A stretch of DNA of 64,000 bases, taken from the NCBI GenBank assembly GCA_026418015.1, contig JAOACE010000020.1, forward strand, positions 1-64,000. Direction: 5' to 3'. How positions within the stretch are numbered: position 1 is the first letter of the stretch; each line of letters begins with the position of its first letter. Made by a program: the position numbers and the translations under genes. The stretch comes from Leptospiraceae bacterium (GTDB lineage Bacteria; Spirochaetota; Leptospiria; Leptospirales; Leptonemataceae). Of the stretch, positions 1 to 64,000 are shown one piece after another. Below the pieces are notes generated by a model, which saw only the letters and a list, made by a program, of their open reading frames with translations, was not told the origin of the DNA and searched no databases.

Positions 1-624
1 ACCCTGCCATACAATTTGAAGACCTCCATAGAGAACTTCTTTCAATAAAATACACTTATATAAATAGAGATTTTCTGAATTTTACAGGCAAACTCCCTTC
101 CGATATTATATTAACGATTCTGACATTAAAGATTATCTTCTTTACCTCGCAGAAGAAAAACAATCTGCGACGTCCACACTTAATCAAGCAATCAATGCCC
201 TGAAGTTCTATTATGGAATGATGCTGAGAAAGAAATTTGTTTATGAAGTCAAAAGACCAAAGAAGGATAAAAAACTTCCTGTTGTTTTAAGCAAGGAGGA
301 AATTGAAAAATCCTTGATTCAGTAGATAATATTAAGCACAAGGTAATTTTAATGTTATTATACTCTGCTGGATTAAGAGTCGGAGAGCTGGTAAATTTGA
401 TGCCCGAAGATATTGATAGTAAAAGAATGTTGATACATATTAAAGGTTCAAAAGGCAGAAAAGATAGATATACGATACTTTCTGAGAGTGTGCTAAAAAT
501 TCTACCGCAGTACTGGAAGAAATACAAACCACGTAAATGGCTTTTTGAAGGTGCGAGAGTTGGAAGCAGATACAAACAAGTTAGGCGACATTGCCTTCGG
601 CAATGCAAAGCTACGAGCATATAG
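1..624 (+). pseudogene. Tyrosine recombinase (XerC/D-type), frameshifted and 3'-truncated
   Basis: Read through two frames, this is a phage/XerD-type integrase. The core-binding part runs from the window edge to about 305 and includes LYLAEEKQSATSTLNQAINA. The catalytic part (GLRVGELVNL with the first catalytic Arg, then IHIKGSKGRKDR) runs from about 310. The frame changes by one base in an A-run near 306-312, which puts a stop at 322. The family pattern is lost after 'FEGARVGSRYK' near 573, just before the motif GTTAGGC at 580, so the HxxR and Tyr boxes are missing. The piece lacks the extra block that integron IntI proteins carry between these motifs, so it looks like a XerC/D or element-borne recombinase. 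It continues left of the window. It cannot encode an active enzyme as it stands. Confidence 0.8.
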
Positions 625-643
625 TACAATATAGGGGTATAAG

Positions 644-3600
644 ATGTTTTCACCACGAGAAATTATTGAGGACATACAAAAGAACAAGTTTGGAATTGGG
701 CTACAGACCGACCCAAAATCGGAAAAAGTTATTGAGGGACTAATGAGGTCTCTCAATAGCGCCCTTGAACAACTCTCAGAAGACCTTTACTCTGAACAAA
801 CTCACTTTGTCCTTGAACTTATTCAAAATGCAGATGACAACGACTATGAAAATGGAGTTACACCATTTCTAAAATTTAGGATTGATGATGAAAAAATACT
901 TATTCAAAATAACGAAAAAGGATTTACCGAAGATAATGTTCGGTCCGTTTGTGATGTGGGTAAAAGCACAAAATCCAAAAGGTTAGGTTACATTGGAGAA
1001 AAAGGTATCGGTTTTAAATCTGTTTTCCGCATTAGCAATACACCTCAAATTTTCTCTAATGGGTTTCAGTTTGAATTCAAACGTAAAGATGAACAGTATA
1101 AACTTGGCTTTGTTGTTCCTTACTGGATAGAGGAGACACCTGAGTTTGTTGATAAGAAACTAACCAATATCGTTCTTCCGCTTCGAGAGGATGTAAGAGA
1201 GGAACTCTCAAAGTTTAATGAAATCGAACCTACTCTTCTCTTATTTCTCCGCAAACTGAAGATAATTGAAATCCACAACATTACTGAGGGCAAAATCAAT
1301 ATAGTAGAGCGGAAAGAGAAAGACGGAAAAGTAGTAATTACGCATTCCAAGGGCAAGGAATATTATAAGTTAATCCGAAAAACTCTGACCGTACCAAGAG
1401 ATATCCAAGAACAAGAGGAAAAAAGAAAGGGGGTGGAAGAAACAATATTAATCCTTGCCTTTCCTCTAACGCCTGATGGTTTAGCAGATGCTACCAAAGA
1501 GCAAAAAATTTTTGCATATCTTCCTACACGTAACTATGGTTTCAATTTCATAATACAGGCTGATTTTCTTTTGCCTTCAAGCCGTGAGGATATACATAAA
1601 GACAAATCATGGAATAACTGGCTTCGGGATAATATCGCTTCTGTGTTTTTGGAAGCAGTTGATGAATTTAAGCAAGATGAAAAACTCAAAACGACCTATT
1701 ACAACTATATTCCGCTTGCTAACGAAGTTACCGATGAGTTCTTTTCTTCTGTAGTTAACCAAATTCATAATAAATTGCGAGAATACGAGTGTATTTTAAC
1801 CGAATCAGATAATTGGTGCAAGCCTCAAGAAGTGTTCAGGGCAGATAAAGAGATAAGAGAGTTAATTCCAAATGACGATTTAAAGGAATTTTTCGGTAAG
1901 GAATATATCTCCTCTGATATCAAAGCCAACAAATCAACTCTTGATGCCTTAAAAGTATCAGAATTTGAATTTAGCCATCTGGCTCAATGCTTACAAAAGA
2001 CAGAATGGTTGAAACAACAAAGCGATGAATGGTTTATTAAACTTTACTCATACCTTAACAGTCGAAATTTAGGAGAAGAACAGCTCAGAGAACTAAAAGA
2101 ATTGAGGATATTACGATTGGAAAACGATGAATTAGCATCTACCATAGAAAAACCTGTTTTTTTCCCGTTAGACAAAAAAGGCGATTATGGATTTGAAAAA
2201 GAGCTACGAATCATCAAGAGAACAATTTATGAACCGAAAGATAGAGAAAAAAAAGAAGCGGTTGGAGAATTTCTTAAGAAGATAGGCGTTCAAGATGCCT
2301 CGCCCTACGAGATTATTGAGAGCCATATCCTACCGATTTATGAGAGCGGTGATGATTCCTCGAATTGGAAGAGCAAGGATGAAAAACAGCTTTTAGGATA
2401 CATTCGCTATATCAAGGACAATTTACAGAACTATGAAAAAGAAAGTGAAAAACGGCTTAATGCAAGCGAGAACTCTTGGAGAAAGAAAGATCCGCTCGGG
2501 CGACTGAAGAAATCGCTTTATATCCGTATTAATAAGACTGTTGATGGTACTAATGATTACGACCACCTTGAAAATATTTATCTTCCAAAAATCTATGGCA
2601 ATGAGAATGACCTTGAAAGCTTGTTTGATGGTATTGAGGGTATTTCATTTCTTCATCAAGAATATATCGAGGATATCATCAGAAAATATCGATTAGAGAA
2701 GCGAAAGGTCAAAAAAAGTAAGGTGGATATCCAAAAGAAAAGAGAAGCAGAGATTAAAGATTGGAGGGAATTTTTTGTTAAATTGGGAGTAAATGAGATT
2801 CCCAGAATTAATATAAAAGAAGAAACTAAAACGCACCGGACCAATTCGGGAAAAAAATATGAACAAAATTTTGAGAGTTATAGTTCTCCAGATATATGCA
2901 ACGTTCTTGAAAAAAAGGATCGCGAAAGGAATAAAAAGCTGTTGATAATTTTAGATAAATATTGGAACCATTATAGTAAATTCACAGAATGTAGGGATTA
3001 CTTTTTTTATCGTGGTTGGTATTTTTCTGTAAAGAAAGCAGATTGGTTGCAATTCATTACTAACAATAGTTGGCTTCCAACATCTCTAAACACACTAGCA
3101 AAACCATCAGAAGTATTTTTGGATAAACCTGAAATCAGAGAACTTTTAGGCGATACTGTTCCATATCTTACAGTTGAATTAAAAAATGAGAAATTTGTTA
3201 AGGAATTAGGAATCAACTCGGAGGCTAATGTAGAGGCAGTACTAAAATACCTGAACATCTTGACACAACAGAAATGCAAAGACAAAACTGCCTTTACAAA
3301 GCTCTATGAGTTCCTAAACAAGAACTATGAAAACAACAAAGACATTATCAATACCGCATTTTCCAATAATCGAATCATATATCTTCCAAATACTGCTCAA
3401 AGCTACTTTACAAGGCAAGAAGTTTTATGGGAAGACGTAAGCGATATTTTTGGAGAAAATAGAGGATATTTAGAAAAACATTACCCGAAACTTAAATCAT
3501 TTTTTGTGGATAAACTCGGTGTGAACGAAAAGCCAAAACCGAAAGATTATGCCGATGTGCTAATAGATATTTCCAAGAAGGAAAAAGTTGAAGAAAATGA

Positions 3601-5107
3601 TGAAAAGATAATCCTAGAAATCTACAAAAAATTAAATTACTACTTGAACCCTGAAAATAACGAGCATCTAATTTCTAAAGAACAGTGGTGGAATGATTTT
3701 ATTAGCAAACCAATTTTTTGGACTTATAAAGAAGAATTCTGGAAAAACGATAACGATGTGTTTGTAAATGATAATCAAGAGATTTACGAATTGTTTAAAG
3801 ATAATCCCGAGATATCTTTTCTCAAATTACCAGAAAACTACCATCCAAAGATTCAACATTTTATTGAATTTACACACATTTCTTATCTTTCTAAGGCTGT
3901 GAAGATGGAATTGGTGTCTAAAGAAATACCAGAAATTGAACAGGACTTAACCGAGCAGATTCAATGTTTTGTTCCATATATTCTGCGATATCTCTATCAA
4001 TCAGCATATTCCGATTACGAAAGGCTGAAAAAAGATGGCACATTATCTCAATTAAAGAATCTGACATGCTATAGCCTCGAAAGCCTTGAAGTGAAATATA
4101 GTCTTGGTAGTGAATTTGTTTTTGGCAAGCGAGGTTGTTTTCTTTATGACCGAAATCTGTATATTCAAAAAGACAAACTGGAAGACACAGACCATTTGGC
4201 CATAGAACTTTCCAAATTATTTGGAGAGATAGGAGGATTTGACAATTTTTTGATTTCGTTATTTGATAAAAAGACGGATGCAAAAATTGAGAATTTGTTA
4301 AGAGCAAAAGGGATTCAAGAACTACCAGAGGAAGAGAAAGAATGGTTTAGAATAGCAGAAGCAGATAGAAGGATGGCAGAAGAAAAAGAAGAGATGGAAA
4401 TCACTGCCGAGAAGCAACCATCCGTATCCCATCAATCTGAAACTCTTACCGAAACGCCATCTGTCGCTCCCAAGGAACCTGATATCTTTGAGGAAATAGA
4501 ATGGCAACCTGAGTGCACACCTGACGAGGCAGTAACTTATTTTAAGGATGTGGGTGAACAGTTTATAGAAAAAACCGAACCTGCACCCGCTAAAGAGAAA
4601 AAACAGAGTAGCATATCTCCGGAGCCTCTAAAACATCCAAAAGAAGCAGAGAGAGATGTTTTAAGTCAAAAGGCAAAGATGAAAATTGGCAGATGGGGGG
4701 AAGAATATGTTTTTAAATTGTTAAAGAAAGAACTAAGTGCCAAGTATACAAAAGGTAAAATGGAAGAAACTTCAGATGGTTTTACTATTCGTAGTGATGA
4801 ACTGTTGATCGTTGAAGTTCGTTGGTTAAATAAAGAAAAAGAGAGGTATGGGGAGTATGACATTGAAGTAGTTGAAAACAATATTAAGGAATATATAGAA
4901 GTGAAATCTACTAAAACCAGAACAAAAGATTGGTTTGATGTATCTAATGTACAATGGGAAAAAATGAAGCAGGAACAAGATAAATTCCATATTTATCGGG
5001 TTTACAACGCCGGAACTAAAGATGCAAATCTAGATGTCATAACTAATCCGTATAAAATGTGGCAGGATGGTGACCTAAATGCGTATCCTATTCGCATTCA
5101 AATATGA
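644..5107 (+). CDS. Sacsin/NO VEIN-type GHKL ATPase with C-terminal DUF3883 nuclease-like domain
   Basis: A 1,487-residue protein. The N-terminal third is a GHKL (Hsp90-like) ATPase of the sacsin/NOV type: N-box ELIQNADDND at 58-67, a G1-like NEKGF, and G2 GEKGIGFKSVF. The middle is a long helical region of unknown function. A charged Pro/Glu-rich linker (about 1230-1340) leads to a C-terminal DUF3883 (NOV C-terminal) domain with GRWGEEYVF and an IEVKST motif at 1418-1423, the ExK of a PD-(D/E)xK-like fold. Large bacterial proteins of this layout lie among antiviral genes, so a phage-defence role is likely but inferred. It is the only gene of the first cassette, starts 64 bases after the cassette boundary and ends 49 bases before the next site. 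Its codon use is less AT-rich than the core genes. Confidence 0.85.
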   Translation: MFSPREIIEDIQKNKFGIGLQTDPKSEKVIEGLMRSLNSALEQLSEDLYSEQTHFVLELIQNADDNDYENGVTPFLKFRIDDEKILIQNNEKGFTEDNVRSVCDVGKSTKSKRLGYIGEKGIGFKSVFRISNTPQIFSNGFQFEFKRKDEQYKLGFVVPYWIEETPEFVDKKLTNIVLPLREDVREELSKFNEIEPTLLLFLRKLKIIEIHNITEGKINIVERKEKDGKVVITHSKGKEYYKLIRKTLTVPRDIQEQEEKRKGVEETILILAFPLTPDGLADATKEQKIFAYLPTRNYGFNFIIQADFLLPSSREDIHKDKSWNNWLRDNIASVFLEAVDEFKQDEKLKTTYYNYIPLANEVTDEFFSSVVNQIHNKLREYECILTESDNWCKPQEVFRADKEIRELIPNDDLKEFFGKEYISSDIKANKSTLDALKVSEFEFSHLAQCLQKTEWLKQQSDEWFIKLYSYLNSRNLGEEQLRELKELRILRLENDELASTIEKPVFFPLDKKGDYGFEKELRIIKRTIYEPKDREKKEAVGEFLKKIGVQDASPYEIIESHILPIYESGDDSSNWKSKDEKQLLGYIRYIKDNLQNYEKESEKRLNASENSWRKKDPLGRLKKSLYIRINKTVDGTNDYDHLENIYLPKIYGNENDLESLFDGIEGISFLHQEYIEDIIRKYRLEKRKVKKSKVDIQKKREAEIKDWREFFVKLGVNEIPRINIKEETKTHRTNSGKKYEQNFESYSSPDICNVLEKKDRERNKKLLIILDKYWNHYSKFTECRDYFFYRGWYFSVKKADWLQFITNNSWLPTSLNTLAKPSEVFLDKPEIRELLGDTVPYLTVELKNEKFVKELGINSEANVEAVLKYLNILTQQKCKDKTAFTKLYEFLNKNYENNKDIINTAFSNNRIIYLPNTAQSYFTRQEVLWEDVSDIFGENRGYLEKHYPKLKSFFVDKLGVNEKPKPKDYADVLIDISKKEKVEENDEKIILEIYKKLNYYLNPENNEHLISKEQWWNDFISKPIFWTYKEEFWKNDNDVFVNDNQEIYELFKDNPEISFLKLPENYHPKIQHFIEFTHISYLSKAVKMELVSKEIPEIEQDLTEQIQCFVPYILRYLYQSAYSDYERLKKDGTLSQLKNLTCYSLESLEVKYSLGSEFVFGKRGCFLYDRNLYIQKDKLEDTDHLAIELSKLFGEIGGFDNFLISLFDKKTDAKIENLLRAKGIQELPEEEKEWFRIAEADRRMAEEKEEMEITAEKQPSVSHQSETLTETPSVAPKEPDIFEEIEWQPECTPDEAVTYFKDVGEQFIEKTEPAPAKEKKQSSISPEPLKHPKEAERDVLSQKAKMKIGRWGEEYVFKLLKKELSAKYTKGKMEETSDGFTIRSDELLIVEVRWLNKEKERYGEYDIEVVENNIKEYIEVKSTKTRTKDWFDVSNVQWEKMKQEQDKFHIYRVYNAGTKDANLDVITNPYKMWQDGDLNAYPIRIQI

Positions 5108-5156
5108 AATAGCAAGAAAATCACGAAATGTTACTCGTAGCCTTGTCCTTCGGGTC

Positions 5157-5240
5157 GCCTAACACGGGCTATATGGTTCGCTTCGTTCACCAAATTCTGC
5201 CTTTGGCGGAACTTCGCAAACACCTGAAACTTTATATGAC
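5157..5240 (+). other. attC-like site after cassette 1
   Basis: The left box GCCTAAC (5157-5163) is the exact inverse complement of GTTAGGC at the start of the cassette (580-586); with flanking bases the match is 10 of 10. The site shares the CTTCGCAAA loop segment and a GAAAC-TTATATG tail with the site at 6522. Its right box is not clear. It may instead lie at GTTAGTA (5269-5275), which would make the site about 119 bases long. The boundary is uncertain. Confidence 0.5.
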
Positions 5241-5258
5241 ATATTACTAAAGAAAATC

Positions 5259-5273
5259 CTAACGGAGGGTTAG
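5259..5273 (+). promoter_or_regulatory. Ribosome binding site inside a small inverted repeat
   Basis: The Shine-Dalgarno sequence GGAGG (5264-5268) sits exactly in the loop of CTAAC/GTTAG arms, one base before the ATG of the rmuC-like gene at 5275. The arms could expose or mask the site, and the right arm resembles a cassette core box. The ORF start at 5275 is fixed by this site. Confidence 0.45.
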
Positions 5274-5274
5274 T

Positions 5275-6501
5275 ATGGAACACTTGGTGGTTTTCATCAT
5301 CGGTGTAATCTTTGGAGCGGCCATCGTCTTAATCATCAATTGGTTGCGCCGACGAGAAGCACAGGCAATCGCGCAAGAACTAATTTCACAAGTGGAATCT
5401 CAAAAAATCCAAGACCTAGAAATTCTTATTAACAGAATCAAAGAATCTTTTGGTTCACTTTCCTTAGTGGCCCTGTCAAAGAATAGCGAGGAATTCCTAA
5501 AACTTGCTGGTGAAACGCTTTCAAAACAAATGCAAATTGGAGAGAAAGAACTTGAAGGAAAGAAAAAACTGATTGACCAGACACTTGAAGCGATGAAAGT
5601 AGATTTGCAGAAAGTTCAGGATCTTGTAACTCAATTTGAGAAGGATAGAGAAAGGAAATTTGGTGAACTTGCCAATCAATTGAAATTAACTGCCGAACAA
5701 ACCGGAAAGCTTCAGGAAACCGCCAATAAATTATATACAGCGTTGGCGAGTACAAGAGTGCGTGGTCAATGGGGAGAAAGAATGGCTGAAGATGTATTAA
5801 GATTAGCCGGTTTCATTGAAGGCATTAATTATCAAAAACAGAAAACCTTAGAAACGACACGCCCAGATTACACGTTTCTGTTGCCCCAAAATCTTAAAGT
5901 GAACATGGATGTTAAATTTCCTTTGGATAATTATTTGCGTTATCTTGAAGCAGGAGAAGAATCCCAAAAGGAGATGTACAAAACTCAATTCTTAAAAGAT
6001 GCCAGAAAAAGAATTATGGAAGTAACGACTAGAGATTACATAAACCCTGAAGAGAATACAGTAGACTATGTGATAGTTTTCATTCCGAATGAGCAAGTTT
6101 ATGCTTTCATTATCGAAAATGACAGATCTCTATTGGACGAAGCACTAAAGAACAAAGTTATACTTTGTTCACCCATTACGCTGTATGCAGTACTTGCTGT
6201 AATTAGACAGGCAGTAGATAACTTCAATTTGGAAAAAACAGCCGCCCAAATATTATCTTTGCTTGGCGCATTTAACAAGCAATGGAGTGCATTCCTGAAA
6301 TCGCTTGAGAAAATGGGGAAAAAGATTGAAGAAGCCCAAAATGAATTTCTTACTTTAACTACAACGCGCCGTAAGCAACTTGAGCGCCCTCTTAGGGAAA
6401 TTGAGGATTTGAGAAAACAAAAGGGGATTGCAGAAGCATCTTTGATTGAAGGGGATATAATCTCTGTAGAAAACTCTGAAGAAGTGAAAAATGGGAAGTG
6501 A
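5275..6501 (+). CDS. rmuC: RmuC family DNA recombination protein
   Basis: 408 residues. One N-terminal membrane segment (about 4-22, VVFIIGVIFGAAIVLIINWL) is followed by a long coiled coil (about 30-155) and the RmuC domain from about 160 (RVRGQWGERMAEDVLRLAGF, then NMDVKFP), a PD-(D/E)xK-like nuclease fold. RmuC is known from E. coli as a factor limiting recombination at inverted repeats; its biochemical activity is not well defined. Length and domain order are normal for the family. It is the single gene of the second cassette, with a strong ribosome site at the cassette start, and ends 20 bases before the next attC-like site. Being carried as a cassette with defence genes suggests a role against foreign DNA, which is inference. 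Confidence 0.85.
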   Translation: MEHLVVFIIGVIFGAAIVLIINWLRRREAQAIAQELISQVESQKIQDLEILINRIKESFGSLSLVALSKNSEEFLKLAGETLSKQMQIGEKELEGKKKLIDQTLEAMKVDLQKVQDLVTQFEKDRERKFGELANQLKLTAEQTGKLQETANKLYTALASTRVRGQWGERMAEDVLRLAGFIEGINYQKQKTLETTRPDYTFLLPQNLKVNMDVKFPLDNYLRYLEAGEESQKEMYKTQFLKDARKRIMEVTTRDYINPEENTVDYVIVFIPNEQVYAFIIENDRSLLDEALKNKVILCSPITLYAVLAVIRQAVDNFNLEKTAAQILSLLGAFNKQWSAFLKSLEKMGKKIEEAQNEFLTLTTTRRKQLERPLREIEDLRKQKGIAEASLIEGDIISVENSEEVKNGK

Positions 6502-6521
6502 GCAAAAAGAAGTAATACGTC

Positions 6522-6610
6522 CCCTAACACAGCATAAAAGTTTTGTGCCTTACAGCACTCACCCAAATTTTTGCTTCGCAAAAACTTCTTTTATGCTGGA
6601 AACGTTATAT
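6522..6610 (+). other. attC-like site after cassette 2
   Basis: Left box CCCTAAC (6522-6528), then CAGCATAAAAG (6530-6540) pairing perfectly with CTTTTATGCTG (6588-6598), then GAAAC and right box GTTATAT (6604-6610). The outer TAAC/GTTA pair, the offset inner stem and the unpaired spacer between them match the layout of integron attC hairpins. A 21-base block of its 3' half (6574-6594) is repeated identically in the site at 9145-9206. This is the best-formed site in the window. Confidence 0.65.
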
Positions 6611-6701
6611 GAAATTCGAAAACCAGCCTTTCACGGAAAGGAGACCGTAAATTATGACGATGTTGTTGCCTTCGTTTAACTTCACAGGAGGAAAAGAGAT
6701 A

Positions 6702-6815
6702 ATGAAATTTCTACGCAACTTTCACCTATCGAAAGTTAAACAAAATTTTTTCTTATTTTTACGGGTGGTGGCTTTTAAGAATAACAAACTTAATAAGGTA
6801 TTAATATTTTATTAG
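6702..6815 (+). CDS. Possible 37-residue protein, cassette 3 leader ORF
   Basis: A short frame starting MKFLRNFHLSK and ending NKVLIFY, preceded at good spacing by a strong Shine-Dalgarno sequence (AGGAGG, about 6688-6693). It lies between the attC-like site and the methyltransferase gene, whose start is 21 bases after this stop. The peptide is basic and hydrophobic, with no recognised family. It may be a real small protein, a leader that couples translation to the methyltransferase, or chance. The good ribosome site is the only positive evidence. Confidence 0.3.
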   Translation: MKFLRNFHLSKVKQNFFLFLRVVAFKNNKLNKVLIFY

Positions 6816-6836
6816 ACACAATAATTGCTGAAAATT

Positions 6837-8270
6837 ATGATGGAAGAACTAAATATAAAAAGAAGAACATATGGGGAACATCTTACTCCTATACAAATTT
6901 TTGAAGAATTTATATTACCAGAAATAAAAGACTACATACACCAATACATTTGGGTTGATTTATTTGCAGGGGAAGGCAATCTTATACTTCCTATCTTGAA
7001 TTTAATACCTGAACACGAAAGAGTAGAATTTTTTAAAAAACATATATTTTTATTTGACATTCAAAAAGAACTAGTTGAAAAAGCCATATGCAATGCTGCA
7101 AGGTATGGCATTCCTTCAGAAGTAGCACAAAAAAACATCTGCCTAAGGGATACCATTAAAGACTATCCTGTTTTTTTATTTGATTTAGGATTGCCAATTT
7201 ATCATATTACTAACCCGCCGTATCTTTATATTGGATATATAGTGAAACATCCAGAAACACAGAACTACCTAAATTATTTTCAGGGTAAAAATACGGGATA
7301 CCAAGATTTGTATCAAATTTGTTTGATTAATGATTTGAGACATGGCATTAAGAATATGATTTATATAATTCCTTCCAACTTTTTGTTTGGATTTTCTGTT
7401 TCAAATAAGATTAGGAGTGATTTTTTGCCTTACTATAATATAAAGAAGGCCATAATTTTCGAAAAGGAAATATTTGAATTTACTGGAACTAATGTCCTAA
7501 TTTGCTTCTTTGTGAGAAAAGATTTCCAAAAACTGGAAGCTCTTTCTTTTGAAGGGATTAAAATAAATAAAACAACACAGAAAAAACAATATATTTTGGA
7601 ACCAATGAATAAATATCGTGCTGGAAATGATTTTGAAGATTTTGTAAATATATATAAGGCATCTAAGCCCCTTCAAATAAAATTTTATTTAACATTAGAA
7701 GAAGTCGAAAATGCAAGGGGGACATTTAAAGTAGAAGTTTTAGATGTAAGCACCTTTAAGGGTGGAAAATATCCAAAAACCGAGATTTTTGTAAATGAAT
7801 ACCTTTTTAACAAAATAAAAACAAACATTTTATTTATCAGAACTGTGGATACTGGGACTTTAAGTGGGCGGGTAGGTTTATACGTAATAAAAGAGATATT
7901 TAGTGTAGATGGCCTTTTAGTTACAAAAGAAAAATATAGAACGCATCCAATCCAAATATTTATAGAACCTGCACTTCCAATTGAGGAACAAATCCTATTG
8001 AAAGATTATTTCAATTTAATACTTGAACACTTCAGAAAGAAAACGGACAGCGAGTTTATGACCACTTATAAATATTCAAAAAGCGAATATACAAGAAAGT
8101 ATTTGGGATTGTCTCAAACTAAAAAATTAATTCAAACATTCCCATTATTAAGTCTAAATAAAAATGAAAAAACTCATTTTAAAAGTCTGATAGATGCCAA
8201 AGATGTAGAGAAAATAATAAATTTCGTTCAAAATGTTAATAAAAATAAGAGGCAAGAACTATGGCTATAA
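6837..8270 (+). CDS. Type II DNA adenine-N6 methyltransferase
   Basis: About 477 residues. Near the N-terminus comes GEHLTPIQIFEEF, then the SAM-binding motif I VDLFAGEGN (about 40-48) and catalytic motif IV NPPY (about 126-129), the signature of adenine-N6 (or N4-cytosine) methyltransferases. The long C-terminal half would hold the target recognition domain, a gamma-type order. The start was set at the ATG at 6837; the open frame begins earlier at a TTG (6825), and a second ATG follows at 6840. The last 10 bases overlap the restriction endonuclease gene, so the two form a restriction-modification operon. The target sequence cannot be inferred. The gene is much more AT-rich than the two preceding cassettes, which suggests a separate origin. 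Confidence 0.85.
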   Translation: MMEELNIKRRTYGEHLTPIQIFEEFILPEIKDYIHQYIWVDLFAGEGNLILPILNLIPEHERVEFFKKHIFLFDIQKELVEKAICNAARYGIPSEVAQKNICLRDTIKDYPVFLFDLGLPIYHITNPPYLYIGYIVKHPETQNYLNYFQGKNTGYQDLYQICLINDLRHGIKNMIYIIPSNFLFGFSVSNKIRSDFLPYYNIKKAIIFEKEIFEFTGTNVLICFFVRKDFQKLEALSFEGIKINKTTQKKQYILEPMNKYRAGNDFEDFVNIYKASKPLQIKFYLTLEEVENARGTFKVEVLDVSTFKGGKYPKTEIFVNEYLFNKIKTNILFIRTVDTGTLSGRVGLYVIKEIFSVDGLLVTKEKYRTHPIQIFIEPALPIEEQILLKDYFNLILEHFRKKTDSEFMTTYKYSKSEYTRKYLGLSQTKKLIQTFPLLSLNKNEKTHFKSLIDAKDVEKIINFVQNVNKNKRQELWL

Positions 8271-8984
8271 AAGAGAATATCTATTATTGGAAAAAATCGT
8301 TAGAATCCCCTGAATCAGCGGCAGATCCTTTTTATAGTTTTGACAAGTTGATAGTAACAAATAGTAAGTTGATAAAGAAAGTCGAACGACTGCGAGAATT
8401 AATAATAAGTTATTGTGTACTAAGCGAAAAGAAGGTAGATGCCGCTTCAGAAATTTTAAATGAAATATATGATCTCATAGTTTCAATAGATAAGATTCAA
8501 TATACTGAATTTGTAGCATTTTGGAAGACTTTGGACATATCATACTCTGTTTTTAAAAAATTACTTAATAAAAAAGTTATTTTGAAGGAATTATTACAAA
8601 AATACTGTGAGAGGCGGCGAAAGTTATACGATAAGATGGGATATTGTAATACATCAGGACAAAGAGCCAGATATTGTTTTAAAAATAAATGACAAATTTT
8701 TCATAATAGAAGCCAAGCATATAAAGGAAAGCGGTGGAGCGCAAGACAAGCAAATTGTAGAATTAATAGAATTCATAAGATACTCTGAAGAGTTAGAAAA
8801 TGTTCATTACATATCATTTATGGATGGCGTATATTTCAATAATTTTAGTTGGGCTAAAGAGGGAGATGAAACTAAAGTCAATAAACAAAAAAAGGCAATT
8901 GAAGAGCACCTTACAAATAATCCTAAAAACTTTTTTGTAAATACCAGCGGTTTACTATCTCTTTTCGAAGATCTGAAAAATTAA
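8261..8984 (+). pseudogene. Type II restriction endonuclease partner, frameshifted
   Basis: Two overlapping frames make one protein. The first (from ATG 8261, MAIKENIYYWKKSLESPES) is helical and ends out of frame at 8692. The second, usable from about 8607, carries the nuclease core: RWDIVIHQDKEPDIVLKI, then FFIIEAKHIKESGG and QDKQ, matching a PD-(D/E)xK site (PD, then ExK) of type II enzymes. A single extra base near 8603-8610 explains the change of frame. The GTG at 8607 is unlikely to be a real separate start. The start overlaps the methyltransferase stop, so the pair was translated together. As read, the enzyme is broken while the methylase is intact. A sequencing error in this single read-through cannot be excluded. 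Confidence 0.75.
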
Positions 8985-9144
8985 TAAAATTAATAAAAAT
9001 GAAAAGTCCCCGCCCTTACGCAGAGAATTGAATGACAGAAAATAAAAAAAACTACTCAACAACATAATTTACTGCAGGTTCCCGACTCTGCGGAAAACCT
9101 TCGGTTTTCTTGCCACTTTGCACTCTCGCCTGTCGGCTCGGGGC

Positions 9145-9206
9145 ACATAACAGCGGATAAAAGGTTCGCCCTTCGCAAAAACTTCTTTTATCCGCATCCG
9201 TTAAGC
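9145..9206 (+). other. attC-like site after cassette 3
   Basis: Left box ACATAAC (9145-9151), stem GCGGATAAAAG (9153-9163) pairing perfectly with CTTTTATCCGC (9185-9195), spacer ATCC, right box GTTAAGC (9200-9206), which fits the GTTRRRY consensus. The left box with its preceding base (CACATAAC) is 7/8 complementary to GTTATATG, the start of this cassette at 6604. Upstream, 9000-9144 holds no gene but has a small perfect hairpin, GAAAACC/GGTTTTC (9093-9109). Confidence 0.6.
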
Positions 9207-9391
9207 TAAATGCCCTCGCCTACTGAAAGATTAAGGTTTATAAAGAGTGAAACATTAATGTTAAAAGTAGGAAAACTATGACAATAGACATAATTCAAAC
9301 AATTTTAGGGGCTTTGTAGCCTCATGTGTTATTTAATTGCAGACTTCGGGCAACTCTAGGGCAATCGTGCCTTGCCTCGCTCTGCTCGGTC

Positions 9392-9466
9392 AATTAACAA
9401 CGGATAGAAGGGAAGCCAAAGATTTCCTCAAATCACCTTCTGTTCTTTTATCCGCAAACCATAAAC
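9392..9466 (+). other. Degenerate attC-like site after an empty cassette
   Basis: Left box AATTAAC (9392-9398), stem CGGATAGAAG (9401-9410) pairing with CTTTTATCCG (9445-9454, one mismatch-type position). The arms are close copies of those at 9153-9195. The right box is not recognisable. The unit between 9200 and 9391 contains no credible gene, only tiny frames (for example MTIDIIQTILGAL from 9278), so it looks like a decayed or gene-less cassette. Confidence 0.45.
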
Positions 9467-9564
9467 ACCCGCTCTCGCTATAAAAAACCTGTTAAATCAT
9501 GTTACACAGGTTACAAAAGTTACATAGGTTACCAAATTAACACTTAAATCGCCATCCCTTCCTC

Positions 9565-9593
9565 TTGACAAATCCTTTAAACTTTAGTAATTT
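9565..9593 (+). promoter_or_regulatory. Sigma70-type promoter in the gene-free stretch 9,467-9,903
   Basis: TTGACA (9565-9570), 17-base spacer, TAATTT (9588-9593). A transcript would start near 9600. Downstream lies a weak hairpin, TAGAGA/TCTCTA (9664-9682), with a T6 run at 9693-9698, so a short RNA of about 100 bases is possible. The rest of 9,467-9,903 contains direct GTTACA-type repeats (9500-9535), a transposase remnant and the ribosome site of the next gene. Confidence 0.45.
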
Positions 9594-9751
9594 TATGCAG
9601 AAGGGTAAGTTCTTTAAGGTTATAAAAGTAAGAGAATAAGTTTTTTCAAAAGAGCAAATACCGTAGAGAGTTTGAATCTCTAATTAAGCAGGTTTTTTGT
9701 TTCCCTATTTATTTTCTTATAAATCAAATCAAAATAAGGAGGAAAAATTTT

Positions 9752-9841
9752 GTATATTATATAAAGGAGCTTGAGTTTAGATACAATAACAGCGATAATT
9801 TAGAAGAAGTTCTTTATAAGGTTTTAGGTGGAATATATTGA
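9752..9841 (+). pseudogene. Transposase C-terminal remnant (IS1595-like)
   Basis: In one frame this reads VYYIKELEFRYNNSDNLEEV then LYKVLGGIY and a stop. The pattern 'Y-x-KELEFRxN-x-R/N' followed by a short helix is how IS1595-group DDE transposases end. Nothing upstream in any frame extends it, and no inverted repeats were found. It marks past insertion activity at the right edge of the accessory region. The assignment rests on a short stretch recalled from the family. Confidence 0.4.
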
Positions 9842-9903
9842 GCAATCGACATGGGAATTTGATGGCAGATAGCATTATTTTTGGTTAATAGAGGAAAAAC
9901 AAT

Positions 9904-10941
9904 ATGGAATATAAAAAAATTATTATAACCCAAAGAGGTGGAAAAGAAAAACTAAAGCTTATAAAAGAACCAAAAGAAAACCTCTACAAAAATTTAAATA
10001 AAAAAGAGGCCATAATAAAAATTCTTGCAAGTGGTGTTGCTTATGCTGATATTATGATGAGGGAAGGAACTTATCCAGGACATCCTCCCTATCCTTTTAC
10101 ACCAGGTTATGATATTATAGGCATAATCGAAGAAATATCGGAAAATAAAGAAAACATAAAAAAAGGCGATATCGTTGCAGCTTTAACTGTTACTGGTGGT
10201 TATAGCGAATACATCGTACTACCCATAGAAAAGCTTATTCCTATACCTAATGTAGATCTTAACAACCAAATGGAATTAGCAAAATTGGTAAGCATGGTTT
10301 TAAATTACATCACCGCATATCAAATGTTGTTTCGCATCAAAAAATTGAACCAAGAAGACTATATTTTAATTCATGGTGGCGGTGGTGGTGTTGGAACAGC
10401 ATTGCTTCAATTAACACATCATTATGATTTTAAAAACGTCTTTACAACGATATCTAGAAGAAAGAGTGAAATTATTTCGAAATATAATGCAAAACCTATT
10501 TATTACCAAGAAGAATCTTTTGTTGATTATTGTAAAAAACATAAAATAAAAATGGACTTAATTCTGGATCCCATTGGTGGATGGCACTTTTTAGAATCCT
10601 ACAAAGTATTAAACCGTAATGGGACATTGGTATTATATGGTACTTATAATTTTCTTAAAGAAGGTACAATAAAATCGATGTTAGGTGTACCATTAACCTA
10701 TCTTCGAAATCTATTCGACTTTAACAAAAAAGTTATATTTTATCTTATTGGACAAAAGCGATTTGGGGGATACGAATCCATAAAAAATGATTATAAAATT
10801 CTTTTAGAATTATTCAAAAATAAAAAAATTGATCCATTAGTAGAAATCCTACCATTCTCGGAAAAGAATGTTCAAGAAGCTCATCAACGACTACAAAATG
10901 GAGAAGTTTTAGGAAAAATTGTATTGATTTTTGATCATTAA
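9904..10941 (+). CDS. Medium-chain dehydrogenase/reductase, quinone-oxidoreductase-like
   Basis: 345 residues with the zinc-free MDR layout: an N-terminal GroES-like domain (GVAYADIMMREGTYPGHPPY, then PFTPGYDIIGII) and a Rossmann domain with the NAD(P)-binding stretch IHGGGGGVGTALLQL (about 156-170). The 'YPG-PPYPFTPGYD' region is that of quinone oxidoreductase and VAT-1 relatives, so NADPH-dependent reduction of a quinone or enone is likely; the substrate is unknown. A GAGG ribosome site lies upstream. It is the first core-like gene after the accessory region and is convergent with the radical SAM gene, the two stops being adjacent. Confidence 0.85.
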   Translation: MEYKKIIITQRGGKEKLKLIKEPKENLYKNLNKKEAIIKILASGVAYADIMMREGTYPGHPPYPFTPGYDIIGIIEEISENKENIKKGDIVAALTVTGGYSEYIVLPIEKLIPIPNVDLNNQMELAKLVSMVLNYITAYQMLFRIKKLNQEDYILIHGGGGGVGTALLQLTHHYDFKNVFTTISRRKSEIISKYNAKPIYYQEESFVDYCKKHKIKMDLILDPIGGWHFLESYKVLNRNGTLVLYGTYNFLKEGTIKSMLGVPLTYLRNLFDFNKKVIFYLIGQKRFGGYESIKNDYKILLELFKNKKIDPLVEILPFSEKNVQEAHQRLQNGEVLGKIVLIFDH

Positions 10942-12174
10942 TTATTGCAACAAATCTATAGGATAAGGTAAAGATGCATCCTTTGGGATTCTATAAATAT
11001 ATTGATTTCTAAAATGGGGATCTTGCATTCTACATTCCTTAGAACGTTTTTTATATGGTTCAATCGTTATAAGCTTTTCCCACAAAGTTTTAATAGAGAA
11101 TTCAGGATATTTTCCTACTGTTAATGGGGTAAAATCACAAGGACATACATATCCTTGGCTTGATAGATAAAACTGAGTTGTTGCAGCAAAACAATACCCT
11201 CTACTACACTCTTTTTGGGATGTAAAAACAGATTGAGGTGTTATAATTGGATAATCTTTTTTCCTTCGATAGTAATGTGTTAAGTATAGTATTTTTTTTC
11301 TAGCTTCTAAATCAAGAAATGACGAAACAGAAGAATACATTCGCCCAGTAGGAATTGCATCAAAAAATGTAACTTCTTGAACGTTTAATTCTTTTGCAAA
11401 TGCCATCATGTTTTCTATAAAATAAGCTTCTACACGGTCTTTGGTTAAATAGCTAGAAATTGCAACAGGTATTTTTACTTGCAATGCGTTCTGAATTCCT
11501 TCAATTGCTTTATCAAATATATTTCGCTTTCTTAATTGATTATGTTCTTCTTTTTTGTAAGAATCCAAACTCACAAAAATTCCGTCCAAACCAGAAGCTT
11601 TTAATTTTTTACATTTTTCTTTGGTTAGAAATTCTCCATTTGTAAATAAAACCACATTTGCTTTGTTTTTATCTACCGACGAAATAATTTTATCTAAATC
11701 TTTGTTTAATAACGGTTCCCCACCTACTAAAACTACTGTTGTTACTCCAAGTTCTATGGATTCTTCTATTGCCGAAATAAATTGTTCTGTTGTTAATTCC
11801 TTCTCTTTCTGATTCATATGATAATTTGCACTACAATGTAAACAATTACATTGACATTTTTTTGTTAATCCTACTGTGAGTGTCGATGGTATTCTACACA
11901 TCTCGAATTTACGAAGCAATCGATAAAATATATATCTTTTACCAGCATTTGTTGTAATATCTGGTTGATATAAACTAAATCGTAATTGTCCAAATGTTCG
12001 AAAAAAATTCTTGTATTTCTTGGTTTGATTTATATAATTTTCTATATAAGATTTCGCTTTGTTTGGGAATTTTTCTTTAAACTCAATCCAATAATCTAAT
12101 AAATCTTGCGATGTATCGTATTTGTATTGAATCGTAAAATAATAATAATCAAGAAAATCCTGCTCTTTACTCAT
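10942..12174 (-). CDS. Radical SAM protein with SPASM-like C-terminus
   Basis: About 410 residues. The radical SAM cluster motif is CQCNCLHC in GLTKKCQCNCLHCSA (Cys-x3-Cys-x2-Cys), followed by the SAM-binding region VVLVGGEPLLN. The C-terminal part has a Cys set (ECSRGYCFAA, GYVCPCDFTP) typical of SPASM/twitch domains that bind extra Fe-S clusters. Proteins of this layout modify peptides or proteins, or act in cofactor maturation. No precursor peptide was recognised next to it, so the substrate is open. The start was placed at MSKEQDF (12174); an in-frame start at 12210 would add a hydrophobic stretch that looks non-coding. It is divergent from the AAA ATPase gene. Confidence 0.85.
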   Translation of the reverse strand: MSKEQDFLDYYYFTIQYKYDTSQDLLDYWIEFKEKFPNKAKSYIENYINQTKKYKNFFRTFGQLRFSLYQPDITTNAGKRYIFYRLLRKFEMCRIPSTLTVGLTKKCQCNCLHCSANYHMNQKEKELTTEQFISAIEESIELGVTTVVLVGGEPLLNKDLDKIISSVDKNKANVVLFTNGEFLTKEKCKKLKASGLDGIFVSLDSYKKEEHNQLRKRNIFDKAIEGIQNALQVKIPVAISSYLTKDRVEAYFIENMMAFAKELNVQEVTFFDAIPTGRMYSSVSSFLDLEARKKILYLTHYYRRKKDYPIITPQSVFTSQKECSRGYCFAATTQFYLSSQGYVCPCDFTPLTVGKYPEFSIKTLWEKLITIEPYKKRSKECRMQDPHFRNQYIYRIPKDASLPYPIDLLQ

Positions 12175-12275
12175 TAAAACATATTTAAAAGTATACAATA
12201 TTAGAGTCAAATAGAATTTATATTTTATAAAAAATGTTTGTTAAAATATTAAACATTACTTTTTTATTATTTAAT

Positions 12276-13709
12276 ATGAATCAAAACGAATTAAGCTTAA
12301 TTAAAACATTAAAAGACCTTAAAGAATTTGGGTATCAATATAGATCCATAAAAGAAGAAATGGCACAAAATTTAGCAAACAAACTCTATAATAATCAACC
12401 AGTATTCCCCGAAATTCATGGATACGAAGATACAGTTTTGCCACAATTATACCATGCGATACTTGCTGGTCATAATATAGTTTTATTAGGAGAAAAAGGA
12501 CAAGCAAAAACCAAAATTATGAGATCGTTAATTCATCTACTCGATGAATATTTTCCCGTAATAGATGGAACTCTTATTCCAGAAAGTCCTTTTCGTCCCA
12601 TAACAAAACAAGCAAAAAAGATATTACAAGAAAAACGAGAAAATACTCCAATTCGTTGGATACATCGCGAAGAACGTTATGGAGAAAAGTTGGCACCAGG
12701 TAGTAGAATTGCGGATATTATTGGAGATTTAGATCCCGCGAAAGTGATCGAAGGAAGTTCCTTAGGAAGTGAAGATGCACTCCATTATGGTCTTTTACCC
12801 AGAATGAATCATGGTATCTTTGCTATTAACGAATTACCAGACTTAGATTATCTAGTACAGGTTGCAATGTTTAATATTCTTGAAGAAGAAGATATTCAAA
12901 TTCGTGGTTTACCAGTTAGATTATCTTTGGATGTTTTTATTTGTTTTACAGCAAACCCATCAGAATATACGCGATCAGGAAAGATCATCACTCAATTAAA
13001 AGATAGAATTGGTGCAGAAATAAGAACACATTATCCTAAAACACGCGAAATTGGCTTAAAAATCACGAAACAAGAAATTCGCATTCCAGCGATAAAACCA
13101 GAAGTAATTGTGCCCAAATTCATTGAAGAAATCATCGAAGAGATTACCATCCAAGCAAGAAGACATCCTCTGGTGAACCAAAAGTCTGGTGTTTCTGCAA
13201 GATTATCCATTGCAAATTACGAAACCATCGTAGCATCTGCTAGAAGAAGAGCGTTACAACTAAAACAACCTGTTGCGTATGCACGAATGACGGATTTAGG
13301 AAATATTTTTAGTTCGAGTTTAGGAAAAATTGAACTTGATCCATATCGCGACGAAGCTGTCACAGAATATCAAGTTATTCTTAAATTGATCGATTTGGCT
13401 ATAAAAGAAATATTCGAAGAATATTTCCCCGAAAAAAAATATTCCCAAGAATTTGAAAATATTACAAAACAAGTATATCAAGCAAATGTAATAGAAATTT
13501 CCGATACAATGCCCACTTCCGAATATAAAAAAATCTTAAAAATTGTTCCGAGTTTATTCGATCTATTGAAAGATCAAAATTGGGACAAAAACGACGAATT
13601 ATTCGCATCGGGAATTGAATTTATACTTGAAGGTTTAACAACGAAAGAAAAAATAAGCAGACGGCGATTAGGAGAAATTGTTAGTTTTAAATCTGTGGAT
13701 TTGTATTAA
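12276..13709 (+). CDS. Magnesium-chelatase ChlI/MoxR-type AAA+ ATPase
   Basis: About 477 residues. Walker A is GEKGQAKT (a GxxGxxKT loop), preceded by HAILAGHNIVLLG. The Walker B region reads GIFAINELPDL, and an FTANPSEYTRSG sensor-1 region follows. This places it with the ChlI/MoxR group, which remodels protein complexes or inserts metal with partner proteins. No BchD/VWA partner and no chlorophyll genes are near, so a true magnesium chelatase role is not supported. The stop overlaps the ATG of the first ArsA-like gene by one base (TAATG), and that gene overlaps the second, so the three form one translationally coupled unit. The start at 12276 was preferred to 12234 because the added residues are hydrophobic and unlike the family. 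Confidence 0.8.
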   Translation: MNQNELSLIKTLKDLKEFGYQYRSIKEEMAQNLANKLYNNQPVFPEIHGYEDTVLPQLYHAILAGHNIVLLGEKGQAKTKIMRSLIHLLDEYFPVIDGTLIPESPFRPITKQAKKILQEKRENTPIRWIHREERYGEKLAPGSRIADIIGDLDPAKVIEGSSLGSEDALHYGLLPRMNHGIFAINELPDLDYLVQVAMFNILEEEDIQIRGLPVRLSLDVFICFTANPSEYTRSGKIITQLKDRIGAEIRTHYPKTREIGLKITKQEIRIPAIKPEVIVPKFIEEIIEEITIQARRHPLVNQKSGVSARLSIANYETIVASARRRALQLKQPVAYARMTDLGNIFSSSLGKIELDPYRDEAVTEYQVILKLIDLAIKEIFEEYFPEKKYSQEFENITKQVYQANVIEISDTMPTSEYKKILKIVPSLFDLLKDQNWDKNDELFASGIEFILEGLTTKEKISRRRLGEIVSFKSVDLY

Positions 13710-14638
13710 TGTTAAAGTTCAATCAGAAAGTAATTTTTGTATTAGGTAAAGGTGGCGTAGGTAGGACAACGATATCTGCCGCATTAGGTTATTATTTCGC
13801 TAAGCAAGGACTTAAAACCTTAGTAATTCAATGGGCAATTCGGGATTTTGTGTCCCCTATTTTTGATAAAGACCCAGTAGGTCATAAGCATAAAGAAATT
13901 TTACAAAATCTTTTTGTAATGAATTATGATCCTCAAATAACCTTACAAGAATATTTTGTAGAGCATTTGCACATGACTCTATTTTTTAAGTTTATCATCG
14001 AAAATCCACAAGTAAAGAAATTGATACAAGCTGCACCAGGTTTAGAAGAATTATTCTTCTTAGGAAGAATTTTTTGGTTAGTAGAATTAGCAAAAGAAGA
14101 ACGTGGATATGAATTCGATAAAATTATTGTAGATGCACCAGCTACTGGACATGGCTCTGCATTATTCGGTGTTATATCTACTATTTCGAACTTTAAATTA
14201 GAAGGCCCTTTGGTATCAGAAGCTATAAGGGTTGCTAAAATGTTAGATGATCACGAAAAAATTGGGACAGTAGTTGTCACCTTACCGGAAGAATTGCCTT
14301 ACGAAGAAACCATTGATCTGGTAGATCTTATCGAAAAAGAAATGAAAAGAAAACCCTTAGCAATTTTTTTAAACAAAAGTGTGTATTGGTATTTAAAAGA
14401 AAATGCCCATCACAATATAAACGATGATTATGCAAATCGTTTTTATCAATTCAAAAATGTTATAAGATCCTTAGATTTAGATCTCAGAAGAAAAATTTAT
14501 TACGAACATAGAACAAAAGAATTTTTTCATCAAACCATAAAAACGATCATCTTGCCAGAATTGATCCTAGAAAAACCAGAGATTACACCAGAACAAAAAA
14601 TCAAAAAACTTGTAGAACTATTAGAATCCTATGAATAA
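13709..14638 (+). CDS. ArsA/Get3-like ATPase, predicted inactive partner
   Basis: 309 residues of the ArsA/Get3 deviant-Walker-A fold. The P-loop reads GKGGVGRT: the signature lysine is kept, but the canonical P-loop lysine is Arg. Switch I, normally DPA, reads QWAIRDF, so the catalytic Asp is lost. Switch II is present as VDAPATGH. The neighbour downstream has the opposite P-loop defect. The likely reading is a heterodimer in which this subunit lends its signature lysine to the other subunit's ATP site. The family moves anions or tail-anchored membrane proteins; neither arsenic genes nor a client is visible here. It starts in the stop of the AAA ATPase gene and overlaps the next gene by 8 bases. 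Confidence 0.8.
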   Translation: MLKFNQKVIFVLGKGGVGRTTISAALGYYFAKQGLKTLVIQWAIRDFVSPIFDKDPVGHKHKEILQNLFVMNYDPQITLQEYFVEHLHMTLFFKFIIENPQVKKLIQAAPGLEELFFLGRIFWLVELAKEERGYEFDKIIVDAPATGHGSALFGVISTISNFKLEGPLVSEAIRVAKMLDDHEKIGTVVVTLPEELPYEETIDLVDLIEKEMKRKPLAIFLNKSVYWYLKENAHHNINDDYANRFYQFKNVIRSLDLDLRRKIYYEHRTKEFFHQTIKTIILPELILEKPEITPEQKIKKLVELLESYE

Positions 14639-15791
14639 AAAAACCAATTTACACATCTTTTTAGGAGCGGGAGGAGTTGGTAAAACCACCATTTCTGCTT
14701 CCTTCGCGATGTATTTAGCATCAAAAGGAAAAAAAACTGGCTTACTGAGTATAGACCCTGCAAAAAGGTTAAAATCTGCTCTTAATGCATCCCACATAGA
14801 CGAAGAAGGAAAAATCTTTTGGTCAAATACTAACAATGGGGGGTATCTACGTGCAGCAATATTAAATTTACCAGACAGCTTAAAACGTTGGATTATTGAC
14901 GAAGGTCTACCAGAAGAACATCAAAGACAACTATTTCAACATCCTTTGTATACAACGCTTGCAGAAAAGATTGCATCGGCAACAGAAACATTAGCTCCTA
15001 TAAGAATGGCAGAATGGTTAGAACAATACCCAGAAACAGAAGAACTGATTATCGATACTGCACCTGGTCTACATGCAGTGGATTTTATTACACGACCAGA
15101 AAAATTGATGGCATTTTTCGATAGCAAAATCCTTCAATGGATAAAATGGTTTGCTGGTGAAAAAAAATGGAAATGGGTCGATGGAAAAAAAGAAGTAATA
15201 CAAGATCAAAATATTTTTCAAAAAATCATAAGACAAAGTGCTAAAGGAATATTATCTGCACTTGGTAAAGCTGGTGGTGAAAACATATTGTTAACATTAG
15301 GAGAATTGATTTTATTAATGGATCAGGTTTTTTACAAGATGGTGGATAGATTAGAAGAATCTAGAAAATGGATAAGAGATACAAACACCAAAGTTTATTT
15401 TGTTTTTACATTACGCGATGATTCTGTTTCTGTTGCAATCGAACTTAAACAAATATTAGAAAAAAATAATATAAAAAATTTTATATTTTTATTAAATAAA
15501 AGCGTTCCTGATAGTTTTATAAATTCGAAGGAAGTAATGAATGTGAATAATGTCTTTTCGGAAATAAAACCTCATAGCTTAGAATACGAAGAATTATTAA
15601 ATAGATATATACAATCTTTTCCCATTCTAAAAAACAAGATTTTAACAAAACTCGAAAAATATTTTATACCTAAAAATAATATCATAGAGATTCCTATTGT
15701 TTCCTCGATAGAAAATTACGAAGAATTAAAAATTTCTGATTTAATTGAATTAGGATCCTATATTGAACATAAAAACAAAATAATGTATTAA
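14631..15791 (+). CDS. ArsA/Get3-like ATPase, predicted ATP-binding partner
   Basis: 386 residues. The P-loop reads GAGGVGKT: the canonical lysine is present, but the signature lysine near the start of the loop is Ala. Switch I is intact (SIDPAKRLKSAL) and switch II is IDTAPGLHAVD, as in ArsA/Get3. A Trp/Lys-rich insert follows (ILQWIKWFAGEKKWKW, about 165-180), which could be a client- or membrane-binding region. It overlaps the preceding ArsA-like gene by 8 bases and ends the three-gene unit with the ChlI/MoxR ATPase. In a heterodimer this subunit would hold the one working nucleotide site. Function beyond ATPase is unknown. Confidence 0.8.
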   Translation: MNKKTNLHIFLGAGGVGKTTISASFAMYLASKGKKTGLLSIDPAKRLKSALNASHIDEEGKIFWSNTNNGGYLRAAILNLPDSLKRWIIDEGLPEEHQRQLFQHPLYTTLAEKIASATETLAPIRMAEWLEQYPETEELIIDTAPGLHAVDFITRPEKLMAFFDSKILQWIKWFAGEKKWKWVDGKKEVIQDQNIFQKIIRQSAKGILSALGKAGGENILLTLGELILLMDQVFYKMVDRLEESRKWIRDTNTKVYFVFTLRDDSVSVAIELKQILEKNNIKNFIFLLNKSVPDSFINSKEVMNVNNVFSEIKPHSLEYEELLNRYIQSFPILKNKILTKLEKYFIPKNNIIEIPIVSSIENYEELKISDLIELGSYIEHKNKIMY

Positions 15792-15811
15792 TTGATTTAT
15801 TATTTTTTTGC

Positions 15812-15840
15812 TTGACATTTAGATAAAATTAATTTAAATA
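15812..15840 (+). promoter_or_regulatory. Promoter of yqgE, likely leaderless
   Basis: TTGACA (15812-15817), 17-base spacer, TAAATA (15835-15840). The predicted start of transcription falls at or within a base or two of the ATG at 15846, and there is no Shine-Dalgarno sequence. The transcript would begin at the start codon. Confidence 0.55.
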
Positions 15841-15845
15841 ATTCT

Positions 15846-16448
15846 ATGGATCGTAAGGATAATTTTCAATCTTTAAAAGGTTATTTCTTAATTTCGGAAG
15901 CAACTATGTTAGATCCAAACTTTAAACATACAGTTGTTTTAATGATTGAACACAATGAAGATGGTGCATTTGGTTTGATTGTAAACAAAAAATCCCAATT
16001 AACACTTTCGGATTTATTGCCAGAATTTCAGAATGAACGCGGAAAAAGTACTCCAATTTATATTGGTGGACCAGTACAACAAGAATTTTTATTTGCAGTA
16101 CATTCTCCCCTATTAGATAGAAAACCCTCTTCTACATCGATGGAAGTTATCTCCAATGTTTATTTTGAACCAGGCTTTCGCAACCTTGAAGATTATTTTA
16201 AAGATGATTATTGGAACTCTTTACCTCTCGACGATAGACCTAAAATACATTTATTTATTGGATATTCTGGTTGGGGGCCAGGTCAGTTAGAAAGAGAAAT
16301 ACGCGAAGGCAGCTGGATTATTCATCCAGCTTCTTATAAAATTGTATTTCATCCTAATCCCGAAGAAGGATGGAAAGATGCTTTAAGACAAAAAGGCGGC
16401 ATCTACAAAATATTTGCAGATACCAACCAAGATCCTTTCTTAAATTAA
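15846..16448 (+). CDS. yqgE: YqgE/AlgH family protein (DUF179)
   Basis: 200 residues across the whole family length. Conserved blocks are FLISEATMLDPNFKHTVVLM near the N-terminus, GAFGLIVNKKS, PIYIGGPVQQEFLF, and LFIGYSGWGPGQLEREI. YqgE/AlgH proteins are widespread, cytoplasmic and of unsettled function. The gene stands alone behind its own promoter and is convergent with the small membrane protein gene, whose stop it overlaps by four bases. Confidence 0.9.
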   Translation: MDRKDNFQSLKGYFLISEATMLDPNFKHTVVLMIEHNEDGAFGLIVNKKSQLTLSDLLPEFQNERGKSTPIYIGGPVQQEFLFAVHSPLLDRKPSSTSMEVISNVYFEPGFRNLEDYFKDDYWNSLPLDDRPKIHLFIGYSGWGPGQLEREIREGSWIIHPASYKIVFHPNPEEGWKDALRQKGGIYKIFADTNQDPFLN

Positions 16449-16696
16449 TTTTTTCTTATAAAGCGATAAACTGCAAGAATTATAATCGCGCCACCTACTG
16501 CTAAAAAGAAACTTGTCCAATTCCAACCAGTAAAAGAACCAATCCCTAATTGTGTACCAATAAAACCGCCCACAAATGCACCAGCAATTCCAAGTAGAAT
16601 TGTTATAATAAATCCACCCGGATCTTTACCAGGCATTATCAGTTTTGCAACTACTCCTACTAAGAGTCCCATTGCTATCCAACTTAATATTCCCAT
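16445..16696 (-). CDS. GlsB/YeaQ/YmgE family membrane protein
   Basis: About 83 residues, nearly all membrane-embedded: MGILSWIAMGLLVGVVAKLI, then GGFIITILLGIAGAFVGGF and a third segment before IRKN. The Gly-rich pattern and the 'PGKDPGG' loop between the first two segments are diagnostic of this stress-associated family, once called transglycosylase-associated proteins. The start was set at MGILSW (16696). Exact role unknown. Confidence 0.9.
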   Translation of the reverse strand: MGILSWIAMGLLVGVVAKLIMPGKDPGGFIITILLGIAGAFVGGFIGTQLGIGSFTGWNWTSFFLAVGGAIIILAVYRFIRKN

Positions 16697-16702
16697 ATAG
16701 AT

Positions 16703-16730
16703 CAAATAAAATTTGTTCAAAAAAAGTCAA
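16703..16730 (-). promoter_or_regulatory. Promoter of the GlsB/YeaQ gene, likely leaderless
   Basis: On the minus strand TTGACT begins 34 bases before the ATG at 16696, with TATTTG after a 16-base spacer. No ribosome site is present. It sits between the stop of the upstream gene (16738) and this gene, so the small gene has its own promoter. Confidence 0.4.
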
Positions 16731-16737
16731 ACTTTTT

Positions 16738-18057
16738 TTATGTTGCAATCTGATCCTTTTTTGTTGGTAATAAATCTTCCAATTTGCATTTAAAATATCT
16801 TCCTTCTTTAAGACTTGTACCAATCCATCCGTATGGTTCTTGATCTTTTACAACGAATAAATCCCAACCCAATTTGATGTAGGGACAATTTACAACTCTA
16901 TCTCTACAAATAATTTGGGTTGCACGAGGTTTAGGATATGCCCAAGCAGAAGGTGGATAAAGGCATTTTCTTTCGATCCCAGCTACTAGCATCAAATTCC
17001 GCATTTCTAATTCTAAATCTCTAAATCTTTTGATTACTGGTTTTAATAAATGATAATCAAAAAACCCCAACTTTGATGTATAAGCTACTCTAAAAGAAAC
17101 CTCTTCGTAAAGATGTTCTCTATCTTCTATTTTTTGGTATAAATAAAATATATATCGAGAAAACTTTATAGATTCTGCTATAACTTGAACTGCCTTATCA
17201 GAAAGAATTGGTTTGTTGATATTGTTTAACATTTCGTCATCGACAACATCGTTTTCCTCTGTATTAGAAGCTTTTTCTAAATTAGTTTGAGCATCTGAAT
17301 CCCATATATCATCGTCAAAAATTAATAGAGTAGGATCATTTTTATCTACATTTTTTTGAGTTAACGTAATATCCTCAGAAATAGCCGATAAAATTTTAAT
17401 GGATTGAAGAATCTTTTCTATATCCACAGGCAGTTCCAATTTTTTTGATAATTCAATTGATTTAGCTATAAATTGCTTGTTTAAACTTTCATTATCGTAA
17501 GAATCTAATGCAGTTTGATGATTGGGAAATGCAAACTCAGAAATAAAAGAAGATATAAACGAAAATGTGCTTAACCCTTTCATACTTAATTCTTGTAATA
17601 ATACAACTGCAAGAGTTAAAAGTCCAATTCTAGAAATGTAATTAAAATGATCCGGATTTTTTTTGAATAATATAAAGCTTGCAACACAAAATTTAGGATA
17701 TCGAAAAGAATTCTTAACGATATTTCTTGGTTTATTCGAAGAAACAATTATGAGTTTTTCAAGAAAATCCCAATTTTTTATGTTTCTGATTATAATGTTC
17801 GCAAGATATTCAGACATAATGTTAATTAGTTGAGGAGTAATTTTTATGTAAAATTTTTCTTCGTAGCTACCTCTATTCTGTTTTAATCGCTCAATAAAAG
17901 AACTTCGAACCACTGCATCTTTACGAATTAAAACATTACCATAATTATCGATTAAATCTTGATCGAGAGTTAAAATTCCTCTTAAATCTAATTCTAAAAA
18001 GAAATTCTCAAATTCTACAAAATCCGAAATTAAAAAAGAGGATTGAGATAATTTCAT
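16738..18057 (-). CDS. Uncharacterised protein, possible degenerate HD-type domain
   Basis: 439 residues, not recognised. The N-terminal part (ILTLDQDLIDNYGNVLIRKD) resembles the short domain that precedes HD-GYP domains in related proteins. The middle is helical but lacks the His-Asp pair and the GYP motif. An acidic linker (about 235-270) separates it from a C-terminal part with CLYPPSAWAYPKPRATQ and a small beta-rich end (GWDLFVVKDQEPYGWIG) that could be SH3-like. No signal peptide or membrane segment is obvious. It could be a pseudo-HD-GYP signalling protein; that is a guess from the first 60 residues. Confidence 0.6.
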   Translation of the reverse strand: MKLSQSSFLISDFVEFENFFLELDLRGILTLDQDLIDNYGNVLIRKDAVVRSSFIERLKQNRGSYEEKFYIKITPQLINIMSEYLANIIIRNIKNWDFLEKLIIVSSNKPRNIVKNSFRYPKFCVASFILFKKNPDHFNYISRIGLLTLAVVLLQELSMKGLSTFSFISSFISEFAFPNHQTALDSYDNESLNKQFIAKSIELSKKLELPVDIEKILQSIKILSAISEDITLTQKNVDKNDPTLLIFDDDIWDSDAQTNLEKASNTEENDVVDDEMLNNINKPILSDKAVQVIAESIKFSRYIFYLYQKIEDREHLYEEVSFRVAYTSKLGFFDYHLLKPVIKRFRDLELEMRNLMLVAGIERKCLYPPSAWAYPKPRATQIICRDRVVNCPYIKLGWDLFVVKDQEPYGWIGTSLKEGRYFKCKLEDLLPTKKDQIAT

Positions 18058-18138
18058 TAAATTTAATTTTGTAATTGCTTTTTATTATGCAACTAAAAAA
18101 ATATTGACTACTAAAAACAAGGATTATTCTTTTTATAG

Positions 18139-18486
18139 ATGGAAAAAAATAAAAATGATATAAATCAAAACGACACGATAAAGGCTATTGCAGAATCTTT
18201 AAATCAATTTGCTGGAAGTCTTACTGGAAAAAACTTAGAAAATAAATTGATAGAATATTCCGAAGTTTATGGCGAAATTATATTATATTTATACAATCAA
18301 TTAGAAAATCAAAAACGAGAAATCAAACACTTAAAAAAAGAACTCTATCGAATCGAATCTTTATTGAATCAAAACAGCAATCATTCTACGACAAAGAATT
18401 ACAAAAAAGATAAATATTTATATATTTTTAATATAATTTTGTTTATTATAAACATAATACTAATGTTTCTTTTGTTAACAAAATGA
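18139..18486 (+). CDS. Small coiled-coil protein with C-terminal membrane anchor
   Basis: 115 residues, no recognised family. A helical, Asn/Lys-rich start leads to a coiled-coil stretch (EIKHLKKELYRIESLLNQ, about 73-90) and one C-terminal hydrophobic segment (YIFNIILFIINIILMFLLL) that ends the protein, like a tail anchor. The stop overlaps the start of the next gene by four bases (ATGA), so the pair is co-translated. A TTGACT box lies 35 bases before its ATG. A tail-anchored protein is a conceivable client of the nearby ArsA/Get3-like pair, but nothing links them directly. Confidence 0.6.
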   Translation: MEKNKNDINQNDTIKAIAESLNQFAGSLTGKNLENKLIEYSEVYGEIILYLYNQLENQKREIKHLKKELYRIESLLNQNSNHSTTKNYKKDKYLYIFNIILFIINIILMFLLLTK

Positions 18487-19415
18487 ACCAAAACAACTTA
18501 AACAAAATCAAAAATATTCTCGGAATTCGAAACAAATTTTGGAGAAAACGTTTCGAAATTATTAAAAATCATTTAGATATACTTTATATAAAGTCTATTA
18601 ATAAAAATTACTTACCTTTTCGTTTGGCATTTAGTAAAACCATTCTTCAAATAGAAAAAAAACCTAATGAATTAGATATCGAAAATTTTTATAATTCCAG
18701 CCTTGTTGAATATCTAAATAAATTAAATCATCAAACATTTATCCTAGAAGAAAACCAAAAAGCAAGAAAAGTTTCTCTAAAAAACAAAATATATATAAAT
18801 ATTACTAACCCCGATGGATTAGAAGATCCTATTAAAAGAAAAACAATCAACGAAATAAACCAAAAAATCTTAAATTATATATATTCCAACCAAGACGAAT
18901 TAATCAAAAAAAACCATAAAGAATTAAATTATATTTTTATAAATATTCTACAACCCAACCTACATAAAATATTCAATAAAGAAGAATTTAACCTCATAAG
19001 CGATTTTATCGAAAGTCCCATAGGAAAAATTCTAAATAACTTTATTCCTGGTCTAAGCATATTATTAGAAATACAAAAACAAAAAGAAGCTCTAAAAGAA
19101 AATGATCTTATAAAACTTAGCAGTACCATTGTTATTAATCGCGTTAAAGAGTTAACACAAAGATTAATCTATATTCTAACAGAAAATTTTATAAAAAAGG
19201 GAAAATACATTGCACCCCCATTAGTTGCCATCACAAGCATTGCTTTTGAACGATACGAATCTTATAAGAGATGCCAAGAAATCGTTGATCAAAACTATCA
19301 AAAAATATTATTAATTTATAATAAAATTCAACAAAATAAATTAAACGAAGAAAAACTCATCGATAATTTTTACGAAAACCATCCACAAGAAATCAAGAAA
19401 TTACTTGATTCATAA
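18483..19415 (+). CDS. Uncharacterised helical protein
   Basis: 310 residues, very rich in Asn, Ile and Lys, predicted mostly helical. A more hydrophobic stretch (SPIGKILNNFIPGLSILLEI) lies near the middle and another (YIAPPLVAITSIAFERY) towards the end. No motif, signal peptide or family was recognised. It overlaps the tail-anchored coiled-coil gene upstream and ends 23 bases before gpmI. The two unknown genes probably act together. Confidence 0.6.
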   Translation: MNQNNLNKIKNILGIRNKFWRKRFEIIKNHLDILYIKSINKNYLPFRLAFSKTILQIEKKPNELDIENFYNSSLVEYLNKLNHQTFILEENQKARKVSLKNKIYINITNPDGLEDPIKRKTINEINQKILNYIYSNQDELIKKNHKELNYIFINILQPNLHKIFNKEEFNLISDFIESPIGKILNNFIPGLSILLEIQKQKEALKENDLIKLSSTIVINRVKELTQRLIYILTENFIKKGKYIAPPLVAITSIAFERYESYKRCQEIVDQNYQKILLIYNKIQQNKLNEEKLIDNFYENHPQEIKKLLDS

Positions 19416-19438
19416 GAATAATTAATTTTCTTGAAGGA

Positions 19439-21130
19439 ATGAAGTTAAAAACCCTCTCTAAAAAGATTCATGGCCCATTAGTTTTAGTAATATTAGATGG
19501 AGTAGGATTATACAAAGGGCAGAAAGATGGTTATCCTGGTAATGCAGTAGATTTAGCAAAAGCAGATTTTTTAAAAAGGTTATTTCAAGATAACACAGAA
19601 CCAAAACATATTTTTACAACACTTAAAGCCCACGGTACAGCAGTTGGAATGCCATCGGACGAAGATATGGGCAATTCCGAAGTAGGTCATAATGCATTAG
19701 GAGCTGGAAGGATTTTCCCCCAAGGTGCAAAACTTGTAAACATTGCCATAGAAAACGAATCCCTTTTTAAAAGTAATACTTGGATGGAACTGATTGGAAC
19801 AAAAGAAAATCCTGGTTATGCACTTAAAGGAAGTACAGTACATTTTATTGGTTTACTTTCTGATGGTAATGTTCACAGTCATATCAATCACTTATTTGCA
19901 ATGATAAAAAAATGTAAAGATGAAGGTGTTAAAGAAATTCGCGTACATACATTATTAGACGGTAGAGACGTTCCCGAAAGAAGTGCAGAAATCTATGTAG
20001 AACAACTAGAAAAATTCCTAAAAGAAATAGATCCAACAGGAAAACATTATTGTATAGCATCTGGTGGTGGTAGAATGGTAATAACGATGGATCGCTACGA
20101 AGCAAACTGGAAAATGGTGGAACTAGGATGGAAAACCCATGTAAAAGGAGAAGCAGAATATAAATTCACATCAGCATCAGAAGCAATAAAAACATTTCGC
20201 AACATACATCCCGATAAGATTGATCAAGATTTACCACCTTTTGTTATAGTAGACGAGAATCAAAATCCAGTTGGAAGAATAAAAGATAACGATGTTGTTA
20301 TATTTTTTAATTTTCGAGGCGATCGCGCAATCGAAATTTCCCGCGCTTTTACAGAAGAAAACTTTGATAAATTTCCGAGAGATCCAAACGTAAAAGTTCA
20401 TTTTGCAGGTATGATGGAATATGATGGTGATTTAAAAATCCCCAAAAAGTATTTGGTTTCTCCACCTGCAATCGACAGAACTGTTTCTGAATATTTAGTG
20501 CACAATGGTATTTATCAGTACGCGATTTCAGAGACACAAAAGTTTGGTCATGTTACCTACTTTTGGAATGGAAATAATTCTCAAAAATTTAGCGAAACGA
20601 TGGAGGAATGGGTAGAAATACCATCGGATATTATTCCCTTCGAAAAAAAACCAGAAATGAAGGCAAAAGAAATTACTGATAAACTTATAGATGCAATTTC
20701 TTCTAATAAATATCAATTCCTTCGCGTAAATTATGCTAATGGTGATATGGTAGGCCATACAGGTGTATTAGAAGCAGCAATTAAAGCGATGGAAGTAGTA
20801 AACGAACAAGTAGAAAGGCTCTATGATACAATACAAAAAAACCATGGTACTTTAATTATCATCGCAGATCACGGAAATTGTGAACAAATGATAGAAATCG
20901 ACAAAAAAACAGGAAATCCTAAAAAGAATAAAGATGGAAGTTATGCAGCAAAAACTAGTCATACTTTAAACCCAGTCCCTTTTGTTTTACTTAGTCCACA
21001 CTTAGGTGAATTAGAGCTTAATCCAACAAAAGAGACTTACTCTCTTGGAAATATTGCAAGCACTATCTTAACGCTATTAGGGTTTGAACCACCAGAAATA
21101 TATCTTCCATCCATCGTAAGATGGAAGTAA
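19439..21130 (+). CDS. gpmI: 2,3-bisphosphoglycerate-independent phosphoglycerate mutase
   Basis: 563 residues. Converts 3- to 2-phosphoglycerate in glycolysis with two Mn ions and a phosphoserine intermediate. Visible features are the metal Asp in LVILDGVG (about 15-22), the serine nucleophile in DMGNSEVGHN (Ser80), IIADHGNCEQM near the C-terminus, and KTSHTLNPVPF. It is somewhat longer than the 510-residue bacterial form, as in the longer plant-like subgroup. An AAGGA directly abuts the ATG and is too close to act as a ribosome site; TTGATT lies 34 bases upstream. It ends two bases before the convergent rlpA stop. Confidence 0.95.
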   Translation: MKLKTLSKKIHGPLVLVILDGVGLYKGQKDGYPGNAVDLAKADFLKRLFQDNTEPKHIFTTLKAHGTAVGMPSDEDMGNSEVGHNALGAGRIFPQGAKLVNIAIENESLFKSNTWMELIGTKENPGYALKGSTVHFIGLLSDGNVHSHINHLFAMIKKCKDEGVKEIRVHTLLDGRDVPERSAEIYVEQLEKFLKEIDPTGKHYCIASGGGRMVITMDRYEANWKMVELGWKTHVKGEAEYKFTSASEAIKTFRNIHPDKIDQDLPPFVIVDENQNPVGRIKDNDVVIFFNFRGDRAIEISRAFTEENFDKFPRDPNVKVHFAGMMEYDGDLKIPKKYLVSPPAIDRTVSEYLVHNGIYQYAISETQKFGHVTYFWNGNNSQKFSETMEEWVEIPSDIIPFEKKPEMKAKEITDKLIDAISSNKYQFLRVNYANGDMVGHTGVLEAAIKAMEVVNEQVERLYDTIQKNHGTLIIIADHGNCEQMIEIDKKTGNPKKNKDGSYAAKTSHTLNPVPFVLLSPHLGELELNPTKETYSLGNIASTILTLLGFEPPEIYLPSIVRWK

Positions 21131-21131
21131 T

Positions 21132-22181
21132 CTAATCTAACTTGGGGCTTACTACAAAGCCCTTATATCCTTCTTCTTCTAATTTTTGTCTTAGGACTTC
21201 TGCTGGATAACGTTCAGAAAATCTACCTACCCTTATTTGATAATCATTTTCTTTTTGCACTATGGTAATAGGATATGGTAGCTTTTGTTCTATTTCTTCC
21301 TTAACACGTATGATGTTTTTTAAATCAGTAAATGAACCAATTTGAACAGAATAATGTTTAAAATCTTTTATATTAATAACGTTTTTTAAGATTTTTTGCT
21401 TTTTTTCTTCGTATATTTGTTCTATGGGAGAAGAACCACTATCAGCAATAGCTCTGTTAAAAAAAGCAGCTGTTGCGCCCTCGCCTTTTTCTTTTAAATC
21501 CCCACGTTGTAATAATTTAACCTGAACCTTGGCAAGTCCCTTTTGTTTAAATCCCAATACCTCGGCTGCATATTCAGAAACATCAATGATTCTAGTTTTT
21601 ACGTAAGGACCCCTATCGTTGATTTTTAAAACAACTTCTTTATTGTTTTCCAAATTTTTTACGCTAACAATTGAGCCTAAGGGAAAATTTCTATGTGCAG
21701 CTGTGAGCTTTCTACTATCAAATATTTCGCCGCTTGCAGTAGGTCTTCCATCAAAATCTTTTCCATACCAAGATGCAATACCAATTTCTTCGTCTGCAGT
21801 TTGTTGACTTGTATTTTGTTGATCTAATACAACAACTTCAACATTCTCTGTATCATTTTGATTCTCTTGGTTATCGATATAGCCTGGTGGTTTATTGTTA
21901 ATATTACATTTTTTACAACCTTCTTTTAGGTTGGGATCTTGTTTACTTAGTTCTTCGAAAAACTTTTCTTCGTCTTCTGGATTTTTTGTGTTTGCATCCC
22001 CCATATATGGATTATAATTTCTTGGATTTACTCTTTGATTTGCTTCGTTTTCTGTTCTGTTCATAAACATAGAAGTAGGATAAGTCTTTTCTACTACGGT
22101 TGGAGGTTGATTGATATTAGCAGTAATACAATACTGAAAACTAATAACAATTAGCGAAACAAACAATGTTTTTGTCTTCAT
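21132..22181 (-). CDS. rlpA: RlpA-like septal ring protein with SPOR domain
   Basis: 349 residues. An N-terminal signal with a Cys at about 18 (VISFQYC) suggests a lipoprotein, although the lipobox is atypical. After an Asn/Glu-rich linker comes the double-psi barrel of RlpA (IGIASWYGKDFDGRPTASGE, then KINDRGPYVKTRIIDVS), which in known members cleaves peptidoglycan strands lacking stem peptides. A C-terminal SPOR domain (HYSVQIGSFTDLKNI, then YQIRVGRF) binds such strands at the division site. It follows hemH by 32 bases on the same strand. Confidence 0.9.
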   Translation of the reverse strand: MKTKTLFVSLIVISFQYCITANINQPPTVVEKTYPTSMFMNRTENEANQRVNPRNYNPYMGDANTKNPEDEEKFFEELSKQDPNLKEGCKKCNINNKPPGYIDNQENQNDTENVEVVVLDQQNTSQQTADEEIGIASWYGKDFDGRPTASGEIFDSRKLTAAHRNFPLGSIVSVKNLENNKEVVLKINDRGPYVKTRIIDVSEYAAEVLGFKQKGLAKVQVKLLQRGDLKEKGEGATAAFFNRAIADSGSSPIEQIYEEKKQKILKNVINIKDFKHYSVQIGSFTDLKNIIRVKEEIEQKLPYPITIVQKENDYQIRVGRFSERYPAEVLRQKLEEEGYKGFVVSPKLD

Positions 22182-22213
22182 TATTAAGATTTTCGGAATT
22201 TAATAGAATACTA

Positions 22214-23224
22214 TTAAAAAAAATTTTTAATCCTTTTTATCCAATAATTTATCCATTCATCATCATCGTTTAAAGAATCTATCACGATTAATTCTATTTT
22301 TTTATTGTGTTCTTCTACCAACTTTCTTGTTGATATGTTTAACTCTTCTAAGGTTTCTAGACAATCTGAGGTAAAAGAAAGTGGAACTAAAATAATTTTG
22401 TTAAAATTATTTATAATATTTAATAGATATTCTTGAAGATAAGGTGTTAACCATTTTGTTCTACCCAAACGTGATTGATAAACAACATCATAATGTTTTA
22501 AATTAAGCTTTTGTGCAATTTTTCGAGAAATAAAAATTGATTGTGCCTTATAACAATATTCGGGGTATTTTTCACAACAGCCTTCTTTAAGACAAAGGTT
22601 CAGCCTATCGGACTTAATGATATGTCTTTCTGGTATACCATGAAAAGTAAACAATACATAATAATCTTGATAATTTTTGATAGATTGAATTTTATTCATC
22701 CACAATTGAATAAAATCTTCATCATCATTATAAACTTCTTCGAAAGAAAGTATAAAAGGATCCCAAAGTTGTTGGTTTACTCTACAAATTTCAGCTATTA
22801 ACGAACCATAAGTAGAAGTAGAATATTGTGGATAAAGTGGTATAATATGTAGATATCGATAACCTTGGTTGTAGAATTGTTGCATTTTTTCTTTAATAGT
22901 TGGTTTTCCGTACCTCATTGCATAATCGATAGCAACATTAGGAATCTTTTCTTTTAGTTTTTTTATAAATTGTTCTGAATAATAGATTAAAGGCGATAGA
23001 TTTAAAGTATGATTCCAAACCTCTTGGTACTTTTTTAGAGTGTTAAAAGGTCTAAAAGGAATTATAAAAAAATAAACGATAATAAAACGTAAAAAAAAGG
23101 GTAAATCAATTACCCTTTTATCCATCAAAAACTCTTTTAAGTTTTTTCGAATGGACGAAATGGTTAGATTTTCTGGCGTTCCTAAATTAACAAATAAAAT
23201 TGCAGTATTTTCTTTATTCCTCAT
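22214..23224 (-). CDS. hemH: Ferrochelatase
   Basis: 336 residues. Inserts iron into a porphyrin ring in the last steps of haem synthesis. Family motifs in order are FVNLGTPENL at the start, WNHTLNLSPLIYYSEQ, YAMRYGKPTI, LYPQYSTSTYGS, the active-site His in LFTFHGIPERHI, and the Glu region FTSDCLETLEEL near the end. Three or four Cys residues (CLKEGCCEKYPEYC, about 217-230) lie in an insert, possibly an iron-sulphur or metal site, as in some ferrochelatases. It lies between a haem-binding protein gene and rlpA on the same strand. Confidence 0.95.
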   Translation of the reverse strand: MRNKENTAILFVNLGTPENLTISSIRKNLKEFLMDKRVIDLPFFLRFIIVYFFIIPFRPFNTLKKYQEVWNHTLNLSPLIYYSEQFIKKLKEKIPNVAIDYAMRYGKPTIKEKMQQFYNQGYRYLHIIPLYPQYSTSTYGSLIAEICRVNQQLWDPFILSFEEVYNDDEDFIQLWMNKIQSIKNYQDYYVLFTFHGIPERHIIKSDRLNLCLKEGCCEKYPEYCYKAQSIFISRKIAQKLNLKHYDVVYQSRLGRTKWLTPYLQEYLLNIINNFNKIILVPLSFTSDCLETLEELNISTRKLVEEHNKKIELIVIDSLNDDDEWINYWIKRIKNFF

Positions 23225-23230
23225 TAAGAA

Positions 23231-23827
23231 TCAAAATTCTGCTACTACTGCACCTCGTAAATCATTAATTTTATAACCAGTTGCTCGATCTTGTGGATAT
23301 TCTTTTTTTAAGACTTCTTTTACTTCTGGAGAAATTGTATTCAGATCGCCATGACAACTTAAACACATTTCGTTAGGAATTCTCATTGGCTTCATCACTT
23401 TTGTTTTATCCCCTACTTTATAATAAACTGTTTTAATCGGCTGATTTTCTTTAATACGTTTTAACCAAAATTCAATTACCTTTTGTTCATCTTCGGATGC
23501 TTTTTGGTTTGGATTTCTATTTTTATCAGACACCCGATAGATCTTCTTGTTATAGGTTTTAGAAAATTCCGCAGCTATTTGAGGTGCTCTTGTTTTACAA
23601 AAAGAAATGGAACCTGCATATCCTCTTTCTTTAATAGAATTTGTTAACTCGGATATTAAGGTAGGAGGGAATTTATCTAATATCTCGGCTGTTTTTTTGA
23701 TTTCTTCTGGAGCTTTTTCGTCTAATTCTAATATATTTATGTCTTGTTTTGCTTGTGCCCACATACCACTGAATGACCCAATTACCATCAAAAAGGTAAC
23801 ATAAGTTAGAATTTGTTTAGCTTTCAT
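23231..23827 (-). CDS. Exported haem-binding protein, DUF3365 type
   Basis: 198 residues with a cleavable signal peptide (to about residue 26, ending at MWAQA). The DUF3365/Tll0287-like sensor region (FCKTRAPQIAAEFSK) is followed by one c-type haem site, CLSCHGD (CxxCH). Related domains act as periplasmic redox or gas sensors, alone or fused to kinases; here it stands alone. The position directly upstream of hemH on the same strand, with six bases between, suggests co-expression with haem synthesis. TTGAAA lies 34 bases before its ATG. Confidence 0.85.
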   Translation of the reverse strand: MKAKQILTYVTFLMVIGSFSGMWAQAKQDINILELDEKAPEEIKKTAEILDKFPPTLISELTNSIKERGYAGSISFCKTRAPQIAAEFSKTYNKKIYRVSDKNRNPNQKASEDEQKVIEFWLKRIKENQPIKTVYYKVGDKTKVMKPMRIPNEMCLSCHGDLNTISPEVKEVLKKEYPQDRATGYKINDLRGAVVAEF

Positions 23828-23971
23828 AATTCAAAGATAAATTGATTTGTTATATTTTCAACTATTTTTTAGAAAATTTTATTATACTATATACAGGTAT
23901 ATTGTATTAATTAAAAAATATTTATTTTTATCAAGAAAAATTTACTTTTCTGTATAAAAAGCTTAGAATAA

Positions 23972-25096
23972 ATGTACTCTTCTATGGATTTAAAAAGAAT
24001 CGAAAACGTTTCCTTTAATCAAAATTGTTTAATTTTTTTCGACATTCCATCCCAAACTAGTGAACTAAATTTATTAAAATTTTTTATTGAACGTTTAATA
24101 GATACCATTGAATTCCTAAAATTAAAAAATATAAGCATACATTGTGTGCCAATTTTTGTAAAAGAGAATCAAATTTCGAAAGAAATCGATGTCGAATTTT
24201 TTCAATTAGTAGAAAAAGAACTTTCTCAATATATTCCTACAAAATCAACCGATAGTATAGCACAAACACAAAACCTAAAAAACGAAAAGCAAAATGTTGT
24301 TTTATTACATCCAAAATTATTCTCTTTTGATTGGAATTCTATCAATTCAATTCAATACGAAAATTTTGTAATCAACAGTTATAAATTTTTTGATTATTTC
24401 GAAGCAAGCAAAACAAAAATCAATAAAAGTCAATTTTGTATATCTTCAGAAATTGCAGAATCTATGGAATTATTAGATCAATTATCGAAAGCAACCTTAA
24501 AACCCAAAGTTGGAATATTTGGAGGAACACAAATCCAATCCACCATAGAATTCTTGGATAAAAAGGTGAAGTTGTTCCAAACTATTATTTTAAGTGGAAG
24601 TATAGGCATTACTGCACTAAAAGCAAATGGTTTAAACGTAGGCAATAGTCCCTATTCCAAAGAAGAAATCAGTAATTTATTTCAGATAATCAATAAAGCA
24701 AATTTTGAAGAATGCGAAGTAGAGTTACCTGTTGATCACATCGTTGTAGAAAAGATTTCTCCAAAGTCCAGTTCAAAAATTAGTCCGCGAGAAATTTCTA
24801 ATCCATTCATTGCAATAGACATTGGACCTAAATCCATCCAAAAATACGAACAGATTTTAAAACAAGCTAACTTTATTTTATTCCATGCTCCCGTAGGTTT
24901 GATTGAACTAGAAAAAGGGAGAAAAGGTACATTAGAATTGTTAAAAATAATTCAAAAAAACAAGAAAACGTCTATTATTACTGGCAATAAACTATGTGAT
25001 TTTTGTTTAGAAAATAAAATTTCTTTAAAATTGATCCCAGATTTCGAATTTATTCTAAATTATTTAAACCAAAGTTCTGGTTTTTTTAAGAATTGA
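23972..25096 (+). CDS. Degenerate phosphoglycerate-kinase-like protein
   Basis: 374 residues that follow phosphoglycerate kinase in order but lack its key residues. KPKVGIFGGTQIQSTIEFL (178-196) stands for the PGK block LGGAKVxDKI, with Gln in place of the conserved Lys. LKANGLNVGNS, ELPVDHIVVE (251-260), AIDIGPKS (281-288) and HAPVGLIE (305-312, PGK has NGPxGVFE) follow. The nucleotide loop GGGD is TGNKLCD (337-343). The N-terminal half is shortened and the substrate-binding Arg and His motifs are not visible. It is probably not a catalyst; a regulatory or structural role is possible. A second start at Met5 (23984) is possible. Confidence 0.65.
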   Translation: MYSSMDLKRIENVSFNQNCLIFFDIPSQTSELNLLKFFIERLIDTIEFLKLKNISIHCVPIFVKENQISKEIDVEFFQLVEKELSQYIPTKSTDSIAQTQNLKNEKQNVVLLHPKLFSFDWNSINSIQYENFVINSYKFFDYFEASKTKINKSQFCISSEIAESMELLDQLSKATLKPKVGIFGGTQIQSTIEFLDKKVKLFQTIILSGSIGITALKANGLNVGNSPYSKEEISNLFQIINKANFEECEVELPVDHIVVEKISPKSSSKISPREISNPFIAIDIGPKSIQKYEQILKQANFILFHAPVGLIELEKGRKGTLELLKIIQKNKKTSIITGNKLCDFCLENKISLKLIPDFEFILNYLNQSSGFFKN

Positions 25097-25138
25097 TGGA
25101 TTAATTTCAAATTATAAATTATACTTAATATTTTTTTC

Positions 25139-25167
25139 TTTACATTTTAACATTAAAAGATTATATT
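25139..25167 (+). promoter_or_regulatory. Promoter of nfeD, likely leaderless
   Basis: TTTACA (25139-25144), 17-base spacer, TATATT (25162-25167). The expected transcription start is at the ATG (25174), and there is no ribosome site. This is the best -10 among the set of boxes found about 35 bases before start codons in this window. Confidence 0.55.
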
Positions 25168-25173
25168 AATTAC

Positions 25174-26508
25174 ATGAATTTTATTATTAGAATTTTATCT
25201 TTTACTTTGACAATTTTTTTTATCGTTCATCCATTAGCTCCTCAACAAGAAATGACCAAACAACCGTTTATTTACAAAATTATTATAAGCGATGCAATTA
25301 CTCCAGCTTCGATGGAAAAATTGAACAAAGCAATACAAAAAGCGAATCAAGATAATGCAAATGCATTACTCATTCAATTAGATACCCCCGGTGGATTAAT
25401 GAGCTCTATGGACGAAATGGTCAAATCCATCATGAATTCTCGCGTACCTATTATAACCTACGTAGCACCACCTGGTGCAACTTGTGGTTCTGCGGGTGTT
25501 TTTATTTTATTATCGAGCCATGTTGCAGCAATGGCACCAGCTACAAACATTGGATCAGCAACACCTATAACTATGGGAGGAACAACAGGCAATAACCAAG
25601 ATCCGAAAAATCAGGAAGCTTTAAGAGAAAAAATTATGAATCATTCTATTGCAAAAATTAAAGCCATTGCAGAATACTACGGAAGGAACTCTCAATTCGC
25701 GATTAAAACCATCACAGAAGCAGCAAACATTCCTTCCACAGAAGCTTATAAAATCCAACTGATTGATGCAATCGCAATAACCGAACAAGAATTATTGAAT
25801 CAAATCAACGGAAAAACTGTAAAAACTGTTGATGGGGAAAAAGTTTTACAAACGAAAGATATAAACATCATAGAACTAAAAGATGATTTAAGAAATAAAA
25901 TACAAAGCATTATTGCAAATCCAAACATAGCTTATTTGTTAATCATGATTGGCATTACGGGCATAATGATAGAAATTCAATATCCTGGGTTAATTTTTCC
26001 CGGTGTAATTGGTGCAATTAGTTTAGTGTTAGGTCTATATGGATTACAAACATTACCTGTAAATTATGCTGGATTTCTTTTAATTTTTCTCGGAATTCTG
26101 TTTTTAATATTAGAATTAAAGATTGTTAGTTATGGACTATTATCTATTGCTGGAATTATTTCTATCATACTGGGTATAATTTGGATTGCAGAATCTATGA
26201 AGGAAGTCGAAGAAACATCCATCATATTTTTGTTTACCACAACGTTTGTCATTATTGGTTTATTTTTATTTATTTTAAGAAAGATTATAAAAGCAACAAA
26301 AAACAAAGTAGTAAGTGGGGATCAAATTCTTTTCGAAGAAATAGGAGAAGCAATTACAGAGATCAACCAAGAAAAAGGAAAAATCTTTATACATGGAGAA
26401 ATTTGGAATGCTATAAGTAACGAAATCATTCCTAAAGGATCAAGAGTTCAACCTTACGAAAGAATTGGCATGACACTTAAAGTAAAAAAGGTTGACGAAA
26501 ATAATTAA
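25174..26508 (+). CDS. nfeD: NfeD membrane serine protease (ClpP class)
   Basis: 444 residues. A signal peptide (to about 22) is followed by a periplasmic ClpP-class protease domain with LIQLDTPGGLM and the catalytic serine in TCGSAGVF (Ser106), then several membrane helices (about 245-370) and a C-terminal soluble OB-fold NfeD domain (about 375-444). The full-length form usually pairs with a slipin, which follows 18 bases downstream on the same strand. The partner archaeal enzyme cleaves the stomatin C-terminus. The pair is thought to act in membrane quality control. Confidence 0.92.
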   Translation: MNFIIRILSFTLTIFFIVHPLAPQQEMTKQPFIYKIIISDAITPASMEKLNKAIQKANQDNANALLIQLDTPGGLMSSMDEMVKSIMNSRVPIITYVAPPGATCGSAGVFILLSSHVAAMAPATNIGSATPITMGGTTGNNQDPKNQEALREKIMNHSIAKIKAIAEYYGRNSQFAIKTITEAANIPSTEAYKIQLIDAIAITEQELLNQINGKTVKTVDGEKVLQTKDINIIELKDDLRNKIQSIIANPNIAYLLIMIGITGIMIEIQYPGLIFPGVIGAISLVLGLYGLQTLPVNYAGFLLIFLGILFLILELKIVSYGLLSIAGIISIILGIIWIAESMKEVEETSIIFLFTTTFVIIGLFLFILRKIIKATKNKVVSGDQILFEEIGEAITEINQEKGKIFIHGEIWNAISNEIIPKGSRVQPYERIGMTLKVKKVDENN

Positions 26509-26526
26509 TCAAGTTTAATTTATAGC

Positions 26527-27267
26527 ATGTTTATCAATATTTTGTTTATTATAATTGTTGCGATAATAATTTTATCACAAGCAATCAGGATACTTAAAGA
26601 ATACGAACGTGGTGTTATTTTTCGTTTAGGTAGGTTTAGTGGTGTTAAAGGACCGGGGTTGATATTACTAATTCCTGTCATCGATAAAATGGAAAAAGTA
26701 AGTTTAAGGACGGTTGCTTTAGATGTACCACCACAAGATGTAATCACAAAAGATAATGTTACAATCAAAGTTAATGCTGTTGTCTATTTTCGCGTAATGG
26801 ATCCCGAAAAAGCCATCATAGAAGTAGAAGATTACTTGTATGCTACATCTCAATTATGTCAGACCACTTTGAGATCGATTTTGGGCGAATCCGAATTAGA
26901 CGAAGTTCTTGCAAACCGGGAAAAAATTAATGCACACTTGCAAGAAGTCATCGACAAACAAACCGATGCATGGGGAATTAAAGTAAGCCTTGTAGAACTA
27001 AAACACATTGATTTACCTCAAGAGATGCAAAGAGCCATGGCAAAACAAGCAGAAGCAGAACGCGAAAGAAGAGCTAAAATCATTTCTTCCGAAGGTGAAT
27101 TCCAAGCATCCCAAAACCTTGCAGAAGCAGCGAAAGTAATCGAAAAACATCCTGTTGCAATACAACTAAGATTTTTGCAAACACTTGTAGAAGTAGCCGC
27201 AGATAAAAATTCTACTGTGGTATTCCCAATCCCTATCGAAATATTAGAATCTTTAAAGAGAAAATAA
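26527..27267 (+). CDS. Slipin (stomatin-like SPFH protein)
   Basis: 246 residues. One N-terminal membrane hairpin ([18 protein letters not shown]) is followed by the SPFH/band 7 domain: [24 protein letters not shown], and the helical region with [14 protein letters not shown] and [16 protein letters not shown]. It forms oligomers that organise membrane regions. It ends in [12 protein letters not shown], the type of C-terminal stretch that NfeD cleaves. It is coupled to nfeD. Confidence 0.93.
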
Positions 27268-27269
27268 TT

Positions 27270-27815
27270 TTATAACTTATTGATTTTTGCAAAAATTGAT
27301 GGGGTTGAATAAAAAATCAATTCGCTTTCTTCCCCATCCCATTTTATTACCATTAGGGAACTTTTTTTTAGTTTAAGGTTAAAGTTTAATATAGATTCTT
27401 TATAAATCAATTCTTCTAAACGAAAATCATATCGAATTTGATTACTCAATAAAGATAAAGCAAAACGACTTAGATCTGGTTCGTGTGTTATTATAGCAAT
27501 TTTATAATTTGAATTTATAATATCTTTATTTAAATATGCGCCCAAAATAAATAAGTAATCATAAACAGAAGCACCAGGGTTTAATTTAGAATACGAATCG
27601 ATTTTTTTAACCTTCCACTTTTTAGCAAAAATTTCTGCTGTTTCTACCGATCGCAAAGCTTCTGATGTTAAAATTGTATCGGGTTTAGAAAAAATTTTTG
27701 AACAAATTGAAGCAACTTTTTTAACCTTTTTTTGACCTTCTAATGTAAGCTTTCTTTCCAAATCGTTTAATGAACTATCTTCAGCTATACCATGTCGAAT
27801 TAAATAAAAATCCAT
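27270..27815 (-). CDS. sixA: Histidine phosphatase, SixA-like
   Basis: 181 residues. It starts with the phosphohistidine motif YLIRHGIAE; the catalytic His is about residue 8. LTSEALRSVETAEIF and a second catalytic His in IITHEPDLSRF follow. SixA dephosphorylates phosphohistidine proteins of phosphotransfer systems; here the target is unknown. It is convergent with the slipin gene, with two bases between the stops. Confidence 0.88.
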   Translation of the reverse strand: MDFYLIRHGIAEDSSLNDLERKLTLEGQKKVKKVASICSKIFSKPDTILTSEALRSVETAEIFAKKWKVKKIDSYSKLNPGASVYDYLFILGAYLNKDIINSNYKIAIITHEPDLSRFALSLLSNQIRYDFRLEELIYKESILNFNLKLKKSSLMVIKWDGEESELIFYSTPSIFAKINKL

Positions 27816-27904
27816 AGAAGAACCATTTATTTTATAATAATAAAAAATAAAGTATTTATCGAAAATTTTGATTTACGAATTTTTTTAAAAATAAAAAGTT
27901 AGTT

Positions 27905-28516
27905 ATGCTTTCTAAGATCACCAATGTTTTTTACGAAAGGATAATCAAACCTCTAAAAGAAGCACATTCTCCTCGGGAAGAAATTGCATTAGGAGCAGCT
28001 ATCGGTATGTTCTGGGCTCTTAATCCTTTAGTTGGGATACAAATGTATTTAACTACCGCGAATTGGTTAATTTTTAAACTCTTTAAAATTAGGTTTCACT
28101 TACCCATTGCAATAGCTATGGTTTGGATTACAAATCCCTTAACAGTTCCTTTTTTTTATTATGCATTCTACATTACAGGTATTTATTTTTTAAAGTTGAT
28201 CAATTTACATTACGAAATCCTATCTTTCGAAAAATTTAATATGATCATTCAGACTTCCAGTTCGATGGATTTTTTTGATGGTGTTTGGTTTTGGATCAAA
28301 TTCTTATTAGATGATTTTGGTATCCCTGCATTAGTTGGTGGACTAGTTTGGGCAATTCCTTCTGCTTTTGCTACGTATCCCTTCGTCTACAAATATATTA
28401 CAAAACATAGAACAGAATTAGCAAAAAAAGAAGGAATCACTTTGGAAGAATGGGAAAAAAGACATGTACATACCTTAAAAGAAATCATTCAACAAGAATT
28501 CTCGAAAAAAAGTTAA
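27905..28516 (+). CDS. DUF2062 membrane protein
   Basis: 203 residues. The DUF2062 pattern is SPREEIALGAAIGMFWALNP followed by membrane segments (to about 190), including MVWITNPLTVPFFYYAFYIT. Function unknown; the domain also appears beside glycosyltransferases. A TTGATT box lies 37 bases upstream of the ATG. It overlaps the end of rsmA by four bases in convergent orientation. Confidence 0.85.
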   Translation: MLSKITNVFYERIIKPLKEAHSPREEIALGAAIGMFWALNPLVGIQMYLTTANWLIFKLFKIRFHLPIAIAMVWITNPLTVPFFYYAFYITGIYFLKLINLHYEILSFEKFNMIIQTSSSMDFFDGVWFWIKFLLDDFGIPALVGGLVWAIPSAFATYPFVYKYITKHRTELAKKEGITLEEWEKRHVHTLKEIIQQEFSKKS

Positions 28517-29331
28517 TCCTTAGAAATTAAATTTACTAATTGATAGAAGGCTTCTTTTGGAATTTCTTCTGCCCTTTTTGTAAGATCTAAAGAAATGATT
28601 TCTGCTTTTTCTCTAAGAAGAGATATTGATATTAATTCATCACCTTTTTGCCAAGAATTGATCATCTTTTTTCTTTTAGAACGAAAACTCATGCGAAGAA
28701 TTTTTTCCAAAAGCTCTGGATTACATTTTGTTTCTCGGAAAACTTCTAGTTTAATTAGCATAGATTCTACTTGGGGTATGGGAAAAAAAGCATTTTTAGG
28801 TATAGAGAATAATTTGGATATTTTCGAAAAATTATTTAAATAAATCGAAATAGAATTATTTTCTTCTAAGAGTTTTTCCGCATATTCTTTTTGGACTAAA
28901 AATATACATATACCTGGCTTTTTCATCGATTTGATAGTATTGATTATAATATCGGTAGTTATATAATATGGCAGATTACCAATAATAAAATTAAAATCAT
29001 TAAGAGAATAGTTTTGAATATACTCCAAAATATCTATTTGATGAATACTCTGTTCTGGAAAATATTCATTTAAAATTTCACAAAGAACACGATCGATTTC
29101 TACAAGAACTAAGTCGTAATGATTTTTTAAATGAAAGGTTAAAGCACCAAATCCTGGTCCAATTTCTAACATTCTTGAATATTGAGGTATGCTCAATTGT
29201 ATTGCTTCTACAATTTTTATAATATAATTGGGATCGATTAAAAAATTCTGACCTAAGGACTTTCTTATATTTGCATTTTTTTGTTTAAGTGTATCGAGAA
29301 TCTTTGTTTTACTTAAAAAAGGATAATCCAT
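28513..29331 (-). CDS. rsmA: 16S rRNA dimethyladenosine transferase
   Basis: 272 residues. Dimethylates two adjacent adenosines in the 3' hairpin of 16S rRNA during small-subunit assembly. Motifs are KSLGQNFLIDPNYI at the N-terminus, SAM motif I LEIGPGFGALT, and the catalytic NLPYYIT. Normal length. Its start overlaps the end of the comEC gene by 23 bases on the same strand, so the two are co-transcribed. Confidence 0.95.
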   Translation of the reverse strand: MDYPFLSKTKILDTLKQKNANIRKSLGQNFLIDPNYIIKIVEAIQLSIPQYSRMLEIGPGFGALTFHLKNHYDLVLVEIDRVLCEILNEYFPEQSIHQIDILEYIQNYSLNDFNFIIGNLPYYITTDIIINTIKSMKKPGICIFLVQKEYAEKLLEENNSISIYLNNFSKISKLFSIPKNAFFPIPQVESMLIKLEVFRETKCNPELLEKILRMSFRSKRKKMINSWQKGDELISISLLREKAEIISLDLTKRAEEIPKEAFYQLVNLISKD

Positions 29332-31024
29332 AGATTATAAACAAACTTATTATATAAATTCCATAGACAATAAAAAAGTGATTTCTAAACTGATTTTCTA
29401 TTATTCTATTTTTTTTATAAAAATTTAGTAATAATAGAACGGCTAAAACCAATAAAATCGAGATAATAAAACCTAAATTCAAGGAATTTTTAAAATCTAT
29501 CCATAGACTAAAATTGCTTAAAATATGAATTGTTTTTATAATAAAAATAATAAAATAATCAATGATTTTCCAAACAAAGTTTAATAGAATATCAAAAAAA
29601 CTAAATGATTTTAACAACATTGTTGATATTATTACGATAAAAATTACTGGTAAAAATATACTCATTATCGGCACATAAATCATATTATAAATTGGAGAAA
29701 GAATTGGGTAACCTTTAAACACAAAAAACAACAAAGGCTGCAAGAAAAGAGAAGCACTAAAAGTAATTAAAAATTGAATCATAATAAATTTATATAAATA
29801 ATATTTTATATTTTCTTTATAGTTATACTTAGGATATTTATTCTCGTAGATAAAAATAGAATTGAGATCTTTAAAAATTAATAATATTCCTCCAACGGCT
29901 AAAAAAGACATGGTAGTAGATAAATTCACCACACTTTTGGGAAAAATCATTATCATTATTAGTAAAGTGTTAAGCAAAAGATCATAAACTAACAGCTTTC
30001 TTTTTACGATTAACAACAAAGTAATGGTGAGAATAAAAATATAAGCACGAATTAATGTAAAAGGAAAGTTCAACAACCAAAGATATAACAACAAAAATGG
30101 TAAAGTAATTATATAAGATAGAATATGTTTTTTACCCCATATTTTACTCAATGGATAATACATCACAAAAAACAATATTCCTAAGTGTAGTCCACTAGCA
30201 GCAAAGAGATGCAACAAGCCTAATTTTTTAATACTATTTTTATCTTCTCTATGCATCCAATTAGCATTACCAAACACTAGTCCCAATATAAGGTTTTGTG
30301 CATTTTCTGTGGATATTTTAGATTTAACGATATCGATAATTTCGTGTTTATATTCAAATTTTGTAGAATTATTACAATCAACGTTTAAAAGATTTTTTTC
30401 TTCTATTTTAAAAAAGTATTGAGCTTGATTTTTGATTAAATAAACAAAAAAATCATTTTTGGGTTCTAATGGGAAAAAGAATCGCTTTCCATAAAAAAAT
30501 ACCTCTATTTGGCAATCCTGCTCTAAATCTTTTTTTGGTAAACTTAATGCAGTTATGATTGCTCTATTTTTTATATCTTCTCGTATGGGCAATGGATTTT
30601 GATTTTTTTTGTACGGAACAACCTTCGTCACATAGAATTCTGTTAAATACATTCCTGGATAAAGCACATTAAGAATCTTTCCTTTACCATAAAGGGTATA
30701 ACCAAATCGATATAAAACAAGTTTCTGATAATCTTCTTTGGTAAAATATTGTTTATCTACTTCTTGTTTTTTTTCAGTAAATTCAAAAAACCTAGAAGAG
30801 CTATAAATAATAATTAAAACTAATAATACGTAAAGAAAATTTATTTTTTTTACAGGTACTAAAAGCCTTAAAAAGGTTATTTTTCGATAAAAAAGTAATA
30901 TTAACAATATTAATATGATTACTGATATAAACAAAAATAAAAAAATTTTAGAATCAAAATTGAATAAATAATAAATAAAATAAACCAATACAATTATGAT
31001 TTTCCAGTATAGTGTTGGCTTCAT
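29309..31024 (-). CDS. comEC: ComEC/Rec2 competence membrane channel
   Basis: 571 residues, with membrane segments at the N-terminus (about 8-65) and across the competence domain from about 240 onward. The competence motif LHLFAASGLHLGILFF is followed by LPFLLLYLWLL. The N-terminal DUF4131-like part lies between. The C-terminal metallo-beta-lactamase domain of longer ComEC proteins is missing, as in several spirochaetes and others. ComEC carries single-stranded DNA across the inner membrane. No other uptake genes besides the degenerate ComM relative are near; the type II secretion cluster next door may supply a pseudopilus. Confidence 0.88.
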   Translation of the reverse strand: MKPTLYWKIIIVLVYFIYYLFNFDSKIFLFLFISVIILILLILLFYRKITFLRLLVPVKKINFLYVLLVLIIIYSSSRFFEFTEKKQEVDKQYFTKEDYQKLVLYRFGYTLYGKGKILNVLYPGMYLTEFYVTKVVPYKKNQNPLPIREDIKNRAIITALSLPKKDLEQDCQIEVFFYGKRFFFPLEPKNDFFVYLIKNQAQYFFKIEEKNLLNVDCNNSTKFEYKHEIIDIVKSKISTENAQNLILGLVFGNANWMHREDKNSIKKLGLLHLFAASGLHLGILFFVMYYPLSKIWGKKHILSYIITLPFLLLYLWLLNFPFTLIRAYIFILTITLLLIVKRKLLVYDLLLNTLLIMIMIFPKSVVNLSTTMSFLAVGGILLIFKDLNSIFIYENKYPKYNYKENIKYYLYKFIMIQFLITFSASLFLQPLLFFVFKGYPILSPIYNMIYVPIMSIFLPVIFIVIISTMLLKSFSFFDILLNFVWKIIDYFIIFIIKTIHILSNFSLWIDFKNSLNLGFIISILLVLAVLLLLNFYKKNRIIENQFRNHFFIVYGIYIISLFIIYGLSFFK

Positions 31025-31110
31025 ACATAAATATAATCTCTATTTTATAAAAAATATTCTGATTTTTTTTGCAATGTTTTTATAATTTTGTAAAACAAAA
31101 AACGAAAAGA

Positions 31111-31116
31111 TTGACA
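31111..31116 (+). promoter_or_regulatory. -35 box (TTGACA) 35 bases before an ATG
   Basis: TTGACA followed by CAAAAAA, starting exactly 35 bases before the ATG at 31146. The same ten-base string recurs 35 bases before the ATG at 63077. The -10 region is poor, so it is recorded as a -35 element only. Confidence 0.35.
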
Positions 31117-31145
31117 CAAAAAATTCTAATAAATCTTTCTTCTAT

Positions 31146-31925
31146 ATGCCTTGGGATTTTAACACCAACAAGCCATATGGAGTTTTTAAAAAAATTCTTC
31201 TATCGCCAGAAGAACTAAAAAAAGAGGCAGAATTACTTAAACCTAAATTAAAAGATCTTTATAAAAAATTTAGAGAATCTTCTTTACCAGAACACAAAAT
31301 CGCATGGGATTTTTTTTCTATTTATTATACTAACAGAAATGCAAAAAAACTATATAACACAAAAGCACAAAAAATCGATTATAATCAAGATTTGATAAAT
31401 TTTTTAAAATCGGTTCGTTTTTACCGCGTACCAGATTCAATCCGTATAACATTTATAAACTGGATGGAAAACCGATGGAAAATAGTTTTATTAGATTATA
31501 ATCCAACAGCTTACGAAATGTTAAATTATCAAGCTAATGGTATAAGAATCGTAACAATTGATTGGGAAGCAGCAATAGAAGGAATTTTCGTATTTGGTAT
31601 AAGAGATGCTTTTGAACATTTTCTACACGATTTAGAACATAGCTATAATTTTTTTGCAGATTCTGTGGAATACGAAAAACAAACAAAATTCTTCGAATAT
31701 TTAAAAAATTTTTACCCAGAGATCGAAGATTTGTTAAAAATAAACCCTGATTTTGTACAAAAATGGGAATATTTAGTTTCGGATATGAATACACATCATC
31801 AACATTTAAAACATTATACCAAAGCTTTTCTATACGAATTAATAAAAGAAATCAATAAATTAAATTATAAAAATAATTATTATAATAAAATCATAAATTT
31901 ATTTAATAAAATTGAATCATTTTAG
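31146..31925 (+). CDS. Uncharacterised protein with HDxxH-x11-E motif
   Basis: 259 residues, no signal peptide or membrane segment, largely helical. The centre reads FEHFLHDLEHSYNFF, and an acidic residue follows so that HDLEH, 11 residues, Glu is present, the spacing of the zinc-ligand motif of Coq4 proteins. A second His cluster (THHQHLKHYTKA) lies near the C-terminus. Overall similarity to Coq4 was not evident, and the organism's quinone genes are not in view. A metal-binding helical protein is a fair description; more is not supported. It is convergent with the gspJ gene. Confidence 0.6.
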   Translation: MPWDFNTNKPYGVFKKILLSPEELKKEAELLKPKLKDLYKKFRESSLPEHKIAWDFFSIYYTNRNAKKLYNTKAQKIDYNQDLINFLKSVRFYRVPDSIRITFINWMENRWKIVLLDYNPTAYEMLNYQANGIRIVTIDWEAAIEGIFVFGIRDAFEHFLHDLEHSYNFFADSVEYEKQTKFFEYLKNFYPEIEDLLKINPDFVQKWEYLVSDMNTHHQHLKHYTKAFLYELIKEINKLNYKNNYYNKIINLFNKIESF

Positions 31926-32537
31926 ATATAACCCAGGTATAGCTATTGTTTCTAATACTTCGTCTTTTCCTTCGCTTTTAATAATAATCTGGATTTTTAC
32001 CAATCGTGGTATTCTTCGAGTAGCCTTAGAACTCCAATTATCTTGCCAATCCACCCCATTTAGCGAATAACTTAACTGGAAGGATTTTACATTATCTAAT
32101 AGTAAATAATGATTTCCACCCACATAAGGCTGATCATCTACTATTTGATCTTCGCGAATATAAATTTTGTTATCTTTAAAATAATAAGAAACTTCTTTAA
32201 CAATACCACCCCCTGCTAACGGAGAACCAGTAGAAACCGTAGTCAATGTCAGTTGATCTTTTCTTTCGCCTTCGTTTCCATTGCTTTTTCCAAAAAAAAC
32301 AGTTTTTTCTATCTCGGGAAAATAAAAGGTCATTCGGATGGAATTTTGTATTAAGTTTAATGTTAATAAAGCTTTGGAACGATTTTGACTAAGAGGGATT
32401 GTATTTTTTGCAATTTTAGAAACAGTAAAATTTACGCTAAACATTACAATAAATAATATAGACATTGTTGCAATTACAAGAGCTAATTCAATCAGAGTAA
32501 AACCTGATCTTATTTTATAAAATTTATTTATTTTCAT
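31917..32537 (-). CDS. gspJ: Type II secretion minor pseudopilin GspJ-like
   Basis: 206 residues. Prepilin signal ending in SG before FTLIELALVIATMSILFIV: cleavage after Gly, Phe+1 and the conserved Glu5. The rest (IRMTFYFPEIEKTVFF, YYFKDNKIYIRED, FQLSYSLNGVDWQDNW) has the GspJ layout. It is the last gene of the cluster and overlaps gspI by four bases. It forms part of the tip of the secretion pseudopilus. Confidence 0.8.
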   Translation of the reverse strand: MKINKFYKIRSGFTLIELALVIATMSILFIVMFSVNFTVSKIAKNTIPLSQNRSKALLTLNLIQNSIRMTFYFPEIEKTVFFGKSNGNEGERKDQLTLTTVSTGSPLAGGGIVKEVSYYFKDNKIYIREDQIVDDQPYVGGNHYLLLDNVKSFQLSYSLNGVDWQDNWSSKATRRIPRLVKIQIIIKSEGKDEVLETIAIPGLYLK

Positions 32538-33070
32538 ATTTTTTTGGCAGATTTAAAGGATTCTAATTCGTAGGTATTTTTATTTTTTTCATCGATGGGA
32601 AATGTAATTATAATACGAATACGATATAAGGGAATAAGTCCTCCTGTCTCTGTTGTATTTTGTCCAGCTTTTTGTTGTCCTTTAAAGTTTTGAACACCCG
32701 TTGGGAGTTGATCATCAACATTTACTGCACTTTCTAACGATCCTGTTTGAGATATTTTCGCAATATCTACATTTTCTTCTTTTATAATTAATTCGTATTC
32801 AAAGCCTTTGTAGAGGGGAATATCTATTTCGCCTTTTTGGTTTGTTGGTTCTAATGTAGGCATGCTTAAAACTTGGGTCATTTTGGCTCGTGCTAAATTC
32901 GACGCTAACTCTAATTTTTGAGATTTTAATTGCATTCTATAAGCAGAAGAAATAAGTCCAAGTACTGCCATAGATATGGTAGCAGCAACGCTTAATGCTA
33001 ATGCTACTTCTATTAGAGATACACCTTTTTTAAAATTCTTTTCCTTTATCTTCTTCCAAAAGCTTTTCAT
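32534..33070 (-). CDS. gspI: Type II secretion minor pseudopilin GspI-like
   Basis: 178 residues. Prepilin motif KKGVSLIEVALALSVAATIS with Glu5, then a short membrane helix. The later part contains a Gln/Gly-rich insert (GVQNFKGQQKAGQNTTETGG). Assignment to GspI rather than GspH rests on gene order and on the short spacing between helix and 'KSQKLELASNLARAKM', usual in GspI. It overlaps gspH by 41 bases and gspJ by 4, so translation is coupled. Confidence 0.75.
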   Translation of the reverse strand: MKSFWKKIKEKNFKKGVSLIEVALALSVAATISMAVLGLISSAYRMQLKSQKLELASNLARAKMTQVLSMPTLEPTNQKGEIDIPLYKGFEYELIIKEENVDIAKISQTGSLESAVNVDDQLPTGVQNFKGQQKAGQNTTETGGLIPLYRIRIIITFPIDEKNKNTYELESFKSAKKI

Positions 33071-33572
33071 AGGTTTCTTCTTGCAAATATTCGCCTTTTT
33101 TTATGATTGCGTATTTATCGTATCTTGGATAGATGACTGTATTTTTTATGTTATTTTCTGATCCAAAATATATATAGATTTCGTCGTTAAAACCTTGGGG
33201 ATAAAAATTAATCGTTATCTTCCCCGAATCAATTCTTTGTCCCGAAAAGGTTTTTATATAAATAATGCGATTCGTAATAAAAAGTTTTCTTTCTACAATG
33301 GGTTGATTTTCTAATTCTTTGTTTCTAATTTTTCTGTATATGATGTACCTATTTTCGTCTAAATCAAATTCCATGTAAATAATTTGACCAGACTTAATAG
33401 CAGTTCTTTTTGCTAATGAATACATGTCTTTAAGAATACCCGCTTCCCCTTCGGTGGTTTTAAATATCGAAAAATTTTGAACAAGAGAAAACACTATGCT
33501 TAGGAGAAGTGACATAAGAAAAATAACAATAGCCATTTCGACTATTGTTACCCCTTTTCTTGGATAGTTCAT
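33030..33572 (-). CDS. gspH: Type II secretion minor pseudopilin GspH-like
   Basis: 180 residues. Prepilin motif RKGVTIVEMAIVIFLMSLLL with Glu5. The middle reads LAKRTAIKSGQIIYMEFDL and matches the GspH/FimT pattern of an alpha segment followed by beta strands. It lies between gspG and gspI with a 15-base gap to gspG. Confidence 0.75.
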   Translation of the reverse strand: MNYPRKGVTIVEMAIVIFLMSLLLSIVFSLVQNFSIFKTTEGEAGILKDMYSLAKRTAIKSGQIIYMEFDLDENRYIIYRKIRNKELENQPIVERKLFITNRIIYIKTFSGQRIDSGKITINFYPQGFNDEIYIYFGSENNIKNTVIYPRYDKYAIIKKGEYLQEETYEKLLEEDKGKEF

Positions 33573-33587
33573 TGAATCAAAAAAACA

Positions 33588-34028
33588 TTATTTTAACCAA
33601 TCTGGCCAACTGGATTTATCGTCTATGTAAAAATCTTGGTTTTCGCCTTCTCCTCCTACTTGACCATCTTTACCATAACTACAAATATGTAAACGACCAG
33701 ATGTATCTGAGCACATTACATAAAATCTATTCCAAGGATCTTTTAGTGTCTCTTCGTCGACGGGATCCCAATTGGAACCTTCTTGCTTTTTAGTTAGAAT
33801 TTCTAAACTATCTCCATCGTTTAAAGGTGCCACTTCTTCTTCGTATTTTTGTACCAATATGGGAAGTTGTTTAGCCTGAACCTGTTTTACTTTTAACTTT
33901 TTTGCTTTATCTACTACACTAATATCTAAATTTGCATATACAATTCCAATAATTATCCCTAGTACCAATAGCACTAAGGCTAATTCAAACAATGTTAATC
34001 CTTTTCTTATATTATGTTTTAATTTCAT
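33588..34028 (-). CDS. gspG: Type II secretion major pseudopilin GspG
   Basis: 146 residues. Prepilin motif RKGLTLFELALVLLVLGIII with Glu5. The C-terminal part has the GspG signature: DPWNRFYVM, then ICSYGKDGQVGGEGENQDF, the calcium-binding loop region. It is the main subunit of the pseudopilus that pushes substrates through the outer-membrane secretin. It follows gspF by 42 bases. Confidence 0.88.
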   Translation of the reverse strand: MKLKHNIRKGLTLFELALVLLVLGIIIGIVYANLDISVVDKAKKLKVKQVQAKQLPILVQKYEEEVAPLNDGDSLEILTKKQEGSNWDPVDEETLKDPWNRFYVMCSDTSGRLHICSYGKDGQVGGEGENQDFYIDDKSSWPDWLK

Positions 34029-34070
34029 ACATCATAAATAAATTTTTTTGATTATAATTTCAACTTTTTT

Positions 34071-35297
34071 TTAGATTTCTATGTATCTTGTTAGATTATA
34101 AATCGGAAGTAAGATTGCCGACATGATAATAGCAATCATTCCACCCATAAGAACTATCATTGCTGGTTCGATTAAGGTAGAAAATCTTTGAATTACTGCA
34201 TCAACCTCATCATCCAATATATCCGCTATTTTTAAAACCATGTTAGACAAGCTATCAGAAGATTCTCCAGCAGAAAGCATCCCTTTTACCATAAAAGTCA
34301 TAATTCGCGAATTTTGAAAAGCTTCCGATATTTTACTACCTTCTTTTATTTTATCAATTGCTTCTTGAATTTCTTTTTCGAAAATTTTATGATTCACAAT
34401 CTTGGAAACAATTTGCAGCGCAGTTATAAGTGGAACGCGATTTTCCAACATTACTCCTAGATTACGCGAAAATCTTGCAAGTACGACTTTTTGTATCAAA
34501 GAACCTAATATGGGTATCTTTAAAATAAAATTTTCGAATTTGATTCTTCCCGCTTCTGTGTTATACCATTTTACAAAAAAATATGTGGATATAATTCCAA
34601 TAGCAATAGGAAGGATGATTTTCCAAGAAACAAAAATCCCCGAAATACCAATCACGATTCGCGTTATCAATGGAAGCTCTACGTTTAACTGAACAAACAT
34701 TTCCTGAATCTGAGGAATAACAACTGATAATAGAAAGGTCATAATTCCACCCAAAAAAAATAACATAATTAATGGATAAAACAGAGCAGTAATGACTTTA
34801 TTTCTTAAACGCAAATTGGCTTCTTCTAAATCTGCAAGTCGGATTAATGCACGTTCATAAGTACCTGTTTGTTCACCAACTTGGATAAGATTTGCATAAA
34901 CATCGGGGAAAATTGCAGGATGTTTAGATATTGCTTTGGATAAGGATTCTCCTTCTAGTACATCACTTTTTATTTCTATCAAAGCTTTTTTTAAATAAAG
35001 ATTTTCTGTTTGTTCGATAATATTCGTTAGGGATTTATCGAGAGGTAGACCAGCATCTAACAATGTTCCCAGTTCTCGTGCAAAGAGAGCTACATCTTTA
35101 CGTGGTACACGATACAAAAATTTTGTTAAAATTGGAAATAATTCGCGTTCTCTTTTTTCAATATCTTCTTCGAGTGTTTTTACATATAAGTTTTGTTGTC
35201 TTAAAATTCTTCTAGCTTGTGTAGCCGATGGAGCATCTAAGATTCCCTTGGTTTGTTTTCCTTTACGATCTATGGCTATATATTTATAAACTGGCAT
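34071..35297 (-). CDS. gspF: Type II secretion inner-membrane protein GspF
   Basis: About 408 residues. Starts [18 protein letters not shown], typical of GspF. Two homologous cytoplasmic domains (LARELGTLLDAGLPLDKSL, later FSRNLGVMLENRVPLITAL) and three membrane segments are visible. The ATG at 35297 overlaps the gspE stop (ATGA); the open frame extends two codons further to a TTG. Confidence 0.93.
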   Translation of the reverse strand: MPVYKYIAIDRKGKQTKGILDAPSATQARRILRQQNLYVKTLEEDIEKRERELFPILTKFLYRVPRKDVALFARELGTLLDAGLPLDKSLTNIIEQTENLYLKKALIEIKSDVLEGESLSKAISKHPAIFPDVYANLIQVGEQTGTYERALIRLADLEEANLRLRNKVITALFYPLIMLFFLGGIMTFLLSVVIPQIQEMFVQLNVELPLITRIVIGISGIFVSWKIILPIAIGIISTYFFVKWYNTEAGRIKFENFILKIPILGSLIQKVVLARFSRNLGVMLENRVPLITALQIVSKIVNHKIFEKEIQEAIDKIKEGSKISEAFQNSRIMTFMVKGMLSAGESSDSLSNMVLKIADILDDEVDAVIQRFSTLIEPAMIVLMGGMIAIIMSAILLPIYNLTRYIEI

Positions 35298-36964
35298 CAG
35301 CAAACTCTTAATACTTCTTCTGGTGTAGTTATTCCATCAATAATTTTTCTTTTGCCGTACTCGAATAAAGTAATTAACCCTTCTTTTAGAGCAATTTCTT
35401 TTAAGGATTCGGAATCCAACCCCCTTAATACACCTTTTTGGATTGCAGGAGTCATAAGCATAAACTCGTAGATTCCTGTCCTTCCCCTATAACCAGTCTG
35501 AACACATTTTTCGCAACCAGCACCTCGATAAAATCTTTTATTACGAAATTGGGCTGGATCAATTTTTAAATCTTCTAATACATCAATCGAAGGAATATAA
35601 GATTCTTTACAATTGTCACAAATCACACGTACCAATCGTTGAGCAATAACAGCTCGAACACTACTTGTTATTAGATAAGGATCAATGCCCATATCTACCA
35701 ATCTCGTAACCGCAGAGGGTGCATCGTTTGTATGTAATGTTGATAAAACTAAATGCCCTGTTAACGCTGCTTGTATAGCAATTCGTGCTGTTTCTTGATC
35801 TCGTATTTCCCCAACCATAATGATGTCGGGGTCTTGTCTTAACATGGTTCGTAGAATATTTGCAAAAGTTAAACCAATTTTATCATGTACCTGTGTTTGT
35901 GCTACCCCTTCTAATTCATATTCGATAGGATCTTCTGCCGTCATGATGTTAACAGATTCTTTATTTAATTCTTTTAAGATCGAATATAATGTAGTGGATT
36001 TACCAGAACCAGTTGGACCTGTAACAAGAATAATACCGTTTGTCTGAGATATAACTTTGTTTATTTGTGTGAGAATATCCTCATAAATACCTAAATTATA
36101 CAGGTTAAATTCAATATCCGATTTATTCAATAATCGCATTACTATTTTTTCGCCATGTCTTGTAGGTAAGGTAGATACTCTTATATCGATATCTTTTCCC
36201 GAAAGCTTAATTTTAATTCTTCCATCTTGGGGTAAGCGATTTTCTGCAATATTCATATTCGCCATAATTTTTATACGAGAAACAACACCAGCATGTGCAA
36301 CCTTTGGTGGTGTTAAACGTTTATGTAATAAACCATCAATTCTAAAACGAACAACAAAGTTTTTTTCGTATGGTTCAATGTGAATATCCGAAGCACGTTC
36401 TTGAATTGCTTGTGTTAGGATTGCATTCACCATTCTTATAATAGGTGCTTCGTTCGCTAAATCTAATGTGTCTTCTAATTGAGAAAATTCAGAATATTCA
36501 TCCTGCATTCCTTCTACAACTTCGTCAGCCGATACCTTTTGGAAATGAGTATGAAAGATTCTTACAATTTCTGCTTCTGGGGCTAATACAAAATATACGC
36601 GATAATCTTTTAGTATATTTCTTATATCGTCTTGCACATGAACCTTTTCTGGATCAGAAATTGCAACATAGATCATTCTTTTAGATTCTTTATAATCAAA
36701 AGGTGCGATTTTAAATTTTTCAATGATGGATTGGGGAATTTTTTGAAAAACTGAATGAGATCGAAATTCGAGTTTAGGATAAAACTCATAACCATATTGT
36801 TTTGCTAATATTTTTAGAATATCATTCTCGGAGACCAATCCCTTTCTTTGTAGGATCTGCCCCAATTTTAAAGGAGATTTTTCTTTAATCTTTAAAACTT
36901 CTGTTAACTCTTCTTGATCGATTAACCCTTCTTCTAAAAGTAATTCTCCTAATTGTTTTTTCAT
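35297..36964 (-). CDS. gspE: Type II secretion ATPase GspE
   Basis: 555 residues. An N-terminal domain of the GspE-N type ([19 protein letters not shown]) binds GspL in systems that have it. The ATPase core has Walker [10 protein letters not shown], an Asp-box, Walker [12 protein letters not shown] and a His box. A zinc-binding CxxC...CxxC module ([20 protein letters not shown]) identifies GspE/PilB rather than PilT. It drives pseudopilus assembly from the cytoplasm. It follows gspD by one base. Confidence 0.94.
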
Positions 36965-36965
36965 A

Positions 36966-38780
36966 CTATTTATTAGATTCTATCAAATAGGGATTTTGTT
37001 TGTCAATATTATTTTGTTTTGATTCATCTTTCTTCTCTTCATTTTTTTGTTTATTATTATCTTTTTGTTTCGATGGATTTATCTCGATTTTTTGATCTTT
37101 TAATCGTTCTTGGAATTGTTCTTGTTGTGTTTTTACATAGCCTTGTGGCCAAAGATGGATATGTTCTGTGGAGTTTTTATATTCTAAATTTTGATGTTCT
37201 CTTTTTGTATTTGTCAACTTATTTGCTATATCTGCATTATCCAAAATAATCGGTGTTATAAATACCATTAAATTGGTTTTTTTGGTGGTATAGGTAGTCC
37301 TTCGAAAGAGAAATCCAAGTAAAGGAATATCACCCAATAAGGGAATTTTTTGAATTGCTTTTAATTGTTCTTCGGATACCAAACCACCAATAACAATCGT
37401 TTGTCTATTTTCTACATTGATAAAGGTTTTAACATTTCTTTTACTAAAAACTGGATTTATACCAGATGTAATACCACCTTCTATGTTAGTTACTTCGGTA
37501 AATAATTCTAAATTGATTTTATTCTCTGGATTAATATGAGGGGTAAATTTTAATTTTATCCCTGCTGGTCTATACTCAAAAGAATTTACTGTTGCTTCGG
37601 ATGTTCCACCTCCTGATTTTCTTTCTTGTGTTTTTACTGGTACATCTTGACCGACGTTTATCTCTGCTTCTTGGTTATCCAACGTTAAAATTTGTGGTGA
37701 TGATAAAACATTAAAATTTCTGTTGGATACATTAGCGTTAAAAATTGCAAGAAGATCACCACCTTTTTGGAGAAACCCAATACTAAACCCAGCAAGAGTG
37801 TTATTGCCTGTAATATTTCCTTTTTCGTCGATCAACTTTCCTTCCAATGCAAGTCCGCTATTAAATTGTGTATATCCTGCATCTTGACCTACATAACGCC
37901 AATCAATTCCAAAATCATTGATATCCGAACCAGAAACCTCTGCAATCAAAACTTCTAACAGAATTTGTTTTCTAGGAATGTCTAGTTGTTCAATAATTTT
38001 TCGAATTTCGTTCCACTCGTCTCTATTTGCAATAACTATGATTGTATTAGATTCTTTGTGAGAAACTGCTTTAATTTTTCCTACTTGTGGTTTATCCTTT
38101 TCGTCTTGTTTTACTACGGGATTATCTAATTTTACTAAAATATCCGCTAAGCTCTGTGCTTGTAAATGTTGAACTTGATACATGTGTACACTTTCTGTTT
38201 GTATACCTTCTTTTTTTTCTTCTTCTTTTGGGATTACTTGGTCTGCAATTTCTAAAATTCTTCGTATTACTGGTGCATAACCAGTTATAATTACATTACT
38301 CGAAAATTCGTTTATGGTTACTTCGTTGCCCCCAAGTTTACGAAATAGATCAGCAACTTCCCTTTGGCTAATAAACTTTGGAACTTTATATATTCGCGTT
38401 ATAATATCGTTTTCGCCTTTGGTTATTTCCTTTTGTTTTAATTCCGATATATTTTCTGCTTCTTTCTTTTTACTAACTTTTAATAATCCATTTTCTTCAA
38501 TAACAGTAAAACCGCGTACATCCAAAACAGATTTTAAAAAACTGATAGCTTGACTTACAGGTAAAGGTTTATAAGCTACAATCGTAATCTTACCTTTGAC
38601 AGAATCATCAACAAGGATATTTTTTTGAGTAATTTGAGCCATTGTTTTTAGAAAGTCTTGGATTTCTACATCGCGAAAATTAGGAACAAACATTCCTGCG
38701 GGAATATTTTTCTCTTGCGAAAAAACTTGTTGTGTAAATAAAATAATTAAGAATAAAAAGATATAGGATTTCTTCTTCAT
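36966..38780 (-). CDS. gspD: Type II secretion secretin GspD
   Basis: 604 residues. Signal peptide ([14 protein letters not shown]), N0 domain ([20 protein letters not shown]), N1-N2 repeats with [17 protein letters not shown] and [16 protein letters not shown], then the secretin barrel with [10 protein letters not shown] and [10 protein letters not shown]. The C-terminal tail is Lys/Gln/Asn-rich. It forms the outer-membrane channel. Only one N-repeat set beyond N1 is clear, slightly shorter than the Proteobacterial form. It follows gspC by 27 bases. Confidence 0.94.
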
Positions 38781-38807
38781 TTATAAAATTATCGGTAAAC
38801 AAAGATT

Positions 38808-39683
38808 TTAATCTTGAATTAAAATCTCAAAAGGGATAATTTTTCCACCTCTTTCTAATTCGACGGTGATTTGATTTAGGGTTTGAATGTTTTGCCACAA
38901 TTCCATTAATTTGTTCATATTGTCCATTGGTTGACCATTGATTCTGCGAATAATATCTCCACTTCTTGCACCTAACTCATACAAAAAATTTTGTTGTGGA
39001 ATAAATACCATTTTTATCCCTAAAATTTTACCATCTTTGGTAATAGGAGTAAATTTATTCTCGTACAACTGTGCTTGATTTTGAGTTAATTGTATTACTC
39101 TGCTTCTTTTTAACGTGACTTTCTTTACGTTTTTAGAATCTGCGGTTTCTGGTGCTTGACTTTGTTGAGTTGTTTTTTCTTTTGCTTGGGCAGTACTTTC
39201 TCCTACTGCAATTTGTAATTCTCTGTTGCCTCTTTGTACAACGATGGAATTAAAAAAAATCTTAACGATTTTATTACCACCGACTACATCACCTATGGCA
39301 TATTCTTGAATTATGTTTTCGTCTTTTACCTTAATTAATGCTCTTGCAAATTTAGGTGAACCTGCAATCACTCCTAATACTTCGATATCCTTAACTTCTA
39401 CGGGAACATTCTCTTCGGAATCCTTTCCAGTTCCTAAAGATAACTGAAATAGGTTACCCATTAGCACCGATTCGTATTCTTCGTAGGGTCTTTTTTCTGG
39501 TAGTGTTAAAGTAATATTTCTTTTTTGCGTAGAAGTGATTTTGATTGTATTTCCTAATTTAGTCATAAAAAAATAGTTTAGAGAAACAGAGGTTAAATAA
39601 GCTAACGAAAACGATAACAAGATAATACTGATCAAAAATATCAAAAAAATATTACGATTTAATGTTAATATAATAGATGTCAT
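38808..39683 (-). CDS. gspC: Type II secretion protein GspC-like, with PDZ-like domain
   Basis: 291 residues. A short cytoplasmic start, one membrane segment (IFLIFLISIILLSFSLAYL, about 12-30), a homology region (EVLGVIAGSPKFARALIKV) that contacts GspD, then a Thr/Gln-rich linker and a C-terminal PDZ-like domain (LGARSGDIIRRINGQPMDN). This is the GspC plan. It connects the inner-membrane platform with the secretin and may select substrates. Confidence 0.88.
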   Translation of the reverse strand: MTSIILTLNRNIFLIFLISIILLSFSLAYLTSVSLNYFFMTKLGNTIKITSTQKRNITLTLPEKRPYEEYESVLMGNLFQLSLGTGKDSEENVPVEVKDIEVLGVIAGSPKFARALIKVKDENIIQEYAIGDVVGGNKIVKIFFNSIVVQRGNRELQIAVGESTAQAKEKTTQQSQAPETADSKNVKKVTLKRSRVIQLTQNQAQLYENKFTPITKDGKILGIKMVFIPQQNFLYELGARSGDIIRRINGQPMDNMNKLMELWQNIQTLNQITVELERGGKIIPFEILIQD

Positions 39684-39686
39684 ACT

Positions 39687-40805
39687 TTACTTTAAAGCGA
39701 TGGTTTTAAAAGATAACTGAATCTTTTCTTCCATTTTTAAAGCAAAATTAGGATCGATGGGTTGATCCAACTTGCGAACTTCGAAATGTAAGTGTGGTCC
39801 AGTTGCATACCCCGTTCTTCCTACCTCTGCAATTACTTGCCCTTGATAGACAATATCTCCAACTTTCACTTTATTCACTTTATTATGACCATAAACTGTT
39901 ATATAACCATCTTGATGTCGAATAAATATACAATTACCATAACCTTCTAATCTTCCAGAAAATATTACTAAACCATCTCTTGCAGCCTTAATAGGTGTTC
40001 CCATATTAGCAGCAATATCTATTCCTTTATGAAAGTGTTTTATACTACTTATAAATGGATTAATTCTGTATCCGTACCCAGAAGAAATATATCCTTCTAC
40101 GGGATGAATAAAAATCTTTCGGACCTTAAAACTTTTAACAATTTTATAATTTTCTATCAAAATTTCTTGGTTGGGTTGAATTGAATTTTTTGGGTTTAAC
40201 TTATTTAATTGGATAAGATGTTCAACTGATGTATTAAAACGCTTTGCAATGGAATACAAAGAATCTCCTTTTTTTACTCTATATTTTTTTTGCTGGAATA
40301 TTACTTCGCTTTTTTCTTCCCAATCATTCGAATTTTCTGTCGAAGAAGTTTTAAACACAGTAATTTTGTCCCCTATATAAAGAGGTCTATCTTTTAAGTC
40401 AGGATTCAACTGATAAATATCGTTTATATTCATCTTGAATTTTTTTGCAATAGAAAACAATGTATCTCCTTCTTTTACAACATAAACATCTCTGTGTGAT
40501 TGATTATAAAACTCTGTTAATTTTTCGTTTAGTTCTTTGTCAGAAATATTCTGAAATTGAACGGTGTTTTCTTGGTCTTTTGTTTTTAAGTCTTGTTCTT
40601 TTAATTTTAATGGTGGACCAAAGATATGATTGATGAACTGTTCATCTGTATCATTTTCTTTTAACTTAGAAATATATTTTCTGATTTCTTGATCAATTTC
40701 TTCTGAATTTTCGTAATTTGGCAAAGGTTGTGATAATAGCTTAAAAAAACCGATGTGGAAAAAAATAAAATATAAAAATACTAAAATAATTTTTCGCAAA
40801 TACAT
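39687..40805 (-). CDS. LysM-M23 peptidase
   Basis: About 372 residues. Signal peptide at the start (MYLRKIILVFLYFIF). Two LysM domains (YVVKEGDTLFSIAKKFKMN and YRVKKGDSLYSIAKRFNTS) bind peptidoglycan. The C-terminal M23 metallopeptidase has the Zn motifs HFHKGIDIAA and GPHLHFEVR. It likely cleaves peptide cross-links, or activates such enzymes, in the cell wall. It lies directly upstream of gspC with a 3-base gap and may open the wall for the secretion machine. The true start is the ATG at 40805; the frame extends to a TTG at 40853. Confidence 0.9.
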   Translation of the reverse strand: MYLRKIILVFLYFIFFHIGFFKLLSQPLPNYENSEEIDQEIRKYISKLKENDTDEQFINHIFGPPLKLKEQDLKTKDQENTVQFQNISDKELNEKLTEFYNQSHRDVYVVKEGDTLFSIAKKFKMNINDIYQLNPDLKDRPLYIGDKITVFKTSSTENSNDWEEKSEVIFQQKKYRVKKGDSLYSIAKRFNTSVEHLIQLNKLNPKNSIQPNQEILIENYKIVKSFKVRKIFIHPVEGYISSGYGYRINPFISSIKHFHKGIDIAANMGTPIKAARDGLVIFSGRLEGYGNCIFIRHQDGYITVYGHNKVNKVKVGDIVYQGQVIAEVGRTGYATGPHLHFEVRKLDQPIDPNFALKMEEKIQLSFKTIALK

Positions 40806-40849
40806 ATATTTCTTATCGGTAATCAAGTTTTGAATTTTGATTAATATAA

Positions 40850-41251
40850 TCAATTAATTTCTCGAAAATTTAAGGTAATAAAATTATCAATAATTTTTTT
40901 AATTTGAGGTGTTTCTATTTTTATATTTTCTGGTATAGTTAAATAAAATACAACATCTCCGAAGTATTCGTTTTTTGTATTTTTTACATCGAAAACGCGA
41001 ATTCTTAGCCAATCGTCAACTGCTTCTATTTGTATTGACACCTTTGTATTTTTTTTAATGATTACACTATCGCTAACAGGAATAAACCGTTCATTCTGAA
41101 AATCATATTCATACAAATATAAATCGTTTATCGCTATGTATTCTTTTTGTAGAGATTGATTCCATTGTTCTAATTCCTGTTTTTTAACTAAGCTGGATTT
41201 ACAAAAAAGTATAAAATATATGATAAAAAAAAATATAAGATTTTTCTTCAT
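40850..41251 (-). CDS. Small probable lipoprotein
   Basis: About 133 residues from MKKNLIFFF (41251). The hydrophobic signal ends in FILFCKSS, with the Cys as likely lipid-modified residue. The rest is short, with YEYDFQNERFIPVSDS and a beta-rich end; no family was recognised. Upstream additions in the frame are not plausible. It is the first gene of the minus-strand secretion unit, with the peptidase start 45 bases downstream of its stop. It could be a pilotin- or assembly-type lipoprotein for the secretin; that is inferred from position only. Confidence 0.65.
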   Translation of the reverse strand: MKKNLIFFFIIYFILFCKSSLVKKQELEQWNQSLQKEYIAINDLYLYEYDFQNERFIPVSDSVIIKKNTKVSIQIEAVDDWLRIRVFDVKNTKNEYFGDVVFYLTIPENIKIETPQIKKIIDNFITLNFREIN

Positions 41252-41269
41252 AATGATAACTATATATAT

Positions 41270-42760
41270 ATGAGAACATTTACTGTAAAGTCTTTGTTGG
41301 TAGAAAGTCCCTACATTGCACGAAAAATTTCTATTCAAACGGTTATTCGAAAAGGTATTCCTACAATAAAAATTTTAGGTATATCGAACCAAAAAAGCTT
41401 AGACCTAAGTATCAAACTACAAACGATTTTTTTATGTAATCATATTTCCTTACCATACGAGAGTATACAAACCAACATAAGTCCATCTCTAATAAAGAAC
41501 TATCCTTCTTATTTGGATCTTTCTTTGTTTATGTCCATCTATCTTTCTTTCAACGAAAACCCAATATTTAACGAAAATCATATCGAAGAATTTCTTTTTT
41601 TAGGAGAGCTAACACTTTTGGGAGAATTAGAAACATTCGATGATATTACTTCTCTTGTAGTTCAGGGAAAACAATTAGGATTTAATAAATTTATTATTCC
41701 TAAAAATGCACAGAATGATTTTTTAGAAATAGAAAATATAGAAATTGCATTTATATCTCACATACAAGAAATTTTCAACAATTCTTTAAACTTTATAAAA
41801 AAAAGTAATAATAATTATAAAATAGTTAAATCAGCAGCAAACCTACAAATACCCAAAAAACTCTTGGATGTTCTACCTTTGATTGCAGGCAAGCATTCCA
41901 TCTTTTTTCTAGAAAAACAAGCTCTTAATAAAGTAGAAATATTAAATACACTAAAATATTTTTTGCCTGATATTACTTCTAAAGAGAAAGATGCATTTTT
42001 ATTAGTACACAAAAAAATCATACAAAGACCCACTATCATTATTCCTAACAATACAACCAAAAAAGAACTTATAGGAGATAAAAAAAGTTATGTTGATAGC
42101 ATTTTGTATAAGAATCAGTTTGGATTAATTATAATAGAAAATATAAATTTATTAAACAAAGATTTAATATTTTTTTATAAATCTTTTTTAGAAAATCAAT
42201 CTATCAATTATTATAATTTTACTTTAAGAAATAGCTTTTGGAATTTGTTTTTTTCTTTACCATGTCCTTGTGGAAATCATTTAATTTCTCGTAATGATTG
42301 TATTTGTAGTCAAAAACAAATTATAAGCTTCCACCAAAAATTTAATTTATATTTAAAAGATGTGATCGATGTAATATACCAAATCGAAAATGAATACATC
42401 ACGTTATCGAATAATCAAATTTTAGAAATCCAAGAAAAGATCGATTATGCGGTTCAAATTCAAATAGAAAGGTTTAAAGACGAAGATTTTCTGTACAATT
42501 CCGAAATACCTATAAACCTAATAGAAACTTATTGTAAGTTTAATGATAAAGAAACCGAAGAATTCTGGAAAGAAAATACGAAACACTACAATACAAATGA
42601 GTTAAAAATTATCCGGAAGATTGCTCAAACCCTTGCAGATTATTCTGGCAATCTCCGGATTACAAAAAATGATGTGGAATTAGCGATTCAATTTCGAAAT
42701 CCAATTAATCTTTTTGAAGAGCCAAGAATTTATCGTCATTTTACAGATCCTTTAGAATAA
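41270..42760 (+). CDS. ComM/YifB-like protein with a lost ATPase site
   Basis: 496 residues matching ComM (YifB) throughout: N-terminal domain (GIPTIKILGISNQ, FLFLGELTLLGELE, FNKFIIPKNAQND), central region, then CPCGNHLISRNDCICSQKQI (the two-Cys-pair segment) and a C-terminal domain. Walker A, usually GPPGxGKT, reads EKQALNKV (215-222), without its glycines and Thr. Walker B, usually LFLDE, reads GLIIIENINLL (285-295). ComM is a helicase that helps branch migration in natural transformation; this copy should not hydrolyse ATP. The open frame is intact, so selection seems to preserve the protein. It is divergent from the secretion cluster. Confidence 0.8.
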   Translation: MRTFTVKSLLVESPYIARKISIQTVIRKGIPTIKILGISNQKSLDLSIKLQTIFLCNHISLPYESIQTNISPSLIKNYPSYLDLSLFMSIYLSFNENPIFNENHIEEFLFLGELTLLGELETFDDITSLVVQGKQLGFNKFIIPKNAQNDFLEIENIEIAFISHIQEIFNNSLNFIKKSNNNYKIVKSAANLQIPKKLLDVLPLIAGKHSIFFLEKQALNKVEILNTLKYFLPDITSKEKDAFLLVHKKIIQRPTIIIPNNTTKKELIGDKKSYVDSILYKNQFGLIIIENINLLNKDLIFFYKSFLENQSINYYNFTLRNSFWNLFFSLPCPCGNHLISRNDCICSQKQIISFHQKFNLYLKDVIDVIYQIENEYITLSNNQILEIQEKIDYAVQIQIERFKDEDFLYNSEIPINLIETYCKFNDKETEEFWKENTKHYNTNELKIIRKIAQTLADYSGNLRITKNDVELAIQFRNPINLFEEPRIYRHFTDPLE

Positions 42761-42986
42761 AATGAGAAAGTTCCATTGCAATACGATTGATTGCATGTTC
42801 TAAATATTCTTCGTCTATGATCTTTTTCTTGTAATAAGAAATATCTTTTTTCTGTAAGTAGGATATACCTTGTTTTTTTAATACAAGTGGATCTTCTGTT
42901 TCTTCTTCCCATATCTGTTTTTTTAAATCGATTTCTAATTTGGATTTTTCCGCGTTAATATTAATTAAATTTGATTTTTTTCTCAT
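42741..42986 (-). CDS. Uncharacterised small protein
   Basis: 81 residues, charged, no recognised domain. The first 30 residues are Lys/Glu-rich and the rest helical (YLEHAINRIAMELSHFIL). A GGAT ribosome site stands before the ATG. It overlaps the comM-like gene by 20 bases at the 3' end (convergent) and follows yraN on the same strand after an 82-base gap. Probably real, since it has a start signal and fills the space in the operon. Confidence 0.55.
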   Translation of the reverse strand: MRKKSNLININAEKSKLEIDLKKQIWEEETEDPLVLKKQGISYLQKKDISYYKKKIIDEEYLEHAINRIAMELSHFILKDL

Positions 42987-43068
42987 AGTTACATCCTTGT
43001 AACACTAATTTCCATCCGTGGATATATGTACCTTCGACCTAAAAAATTAAATGAAATAGTACTTTTTT

Positions 43069-43497
43069 TTAAGTAGACCTTAAAATATTTTTAAAATGAT
43101 AAATTTTTTCACCCTTTTTCCATACTAAATCGAAAGAAATGTTTAAATCCCAAGGCGAAGTTGTTTTTAAAAGACATAAAAAATTTTTATATTCGCATTT
43201 TTGATGATATTCATCTATATTATTTATAATATTACTTAAATAAATTTTAGACGACAATAATAATTTATTCTTTCGCTTGTATATTTCTTTGATAACTGGA
43301 TGGATATAAGGATTCGCTTTCCAGTTTTTTACTTCGATAAAATGGAGTATTTGATTTTTTTCATCAAAAGCAATAATATCTATTTCGATTTTATAATGTT
43401 CTACTTGGATAACTTTGTTATGTTCCAATATTGTAAAATTTTTATTGTTTAAATAATCGCAGATAGCTTTTTCTGATGAATCTCGAAAGTTGCTCAA
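43069..43497 (-). CDS. yraN: YraN family (UPF0102) nuclease-like protein
   Basis: 142 residues. The UPF0102 pattern is visible: EKAICDYLNNKNFTILEHN, then the nuclease-like KIEIDIIAFDEKNQILHFIE with VEVKNW-like FIEVKNWK (D...ExK). It begins at TTG (43497); no ATG is available upstream of the conserved part, and an AAGGA ribosome site precedes this TTG. The protein often sits after rnhB in this type of operon. Function unknown. Confidence 0.8.
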   Translation of the reverse strand: MSNFRDSSEKAICDYLNNKNFTILEHNKVIQVEHYKIEIDIIAFDEKNQILHFIEVKNWKANPYIHPVIKEIYKRKNKLLLSSKIYLSNIINNIDEYHQKCEYKNFLCLLKTTSPWDLNISFDLVWKKGEKIYHFKNILRST

Positions 43498-43507
43498 AGG
43501 ATTTTCC

Positions 43508-44707
43508 TTAGATGAGCTGACTTATATTCAAATTTTCTTGTACTGGATCAATCACTTTTGTAATTGTTACAGAAGGTTCTTTCGATAAATCTATAAACTT
43601 TAAGTCTTTAAGAATATTTCCTTTATCATCAAAAATCAATTTTACAATAGGCCTTAATGGAGAGGATACATTTCCCGAAATAACTAAGGCTTTATAATGA
43701 TTAGACAGTTGAACCACAGAACCAATGGGATAAGCAGACATACCTCCAACAAAAAAACGAAGAATTCTTGGATCTAAGTGTGTTGCTTCCTGCGACAATA
43801 ATATCCTCATTGCCTCGTAAGGAATTTTAGCTTTTCGATGATAACGATCTTCTAACATAGCTGTATATCGATCTACAACAGCTGCAACTCTTGCCATTAA
43901 GGAAATCTCTTCTTTTTTTAGCTTTTTGGGATATCCTGTACCGTCGAAGTTTTCGTGATGTTGTAGAGCAGTTATAGCTAATGCTTGCTTTACATATGCA
44001 TGCTCTGTTAAAACCTTGTATCCATAAATTGTATGAGCGTAAAAAACCTTTCTTTCTTGTTCTGTTAATGGATAGTTTTTTTGTCTTAATTGTGGAGGAA
44101 TATAATACATTCCTATATCCATAATCATAATTGAAAATACTATTTCTTGAATCTTGCCTTTGCTTAAATTAATGAGTTTTCCTAAAAAACCACCATAACA
44201 GGCAGCATTCAAAGAATGATGAACGATTATATCATCGGATATTCTTAATCCCAAAAGAAGTAAAGGAAAAAACTGATATTCTGTAATTTGATTTGTTAAA
44301 TATAACGCTTCTGATAAGATTTCGTGGTTGTTAAATTGTTTTTTTTCGATCAAATCTCTAAAATTTCTTCGTAATTTTTGCCCAATTTCTAACATTCGAT
44401 CCGAAAATTCTTTTTTAAATTCTTTTAATTTTGCATATTCTTTACTGAGTTTAAGTTCTTCTAGTTCTTGTAGATTTTTTGATTTATCATCAGTTTTTAG
44501 TTGGGTTGTATCGCTATCTAAAAGAATTTCACCTTCTGTGTAAACTTTATCAATGCCCCATTTTAGTAGTTTTTCAATATCGGTTTTTTTAATGGGTTCA
44601 TTAGCGCGAACCAATATATTGTGTTCGTCTATAAACAATGGAGCAGTAAAGATCATCCCTGGTTGTAAATTTTCTATTTTAATGATTTTCTTTTTTGATG
44701 TACCCAT
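43508..44707 (-). CDS. HD-GYP-type protein with altered HD motif
   Basis: About 399 residues. The N-terminal part (IIKIENLQPGMIFTAPLFID) is the short domain common before HD-GYP domains. The HD-GYP region is otherwise clear: HHSLNAACYG, HHENFDGTGYPKKL (the GYP site) and RVAAVVDRYTAM. The HD itself, normally HDIGK, reads MDIGMYY, so the metal His and the Lys are gone. A C-terminal extension with YPIGSVVQLSNHYKALVIS follows. It likely binds cyclic dinucleotides or acts as a scaffold rather than as a phosphodiesterase. The start at 44707 overlaps the flhB-like gene by 29 bases. Confidence 0.8.
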   Translation of the reverse strand: MGTSKKKIIKIENLQPGMIFTAPLFIDEHNILVRANEPIKKTDIEKLLKWGIDKVYTEGEILLDSDTTQLKTDDKSKNLQELEELKLSKEYAKLKEFKKEFSDRMLEIGQKLRRNFRDLIEKKQFNNHEILSEALYLTNQITEYQFFPLLLLGLRISDDIIVHHSLNAACYGGFLGKLINLSKGKIQEIVFSIMIMDIGMYYIPPQLRQKNYPLTEQERKVFYAHTIYGYKVLTEHAYVKQALAITALQHHENFDGTGYPKKLKKEEISLMARVAAVVDRYTAMLEDRYHRKAKIPYEAMRILLSQEATHLDPRILRFFVGGMSAYPIGSVVQLSNHYKALVISGNVSSPLRPIVKLIFDDKGNILKDLKFIDLSKEPSVTITKVIDPVQENLNISQLI

Positions 44708-44951
44708 TTTTGTATAATATCCTATAAATATTAGCAATAACTATGTATAATTCCTCCGGTACTTCCGAACCAGTAGGAATTTGTTCAAGTAATGATACAA
44801 GAATTCTATCACTAATTAACGGTATATTCTCCTTTTTTAACATTGTAATAATCTTATCGGATTGATAAGAACAAAATTTAAACAATACCCTCGGCGCATT
44901 ATCAACATTAGGATTATATTTTAGTCCTATGTAAATATTTTTATTTTTCAT
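44679..44951 (-). CDS. FlhB C-terminal domain-like protein
   Basis: 90 residues corresponding to the cytoplasmic export-switch domain of FlhB/YscU: GLKYNPNVDNAPRVLFKFCS, IITMLKKENIPLISDR, and EVPEELYIVIANIYRILYK. The NPTH self-cleavage motif lies upstream of this region in full FlhB and is absent. Stand-alone copies of this domain are known in several bacteria and may modulate flagellar export. It lies between an unknown gene and the HD-GYP-type gene. Confidence 0.82.
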   Translation of the reverse strand: MKNKNIYIGLKYNPNVDNAPRVLFKFCSYQSDKIITMLKKENIPLISDRILVSLLEQIPTGSEVPEELYIVIANIYRILYKNGYIKKENH

Positions 44952-44973
44952 ACACTATAAATAATAAAATATA

Positions 44974-45210
44974 TCACAAAATTTTTTCTATTTCTTTTTT
45001 TGTTTTATTGTCAAGAATTTTAAATAAATCCATTACGATAATATTAATTTTATTCTTTTGATTGAATCGATAAACTTCGATGATAAAAGTTACTTCATTT
45101 TGATTAAGATTTATATGGAATTTAAAGACAATTTTTTTAGCATGATTGTTAACAAAAAATCCATTTTTTGTATTATTGGGAATACTAAGAGAAATTGGAG
45201 CAACTTTCAT
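44974..45210 (-). CDS. Uncharacterised small protein upstream of the flhB-like gene
   Basis: About 78 residues from the ATG at 45210 (the frame reaches back to a TTG at 45255). It starts MKVAPISLSIPNNTKNGFFV, with beta-rich segments (KKIVFKFHINLNQNEVTFII) and a helical tail. In spirochaetes the matching place sometimes holds a protein linked to flagellar hook-length control, but no such motif is visible. It ends 23 bases before the flhB-like start, in the same operon. Confidence 0.5.
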   Translation of the reverse strand: MKVAPISLSIPNNTKNGFFVNNHAKKIVFKFHINLNQNEVTFIIEVYRFNQKNKINIIVMDLFKILDNKTKKEIEKIL

Positions 45211-45321
45211 AAAACTATATACGGAATTTAAAAAAAATACTTTATATTTCTTCAATTAAGCAGTGTTATTATAAATTTCGGGTAAAAAAATCAAACCAAA
45301 CGCGAAACCAAAGGCTGACTT

Positions 45322-46080
45322 CTAAAACAATTTGTATTGTTGCGATATATTGTAGCTTCTTCGATGAAACACGCAATAACCGAATTGATTTATAATCTGT
45401 ATATGCTTTTTTGTACCATAACCTTTATTTTTTTCGAATTCATACGATGGGTATAAAGCAGAAATCCTTTTCATATAACGATCTCTTATAACCTTTGACA
45501 AAATCGAAGCACAAGCTACAGAAAAAATTGTTTGATCTCCTTTAACGATATTTTCTATAGAAATTTTGTATTGATTTTTTTTAATAGAAATTTCTAAATC
45601 AATGCTATTTTTATTTTTTTTATAAGAATAATCATCGACTGAGTATATTTCTTCTTTGATATTTTTAAACAAAAATGAATAATTCCCATCGATAAAAATT
45701 TTGATTTTTTTATAATTTTTATATAATAAAAGATGTCGAAAAAACGTTAAAATTGCTTTTTCTATGGCAAAGTTTATGTTGAATTTATCGATGATTTTAG
45801 CAGAAATTAGTAAATTGCTAAAATAAATTTGATTATGTATAATATAATCGTATAATTCTTCTCTTAATTTTTCGTTTAACTTTTTAGAATCATCCACAAA
45901 ATTTAGCCAAGCTTGCTTTTGATAAATTTCTGGATCAAAAAAATTTTTTGGAAAGGCTACACAAGAAACAGACACAGGTCCCGCTATGGAACCCCGTCCT
46001 GCTTCGTCTATGCCTAATACAAGATCAAAATTTCTATATGCTGGTTGTTCGAATCTTCGAAAAGATGATTGTAAACCCAA
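45322..46080 (-). CDS. rnhB: Ribonuclease HII
   Basis: 252 residues. Degrades RNA in RNA-DNA hybrids and starts ribonucleotide excision. Motifs are GIDEAGRGSIAGPV (the metal Asp-Glu pair), the Asp in IFIDGNYSF, and ASILSKVIRDRYM. There is an insert (ENIVKGDQTIFSVACASI follows the extended part) that makes it longer than the usual 200 residues. No ATG is near the conserved start, so the TTG at 46080, two bases after the rplS stop, is the likely start, suggesting translational coupling. Confidence 0.9.
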   Translation of the reverse strand: MGLQSSFRRFEQPAYRNFDLVLGIDEAGRGSIAGPVSVSCVAFPKNFFDPEIYQKQAWLNFVDDSKKLNEKLREELYDYIIHNQIYFSNLLISAKIIDKFNINFAIEKAILTFFRHLLLYKNYKKIKIFIDGNYSFLFKNIKEEIYSVDDYSYKKNKNSIDLEISIKKNQYKISIENIVKGDQTIFSVACASILSKVIRDRYMKRISALYPSYEFEKNKGYGTKKHIQIINQFGYCVFHRRSYNISQQYKLF

Positions 46081-46082
46081 AT

Positions 46083-46517
46083 TTAAAAGGATTCTTTAAT
46101 ACGAGCAGATTTACCTACTCTTTCTCTTAAATAATACAATCGCGCTCTTCTTACTTTACCTTTTCTTACAATTTCTATATTAGCAATCCAAGGACTATGG
46201 TATGGAAATGTTCTTTCTACCCCTACACCATGAGATATTTTTCGAACAGTAAAGGTTTTATTTAGGTCTTCCCCACGAATCCTCATTACAGTTCCTTCGA
46301 AAACTTGAATTCTTTCTTTGTCCCCTTCTTTGATCAAGTAATGGACTTGAATTGTGTCACCTGGCCTAAAATCAGGCCATTGTTTTTTTTCGAATAAAGG
46401 AGATTTCTTTACGTTGATTTTTTTTCCATTAATACGAAGTTCTATAAATTCCTTTTTAGCTTCTTGTTCTGTTGTATTTTGCTCTTCTTGATTTTGAATT
46501 GTATTTTCCGTACTCAT
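46083..46517 (-). CDS. rplS: 50S ribosomal protein L19
   Basis: 144 residues. The core is [31 protein letters not shown], and [20 protein letters not shown] with [18 protein letters not shown]. An extra Gln/Glu-rich N-terminal segment of about 25 residues ([20 protein letters not shown]) precedes the usual start and is unlike the core. It is part of the rpsP-trmD operon. Confidence 0.95.
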
Positions 46518-46541
46518 AATGGGATCCTTATTGATTTTTGT

Positions 46542-47252
46542 TTAAATATCCAAAAAATTTTTTTCTCTTTTCTTTGTTCTGTCCAAACTTTTTTCGTATC
46601 GCCATTTTTCAATCAATTTATGATTTCCACTTAATAAAATTTCTGGAACCTGCCAACCTTTATATTCTCTTGGTTTTGTATATTGTGGATATTCTATATA
46701 GATTTCATTTTCGTCCGAAAGATCAAAGCTTTCTTCTTTTAGACTTTCTTCTTTTCCTAAAAAACCTGGAATTAACCTCGAAAAAGCATCGATAAAACAA
46801 AGAATTGCAACATCACCAGAATTTAAAATAAAATCTCCAATGGAAAATTCATAATCTACTAAATTATCAAGAATTCTTTGATCAAACCCTTCGTAATACC
46901 CACTAACAAACGTTAAACCGTTAATATTATTTATTGATAATTTTTTATAAAATTCCTTTAATATATTCTGTGTAATTCTTATTCCCGAAGGTGTCATTGC
47001 AATCACTGGATATTTATTTTCCAAAGATTGTAATGCCTTATCAATTGGTTCTATTCTAAGAATCATTCCAGGACCACCACCATATGGTTTATCATCTATT
47101 TTCTTTTTTTTGTTTTTTACAATAGCGAAATCCAACAAATTGATGGTTTTGTAAGTGATTATATTTTTTTTTAAAGCCTTTTGTGGTAATCCAGTAGAAA
47201 AATACGAATGATATCGCTCTGGAAAAATCGTGATAATTTGAAAACTAAACAT
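46542..47252 (-). CDS. trmD: tRNA (guanine-N1)-methyltransferase
   Basis: About 236 residues. Methylates G37 of tRNAs to prevent frameshifting. Motifs are FQIITIFPERYHSYFSTGLP at the start, DDKPYGGGPGMILRIEP, and the knot region FVSGYYEGFDQRI with GDFILNSGDVA. The ATG at 47252 (MFSFQ) overlaps the rimM stop (TAATG); the longer open frame upstream is inside rimM. Confidence 0.94.
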   Translation of the reverse strand: MFSFQIITIFPERYHSYFSTGLPQKALKKNIITYKTINLLDFAIVKNKKKKIDDKPYGGGPGMILRIEPIDKALQSLENKYPVIAMTPSGIRITQNILKEFYKKLSINNINGLTFVSGYYEGFDQRILDNLVDYEFSIGDFILNSGDVAILCFIDAFSRLIPGFLGKEESLKEESFDLSDENEIYIEYPQYTKPREYKGWQVPEILLSGNHKLIEKWRYEKSLDRTKKREKNFLDI

Positions 47253-47896
47253 TATGTATCCAAAAAATACTGCCAATCTTTTACTTCGATAAAATCAATT
47301 TCTCTGATAGATTTACCGGTATAATGAATTCGACAATATTCATCAACAAAAGGGATATAAATTATTTTTTGTGTTTCTTTTAATTCTACTACTAAGATTC
47401 CATGTGCCCCTGTTTCTAAATAGTCGCTCACTTTGCCAATAGGATTTTGTTTTTCGTCCACTACAATTTTTTCTTTTATATCAAAAAAATAAATATCTCT
47501 ATCTTTTTTTATTTTATCTTTGTTTATGCATATCCAACTTCCTATAATATCTTCTCGTAGTGGTTCCATCGTTTCGAAAAATACAATTAAACTTTTTTTT
47601 CGCGTAATTAATTCCTTTAATGTTATTGGTATGATGTTAAATTTTAGGTTTTCTATTATTTCTGGTGTAAATCCAGTATAAGACAAAAAATAATGTTTTT
47701 GGTGGGATATTTCTTTTTCTCTTTTTATTTTAAAATTTGCGCGAAAGGATTTTATCTGTACAAGCCATACATCTACAGGAAAATCCAAACTGTAAATCAC
47801 ATCTCCTTTTGTAGTTAACTTTATATAATTGCGAGTTTCAAAATAATCTTGTATGAATGCTATCGGTAAATAGTTTATTAGTTCCTTTTTATTCAA
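47252..47896 (-). CDS. rimM: Ribosome maturation factor RimM
   Basis: 214 residues. Helps assemble the head of the 30S subunit. A divergent N-terminal domain is followed by the PRC-barrel part (YFFDIKEKIVVDEKQNPIGK, VSDYLETGAHGILVVEL, IYIPFVDEYC). It is longer and less conserved than typical, so the assignment leans also on its place between khpA and trmD. It starts at TTG (47896), two bases after the khpA stop. Confidence 0.88.
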   Translation of the reverse strand: MNKKELINYLPIAFIQDYFETRNYIKLTTKGDVIYSLDFPVDVWLVQIKSFRANFKIKREKEISHQKHYFLSYTGFTPEIIENLKFNIIPITLKELITRKKSLIVFFETMEPLREDIIGSWICINKDKIKKDRDIYFFDIKEKIVVDEKQNPIGKVSDYLETGAHGILVVELKETQKIIYIPFVDEYCRIHYTGKSIREIDFIEVKDWQYFLDT

Positions 47897-47898
47897 CG

Positions 47899-48144
47899 CT
47901 AATCAATAACTTCTAGAATATAATTTTTTTTCTCTCTATTACCAATAGCGCTAACAATGGTACGAAGAGCACGAACTACACTACCATTCTTACCGATCAC
48001 CTTGCCAACATCTTCTTGGTGAACGCGAATCTCAATGATAGTTTCCTTCGTGCCATCAATTCGACTGATTTTTATATCTTCTGGATGATTAACAAGATTT
48101 TTTATTATAAACTCAATGTATTTTTCTGGTGTAAACTTTTGCAT
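47899..48144 (-). CDS. khpA: KH-domain RNA-binding protein KhpA
   Basis: 81 residues, a single KH domain: YIEFIIKNLVNHPEDIKISR, then VGKIGKNGSV-type GKVIGKNGSVVRALRTIVSA with the GxxG loop (IGKNGS). It binds RNA, often with KhpB. The usual position between rpsP and rimM is kept. Confidence 0.94.
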   Translation of the reverse strand: MQKFTPEKYIEFIIKNLVNHPEDIKISRIDGTKETIIEIRVHQEDVGKVIGKNGSVVRALRTIVSAIGNREKKNYILEVID

Positions 48145-48145
48145 T

Positions 48146-48484
48146 TTATTTTACGTTTGTTTCTTTTTTTTGTTGAGATTTAATCCGTTCTTGCACTTTT
48201 CTTTCTTGTTCTTTTTGGATAAACTTAGGTAGCTTAACCCCTGCTTTCTTGAATAAACTTAAAACAGTATCCGTAGGCCATGCTCCTTGATTTAACCAAT
48301 ATTCTGCCCTTTCTAGATTGATTCTATACAATTCTTCTTTTTCTGTTGCGACGGGATTATAAAAACCAACAGATTCAATGTATGCACCATCTCGTCTTTT
48401 TCTAGAATCGACAACTACTATTCTATAAAAAGGCTTTTTTGTTTTTCCGAATCTATGTAATCTTATCTTAACCACGATAACCAT
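48146..48484 (-). CDS. rpsP: 30S ribosomal protein S16
   Basis: 112 residues. Core VVKIRLHRFGKTKKPFYRIV, VDSRKRRDGAYIESVGFYNP, and ERAEYWLNQGAWPTDTV. The C-terminal tail is Lys/Gln-rich. It is the first gene of the operon rpsP-khpA-rimM-trmD-rplS-rnhB. Confidence 0.96.
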   Translation of the reverse strand: MVIVVKIRLHRFGKTKKPFYRIVVVDSRKRRDGAYIESVGFYNPVATEKEELYRINLERAEYWLNQGAWPTDTVLSLFKKAGVKLPKFIQKEQERKVQERIKSQQKKETNVK

Positions 48485-48600
48485 CTTTTTATTTTTTAAT
48501 AATGCGTCAAATAAAAAATATTTAAATGATATTAGTTTTTAATAACAATCATTTTTCCATTTATGTTGACAAAAAGAATAGCAAATATTATTTATAGATG

Positions 48601-48790
48601 AAGGGTTAAGTACTGCTGGGTTAGAGCATAAAAATTTTCTGAGCCTCAAAGATTCTGAGAAGGGATTTCGGGTCCAGTAGTGGATATCATGCTCCAATAA
48701 TGGAGAAGATAGAAGCTATTGGCAGAAAACCCACTTTAACATAAATAGGCTCTCAGAAAATTTTCTCTACCTAAGTGGTCTTAACCCTTT
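48601..48790 (-). ncRNA. ssrS: 6S RNA-like transcript (SsrS)
   Basis: A rod-like RNA of about 190 bases fits this 310-base gap. The outer ends GGGTTAAG/CTTAACCC pair perfectly. A second stem pairs AAAATTTTCTGAG-CCT with its complement near the other end. Then comes a large internal bubble and an apical arm (CCAGTAG/CTATTGG, CTCC/GGAG). This is the 6S plan, and the place beside zapA is that of ssrS in many bacteria. On the minus strand a TATAAT ends six bases before GGGTTAAG, and the small CTCA/TGAG hairpin falls on the 3' side of the bubble, as in E. coli. On the plus strand there is TTGACA at 48566 and a T-run after the stem, so the strand is not certain. Confidence 0.6.
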
Positions 48791-48794
48791 TTTA

Positions 48795-49130
48795 TTATAT
48801 GATTGGATCCCCTAGTATCCCTTCATCAAGTAGCTGAATTAGTTGTCGCGTCTTTGTAATAATTAGTTCTTCTTCTGTTGTCTTATTTCTTTCTTGGAAT
48901 AATTCATCCGCTATATTTAAAGCCGTTAAAACAGCTAACTGAGAAAGCGGAATCTTTTGGTTTAATTGTTGAGAAAGATCCTTCATCTTTGCATCTACAT
49001 AATTTGCAAGCATGATGATATATTCTACACTCGCTTCTTTGCTTTTTAGAGTATATTCTTGACCAAATATCTCTACTTGGACTTTCTCAATTTTTTCTGG
49101 TTTATATGTTTTATTTATTATTGTTTTCAT
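48795..49130 (-). CDS. zapA: Cell division protein ZapA
   Basis: 111 residues. ZapA binds and bundles FtsZ filaments at the division site. The family pattern is EIFGQEYTLKSKEAS-like VEIFGQEYTLKSKEASVEYI, then YVDAKMKDLSQQLN and QLAVLTALNIADELFQE. It overlaps the coiled-coil gene upstream by 20 bases and ends 5 bases before the 6S-like RNA. Confidence 0.88.
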   Translation of the reverse strand: MKTIINKTYKPEKIEKVQVEIFGQEYTLKSKEASVEYIIMLANYVDAKMKDLSQQLNQKIPLSQLAVLTALNIADELFQERNKTTEEELIITKTRQLIQLLDEGILGDPII

Positions 49131-49965
49131 TTTCTTCTATAATTAAAAAATCATCATCTTCTAGCTCAAAAACACCAATATCGTCATCAAGGATAATATC
49201 ATCATCCATGGATAATTTTTTTTCTTCTTTGTGAGCAACAGGTTCTTGTAATTTATTGTCTTCTAATTTTTTTGCTTCGGATAGATCATTTTTTAAGTCC
49301 GAAATCTCTTCTTGGTCTTCTAAAATAACTTCGTCTTCTGCATCTTCTGCAAGAATGATTTCATCTTCATCTTCGTCCAAAACAATAATTTCATCTTCCT
49401 CGACAACTACTGAAGATTTATCTAATTCTTCTTGGACAGCTGATTGTTTAACAAATCCATGCTGTTCTTCTTTTTCCTCTTGCTGTATTACTGGTTTTTC
49501 TAATGGTTTGTCAATTTGTATTTCTACTGAACTTTCATCTTCTTTTTGAGGTACTGCAACATCTTCTTCTACAATTGTTAATTCATCATTAGAGATTGTT
49601 GGCTGTGGACTAACTGTTTGTGTAGAAGTAAAAGAAGAGCTAAAGCTTTTTTTTACATCGCCAGCTACATAATTACTCCCTTCTGCACTAGCTAATTTAG
49701 ATAGTATATCCGAAATTCTTTTTTCTAACAAGGATTCTTTTTGTTTTAGTTCATTTAGCTCTTGATTGGCCTTTTCCAACTGACCTTTTAATGCTTGAAC
49801 ATCTCGTTCCTTTTGTTCCAATGCATTTTTTAATTGATCATGTTCTTCTCTAAGTTTTTGATTTTCGCTTTCTAGTCGGGAATTTTCTGTTCTTAAATCA
49901 CCAATTAATTCTAATGCCCTTACAATTCTGCTTTCTAATTCGTCTAATTGTTCTAGAGTTATCAT
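49111..49965 (-). CDS. ZapB-like coiled-coil protein with acidic tail
   Basis: 284 residues. The N-terminal third (about 1-95) is a continuous coiled coil starting LEQLDELESRIVRALELIGD with LRTENSRLESENQKLREEHD, very like ZapB. The rest is strongly acidic and repetitive, with many DED/EDE and IILDED-type segments, and no known fold. It overlaps zapA by 20 bases, so the two division proteins are translated together. An SD sequence (GGAG) precedes the start, and TTGACG lies further upstream. The acidic tail is unlike ZapB and may be a binding platform. Confidence 0.75.
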   Translation of the reverse strand: MITLEQLDELESRIVRALELIGDLRTENSRLESENQKLREEHDQLKNALEQKERDVQALKGQLEKANQELNELKQKESLLEKRISDILSKLASAEGSNYVAGDVKKSFSSSFTSTQTVSPQPTISNDELTIVEEDVAVPQKEDESSVEIQIDKPLEKPVIQQEEKEEQHGFVKQSAVQEELDKSSVVVEEDEIIVLDEDEDEIILAEDAEDEVILEDQEEISDLKNDLSEAKKLEDNKLQEPVAHKEEKKLSMDDDIILDDDIGVFELEDDDFLIIEENENNNK

Positions 49966-50072
49966 TCTTACTCCTTTTAATAAAAATTTTTATCCCACTA
50001 TATAGTAACGTCAAATAATATTTGATTCGTAAAGAAAAAAATTTCTATTTTTGTTGATTTTGAAAATTTTTT

Positions 50073-50089
50073 GCCCGGAAAAACCGGGC
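50073..50089 (-). terminator. Hairpin after rplT
   Basis: A perfect GCCCGG/CCGGGC stem with a five-base loop sits 12 bases after the rplT stop on the minus strand and ends the infC-rpmI-rplT unit. It is the only GC-rich hairpin in this AT-rich part. On the minus strand the stem is followed by A6T4, so the U-tract is weak; the plus strand has T4 after it. Confidence 0.55.
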
Positions 50090-50101
50090 TTTTCGAAAAA
50101 A

Positions 50102-50446
50102 TTATTTTTTAACTTGTTGAACTAATTGATCGAATGCTTCTGGATGAGAAAATGCAAGATCAGCTAAGGATTTTCTGTTTAATTGGATGTTGGATTTTTT
50201 TAACAGATGAATAAATTGGGAATAAGATAAACCATGTGGTCTTACAGCTGCGTTAATTCTAACTATCCAAAGAGAACGGTAATTTCTCTTTTTTTGTTTT
50301 CGCGAATTATATGCATGTTGTCCTGCATGCATTACAGTACTTTTCGCTACCCTATACAATCTATGTCTTGCTCCCCTGAAGCCCTTAGCAAGTTTTAATA
50401 TTTTTTTTCTTTTTTTATGGTGAATTTTCGTTGTTTTTACTCTCAT
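50102..50446 (-). CDS. rplT: 50S ribosomal protein L20
   Basis: 114 residues with the normal L20 sequence: [40 protein letters not shown] and [21 protein letters not shown]20 is needed early in 50S assembly and in many bacteria represses its own operon. It follows rpmI by 28 bases. Confidence 0.97.
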
Positions 50447-50474
50447 AGGAATCTCACTTAAAAATTATTATTAG

Positions 50475-50678
50475 TTATTTTACTAAATAAGGAATCATTG
50501 GTTTTACAAGTTTTAAATTCGTTTTATCTACAAAACCACCTTTTACTAATCTTCTTTTTCTTTTAGAACTTTTATGGCTCAAATTATGATTCTTAAAAGC
50601 CTTTGTTCTTTTTATTTTCCCACTTGCTGTTACTTTAAATCGTTTTGCAGCGGATCGCTTCGTTTTTAATTTAGGCAT
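50475..50678 (-). CDS. rpmI: 50S ribosomal protein L35
   Basis: 67 residues from [20 protein letters not shown] (start 50678; an in-frame ATG three codons earlier is less likely). The C-terminal part reads [20 protein letters not shown]. It lies between infC and rplT, in the standard order. Confidence 0.96.
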
Positions 50679-50748
50679 ATTTTCCATCCATTTTAATGTT
50701 TAAAATATGATTCAAAATTTTTTTGTAGAGAATAATGACAAGTTTTTT

Positions 50749-51294
50749 TTATTTTTTTGGTTTAGGTGCAATGATGGCGTTAATCATTTTTCCATCCAAC
50801 TTTGGTTGCATCTCTACTATACCATATTCTGCTGTATCATTAATAACGCGATTGATGATTTCCATTCCTAATTCGGGATGTGCAGATTGCCTTCCTTTAA
50901 ACTTTAAAGTAATCTTTACTTTATTGCCTTCTTGCAAAAATTCTAGTACCTTTTTTAGCTTGATTTGATAGTCATGATCGCTAATCTGTGGGGTTAATTT
51001 TAGTTCTTTTACTTCTATAACATGTTGTTTTTTTTGTTGTTCTTTCTTCTTTTTGCTTTGTTCGAACTTCCATTTTCCATAATCCATGATCTTACAAACA
51101 GGAGGATCTTGATTCGGAGATATTTCTACTAAATCTAACCCCATTTCGTCAGCTAATTTTAACGCTTCTTGTAAGCTTATAATCCTTGCTCCTTGACCTT
51201 CTACAACAAGCCGAACTTGTTGTGCTTTAATTTGTCGATTGATTCTTAATTGACCGTCGTCTTTTTTATTTTTAAAATTACTCTTACCTTTCAT
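50749..51294 (-). CDS. infC: Translation initiation factor IF-3
   Basis: 181 residues. It binds the 30S subunit and checks start-codon pairing. It has LRINRQIKAQQVRLVVEGQG, LDLVEISPNQDPPVCKIMDY GK-type core in two parts, then VKITLKFKGRQSAHPELG in the C-terminal domain. It has a normal ATG start with an AAGGA ribosome site, instead of the rare AUU start known in enterobacteria, so self-control through the start codon is not indicated. Confidence 0.96.
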   Translation of the reverse strand: MKGKSNFKNKKDDGQLRINRQIKAQQVRLVVEGQGARIISLQEALKLADEMGLDLVEISPNQDPPVCKIMDYGKWKFEQSKKKKEQQKKQHVIEVKELKLTPQISDHDYQIKLKKVLEFLQEGNKVKITLKFKGRQSAHPELGMEIINRVINDTAEYGIVEMQPKLDGKMINAIIAPKPKK

Positions 51295-51386
51295 TTAAAT
51301 TCCTTTTTAAGGTTTATACTCCTTTATAATTTTATAAATTACTTTTTTTATATAAATCGTAAAACATCATCGAATATTTTAGTTTT

Positions 51387-52643
51387 TTAATCAAGTCTAA
51401 ATTTATTCATAGGAAACTGTGTTGTAATTTCTTCTACTTCTTTTTTTAGTTTTGATTTTATTGTTTCGTCATTGATGTTTTCGATTAAATCGCAGATAAT
51501 ATTTCCGATTTTTTTAAATTCATCTTTACCCAAACCTCTGGTAGTTAAAGCTGGTGAACCAAACCTAATCCCACTAGTTATCATAGGTGGATGAGGGTCG
51601 AATGGAATGGTATTCTTATTAGCTGTTATCCCAATGGCATGTAATTCATCAGCTACAACATTTCCAGTCAAACCTTTTTTTCCAACATCTAATAATACAA
51701 TGTGATTATCCGTTCCACCACTTACAACTCTCATTCCTCTTTGCATAAAAGTTTCTGCCAATACCTTCGCATTTTCTATCACTTTTTCGATGTATGTTTT
51801 GTATTCAGGTCTTAATGCTTCTCCAAAGGCAACTGCTTTTGATGCAATCACATGCATCAATGGTCCACCTTGAATTCCAGGGAATACCCTAGAATTGATT
51901 GTTTTTGCAATCTCTTCATCATGAGTCATAATCATACCACCGCGTGGACCTCTTAATGTTTTATGTGTAGTAGTTGTTATAACATGTGCCACACCAACAG
52001 GAGATGGATGATATCCAGCTGCAACAAGTCCAGCAATATGAGCAATATCTGCCATTAGTTTTGCACCAACTTCATCAGCAATTTCTCTAAATTTGTTAAA
52101 ATCAAGAATTCTTGGATAAGCAGAAAATCCAGCGATAATCATTTTTGGCTTATGTTCTTTTGCTAATTGATAGATTTGATCAAAGTCAATCGTTTCTGTA
52201 TCTTTTCTTACTCCATAGAAAATGGGTTGATATAATCTACCTGAATAATTTACTTTCGATCCATGGGTTAAATGTCCTCCATGAGATAAATCCATCCCAA
52301 GAAATGTTTCTCCGGGGTTTAAAAATGCCAAAAATACCGCTGCATTTGCCTGAGCTCCTGAATGGGGCTGAACATTTACAAAATTTACGTTAAATAGCTT
52401 TTTTGCTCTTTCTATGGCTAAGGTTTCGATAGCATCAGCATATTCACAACCATTATAGTATCGTTTATTAGGATAACCTTCTGCATACTTATTCGTTAGA
52501 GTAGATGTATAAGCTTCTAACACAGATTGACTAACAAAATTTTCCGAAGCAATCATTTCTAACGAATTTTCTTGTCTTTTATCTTCTTTTAATAGAATTT
52601 CGTAAACTTCTGGATCTGTGTTATATAAATATCGTTTTAACAT
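51387..52643 (-). CDS. glyA: Serine hydroxymethyltransferase
   Basis: 418 residues. Interconverts serine and glycine with tetrahydrofolate and [48 protein letters not shown] and the PLP lysine in [13 protein letters not shown] are visible. A GGAG ribosome site precedes the ATG. It lies downstream of lplA with a 12-base gap. Confidence 0.97.
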
Positions 52644-52655
52644 TATTATCTCCTT

Positions 52656-53483
52656 TTATAAATTTTCTAAAATAATTTCTTTATATGTATATTTTCCTCT
52701 TAAAATCCATTCAGGATTTTTATAAACATTTTTAACTTTTTTTATTAATATATGCTTCATTTGGTTAAATTCTTCTCTACTTATAAAACGACTTTCTTGA
52801 ATGTTGTAATGTTTTTTTATTTCTTCTAATAAACAATAATAAAACAAAGAAATATCAAAATTTTTAGGAAGCGATGTTAAAAAATCTTTGTGTTTTCTTC
52901 CATTTCGGTATTCGGGTTCTTTAGGTGGATGCATCAATATATTTTCTATTTCTTCTATCACTCTATTATCGAGAATCACGGTTCCATGATGAACGAGAAC
53001 ATTATATTTTCGGAACTGAGAATTTCCAGAAAACTTTTTATATCCATCTTGTGTCTTAATTGCTAAATCTGATAAACCAACATGAAAACTCTTGATATTC
53101 TGTTTTTCTAATGCATTGATCACAAATTTTAATAAAATTTCAAAAGAATCCTTAATGGAATATAATTCTTTATATTTATTTAAATTGAACATGATTGTAT
53201 AATTTAGGTTGCCTTGGGAATGATAGACAGTACCACCACCAGATAATCTTCGAACTAAATAAATTTTATTTTTTGAATTCTGGAAAAAATCATTCAAGAT
53301 TTCTGTTTTTACGTTTTCCATTACTTTATCTGTTCTTCCCAGAACAATCGTAGGAGGATTGAGCCAAAACCTTAAAAGCCCATCAAAATCTTTATTTTTA
53401 CTATAATATTCTGCTAGAACCTCTTCGATGGCAACAGATAGATAGGGACTTCGCACTTTTAAGTCTGGGATTTCTATCAACAT
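52656..53483 (-). CDS. lplA: Lipoate-protein ligase A family protein
   Basis: 275 residues of the biotin/lipoate ligase fold: FWLNPPTIVLGRTDKVMENV, then the lipoyl-AMP binding motif RRLSGGGTVYHSQGNLNYTI, and KKFSGNSQFRKYNVLVHHGT with the catalytic Lys. It attaches lipoate or octanoate to 2-oxoacid dehydrogenases and the glycine cleavage system. It is followed by glyA, and both bear on one-carbon metabolism. Octanoyl-transferase activity (LipM type) is an alternative. Confidence 0.88.
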   Translation of the reverse strand: MLIEIPDLKVRSPYLSVAIEEVLAEYYSKNKDFDGLLRFWLNPPTIVLGRTDKVMENVKTEILNDFFQNSKNKIYLVRRLSGGGTVYHSQGNLNYTIMFNLNKYKELYSIKDSFEILLKFVINALEKQNIKSFHVGLSDLAIKTQDGYKKFSGNSQFRKYNVLVHHGTVILDNRVIEEIENILMHPPKEPEYRNGRKHKDFLTSLPKNFDISLFYYCLLEEIKKHYNIQESRFISREEFNQMKHILIKKVKNVYKNPEWILRGKYTYKEIILENL

Positions 53484-53484
53484 A

Positions 53485-53982
53485 TCATATCCTTTTTTTT
53501 ATTACTAGCAATGTTCCTAAATCCTCTATGTGTTTAAAATAATGATAATCAGACATTTTAGAAATTACGTACAAACCTAACCCTCTATCTCTTATTTCTG
53601 ATAAATCTTTAGGGATTAATTCTTTTGGGTTAAAATTCTTTTTTCCAAAATCCCGAAATCGCATTTCTACGTAGGTATTGTAAAACAGATATTCAAAAAA
53701 AATCCAACCGGAAGAATCATTTTCGTAAGAATGATTAATTATGTTGCTAACAGCTTCGCTTGCAATGATTTTAAGCTCAAAAGATATTTTTGGATCTATA
53801 CCGTAAGATATAGATAATTCATAAACAAAATTTCGGAACGGTTTTAGAAACTTGGGGTTAGAAAGAATTTGCATTCTTATTTTTTGTTTTGTATCTTTTT
53901 TTGTTTCATAATCGAAACCAGATATCAATAAATGTTTTTCTTCCCAATTTTCTTGAACTAAATATTTATTAAGTTGGTTCAT
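53485..53982 (-). CDS. RsbW-like anti-sigma factor kinase
   Basis: 165 residues. A small GHKL ATPase of the anti-sigma type: the N-box is ELKIIASEAVSNIINHSYEN, the G1 region RFRDFGKKNFNPKELI, the G2 region RDRGLGLYVISKMSDY. No membrane part. It would phosphorylate an anti-sigma antagonist or bind a sigma factor. Neither partner is near. It starts in the typA stop (ATGA overlap), ends two bases before lplA, and is thus expressed with translation genes. Confidence 0.85.
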   Translation of the reverse strand: MNQLNKYLVQENWEEKHLLISGFDYETKKDTKQKIRMQILSNPKFLKPFRNFVYELSISYGIDPKISFELKIIASEAVSNIINHSYENDSSGWIFFEYLFYNTYVEMRFRDFGKKNFNPKELIPKDLSEIRDRGLGLYVISKMSDYHYFKHIEDLGTLLVIKKRI

Positions 53983-55850
53983 TTAGCCAAAATTCGAGAC
54001 ATCTTTTTTCTTTCGTTAGGGTCAAGATATTTCTTTCTTAATCTTATATTTAATGGGGTAACTTCTACTAGTTCATCATCTTCTATGTACTCAATCGCTT
54101 GCTCTAAATTGAGCTTTGTTGGAGGCGTTAAACGAATTGCCTCGTCAGAACCGCTTGCTCGAACATTAGTCAATTTCTTTTCTTTACATGGATTTACTTC
54201 TAAATCTCCTTCTCTTGAATGTTCCCCGATAATCATCCCTTTGTATACTTTTGTTCCAGGTTCAATAAAAATTTTACCGCGTTCCTCCAATTGCCATAAG
54301 GCATAAGCAACGGCAACTCCATCAATCATAGATACGAGAACACCATTTACACGATTCGAAATTTGCCCTAAGAAAACATCGTAATGAGAAAACCGAGAAG
54401 AAAAGGCAGCAGTACCCCTACTCTCTGTAATCAAAAAGCTTCTAAAACCAATTAGACTTCTTGTAGGTATAGTGTATACAATCCTGGAGGTACCATGAGA
54501 AAACGTTTCTAAAGATTCCATTATTCCCTTTCTGCGATTTAACTCTTGAATAATATTACCTGTGTAAATTTCTGGCACATCGATTACCACAATTTCGTAA
54601 GGTTCATATTTTTTATTGTTTTCGTCGATTTTTATTATAACTTCTGGTTTAGATAACTGTAATTCGTAGCCTTCTCTTCGTAGAGTTTCTGCTAATAAAG
54701 CCAATTGTAGATCTCCTCGACCTTGTACTTCGAATCGATCTTTTCTTTCTGAATCCTCTATAACGCGAATCGATAAATTGGTTAAAGTTTCTTTTAATAA
54801 CCGCTCTCTTAGATGTCGAGAAGTAATGAATTTTCCTTCTTTTCCTGCGAAAGGAGAATCATTCACAAGAAAATACATAGATACAGTAGGTTCTTCTATT
54901 TCGATTCGAGGTCCTGGAATTACATTACCTGGTATTCCGATAGTATCACCAATTTTAATATCCTCTACACCAACTATACCTACGACATCGCCTGAATATG
55001 CAATTTCTAGTTCGATTCTGTTTAAACCTTCAAACCCAATAATTTTTACAACTTTACCTTTTTGTATTTCTCCTGTTTCGTTTTTGTAGATTTCTATCAA
55101 ATCTCCTTTTTTTAAACTACCCTGAAAAATTCTACCGACACCAATTCTTCCTACGTATTCATCATAGTCCAAATTCATGATTTGCATTTGTAATGTTTGA
55201 TTATTTTTATCTTCCGTAGAAGCAGATGGTACATGTTGAATGATTAAGTCAAGTAAGGGTTCTAACGAATATCCTTGATTTTCTTGTAAAAATTTTTGGA
55301 GTTCTGTTCCAACTTTATCTACTTTTAACGTTGCATAATTTAACTTTGCAGAGGCATAGACAACAGGGAAATCCAATTGTTCGGAGTTTGCACCTAATTC
55401 ATCAAAAAGATCAAAAACTTCGTTTAAGACCTTATCGGGATCGGCAAATTCTCTATCAATTTTATTGATTACCACAATAGGCTTATGACCTAATTTTAGG
55501 CTTTTTGCGAGAACAAAACGTGTTTGCGGCATTGGACCTTCTACTGCATCTACGATTAAAAGAGAGCTATCTGCCATACCTAAAACACGTTCTACTTCCC
55601 CTCCAAAGTCCGAATGACCTGGCGTATCAATTATATTGATTTTATGATTCTTATAAAATATGGATGCATTTTTTGCTTTAATTGTAATACCTTTTTCTCT
55701 TTCTAATTCTAAGTTATCTAATACCCTATCTGTTTCGAATTTTTTTAGTTGTCCAGTTACTTTTAATAACCCATCCACTAAGGTCGTCTTTCCATGATCT
55801 ACATGTGCAATGATGGCTACATTTCTGATATCAATGTATTTTTTATTCAT
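53979..55850 (-). CDS. typA: GTP-binding protein TypA/BipA
   Basis: About 623 residues. Ribosome-associated GTPase. G1 [10 protein letters not shown]2 ERGITIKAK, G3 [15 protein letters not shown], and NKIDR are intact. The C-terminal region ([39 protein letters not shown]) is typical of TypA. The true start is the ATG at 55850; the frame extends to a TTG at 55871. It is the first gene of the unit typA-rsbW-like-lplA-glyA. Confidence 0.96.
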
Positions 55851-56019
55851 AAAATTTATACTTAATGTCAATTTTTTTTAATTACTTTTCGATGCAATAA
55901 TAAAAAAATCTTTACGAATATTTAGTAAAAAATTTATTTATTAGTGATTACATAGGATTTTTTTATTTACTTATAAGAGAAATTTTGATATAATTTCGAC
56001 GAAATTAAAATAATAAAAT

Positions 56020-58599
56020 ATGAAAACAACATATTCAAGCAAAGTTATAATGAGCGAAGTTTTTTTAGAAGATATTATGTACAACTATAACCAAGAAAAA
56101 CAAAACTTTTTTATTTTACAATTTAAATCCAAGGGCATTAATAAAATTATTTTTATTACAAAACATTATAACAAAGATTTAGAACATTTTAGCATAAAGT
56201 GTATACAAAAAAATTTACAAGTTTTAATATTGTTCGAGAAAACTATCTTGGAAAATCCAGAAGAAATAGAAAATTTTGTTAAAGAAACAGATAAAATTTT
56301 GATAGTATTTTCGAAACATTGTCTACAAGCCAGAAATAAACTTTTAAACGATATAAACTTTGATCCAATCAGAGATGATATTGCAATTCAGAACGATATA
56401 GATGATAATTATAACATTAAATTAGAAAATAATAAAAAAAATACTATACCAAATGATCAAATTATCTCTCCTCACCAAATAACAGAAGAACAAGAAAATT
56501 TAAATGATGAAAAAATCCAACAATCGGAAGAACCAACTTTTATTACAAAAGAAGAAGAATTCACTGAACCAGCAATAAATTCAAATATTACAACAATAAA
56601 CAATCATAAAAGTAACACACAAAACGTTGATCTTCAAACTGATTCTAAGAAAATTGAACAACAAGAATCGTTAGAAGCAATTAGTTTACAAGAAAAAATA
56701 AATCAATTAAAACAAGAAGAGCCACCAACGACAAAACAAAAAAATGCAAGTATTTTTAAAAAATATAACCTAACCATTCGTTCGAAGTTGATGAGTATTA
56801 CAGCTCTATTAATCATTATTTCTCTTTCTGCAATGATTTTTGCAGCATCATATTTTTTTAAAAGAGATATAGAAACTCAAATACAAACAAATAATGCCAA
56901 TATAGTAAATATTGTTTCTCAAAAAATAGAAGATTTATTGCAACAAATCTACTTCGATTCCGATTTAATCATTAAAACAAAAGATGCAAAAAATCAACCT
57001 ATCGTAAAACTAGACAGCTTCGAAAATCCTTATATATTTGCAATTGGTATTGCAAAACCAGAAAAAAATAGTTTTTCAATAGAAAAATGGTATACAAACG
57101 ATTTACTATTGCAACAAAATGCTCTAATAACCAATGATTTCGAAAAAATTATTCCTAGTTATCAAGATTCTATTGCCTTATCGTTAACGGGTATTTATAA
57201 CGTCACAAATGTATCTCCAAATTTTAATATTCCTATGCTATTATTTACAGCACCTGCAAAAGATTATCCTGGTCGATTAATCTTGGTTTTTATCAATGGT
57301 AAAAAGATCATCGATGATTTTCCTTCCGAAGAAAACTCTAAAACATTTATGGTAAACAGAAAAGGTGATGTATTAACTTTTCCAGAAATCGAATTGGTTC
57401 GCATTGCAGCGAATCTTTCGGATATGCCCATAGTTAAAATGATGTTAGAAAGTAAATTAGATAATGGATTAACCAACTTTGTATATAAAAATCAAGAATA
57501 CTTGGGAGCATATAAGAAGATCTCTATTGGTGGCATAGGAATTGTAAAAATTACCGAAGCGAACAAAGCATTTCAACCAGTATATACAACTCAGCGAAGA
57601 AATATATATATATTAGGCATTGTTTTAGTAATAGGTATTATTGTGATATATTTCTTTTCTAAAACGATTTCCCAACCTATAAAAGAATTAGCTATTGCAA
57701 CAGAAAAAGTAGAACAAGAAGATTATTCTGTTAGAGTAATTCCCAGGACAAAAGATGAAGTAGGGCTATTGGCATATTCTTTTAATAAAATGGTGCAAGG
57801 ATTAGAAGAAAGAGAAAGAATGAAGGATGCATTTGGTAGGTTTGTTAACAAAGAAATAGCTGAAAAAGCATTAAGAGGAGAAATTAAATTAGGAGGCGAA
57901 AAAAAAGAATGTACGATATTTTTTTCGGATTTAAGAGGCTTTACTGCGATGTCAGAAAAAATGAAGCCAGAAGAAGTAGTAGAATACCTCAACCGTTATT
58001 TTACTATCATGGTTGATTGCGTAGAAAAAACACATGGTATCGTAGATAAATTCATTGGTGATGCTATTATGGCTACTTGGGGTACAGTATCTGGATATGG
58101 TAATCATACCGAAAACGCCATAAATGGTGCATTACTAATGAGAAAAGCTTTGATTGAATTCAATCAATACAACAAAAAACATAACTTACCAATTGCTAAA
58201 ATGGGTTGTGGAATAAACACTGGGGAGGTTATTTCTGGACAAATTGGTTCAGAAAAGCGATTAGAATTTACTGTAATTGGCGATGCTGTAAACTTAGCTT
58301 CTCGAATAGAATCCTTAAATAAACCCTTTGCAACGGATATTTTAATTTCCCAAGATGCTTATGATAGAGTTAAAGATATTTTCGATGTAGTAAAAATGCC
58401 TGCAATCAAAGTTAAAGGGAAATCCGAACCACAAACCATCTATTGTGTTCTTGGTAGAAAAGACGATCCCAATCGCCCCAAAACGTTAGATGAATTAAGA
58501 AAACTAGTTGGTATTGATTGGAAACCACAAATCAAAGAAGGACAAGAAACATTGGGAGAAGATCAAGATGAAGAAAAAAAATATGAAATTTTACAATAA
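56020..58599 (+). CDS. Membrane adenylate cyclase (class III) with HAMP domain
   Basis: 859 residues. An N-terminal soluble domain (1-120) of unknown type is joined by a low-complexity Gln/Glu/Asn linker to a membrane segment (257-280), a periplasmic sensor (about 281-525), a second membrane segment (528-546), HAMP, and a class III cyclase domain. Catalytic set: metal Asp637 (FSDLRGFT) and Asp681 (FIGDAIMA), Lys677 and Thr751 (purine pocket), Asn758 and Arg762. Lys with Thr favours ATP over GTP. The cytoplasmic N-terminal domain before the sensor is unusual. TTGATA stands 35 bases upstream of the ATG. The gene is coupled to a FecR-domain gene six bases downstream. Confidence 0.9.
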   Translation: MKTTYSSKVIMSEVFLEDIMYNYNQEKQNFFILQFKSKGINKIIFITKHYNKDLEHFSIKCIQKNLQVLILFEKTILENPEEIENFVKETDKILIVFSKHCLQARNKLLNDINFDPIRDDIAIQNDIDDNYNIKLENNKKNTIPNDQIISPHQITEEQENLNDEKIQQSEEPTFITKEEEFTEPAINSNITTINNHKSNTQNVDLQTDSKKIEQQESLEAISLQEKINQLKQEEPPTTKQKNASIFKKYNLTIRSKLMSITALLIIISLSAMIFAASYFFKRDIETQIQTNNANIVNIVSQKIEDLLQQIYFDSDLIIKTKDAKNQPIVKLDSFENPYIFAIGIAKPEKNSFSIEKWYTNDLLLQQNALITNDFEKIIPSYQDSIALSLTGIYNVTNVSPNFNIPMLLFTAPAKDYPGRLILVFINGKKIIDDFPSEENSKTFMVNRKGDVLTFPEIELVRIAANLSDMPIVKMMLESKLDNGLTNFVYKNQEYLGAYKKISIGGIGIVKITEANKAFQPVYTTQRRNIYILGIVLVIGIIVIYFFSKTISQPIKELAIATEKVEQEDYSVRVIPRTKDEVGLLAYSFNKMVQGLEERERMKDAFGRFVNKEIAEKALRGEIKLGGEKKECTIFFSDLRGFTAMSEKMKPEEVVEYLNRYFTIMVDCVEKTHGIVDKFIGDAIMATWGTVSGYGNHTENAINGALLMRKALIEFNQYNKKHNLPIAKMGCGINTGEVISGQIGSEKRLEFTVIGDAVNLASRIESLNKPFATDILISQDAYDRVKDIFDVVKMPAIKVKGKSEPQTIYCVLGRKDDPNRPKTLDELRKLVGIDWKPQIKEGQETLGEDQDEEKKYEILQ

Positions 58600-58604
58600 A
58601 AGAT

Positions 58605-60734
58605 ATGGTATTAAAAAATAATACTTCGGATAATAAAAACATTTACTATATTAAAATTGACGAAAAAAAAAGTGATTTCGTTTTTATCGTTGTTTCTATA
58701 ATTATTCTGTCAATTCTATCGTATTTGTTATATCATGATATATATAAATCATCAGAGGGAGCTGGAAAGCCCATTGGTACAATTGTTTTTAAAAAAAGAG
58801 TGGCTTTAAGAAAACTAAAAAATCAATCCATTTGGGAATATCTGCAAAATGAATACCCTGTCTTCAATGGTGATGCTATAAAAACCGAAGAATTTTCCGA
58901 AGCTGTATTAAAATTAAACGATGGAACAGAAATAGCACTCAATGAAAATACCTTTATCGTTTTAAATTTTACAGACCAAGAAACAAAGATTGAATTCAAC
59001 TATGGAAGTATAGAAGCTAATTCTGAATCAAAAAATCAAATCAAAGTTAAAACACAAGATTCCGAAATCGAATTAACATCAGCAAATGCAAAACTTGTAC
59101 AAACTAACGATAACATACAAATACAATTAAAAAAAGGTAATGCCAATATTACGAAAAATAACAAAACAGAAACAATTAAAGAAAACGAAGTAGCTCTATT
59201 AGACAGAAAAAGCGAAGAAATCCAAAAACAACAAAACAGAATTGTTTATTTATCCCCTAACGATAATGAACGCTTTTTTACAACAGAACAAAATTTTAAA
59301 GTTAATTTTTCTTTCAACGCACAACCAAATAAAAACTACGAGCTCCAAATTTCTATGAATCCAAATTTTCGCCCTGTTTTATTAAAAATTCCCCTAAAAA
59401 ACAATCAAGCCACGATAGCTCTAAATCATGGAACATATTATTGGAAAATCATCGATAAGGATTCTGATCCCAATTTATCCAACTTTCGAAAATTTGTTAT
59501 ACTAAAGCAAGAAAAACCTTCTTTGTATTTACCAAAAAACAACCAAAAATTTACCACCAAAGATCAAATAAACATAGATTTTTCTTGGTCTAAATTGGAT
59601 TTAGCAAGCTCTTATGAAATATGGATCGATAACGATCCTAATTTTTCTGATCCCCAAAAAATCAATGTTTTAACAAATGGATTATCTATACCAATAAAAA
59701 TCAACAACAACAAAAATACTTTCTATTGGAAAGTAATTCCAAAATCCACCATAGAAAATGCTGTAAAAGAGTCAGAGACATTTAGTTTTTATGTAGAAAA
59801 GATTGCATCGTTAAAGCCTTCTATTTTACAATTTCCTAATAATGATATTTATCACATAAAATCTTTCGAAAAAGGCATCAATTTTAGTTGGCAAAACGAA
59901 ATTCCCAATAAACAAACATTACAAATTGCATTAGATAAAGAATTCAACCAAGTGATTTTAAATATTCCCGATATTACTTCAAACTTTTATTTGCTAAAAA
60001 AAGAATTACCTGTTGGTACTTATTATTGGAGAGTGATTAACCAAGACAATCTTTCTTCGAATGTTCATAAATTTACTATTACCAGTGCAGTAGGCATAGA
60101 AATGCTAACTCCACAAGAAAATAAAATCTTTTTTTACGAAAAAAACGACAATATACAATTTAGATGGAAAATAGAATTAGATAACATAAAATACAAGTTT
60201 GTCTTATCGAATAGCAAGAACTTTAATACACCAATCCTAGAAGAAACATTATCCGAACCAATAAAAATCATTTCTATAAATATTTTAAAAAAAGAAGGAG
60301 AATATTTCTGGAAAATAGAAATTATCAACAAAAACGATGATAGAAAACTAAACGAAAAAATATCGAATTTTTTTGTTTATCATTATCCGGAAAAAACAAA
60401 GATGATTCAACCAACTAATAACCAAGCCATTAACTTAATCAAAATGAACAATTTAGTCTTGCAATGGCAAAAAACAAATTATACCGATTTTTATTATATA
60501 GAAATCTACAAAAATGGGGAACGAATCTATAACGAAAAATCGAATCAAAATACTTTTAACTTTAAACAATTGAATTTACTTGGTATTGGAGTAGTCGATT
60601 TAAAAATATATTCTGTAAGAGTCATAGACAAAATTGAATATAAAAGCGAACCCGAAGTTTGTAGGATTATTCTCGAATATAAATTGGATAAAAAACCAGA
60701 ATTTTTAACACCAGATAAAATCATTATCGAGTAA
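58605..60734 (+). CDS. FecR-domain protein with Ig/FN3-like repeats
   Basis: 709 residues. One membrane segment (FVFIVVSIIILSILSYLLYH, 25-44) and a FecR domain (YPVFNGDAIKTEEFSEAVLK, then LNDGTEIALNENTFIVL). Three or four beta-sandwich repeats follow, of which the YYWKIIDKD, FYWKVIP, YYWRVINQ and YFWKIEI segments mark equivalent strands. Such repeats occur in surface-sensing proteins. In spirochaetes FecR proteins often lie beside adenylate cyclases. It is the second gene of the operon; the function with the cyclase is inferred. Confidence 0.82.
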   Translation: MVLKNNTSDNKNIYYIKIDEKKSDFVFIVVSIIILSILSYLLYHDIYKSSEGAGKPIGTIVFKKRVALRKLKNQSIWEYLQNEYPVFNGDAIKTEEFSEAVLKLNDGTEIALNENTFIVLNFTDQETKIEFNYGSIEANSESKNQIKVKTQDSEIELTSANAKLVQTNDNIQIQLKKGNANITKNNKTETIKENEVALLDRKSEEIQKQQNRIVYLSPNDNERFFTTEQNFKVNFSFNAQPNKNYELQISMNPNFRPVLLKIPLKNNQATIALNHGTYYWKIIDKDSDPNLSNFRKFVILKQEKPSLYLPKNNQKFTTKDQINIDFSWSKLDLASSYEIWIDNDPNFSDPQKINVLTNGLSIPIKINNNKNTFYWKVIPKSTIENAVKESETFSFYVEKIASLKPSILQFPNNDIYHIKSFEKGINFSWQNEIPNKQTLQIALDKEFNQVILNIPDITSNFYLLKKELPVGTYYWRVINQDNLSSNVHKFTITSAVGIEMLTPQENKIFFYEKNDNIQFRWKIELDNIKYKFVLSNSKNFNTPILEETLSEPIKIISINILKKEGEYFWKIEIINKNDDRKLNEKISNFFVYHYPEKTKMIQPTNNQAINLIKMNNLVLQWQKTNYTDFYYIEIYKNGERIYNEKSNQNTFNFKQLNLLGIGVVDLKIYSVRVIDKIEYKSEPEVCRIILEYKLDKKPEFLTPDKIIIE

Positions 60735-60738
60735 TTTT

Positions 60739-61779
60739 ATGAAGTATCATTATTTAAAAATATTTATAATTTTTATTATATTTATAGATGTTGTTCTTTT
60801 AAACGCACAAGAACCGAAAGAAGAGAAAAAAACCGTAAAATACACAGAAAAATGGACGAAAATCGAAGGCGTAGCAAAATATCGATTAGAAATTTACGAT
60901 ATAGACAATAAACCTATAAAAACAATCGAAACTGAAGAGAACGAAGTAGAAATCGAATTACTACCGGGTAAATATAAAAAACGATTAGGTCTAATCAATC
61001 CCTTTAACCAGATTTTTTTGTATACTGATTGGAAAACTTTCGAAATCATAGAAGTTCCTATTCCACGAGTAGCATACATAGAAAAAAAACCCATAAAATC
61101 GGATAAATCCCACGAAGAAATTCAAATATCTGTTAATGGAATAGTAGAAACAACTAAAATTTATCTTAAAGACAAAAATAATCAAATGATTCCCATAAAA
61201 TTTAAACAAATCGATACAAATAGAATTATTTTAGAAATTAATCCACAAACCTTATCAGCCGACAATTATGACATTGTTATAAAAAATTCCGAAAAAAAAT
61301 TTACCGAAATTCCTAATGCAATACAAATACAACAAAAGAAATCTTTTATTAGCCAAAACTGGAAATACCTAATTCCTGGAATTCCTCAAAAAGAGAGAAA
61401 ACAAGACACAAAAGGAAATATTTTGCAATGGGGTTTTGTAGGTTCACTTTTATCGGCAGGATATTTTTATCGTCAAGTAATCAATTATCAAAAACAGTAC
61501 GATAATTTGTTATTAATACAGCTTACAAACAATAATACATTTTACTTAATATCTCCACAATTTTTTAGAAATACAGATAGTGTTTTATTTCTTTATCAAC
61601 AAACTCAGGAAATTAGCAAAATAGAAAAAAAATTCCATCGAAATGCAAATGCATTTTATTATAGTTTGGGTCTTACTGCATTGTTTTATAGTTATCATTT
61701 AATTGATGTTTATTATTATGAATTTTATCTTAATCCTTCTAAAAAAGAAGTAGAATTGATGATCACAATTCCTTTTTAG
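60739..61779 (+). CDS. Exported protein of unknown function in the cyclase operon
   Basis: 346 residues. Signal peptide (YLKIFIIFIIFIDVVLLNA). The N-terminal half is beta-rich (EKWTKIEGVAKYRLEIYDID, LPGKYKKRLGLINPFNQIF), like the strands in the FecR protein upstream. The C-terminal half has hydrophobic segments (FVGSLLSAGYFYRQVI, NAFYYSLGLTALFYSYHLID). No family recognised. It starts four bases after the fecR-type stop, ends inside the convergent NnrS gene by 17 bases, and completes the operon. Confidence 0.68.
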   Translation: MKYHYLKIFIIFIIFIDVVLLNAQEPKEEKKTVKYTEKWTKIEGVAKYRLEIYDIDNKPIKTIETEENEVEIELLPGKYKKRLGLINPFNQIFLYTDWKTFEIIEVPIPRVAYIEKKPIKSDKSHEEIQISVNGIVETTKIYLKDKNNQMIPIKFKQIDTNRIILEINPQTLSADNYDIVIKNSEKKFTEIPNAIQIQQKKSFISQNWKYLIPGIPQKERKQDTKGNILQWGFVGSLLSAGYFYRQVINYQKQYDNLLLIQLTNNNTFYLISPQFFRNTDSVLFLYQQTQEISKIEKKFHRNANAFYYSLGLTALFYSYHLIDVYYYEFYLNPSKKEVELMITIPF

Positions 61780-62941
61780 AAGTTTTATAACGTTTGTGTA
61801 AATGATTGATAAAAAAAATAATAAATAGAATGATTGCTATTAATGCTGTTAAACTTGCATATTTTAGGTGGTTTTCGTAGGTTTTAACTAAGTATGCAGT
61901 AGCTCTTGTCCATAAGGCAATATAAATCAATGTAAAAATTGTGGCTAAAATTTTCGATTTTACTTCTAACGTTAAATCCAATTTTTCGTGAGATATCAAT
62001 ACCCTTCCCACTACGATTAAGACTAATCCTAAATATCCTCCTACAAATAAAATATGGTATAAATGCTGTTTATGTTCAGAAAACAAAGGAAACAAGAAAT
62101 GACCGATTACAATAGTATAAAGAAAAAGTTTGATAAAAAATGTATAAATACCTTTTCGTTGCGCTGGAAAATATAAATACCATGCTTCGTAAGACAAAAA
62201 TAAAACTAATATAGCTCTTATCCATAGAGATAAAATTTGATATCGAGTTGCTTCGAATATAAATGTAACAAGGAATAGAATACTAAAAATATACCAAAAC
62301 AAATGCGAATTATAAACTTTCTTTGATAAGATTTGATATTTTCTATTATCTGACAACGGTGTTGTTAATGTCAACATCGGAAAAAACTTCGTACCTACAC
62401 CAAAGAGTAATATCCAAAACATAGCATATAAATATAGAACGTGATAATACAGAAAAAATTCTGATCTGTTAAAAAAAACTGCGAATACTTGTGCCAAAAC
62501 CCCCATCAAACCTGCAATTAAAGATACAAAGATAAAAGGTGCAAATAGTGGATTACCAGACTTTCTTTTTAGAAATCTTAATAAAACGAAAGAAAAAACT
62601 TGCAATAAATAGATAAATTTTACGATTACATATAACTTTAAATTTCCCAAAAAATAAAAAACAAAAAGTAAAAGAATCCATAATATTGTTAAAAATATCT
62701 CGTACTCTTTGGCAAAAAATGAATTAAAAAATCTAGGTGTTGCCGTATACAAAAAACCTGTTGCAACAGGCATTAAATATAAAGTAATAAGGATTTCTCT
62801 ATGCCAAAAAATAATATTATAGTTAATTGGGTAAAGCACTAATATTAAACCACTAATCAATCCAATTATAGAGATGGGGAAAAAGAATCTATAAGGATTT
62901 TCTAATGTATTCTGCCATTGATTTTTATAATTTACAATCAT
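61763..62941 (-). CDS. NnrS family membrane protein
   Basis: 392 residues with about twelve membrane segments. The N-terminal pattern NPYRFFFPISIIGLISGLIL, HREILITLYLMPVATGFLYT, ATPRFFNS matches NnrS, a haem- and copper-containing membrane protein linked to nitric oxide tolerance. The His in FWHRE and LYYHVLYLY may bind metal. No nitric oxide reductase or NnrR genes are in view. It is convergent with the cyclase operon. A ribosome site (AGGAG) precedes its ATG. Confidence 0.82.
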   Translation of the reverse strand: MIVNYKNQWQNTLENPYRFFFPISIIGLISGLILVLYPINYNIIFWHREILITLYLMPVATGFLYTATPRFFNSFFAKEYEIFLTILWILLLFVFYFLGNLKLYVIVKFIYLLQVFSFVLLRFLKRKSGNPLFAPFIFVSLIAGLMGVLAQVFAVFFNRSEFFLYYHVLYLYAMFWILLFGVGTKFFPMLTLTTPLSDNRKYQILSKKVYNSHLFWYIFSILFLVTFIFEATRYQILSLWIRAILVLFLSYEAWYLYFPAQRKGIYTFFIKLFLYTIVIGHFLFPLFSEHKQHLYHILFVGGYLGLVLIVVGRVLISHEKLDLTLEVKSKILATIFTLIYIALWTRATAYLVKTYENHLKYASLTALIAIILFIIFFINHLHKRYKTSKKEL

Positions 62942-63041
62942 TATATAAGACTCCTAATTCGTAATTCAATATTAAGAAAAATTAAACCATCTCTATTGGC
63001 AAACAAAAAATGTTCTAGATTGTTAGAATAGTTGTTTTTAT

Positions 63042-63047
63042 TGACAC
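63042..63047 (+). promoter_or_regulatory. -35 box (TTGACA) 35 bases before an ATG
   Basis: TTGACA followed by CAAAAAA, starting 35 bases before the ATG at 63077, the same string and spacing as at 31111. The following stretch is almost pure T, so the -10 is not defined. Confidence 0.35.
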
Positions 63048-63076
63048 AAAAAAAAGTTGATTTTTTTTGTTTTTTT

Positions 63077-64000
63077 ATGATAACCCACGAGATTTATTTT
63101 AGAATTCCTAAACTTTTACAAAGTTCTTTTTTGCAAACAAGTTTAGCTTCTTTAAAAATAGGTAATCAAATAAAATTCTTGCAACAAATATCACGATACG
63201 AATTGATCAAAACCAAAAAAGGTGTTCGATTGTTAGGTTCTTATACAAAAGCACCGAATAAATTTGTATCCAAAGGGCTTGTAATTTTATTACATGGGTG
63301 GGAAGGTAGTATAGAATCCTCTTACATTATACGTATGGCAAATTTTCTTGTTGCAAATGGTTTTGATGTATTTAGGTTAAATTTTCGTGATCATGGCAAT
63401 ACCCATCATCTAAACGAAGGGATTTTTCTAGGAACTTTGATTGAAGAAGTTTACGATGCAATCATCCAGATTATGGAAAAATACAATGTACCTACTTACG
63501 TTGTGGGATTCTCTTTGGGTGGAAACTTTGCAATTCGATTTGGATTACTCTATAACCAAAAAGTTCGAAATAAAAAAGATAAAAATCAAAAGGATTTATT
63601 AGAATTTGTATTTGCTGTATCGCCTGCATTAGATCCTAGAAAAACTACCATGGTAATCGATCAGGACAAAATTTATAAAAAATATTTTCTTTCAAAATGG
63701 AAAGAATCCCTAAGGCTAAAAGAACACTACTTCCCATATTTGTATCATTTTGAACCCTATATGAAGATAGATTCGATCATGGAATTAACAGAAAAAGGAA
63801 TTATGAAATATTCTCACTTTAAAAATGTAGATGATTACTTTTCTCATTATACTATCTCGAATTTTTCTTTTAAAAACCTCAAAATACCTTTGTATATTCT
63901 AACAGCTCACGATGATCCCATTATACCCGTAGAAGATTTTTATTTTTTAAAAGATATTCCCAAAGTTCATCTATATATTACCGATAAAGGTGGTCATAAT
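63077..64000 (+). CDS. Alpha/beta hydrolase, YheT-like (3' end outside window)
   Basis: 308 codons are visible and open to the window edge. The alpha/beta-hydrolase plan is clear: oxyanion region LVILLHGWEGS, FRLNFRDHGNTHH, nucleophile elbow VVGFSLGGNFAI (Ser), acid in LTAHDDPIIP and the catalytic His in KGGHN at the window end. The RDHG and 'HGWEG' pattern with 'GFSLGGN' is that of the YheT/EMB8 esterase group. The substrate is unknown. There is no ribosome site; the start sits 35 bases after a TTGACA. Confidence 0.8.
   Translation, partial: MITHEIYFRIPKLLQSSFLQTSLASLKIGNQIKFLQQISRYELIKTKKGVRLLGSYTKAPNKFVSKGLVILLHGWEGSIESSYIIRMANFLVANGFDVFRLNFRDHGNTHHLNEGIFLGTLIEEVYDAIIQIMEKYNVPTYVVGFSLGGNFAIRFGLLYNQKVRNKKDKNQKDLLEFVFAVSPALDPRKTTMVIDQDKIYKKYFLSKWKESLRLKEHYFPYLYHFEPYMKIDSIMELTEKGIMKYSHFKNVDDYFSHYTISNFSFKNLKIPLYILTAHDDPIIPVEDFYFLKDIPKVHLYITDKGGHN

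Follow-up and report, generated by a model that had tools for sequence, protein, structure and literature searches.

The dimers formed by ATPases of the Get3/ArsA type are symmetric or pseudo-symmetric, and the role of each ATP event in them is hard to separate. Within a window of 64,000 nucleotides (the whole stretch of DNA analyzed here, from a Leptospiraceae bacterium) two adjacent genes code for members of this group in which the deviant Walker A motif departs from the usual sequence in complementary ways. The question raised by this locus is how ATP could be used by such a pair. The original prediction was that the two proteins build one complete and one dead ATP site in an obligate asymmetric heterodimer, as opposed to being two paralogues. 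After comparing the pair with its relatives in spirochaetes and actinobacteria we consider that it probably burns ATP at just one of its two sites.

The locus and its genes

The coordinates of the relevant features are collected in Table 1. The two open reading frames, here called bagA and bagB for the reasons given below, share 8 bp (14631-14638), and the ATG of bagA overlaps the last base (1 bp) of an upstream gene coding for an AAA+ ATPase. Both products matched the Pfam model ArsA_ATPase (PF02374), protein A with 86.1 bits and protein B with 58.3 bits (cut-off 24.3). All the other matches to PF02374 in the same genome were at or below 36 bits, indicating that it carries no further clear ArsA or Get3.

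Table 1 Features of the bagAB-like locus (positions in the window)
Feature	Position	Strand	Basis or remarks
Upstream AAA+ ATPase gene, MoxR/Mg-chelatase-like	12234..13709	+	Context only
BagA-like subunit, Get3/ArsA family, 309 aa	13709..14638	+	ORF call, family profile, residue alignment
BagA deviant Walker A, GKGGVGRT	13745..13768	+	Lys14 codon 13748-13750; Arg19 codon 13763-13765 (AGG)
BagA Ala43, column of the catalytic switch I Asp	13835..13837	+	Residue alignment
BagB-like subunit, Get3/ArsA family, 386 aa	14631..15791	+	ORF call, family profile, residue alignment
BagB deviant Walker A, GAGGVGKT	14664..14687	+	Ala13 codon 14667-14669 (GCG); Lys18 codon 14682-14684
BagB Asp42, switch I catalytic Asp (IDPAKRL)	14754..14756	+	Residue alignment

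A deeply diverged branch of BagAB

The best NCBIfam model was BagA for protein A (95.9 bits) and BagB for protein B (89.2 bits), and neither reached the cut-offs (400 and 521 bits) of these equivalogs, NF053622 and NF053621, which describe BagA and BagB of Mycobacterium tuberculosis. To judge from these scores, the spirochaete pair is a clade related to the mycobacterial equivalog and not that equivalog itself. Searches of the PDB with the single sequences had entry 6bs3 as the best match, chain A for BagA and chain B for BagB, and family profiles gave the same assignment (6.4e-25 and 1.3e-30, respectively), the alignment of the BagB profile spanning both the ATPase and the helical regions. 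According to its title this entry contains the ADP-bound Get3-like A and B proteins of M. tuberculosis; they are Rv3679 and Rv3680 (BagA and BagB), crystallized as an A-B complex. The spirochaete and M. tuberculosis pairs share little sequence identity. The structure predicted for BagB, of middling confidence (pLDDT 64.5, pTM 0.66), also had 6bs3_B as its best PDB match (Foldseek 5.8e-11; Z 22.0 with an rmsd of 6.2 over 335 residues, the next Z being 19.3). The model of BagA, with a pLDDT of 35 obtained from a shallow alignment, was left out of all comparisons.

Trees were built from 52 and 31 sequences including the A and B proteins of spirochaetes and actinobacteria. The 15 A proteins formed a single clade (98/97, and 100/99 in the reduced set) and so did the 14 B proteins (100/99). 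Long-branch attraction was considered as the cause of these clades, but they persisted when the trees were rebuilt without the outliers and the other subunit. Together, the database matches, the fold match of BagB and the trees indicate that each protein stands nearer to BagA or BagB, respectively, than to any ArsA or Get3, that the A/B pair is old and that the locus represents a deeply diverged branch of BagAB; on this phylogenetic evidence, A and B are members of two ancient paralogous clades common to the M. tuberculosis pair. Heterodimer or paralogues, the choice offered by the original prediction, is then a false one, since both proteins are paralogues within the ArsA/Get3 superfamily and at the same time probably act as a heterodimer. 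For the latter we rely on the co-crystallized Rv3679-Rv3680 pair, from which we infer an A-B complex in the spirochaetes too, and the paper of Whitaker 2020 presents BagAB in its title as two interacting ATPases.

Distribution and genomic neighbourhood

Clear matches to BagA (at least 73 bits, the next one having 42) were found in 12 of 393 Spirochaetota genomes, all of them belonging to the window's own bacterial family, from which 22 genomes had been sampled. The bagB gene lies directly downstream of bagA in every one of these loci. One BagB (genome G208) runs past the end of its contig, so that 11 complete B proteins were available for 12 A proteins. Outside the spirochaetes our sample consisted of four actinobacterial pairs, three from a plasmid collection (Nocardia, Nonomuraea and Tsukamurella) and the M. 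tuberculosis PDB entry; the order bagA-bagB is also that of the three plasmid collection pairs. Among the genomes searched none carried BagA without BagB or the reverse. Furthermore, the A tree and the B tree were largely alike in shape, as expected under co-inheritance. No relatives of BagB were found in the viral contigs scanned.

In most loci an AAA+ gene abuts bagA or sits one gene upstream. This ATPase has an unusual Walker A motif, GEKGQAKT, and its sequence identity within the order, genomes without bagAB included, is 64-91%. As a functional partner of the pair it is weakened by its presence in many relatives that do not carry bagAB and its absence from two that do, and given this uncoupled distribution it was not treated as such. 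A divergently oriented gene coding for a radical SAM/SPASM protein (10942-12210) is located beside the AAA+ gene of the window, a position kept in two relatives (G001 and G003). Loci of one related genus (L091:6017-8368, L095:1264-3735 and the equivalents in L092 and L093) encode a protein of approximately 780-820 amino acids just 5' of bagA, with an isochorismatase-like start, a TCAD9/APH kinase-like middle and a dual-specificity phosphatase end. The surroundings of bagAB in Tsukamurella (L085:3414-5551), where the genes downstream code for a WhiB regulator and a transglycosylase, are unlike those in the spirochaetes, and the neighbours of the M. tuberculosis genes also differ from them.

Catalytic residues are unevenly split between the two subunits

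For the P-loop Lys, the signature Lys acting in trans and the switch I Asp we take the roles described for Get3 (PMC10248533). The residues that the original prediction had read in the two proteins were borne out by the ORFs and the alignment. BagA keeps the signature Lys (Lys14) and the switch II Asp (Asp142), has Arg19 in the place of the P-loop Lys and has lost the switch I Asp, the segment reading TLVIQWAIRD with Ala43 in the corresponding column. BagB has the signature Lys replaced by Ala13 and retains the P-loop Lys18, an intact switch I reading SIDPAKRL with Asp42, and Asp142 in switch II. As far as the alignment tells, the catalytic residues are thus unevenly split between BagA and BagB. 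A hydrophobic helical region follows switch II in BagB. Over the 100 residues past switch II, the fraction of large hydrophobic residues in the spirochaete BagB is 0.42, compared to 0.31-0.36 in other ArsA/Get3 proteins, which hints at a Get3-like client groove contributed mainly by B. A zinc CxxC motif was not found in the compared region of any BagA or BagB.

These deviations are uniform across the family and hence not due to chance. All 12 spirochaete A proteins have the signature Lys, the P-loop Arg and Ala or Ser at the switch I position, and all 11 complete B proteins combine a signature-position Ala with the P-loop Lys. The genuine ArsA/Get3 P-loops from 30 other Spirochaetota loci had both lysines in all cases (GKGG[V/L]GK[S/T]). 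The alignment of pairs indicates, however, that the two defects do not always occur together and are not a matched set of common origin. In actinobacteria the signature Lys of B is also replaced, by Ala or Ser in Nocardia, Nonomuraea and Tsukamurella and by Ala in M. tuberculosis, but the A proteins of the four pairs read GKGGTGK[S/T], with the P-loop Lys present and Glu at switch I. Among the sampled members, B is without the signature Lys family-wide, while the changes of Lys to Arg and of Asp to Ala or Ser in A are found only in the spirochaetes, and this places the spirochaete A site farther from Get3 than the A site of the related pairs. The original prediction had named as contrary evidence homologous pairs with normal motifs in both partners; the nearest ones are normal in the P-loop lysines of A and not in B. 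Doubly normal P-loop pairs do exist in two spirochaetes, but they are not BagAB. They are adjacent single-domain ArsA/Get3 genes, found in G339 (L098, G339:C1:1345565-1347660) and G184 (L102, G184:C110:33037-35082). One partner of the G184 pair has Asn for the switch I Asp, and this could be a further asymmetric pair.

The Arg in the P-loop of BagA does not appear to be drifting. Across the 12 genomes all six Arg codons are used at position 19 (AGG, AGA, CGC, CGT, CGG and CGA), and constancy through so many codons indicates that the residue is maintained by purifying selection. Of the 12 BagA columns made up almost entirely of Lys or Arg, 8 contain both residues, but column 19 is unmixed. The remainder of the motif (Gly13-Lys14-Gly15-Gly16-Val17-Gly18 and Thr/Ser20) and switch II (D-x-P-A-T-G-H) are conserved, and Asp46, three positions past Ala43, is invariant in the 12 genomes. 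From this pattern of substitution, the extra loss in the A subunit of the spirochaete clade looks selected.

Comparison with known systems

The M. tuberculosis BagA-BagB proteins (PDB 6bs3, 6bs4 and 6bs5) are the closest solved structures and share with the spirochaete pair the two clades, the gene order, the signature Lys in A, its replacement by Ala in B and the B switch I sequence DPAKRL. They differ in BagA, which in M. tuberculosis has GKGGTGKS, including the P-loop Lys, and Glu at switch I, against the Arg and Ala or Ser of the spirochaetes; a P-loop Lys and an acidic residue at switch I, which all the sampled actinobacterial BagA proteins have, are not known to define the family. Get3/TRC40 of eukaryotes and archaea has the same superfamily fold, deviant Walker A and helical client region past switch II, but it is a single self-pairing subunit containing both lysines of GKGGVGK[ST], the switch I Asp and usually the zinc CxxC, whereas in BagAB the motifs are split between two genes and the CxxC is missing. 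ArsA, the arsenite pump ATPase, also makes composite sites from two ATPase halves. These are usually fused and both have GKGGVGKT and DPA, in contrast to the separate and complementarily degenerate BagAB genes; in the relative G001, a two-domain ArsA is present as a separate, intact protein. Finally, the change of the P-loop Lys to Arg is known from NosGet3d and some other cyanobacterial Get3d proteins (PMC10248533). NosGet3d differs in being a homodimer with the trans Lys in place, Glu as the acidic residue of switch I and an alpha-crystallin domain, and it is an active ATPase, with a kcat of 0.28 per min versus 1.10 for AtGet3d (PMC10248533).

How the pair may use ATP

We think it probable that the two proteins form an asymmetric heterodimer of the BagA-BagB type, with the hydrolytic site at B and an A site that binds nucleotide and hydrolyses it poorly or not at all. 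Both the heterodimer and its activity are inferred here from the sequences and their relatives. ATP binding would bring BagA and BagB to close face to face. The ATP on BagB would be held by Lys18, Asp42 and Asp142 and would receive Lys14 of BagA in trans, making up the single competent site. The ATP on BagA would find no trans Lys (Ala13 of BagB), no water-positioning Asp (Ala43) and Arg19 instead of the P-loop Lys, so that hydrolysis there should be slow or nil. As Arg19 and the rest of the A P-loop are strictly conserved, this site has most likely kept the ability to bind nucleotide or phosphate, in what would be a structural or regulatory role; holding of nucleotide with poor or no hydrolysis is the option that we favour. 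One cycle at B would then open and close a hydrophobic helical client groove, largely derived from BagB, as in Get3.

A fully dead A site, without bound nucleotide and with BagA as a scaffold lending Lys14 to BagB, would agree with the three independent losses affecting it (P-loop Lys, switch I Asp and the trans Lys from B) and with the variation between Ala and Ser at switch I. We consider it unlikely, since an abandoned site is expected to decay and the P-loop and switch II of BagA are conserved, and the lending of Lys14 by itself does not explain why Arg19 is invariant in 12 genomes despite the use of every Arg codon. The retention of Arg19 together with the activity of NosGet3d argues against a site that is simply dead, and this word in the original prediction was too strong, although the complementarity it described is sound. 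The cyanobacterial enzyme also bears on the opposite possibility, that both sites hydrolyse, with Arg19 taking over from the P-loop Lys and another residue (e.g. the invariant Asp46) from the switch I Asp. NosGet3d remains an ATPase with the Lys-to-Arg change and Glu at switch I (PMC10248533), indicating that the BagA site may not be silent. However, its trans Lys is retained and its switch I residue is acidic, while BagB provides Ala and not Lys in trans in every spirochaete pair, and we regard hydrolysis at both sites as quite unlikely.

That BagA and BagB are independent paralogues, each one homodimeric and sharing only the operon, seems very improbable to us. Adjacent ArsA/Get3 genes with both P-loops normal do occur in other spirochaetes (G339 and G184), but a homodimer of BagB would lack the signature Lys at both of its sites, and one of BagA would have neither the P-loop Lys nor the switch I Asp. 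Moreover, the M. tuberculosis orthologues crystallized together and neither gene was found alone in any genome searched. An asymmetric heterodimer with hydrolysis at B and nucleotide holding at A thus remains our preferred reading.

Implications for the BagAB family

BagAB is an already known type of complex, and what the spirochaetes appear to add, among the pairs sampled, is a further, clade-specific loss in the A subunit: by its residues, the A half in this group has lost more of the ATP-splitting machinery than its known relatives. The dismantling of the A site is graded, with no trans Lys and a Glu at switch I in the actinobacteria and, additionally, Arg in the P-loop and the loss of any acidic residue at the switch I position in the spirochaetes. 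It is possible, with a chance that we put at somewhat less than even, that evolution has fixed the spirochaete BagAB as a one-site machine, in which B hydrolyses and A is a maintained, Arg-containing nucleotide sensor that does not. If true, the one-site BagAB of spirochaetes would amount to a Get3 cycle that nature has made permanently asymmetric. The graded loss of the A site gives direct access to the separate contributions of nucleotide sensing and hydrolysis in a chaperone-like ATPase.
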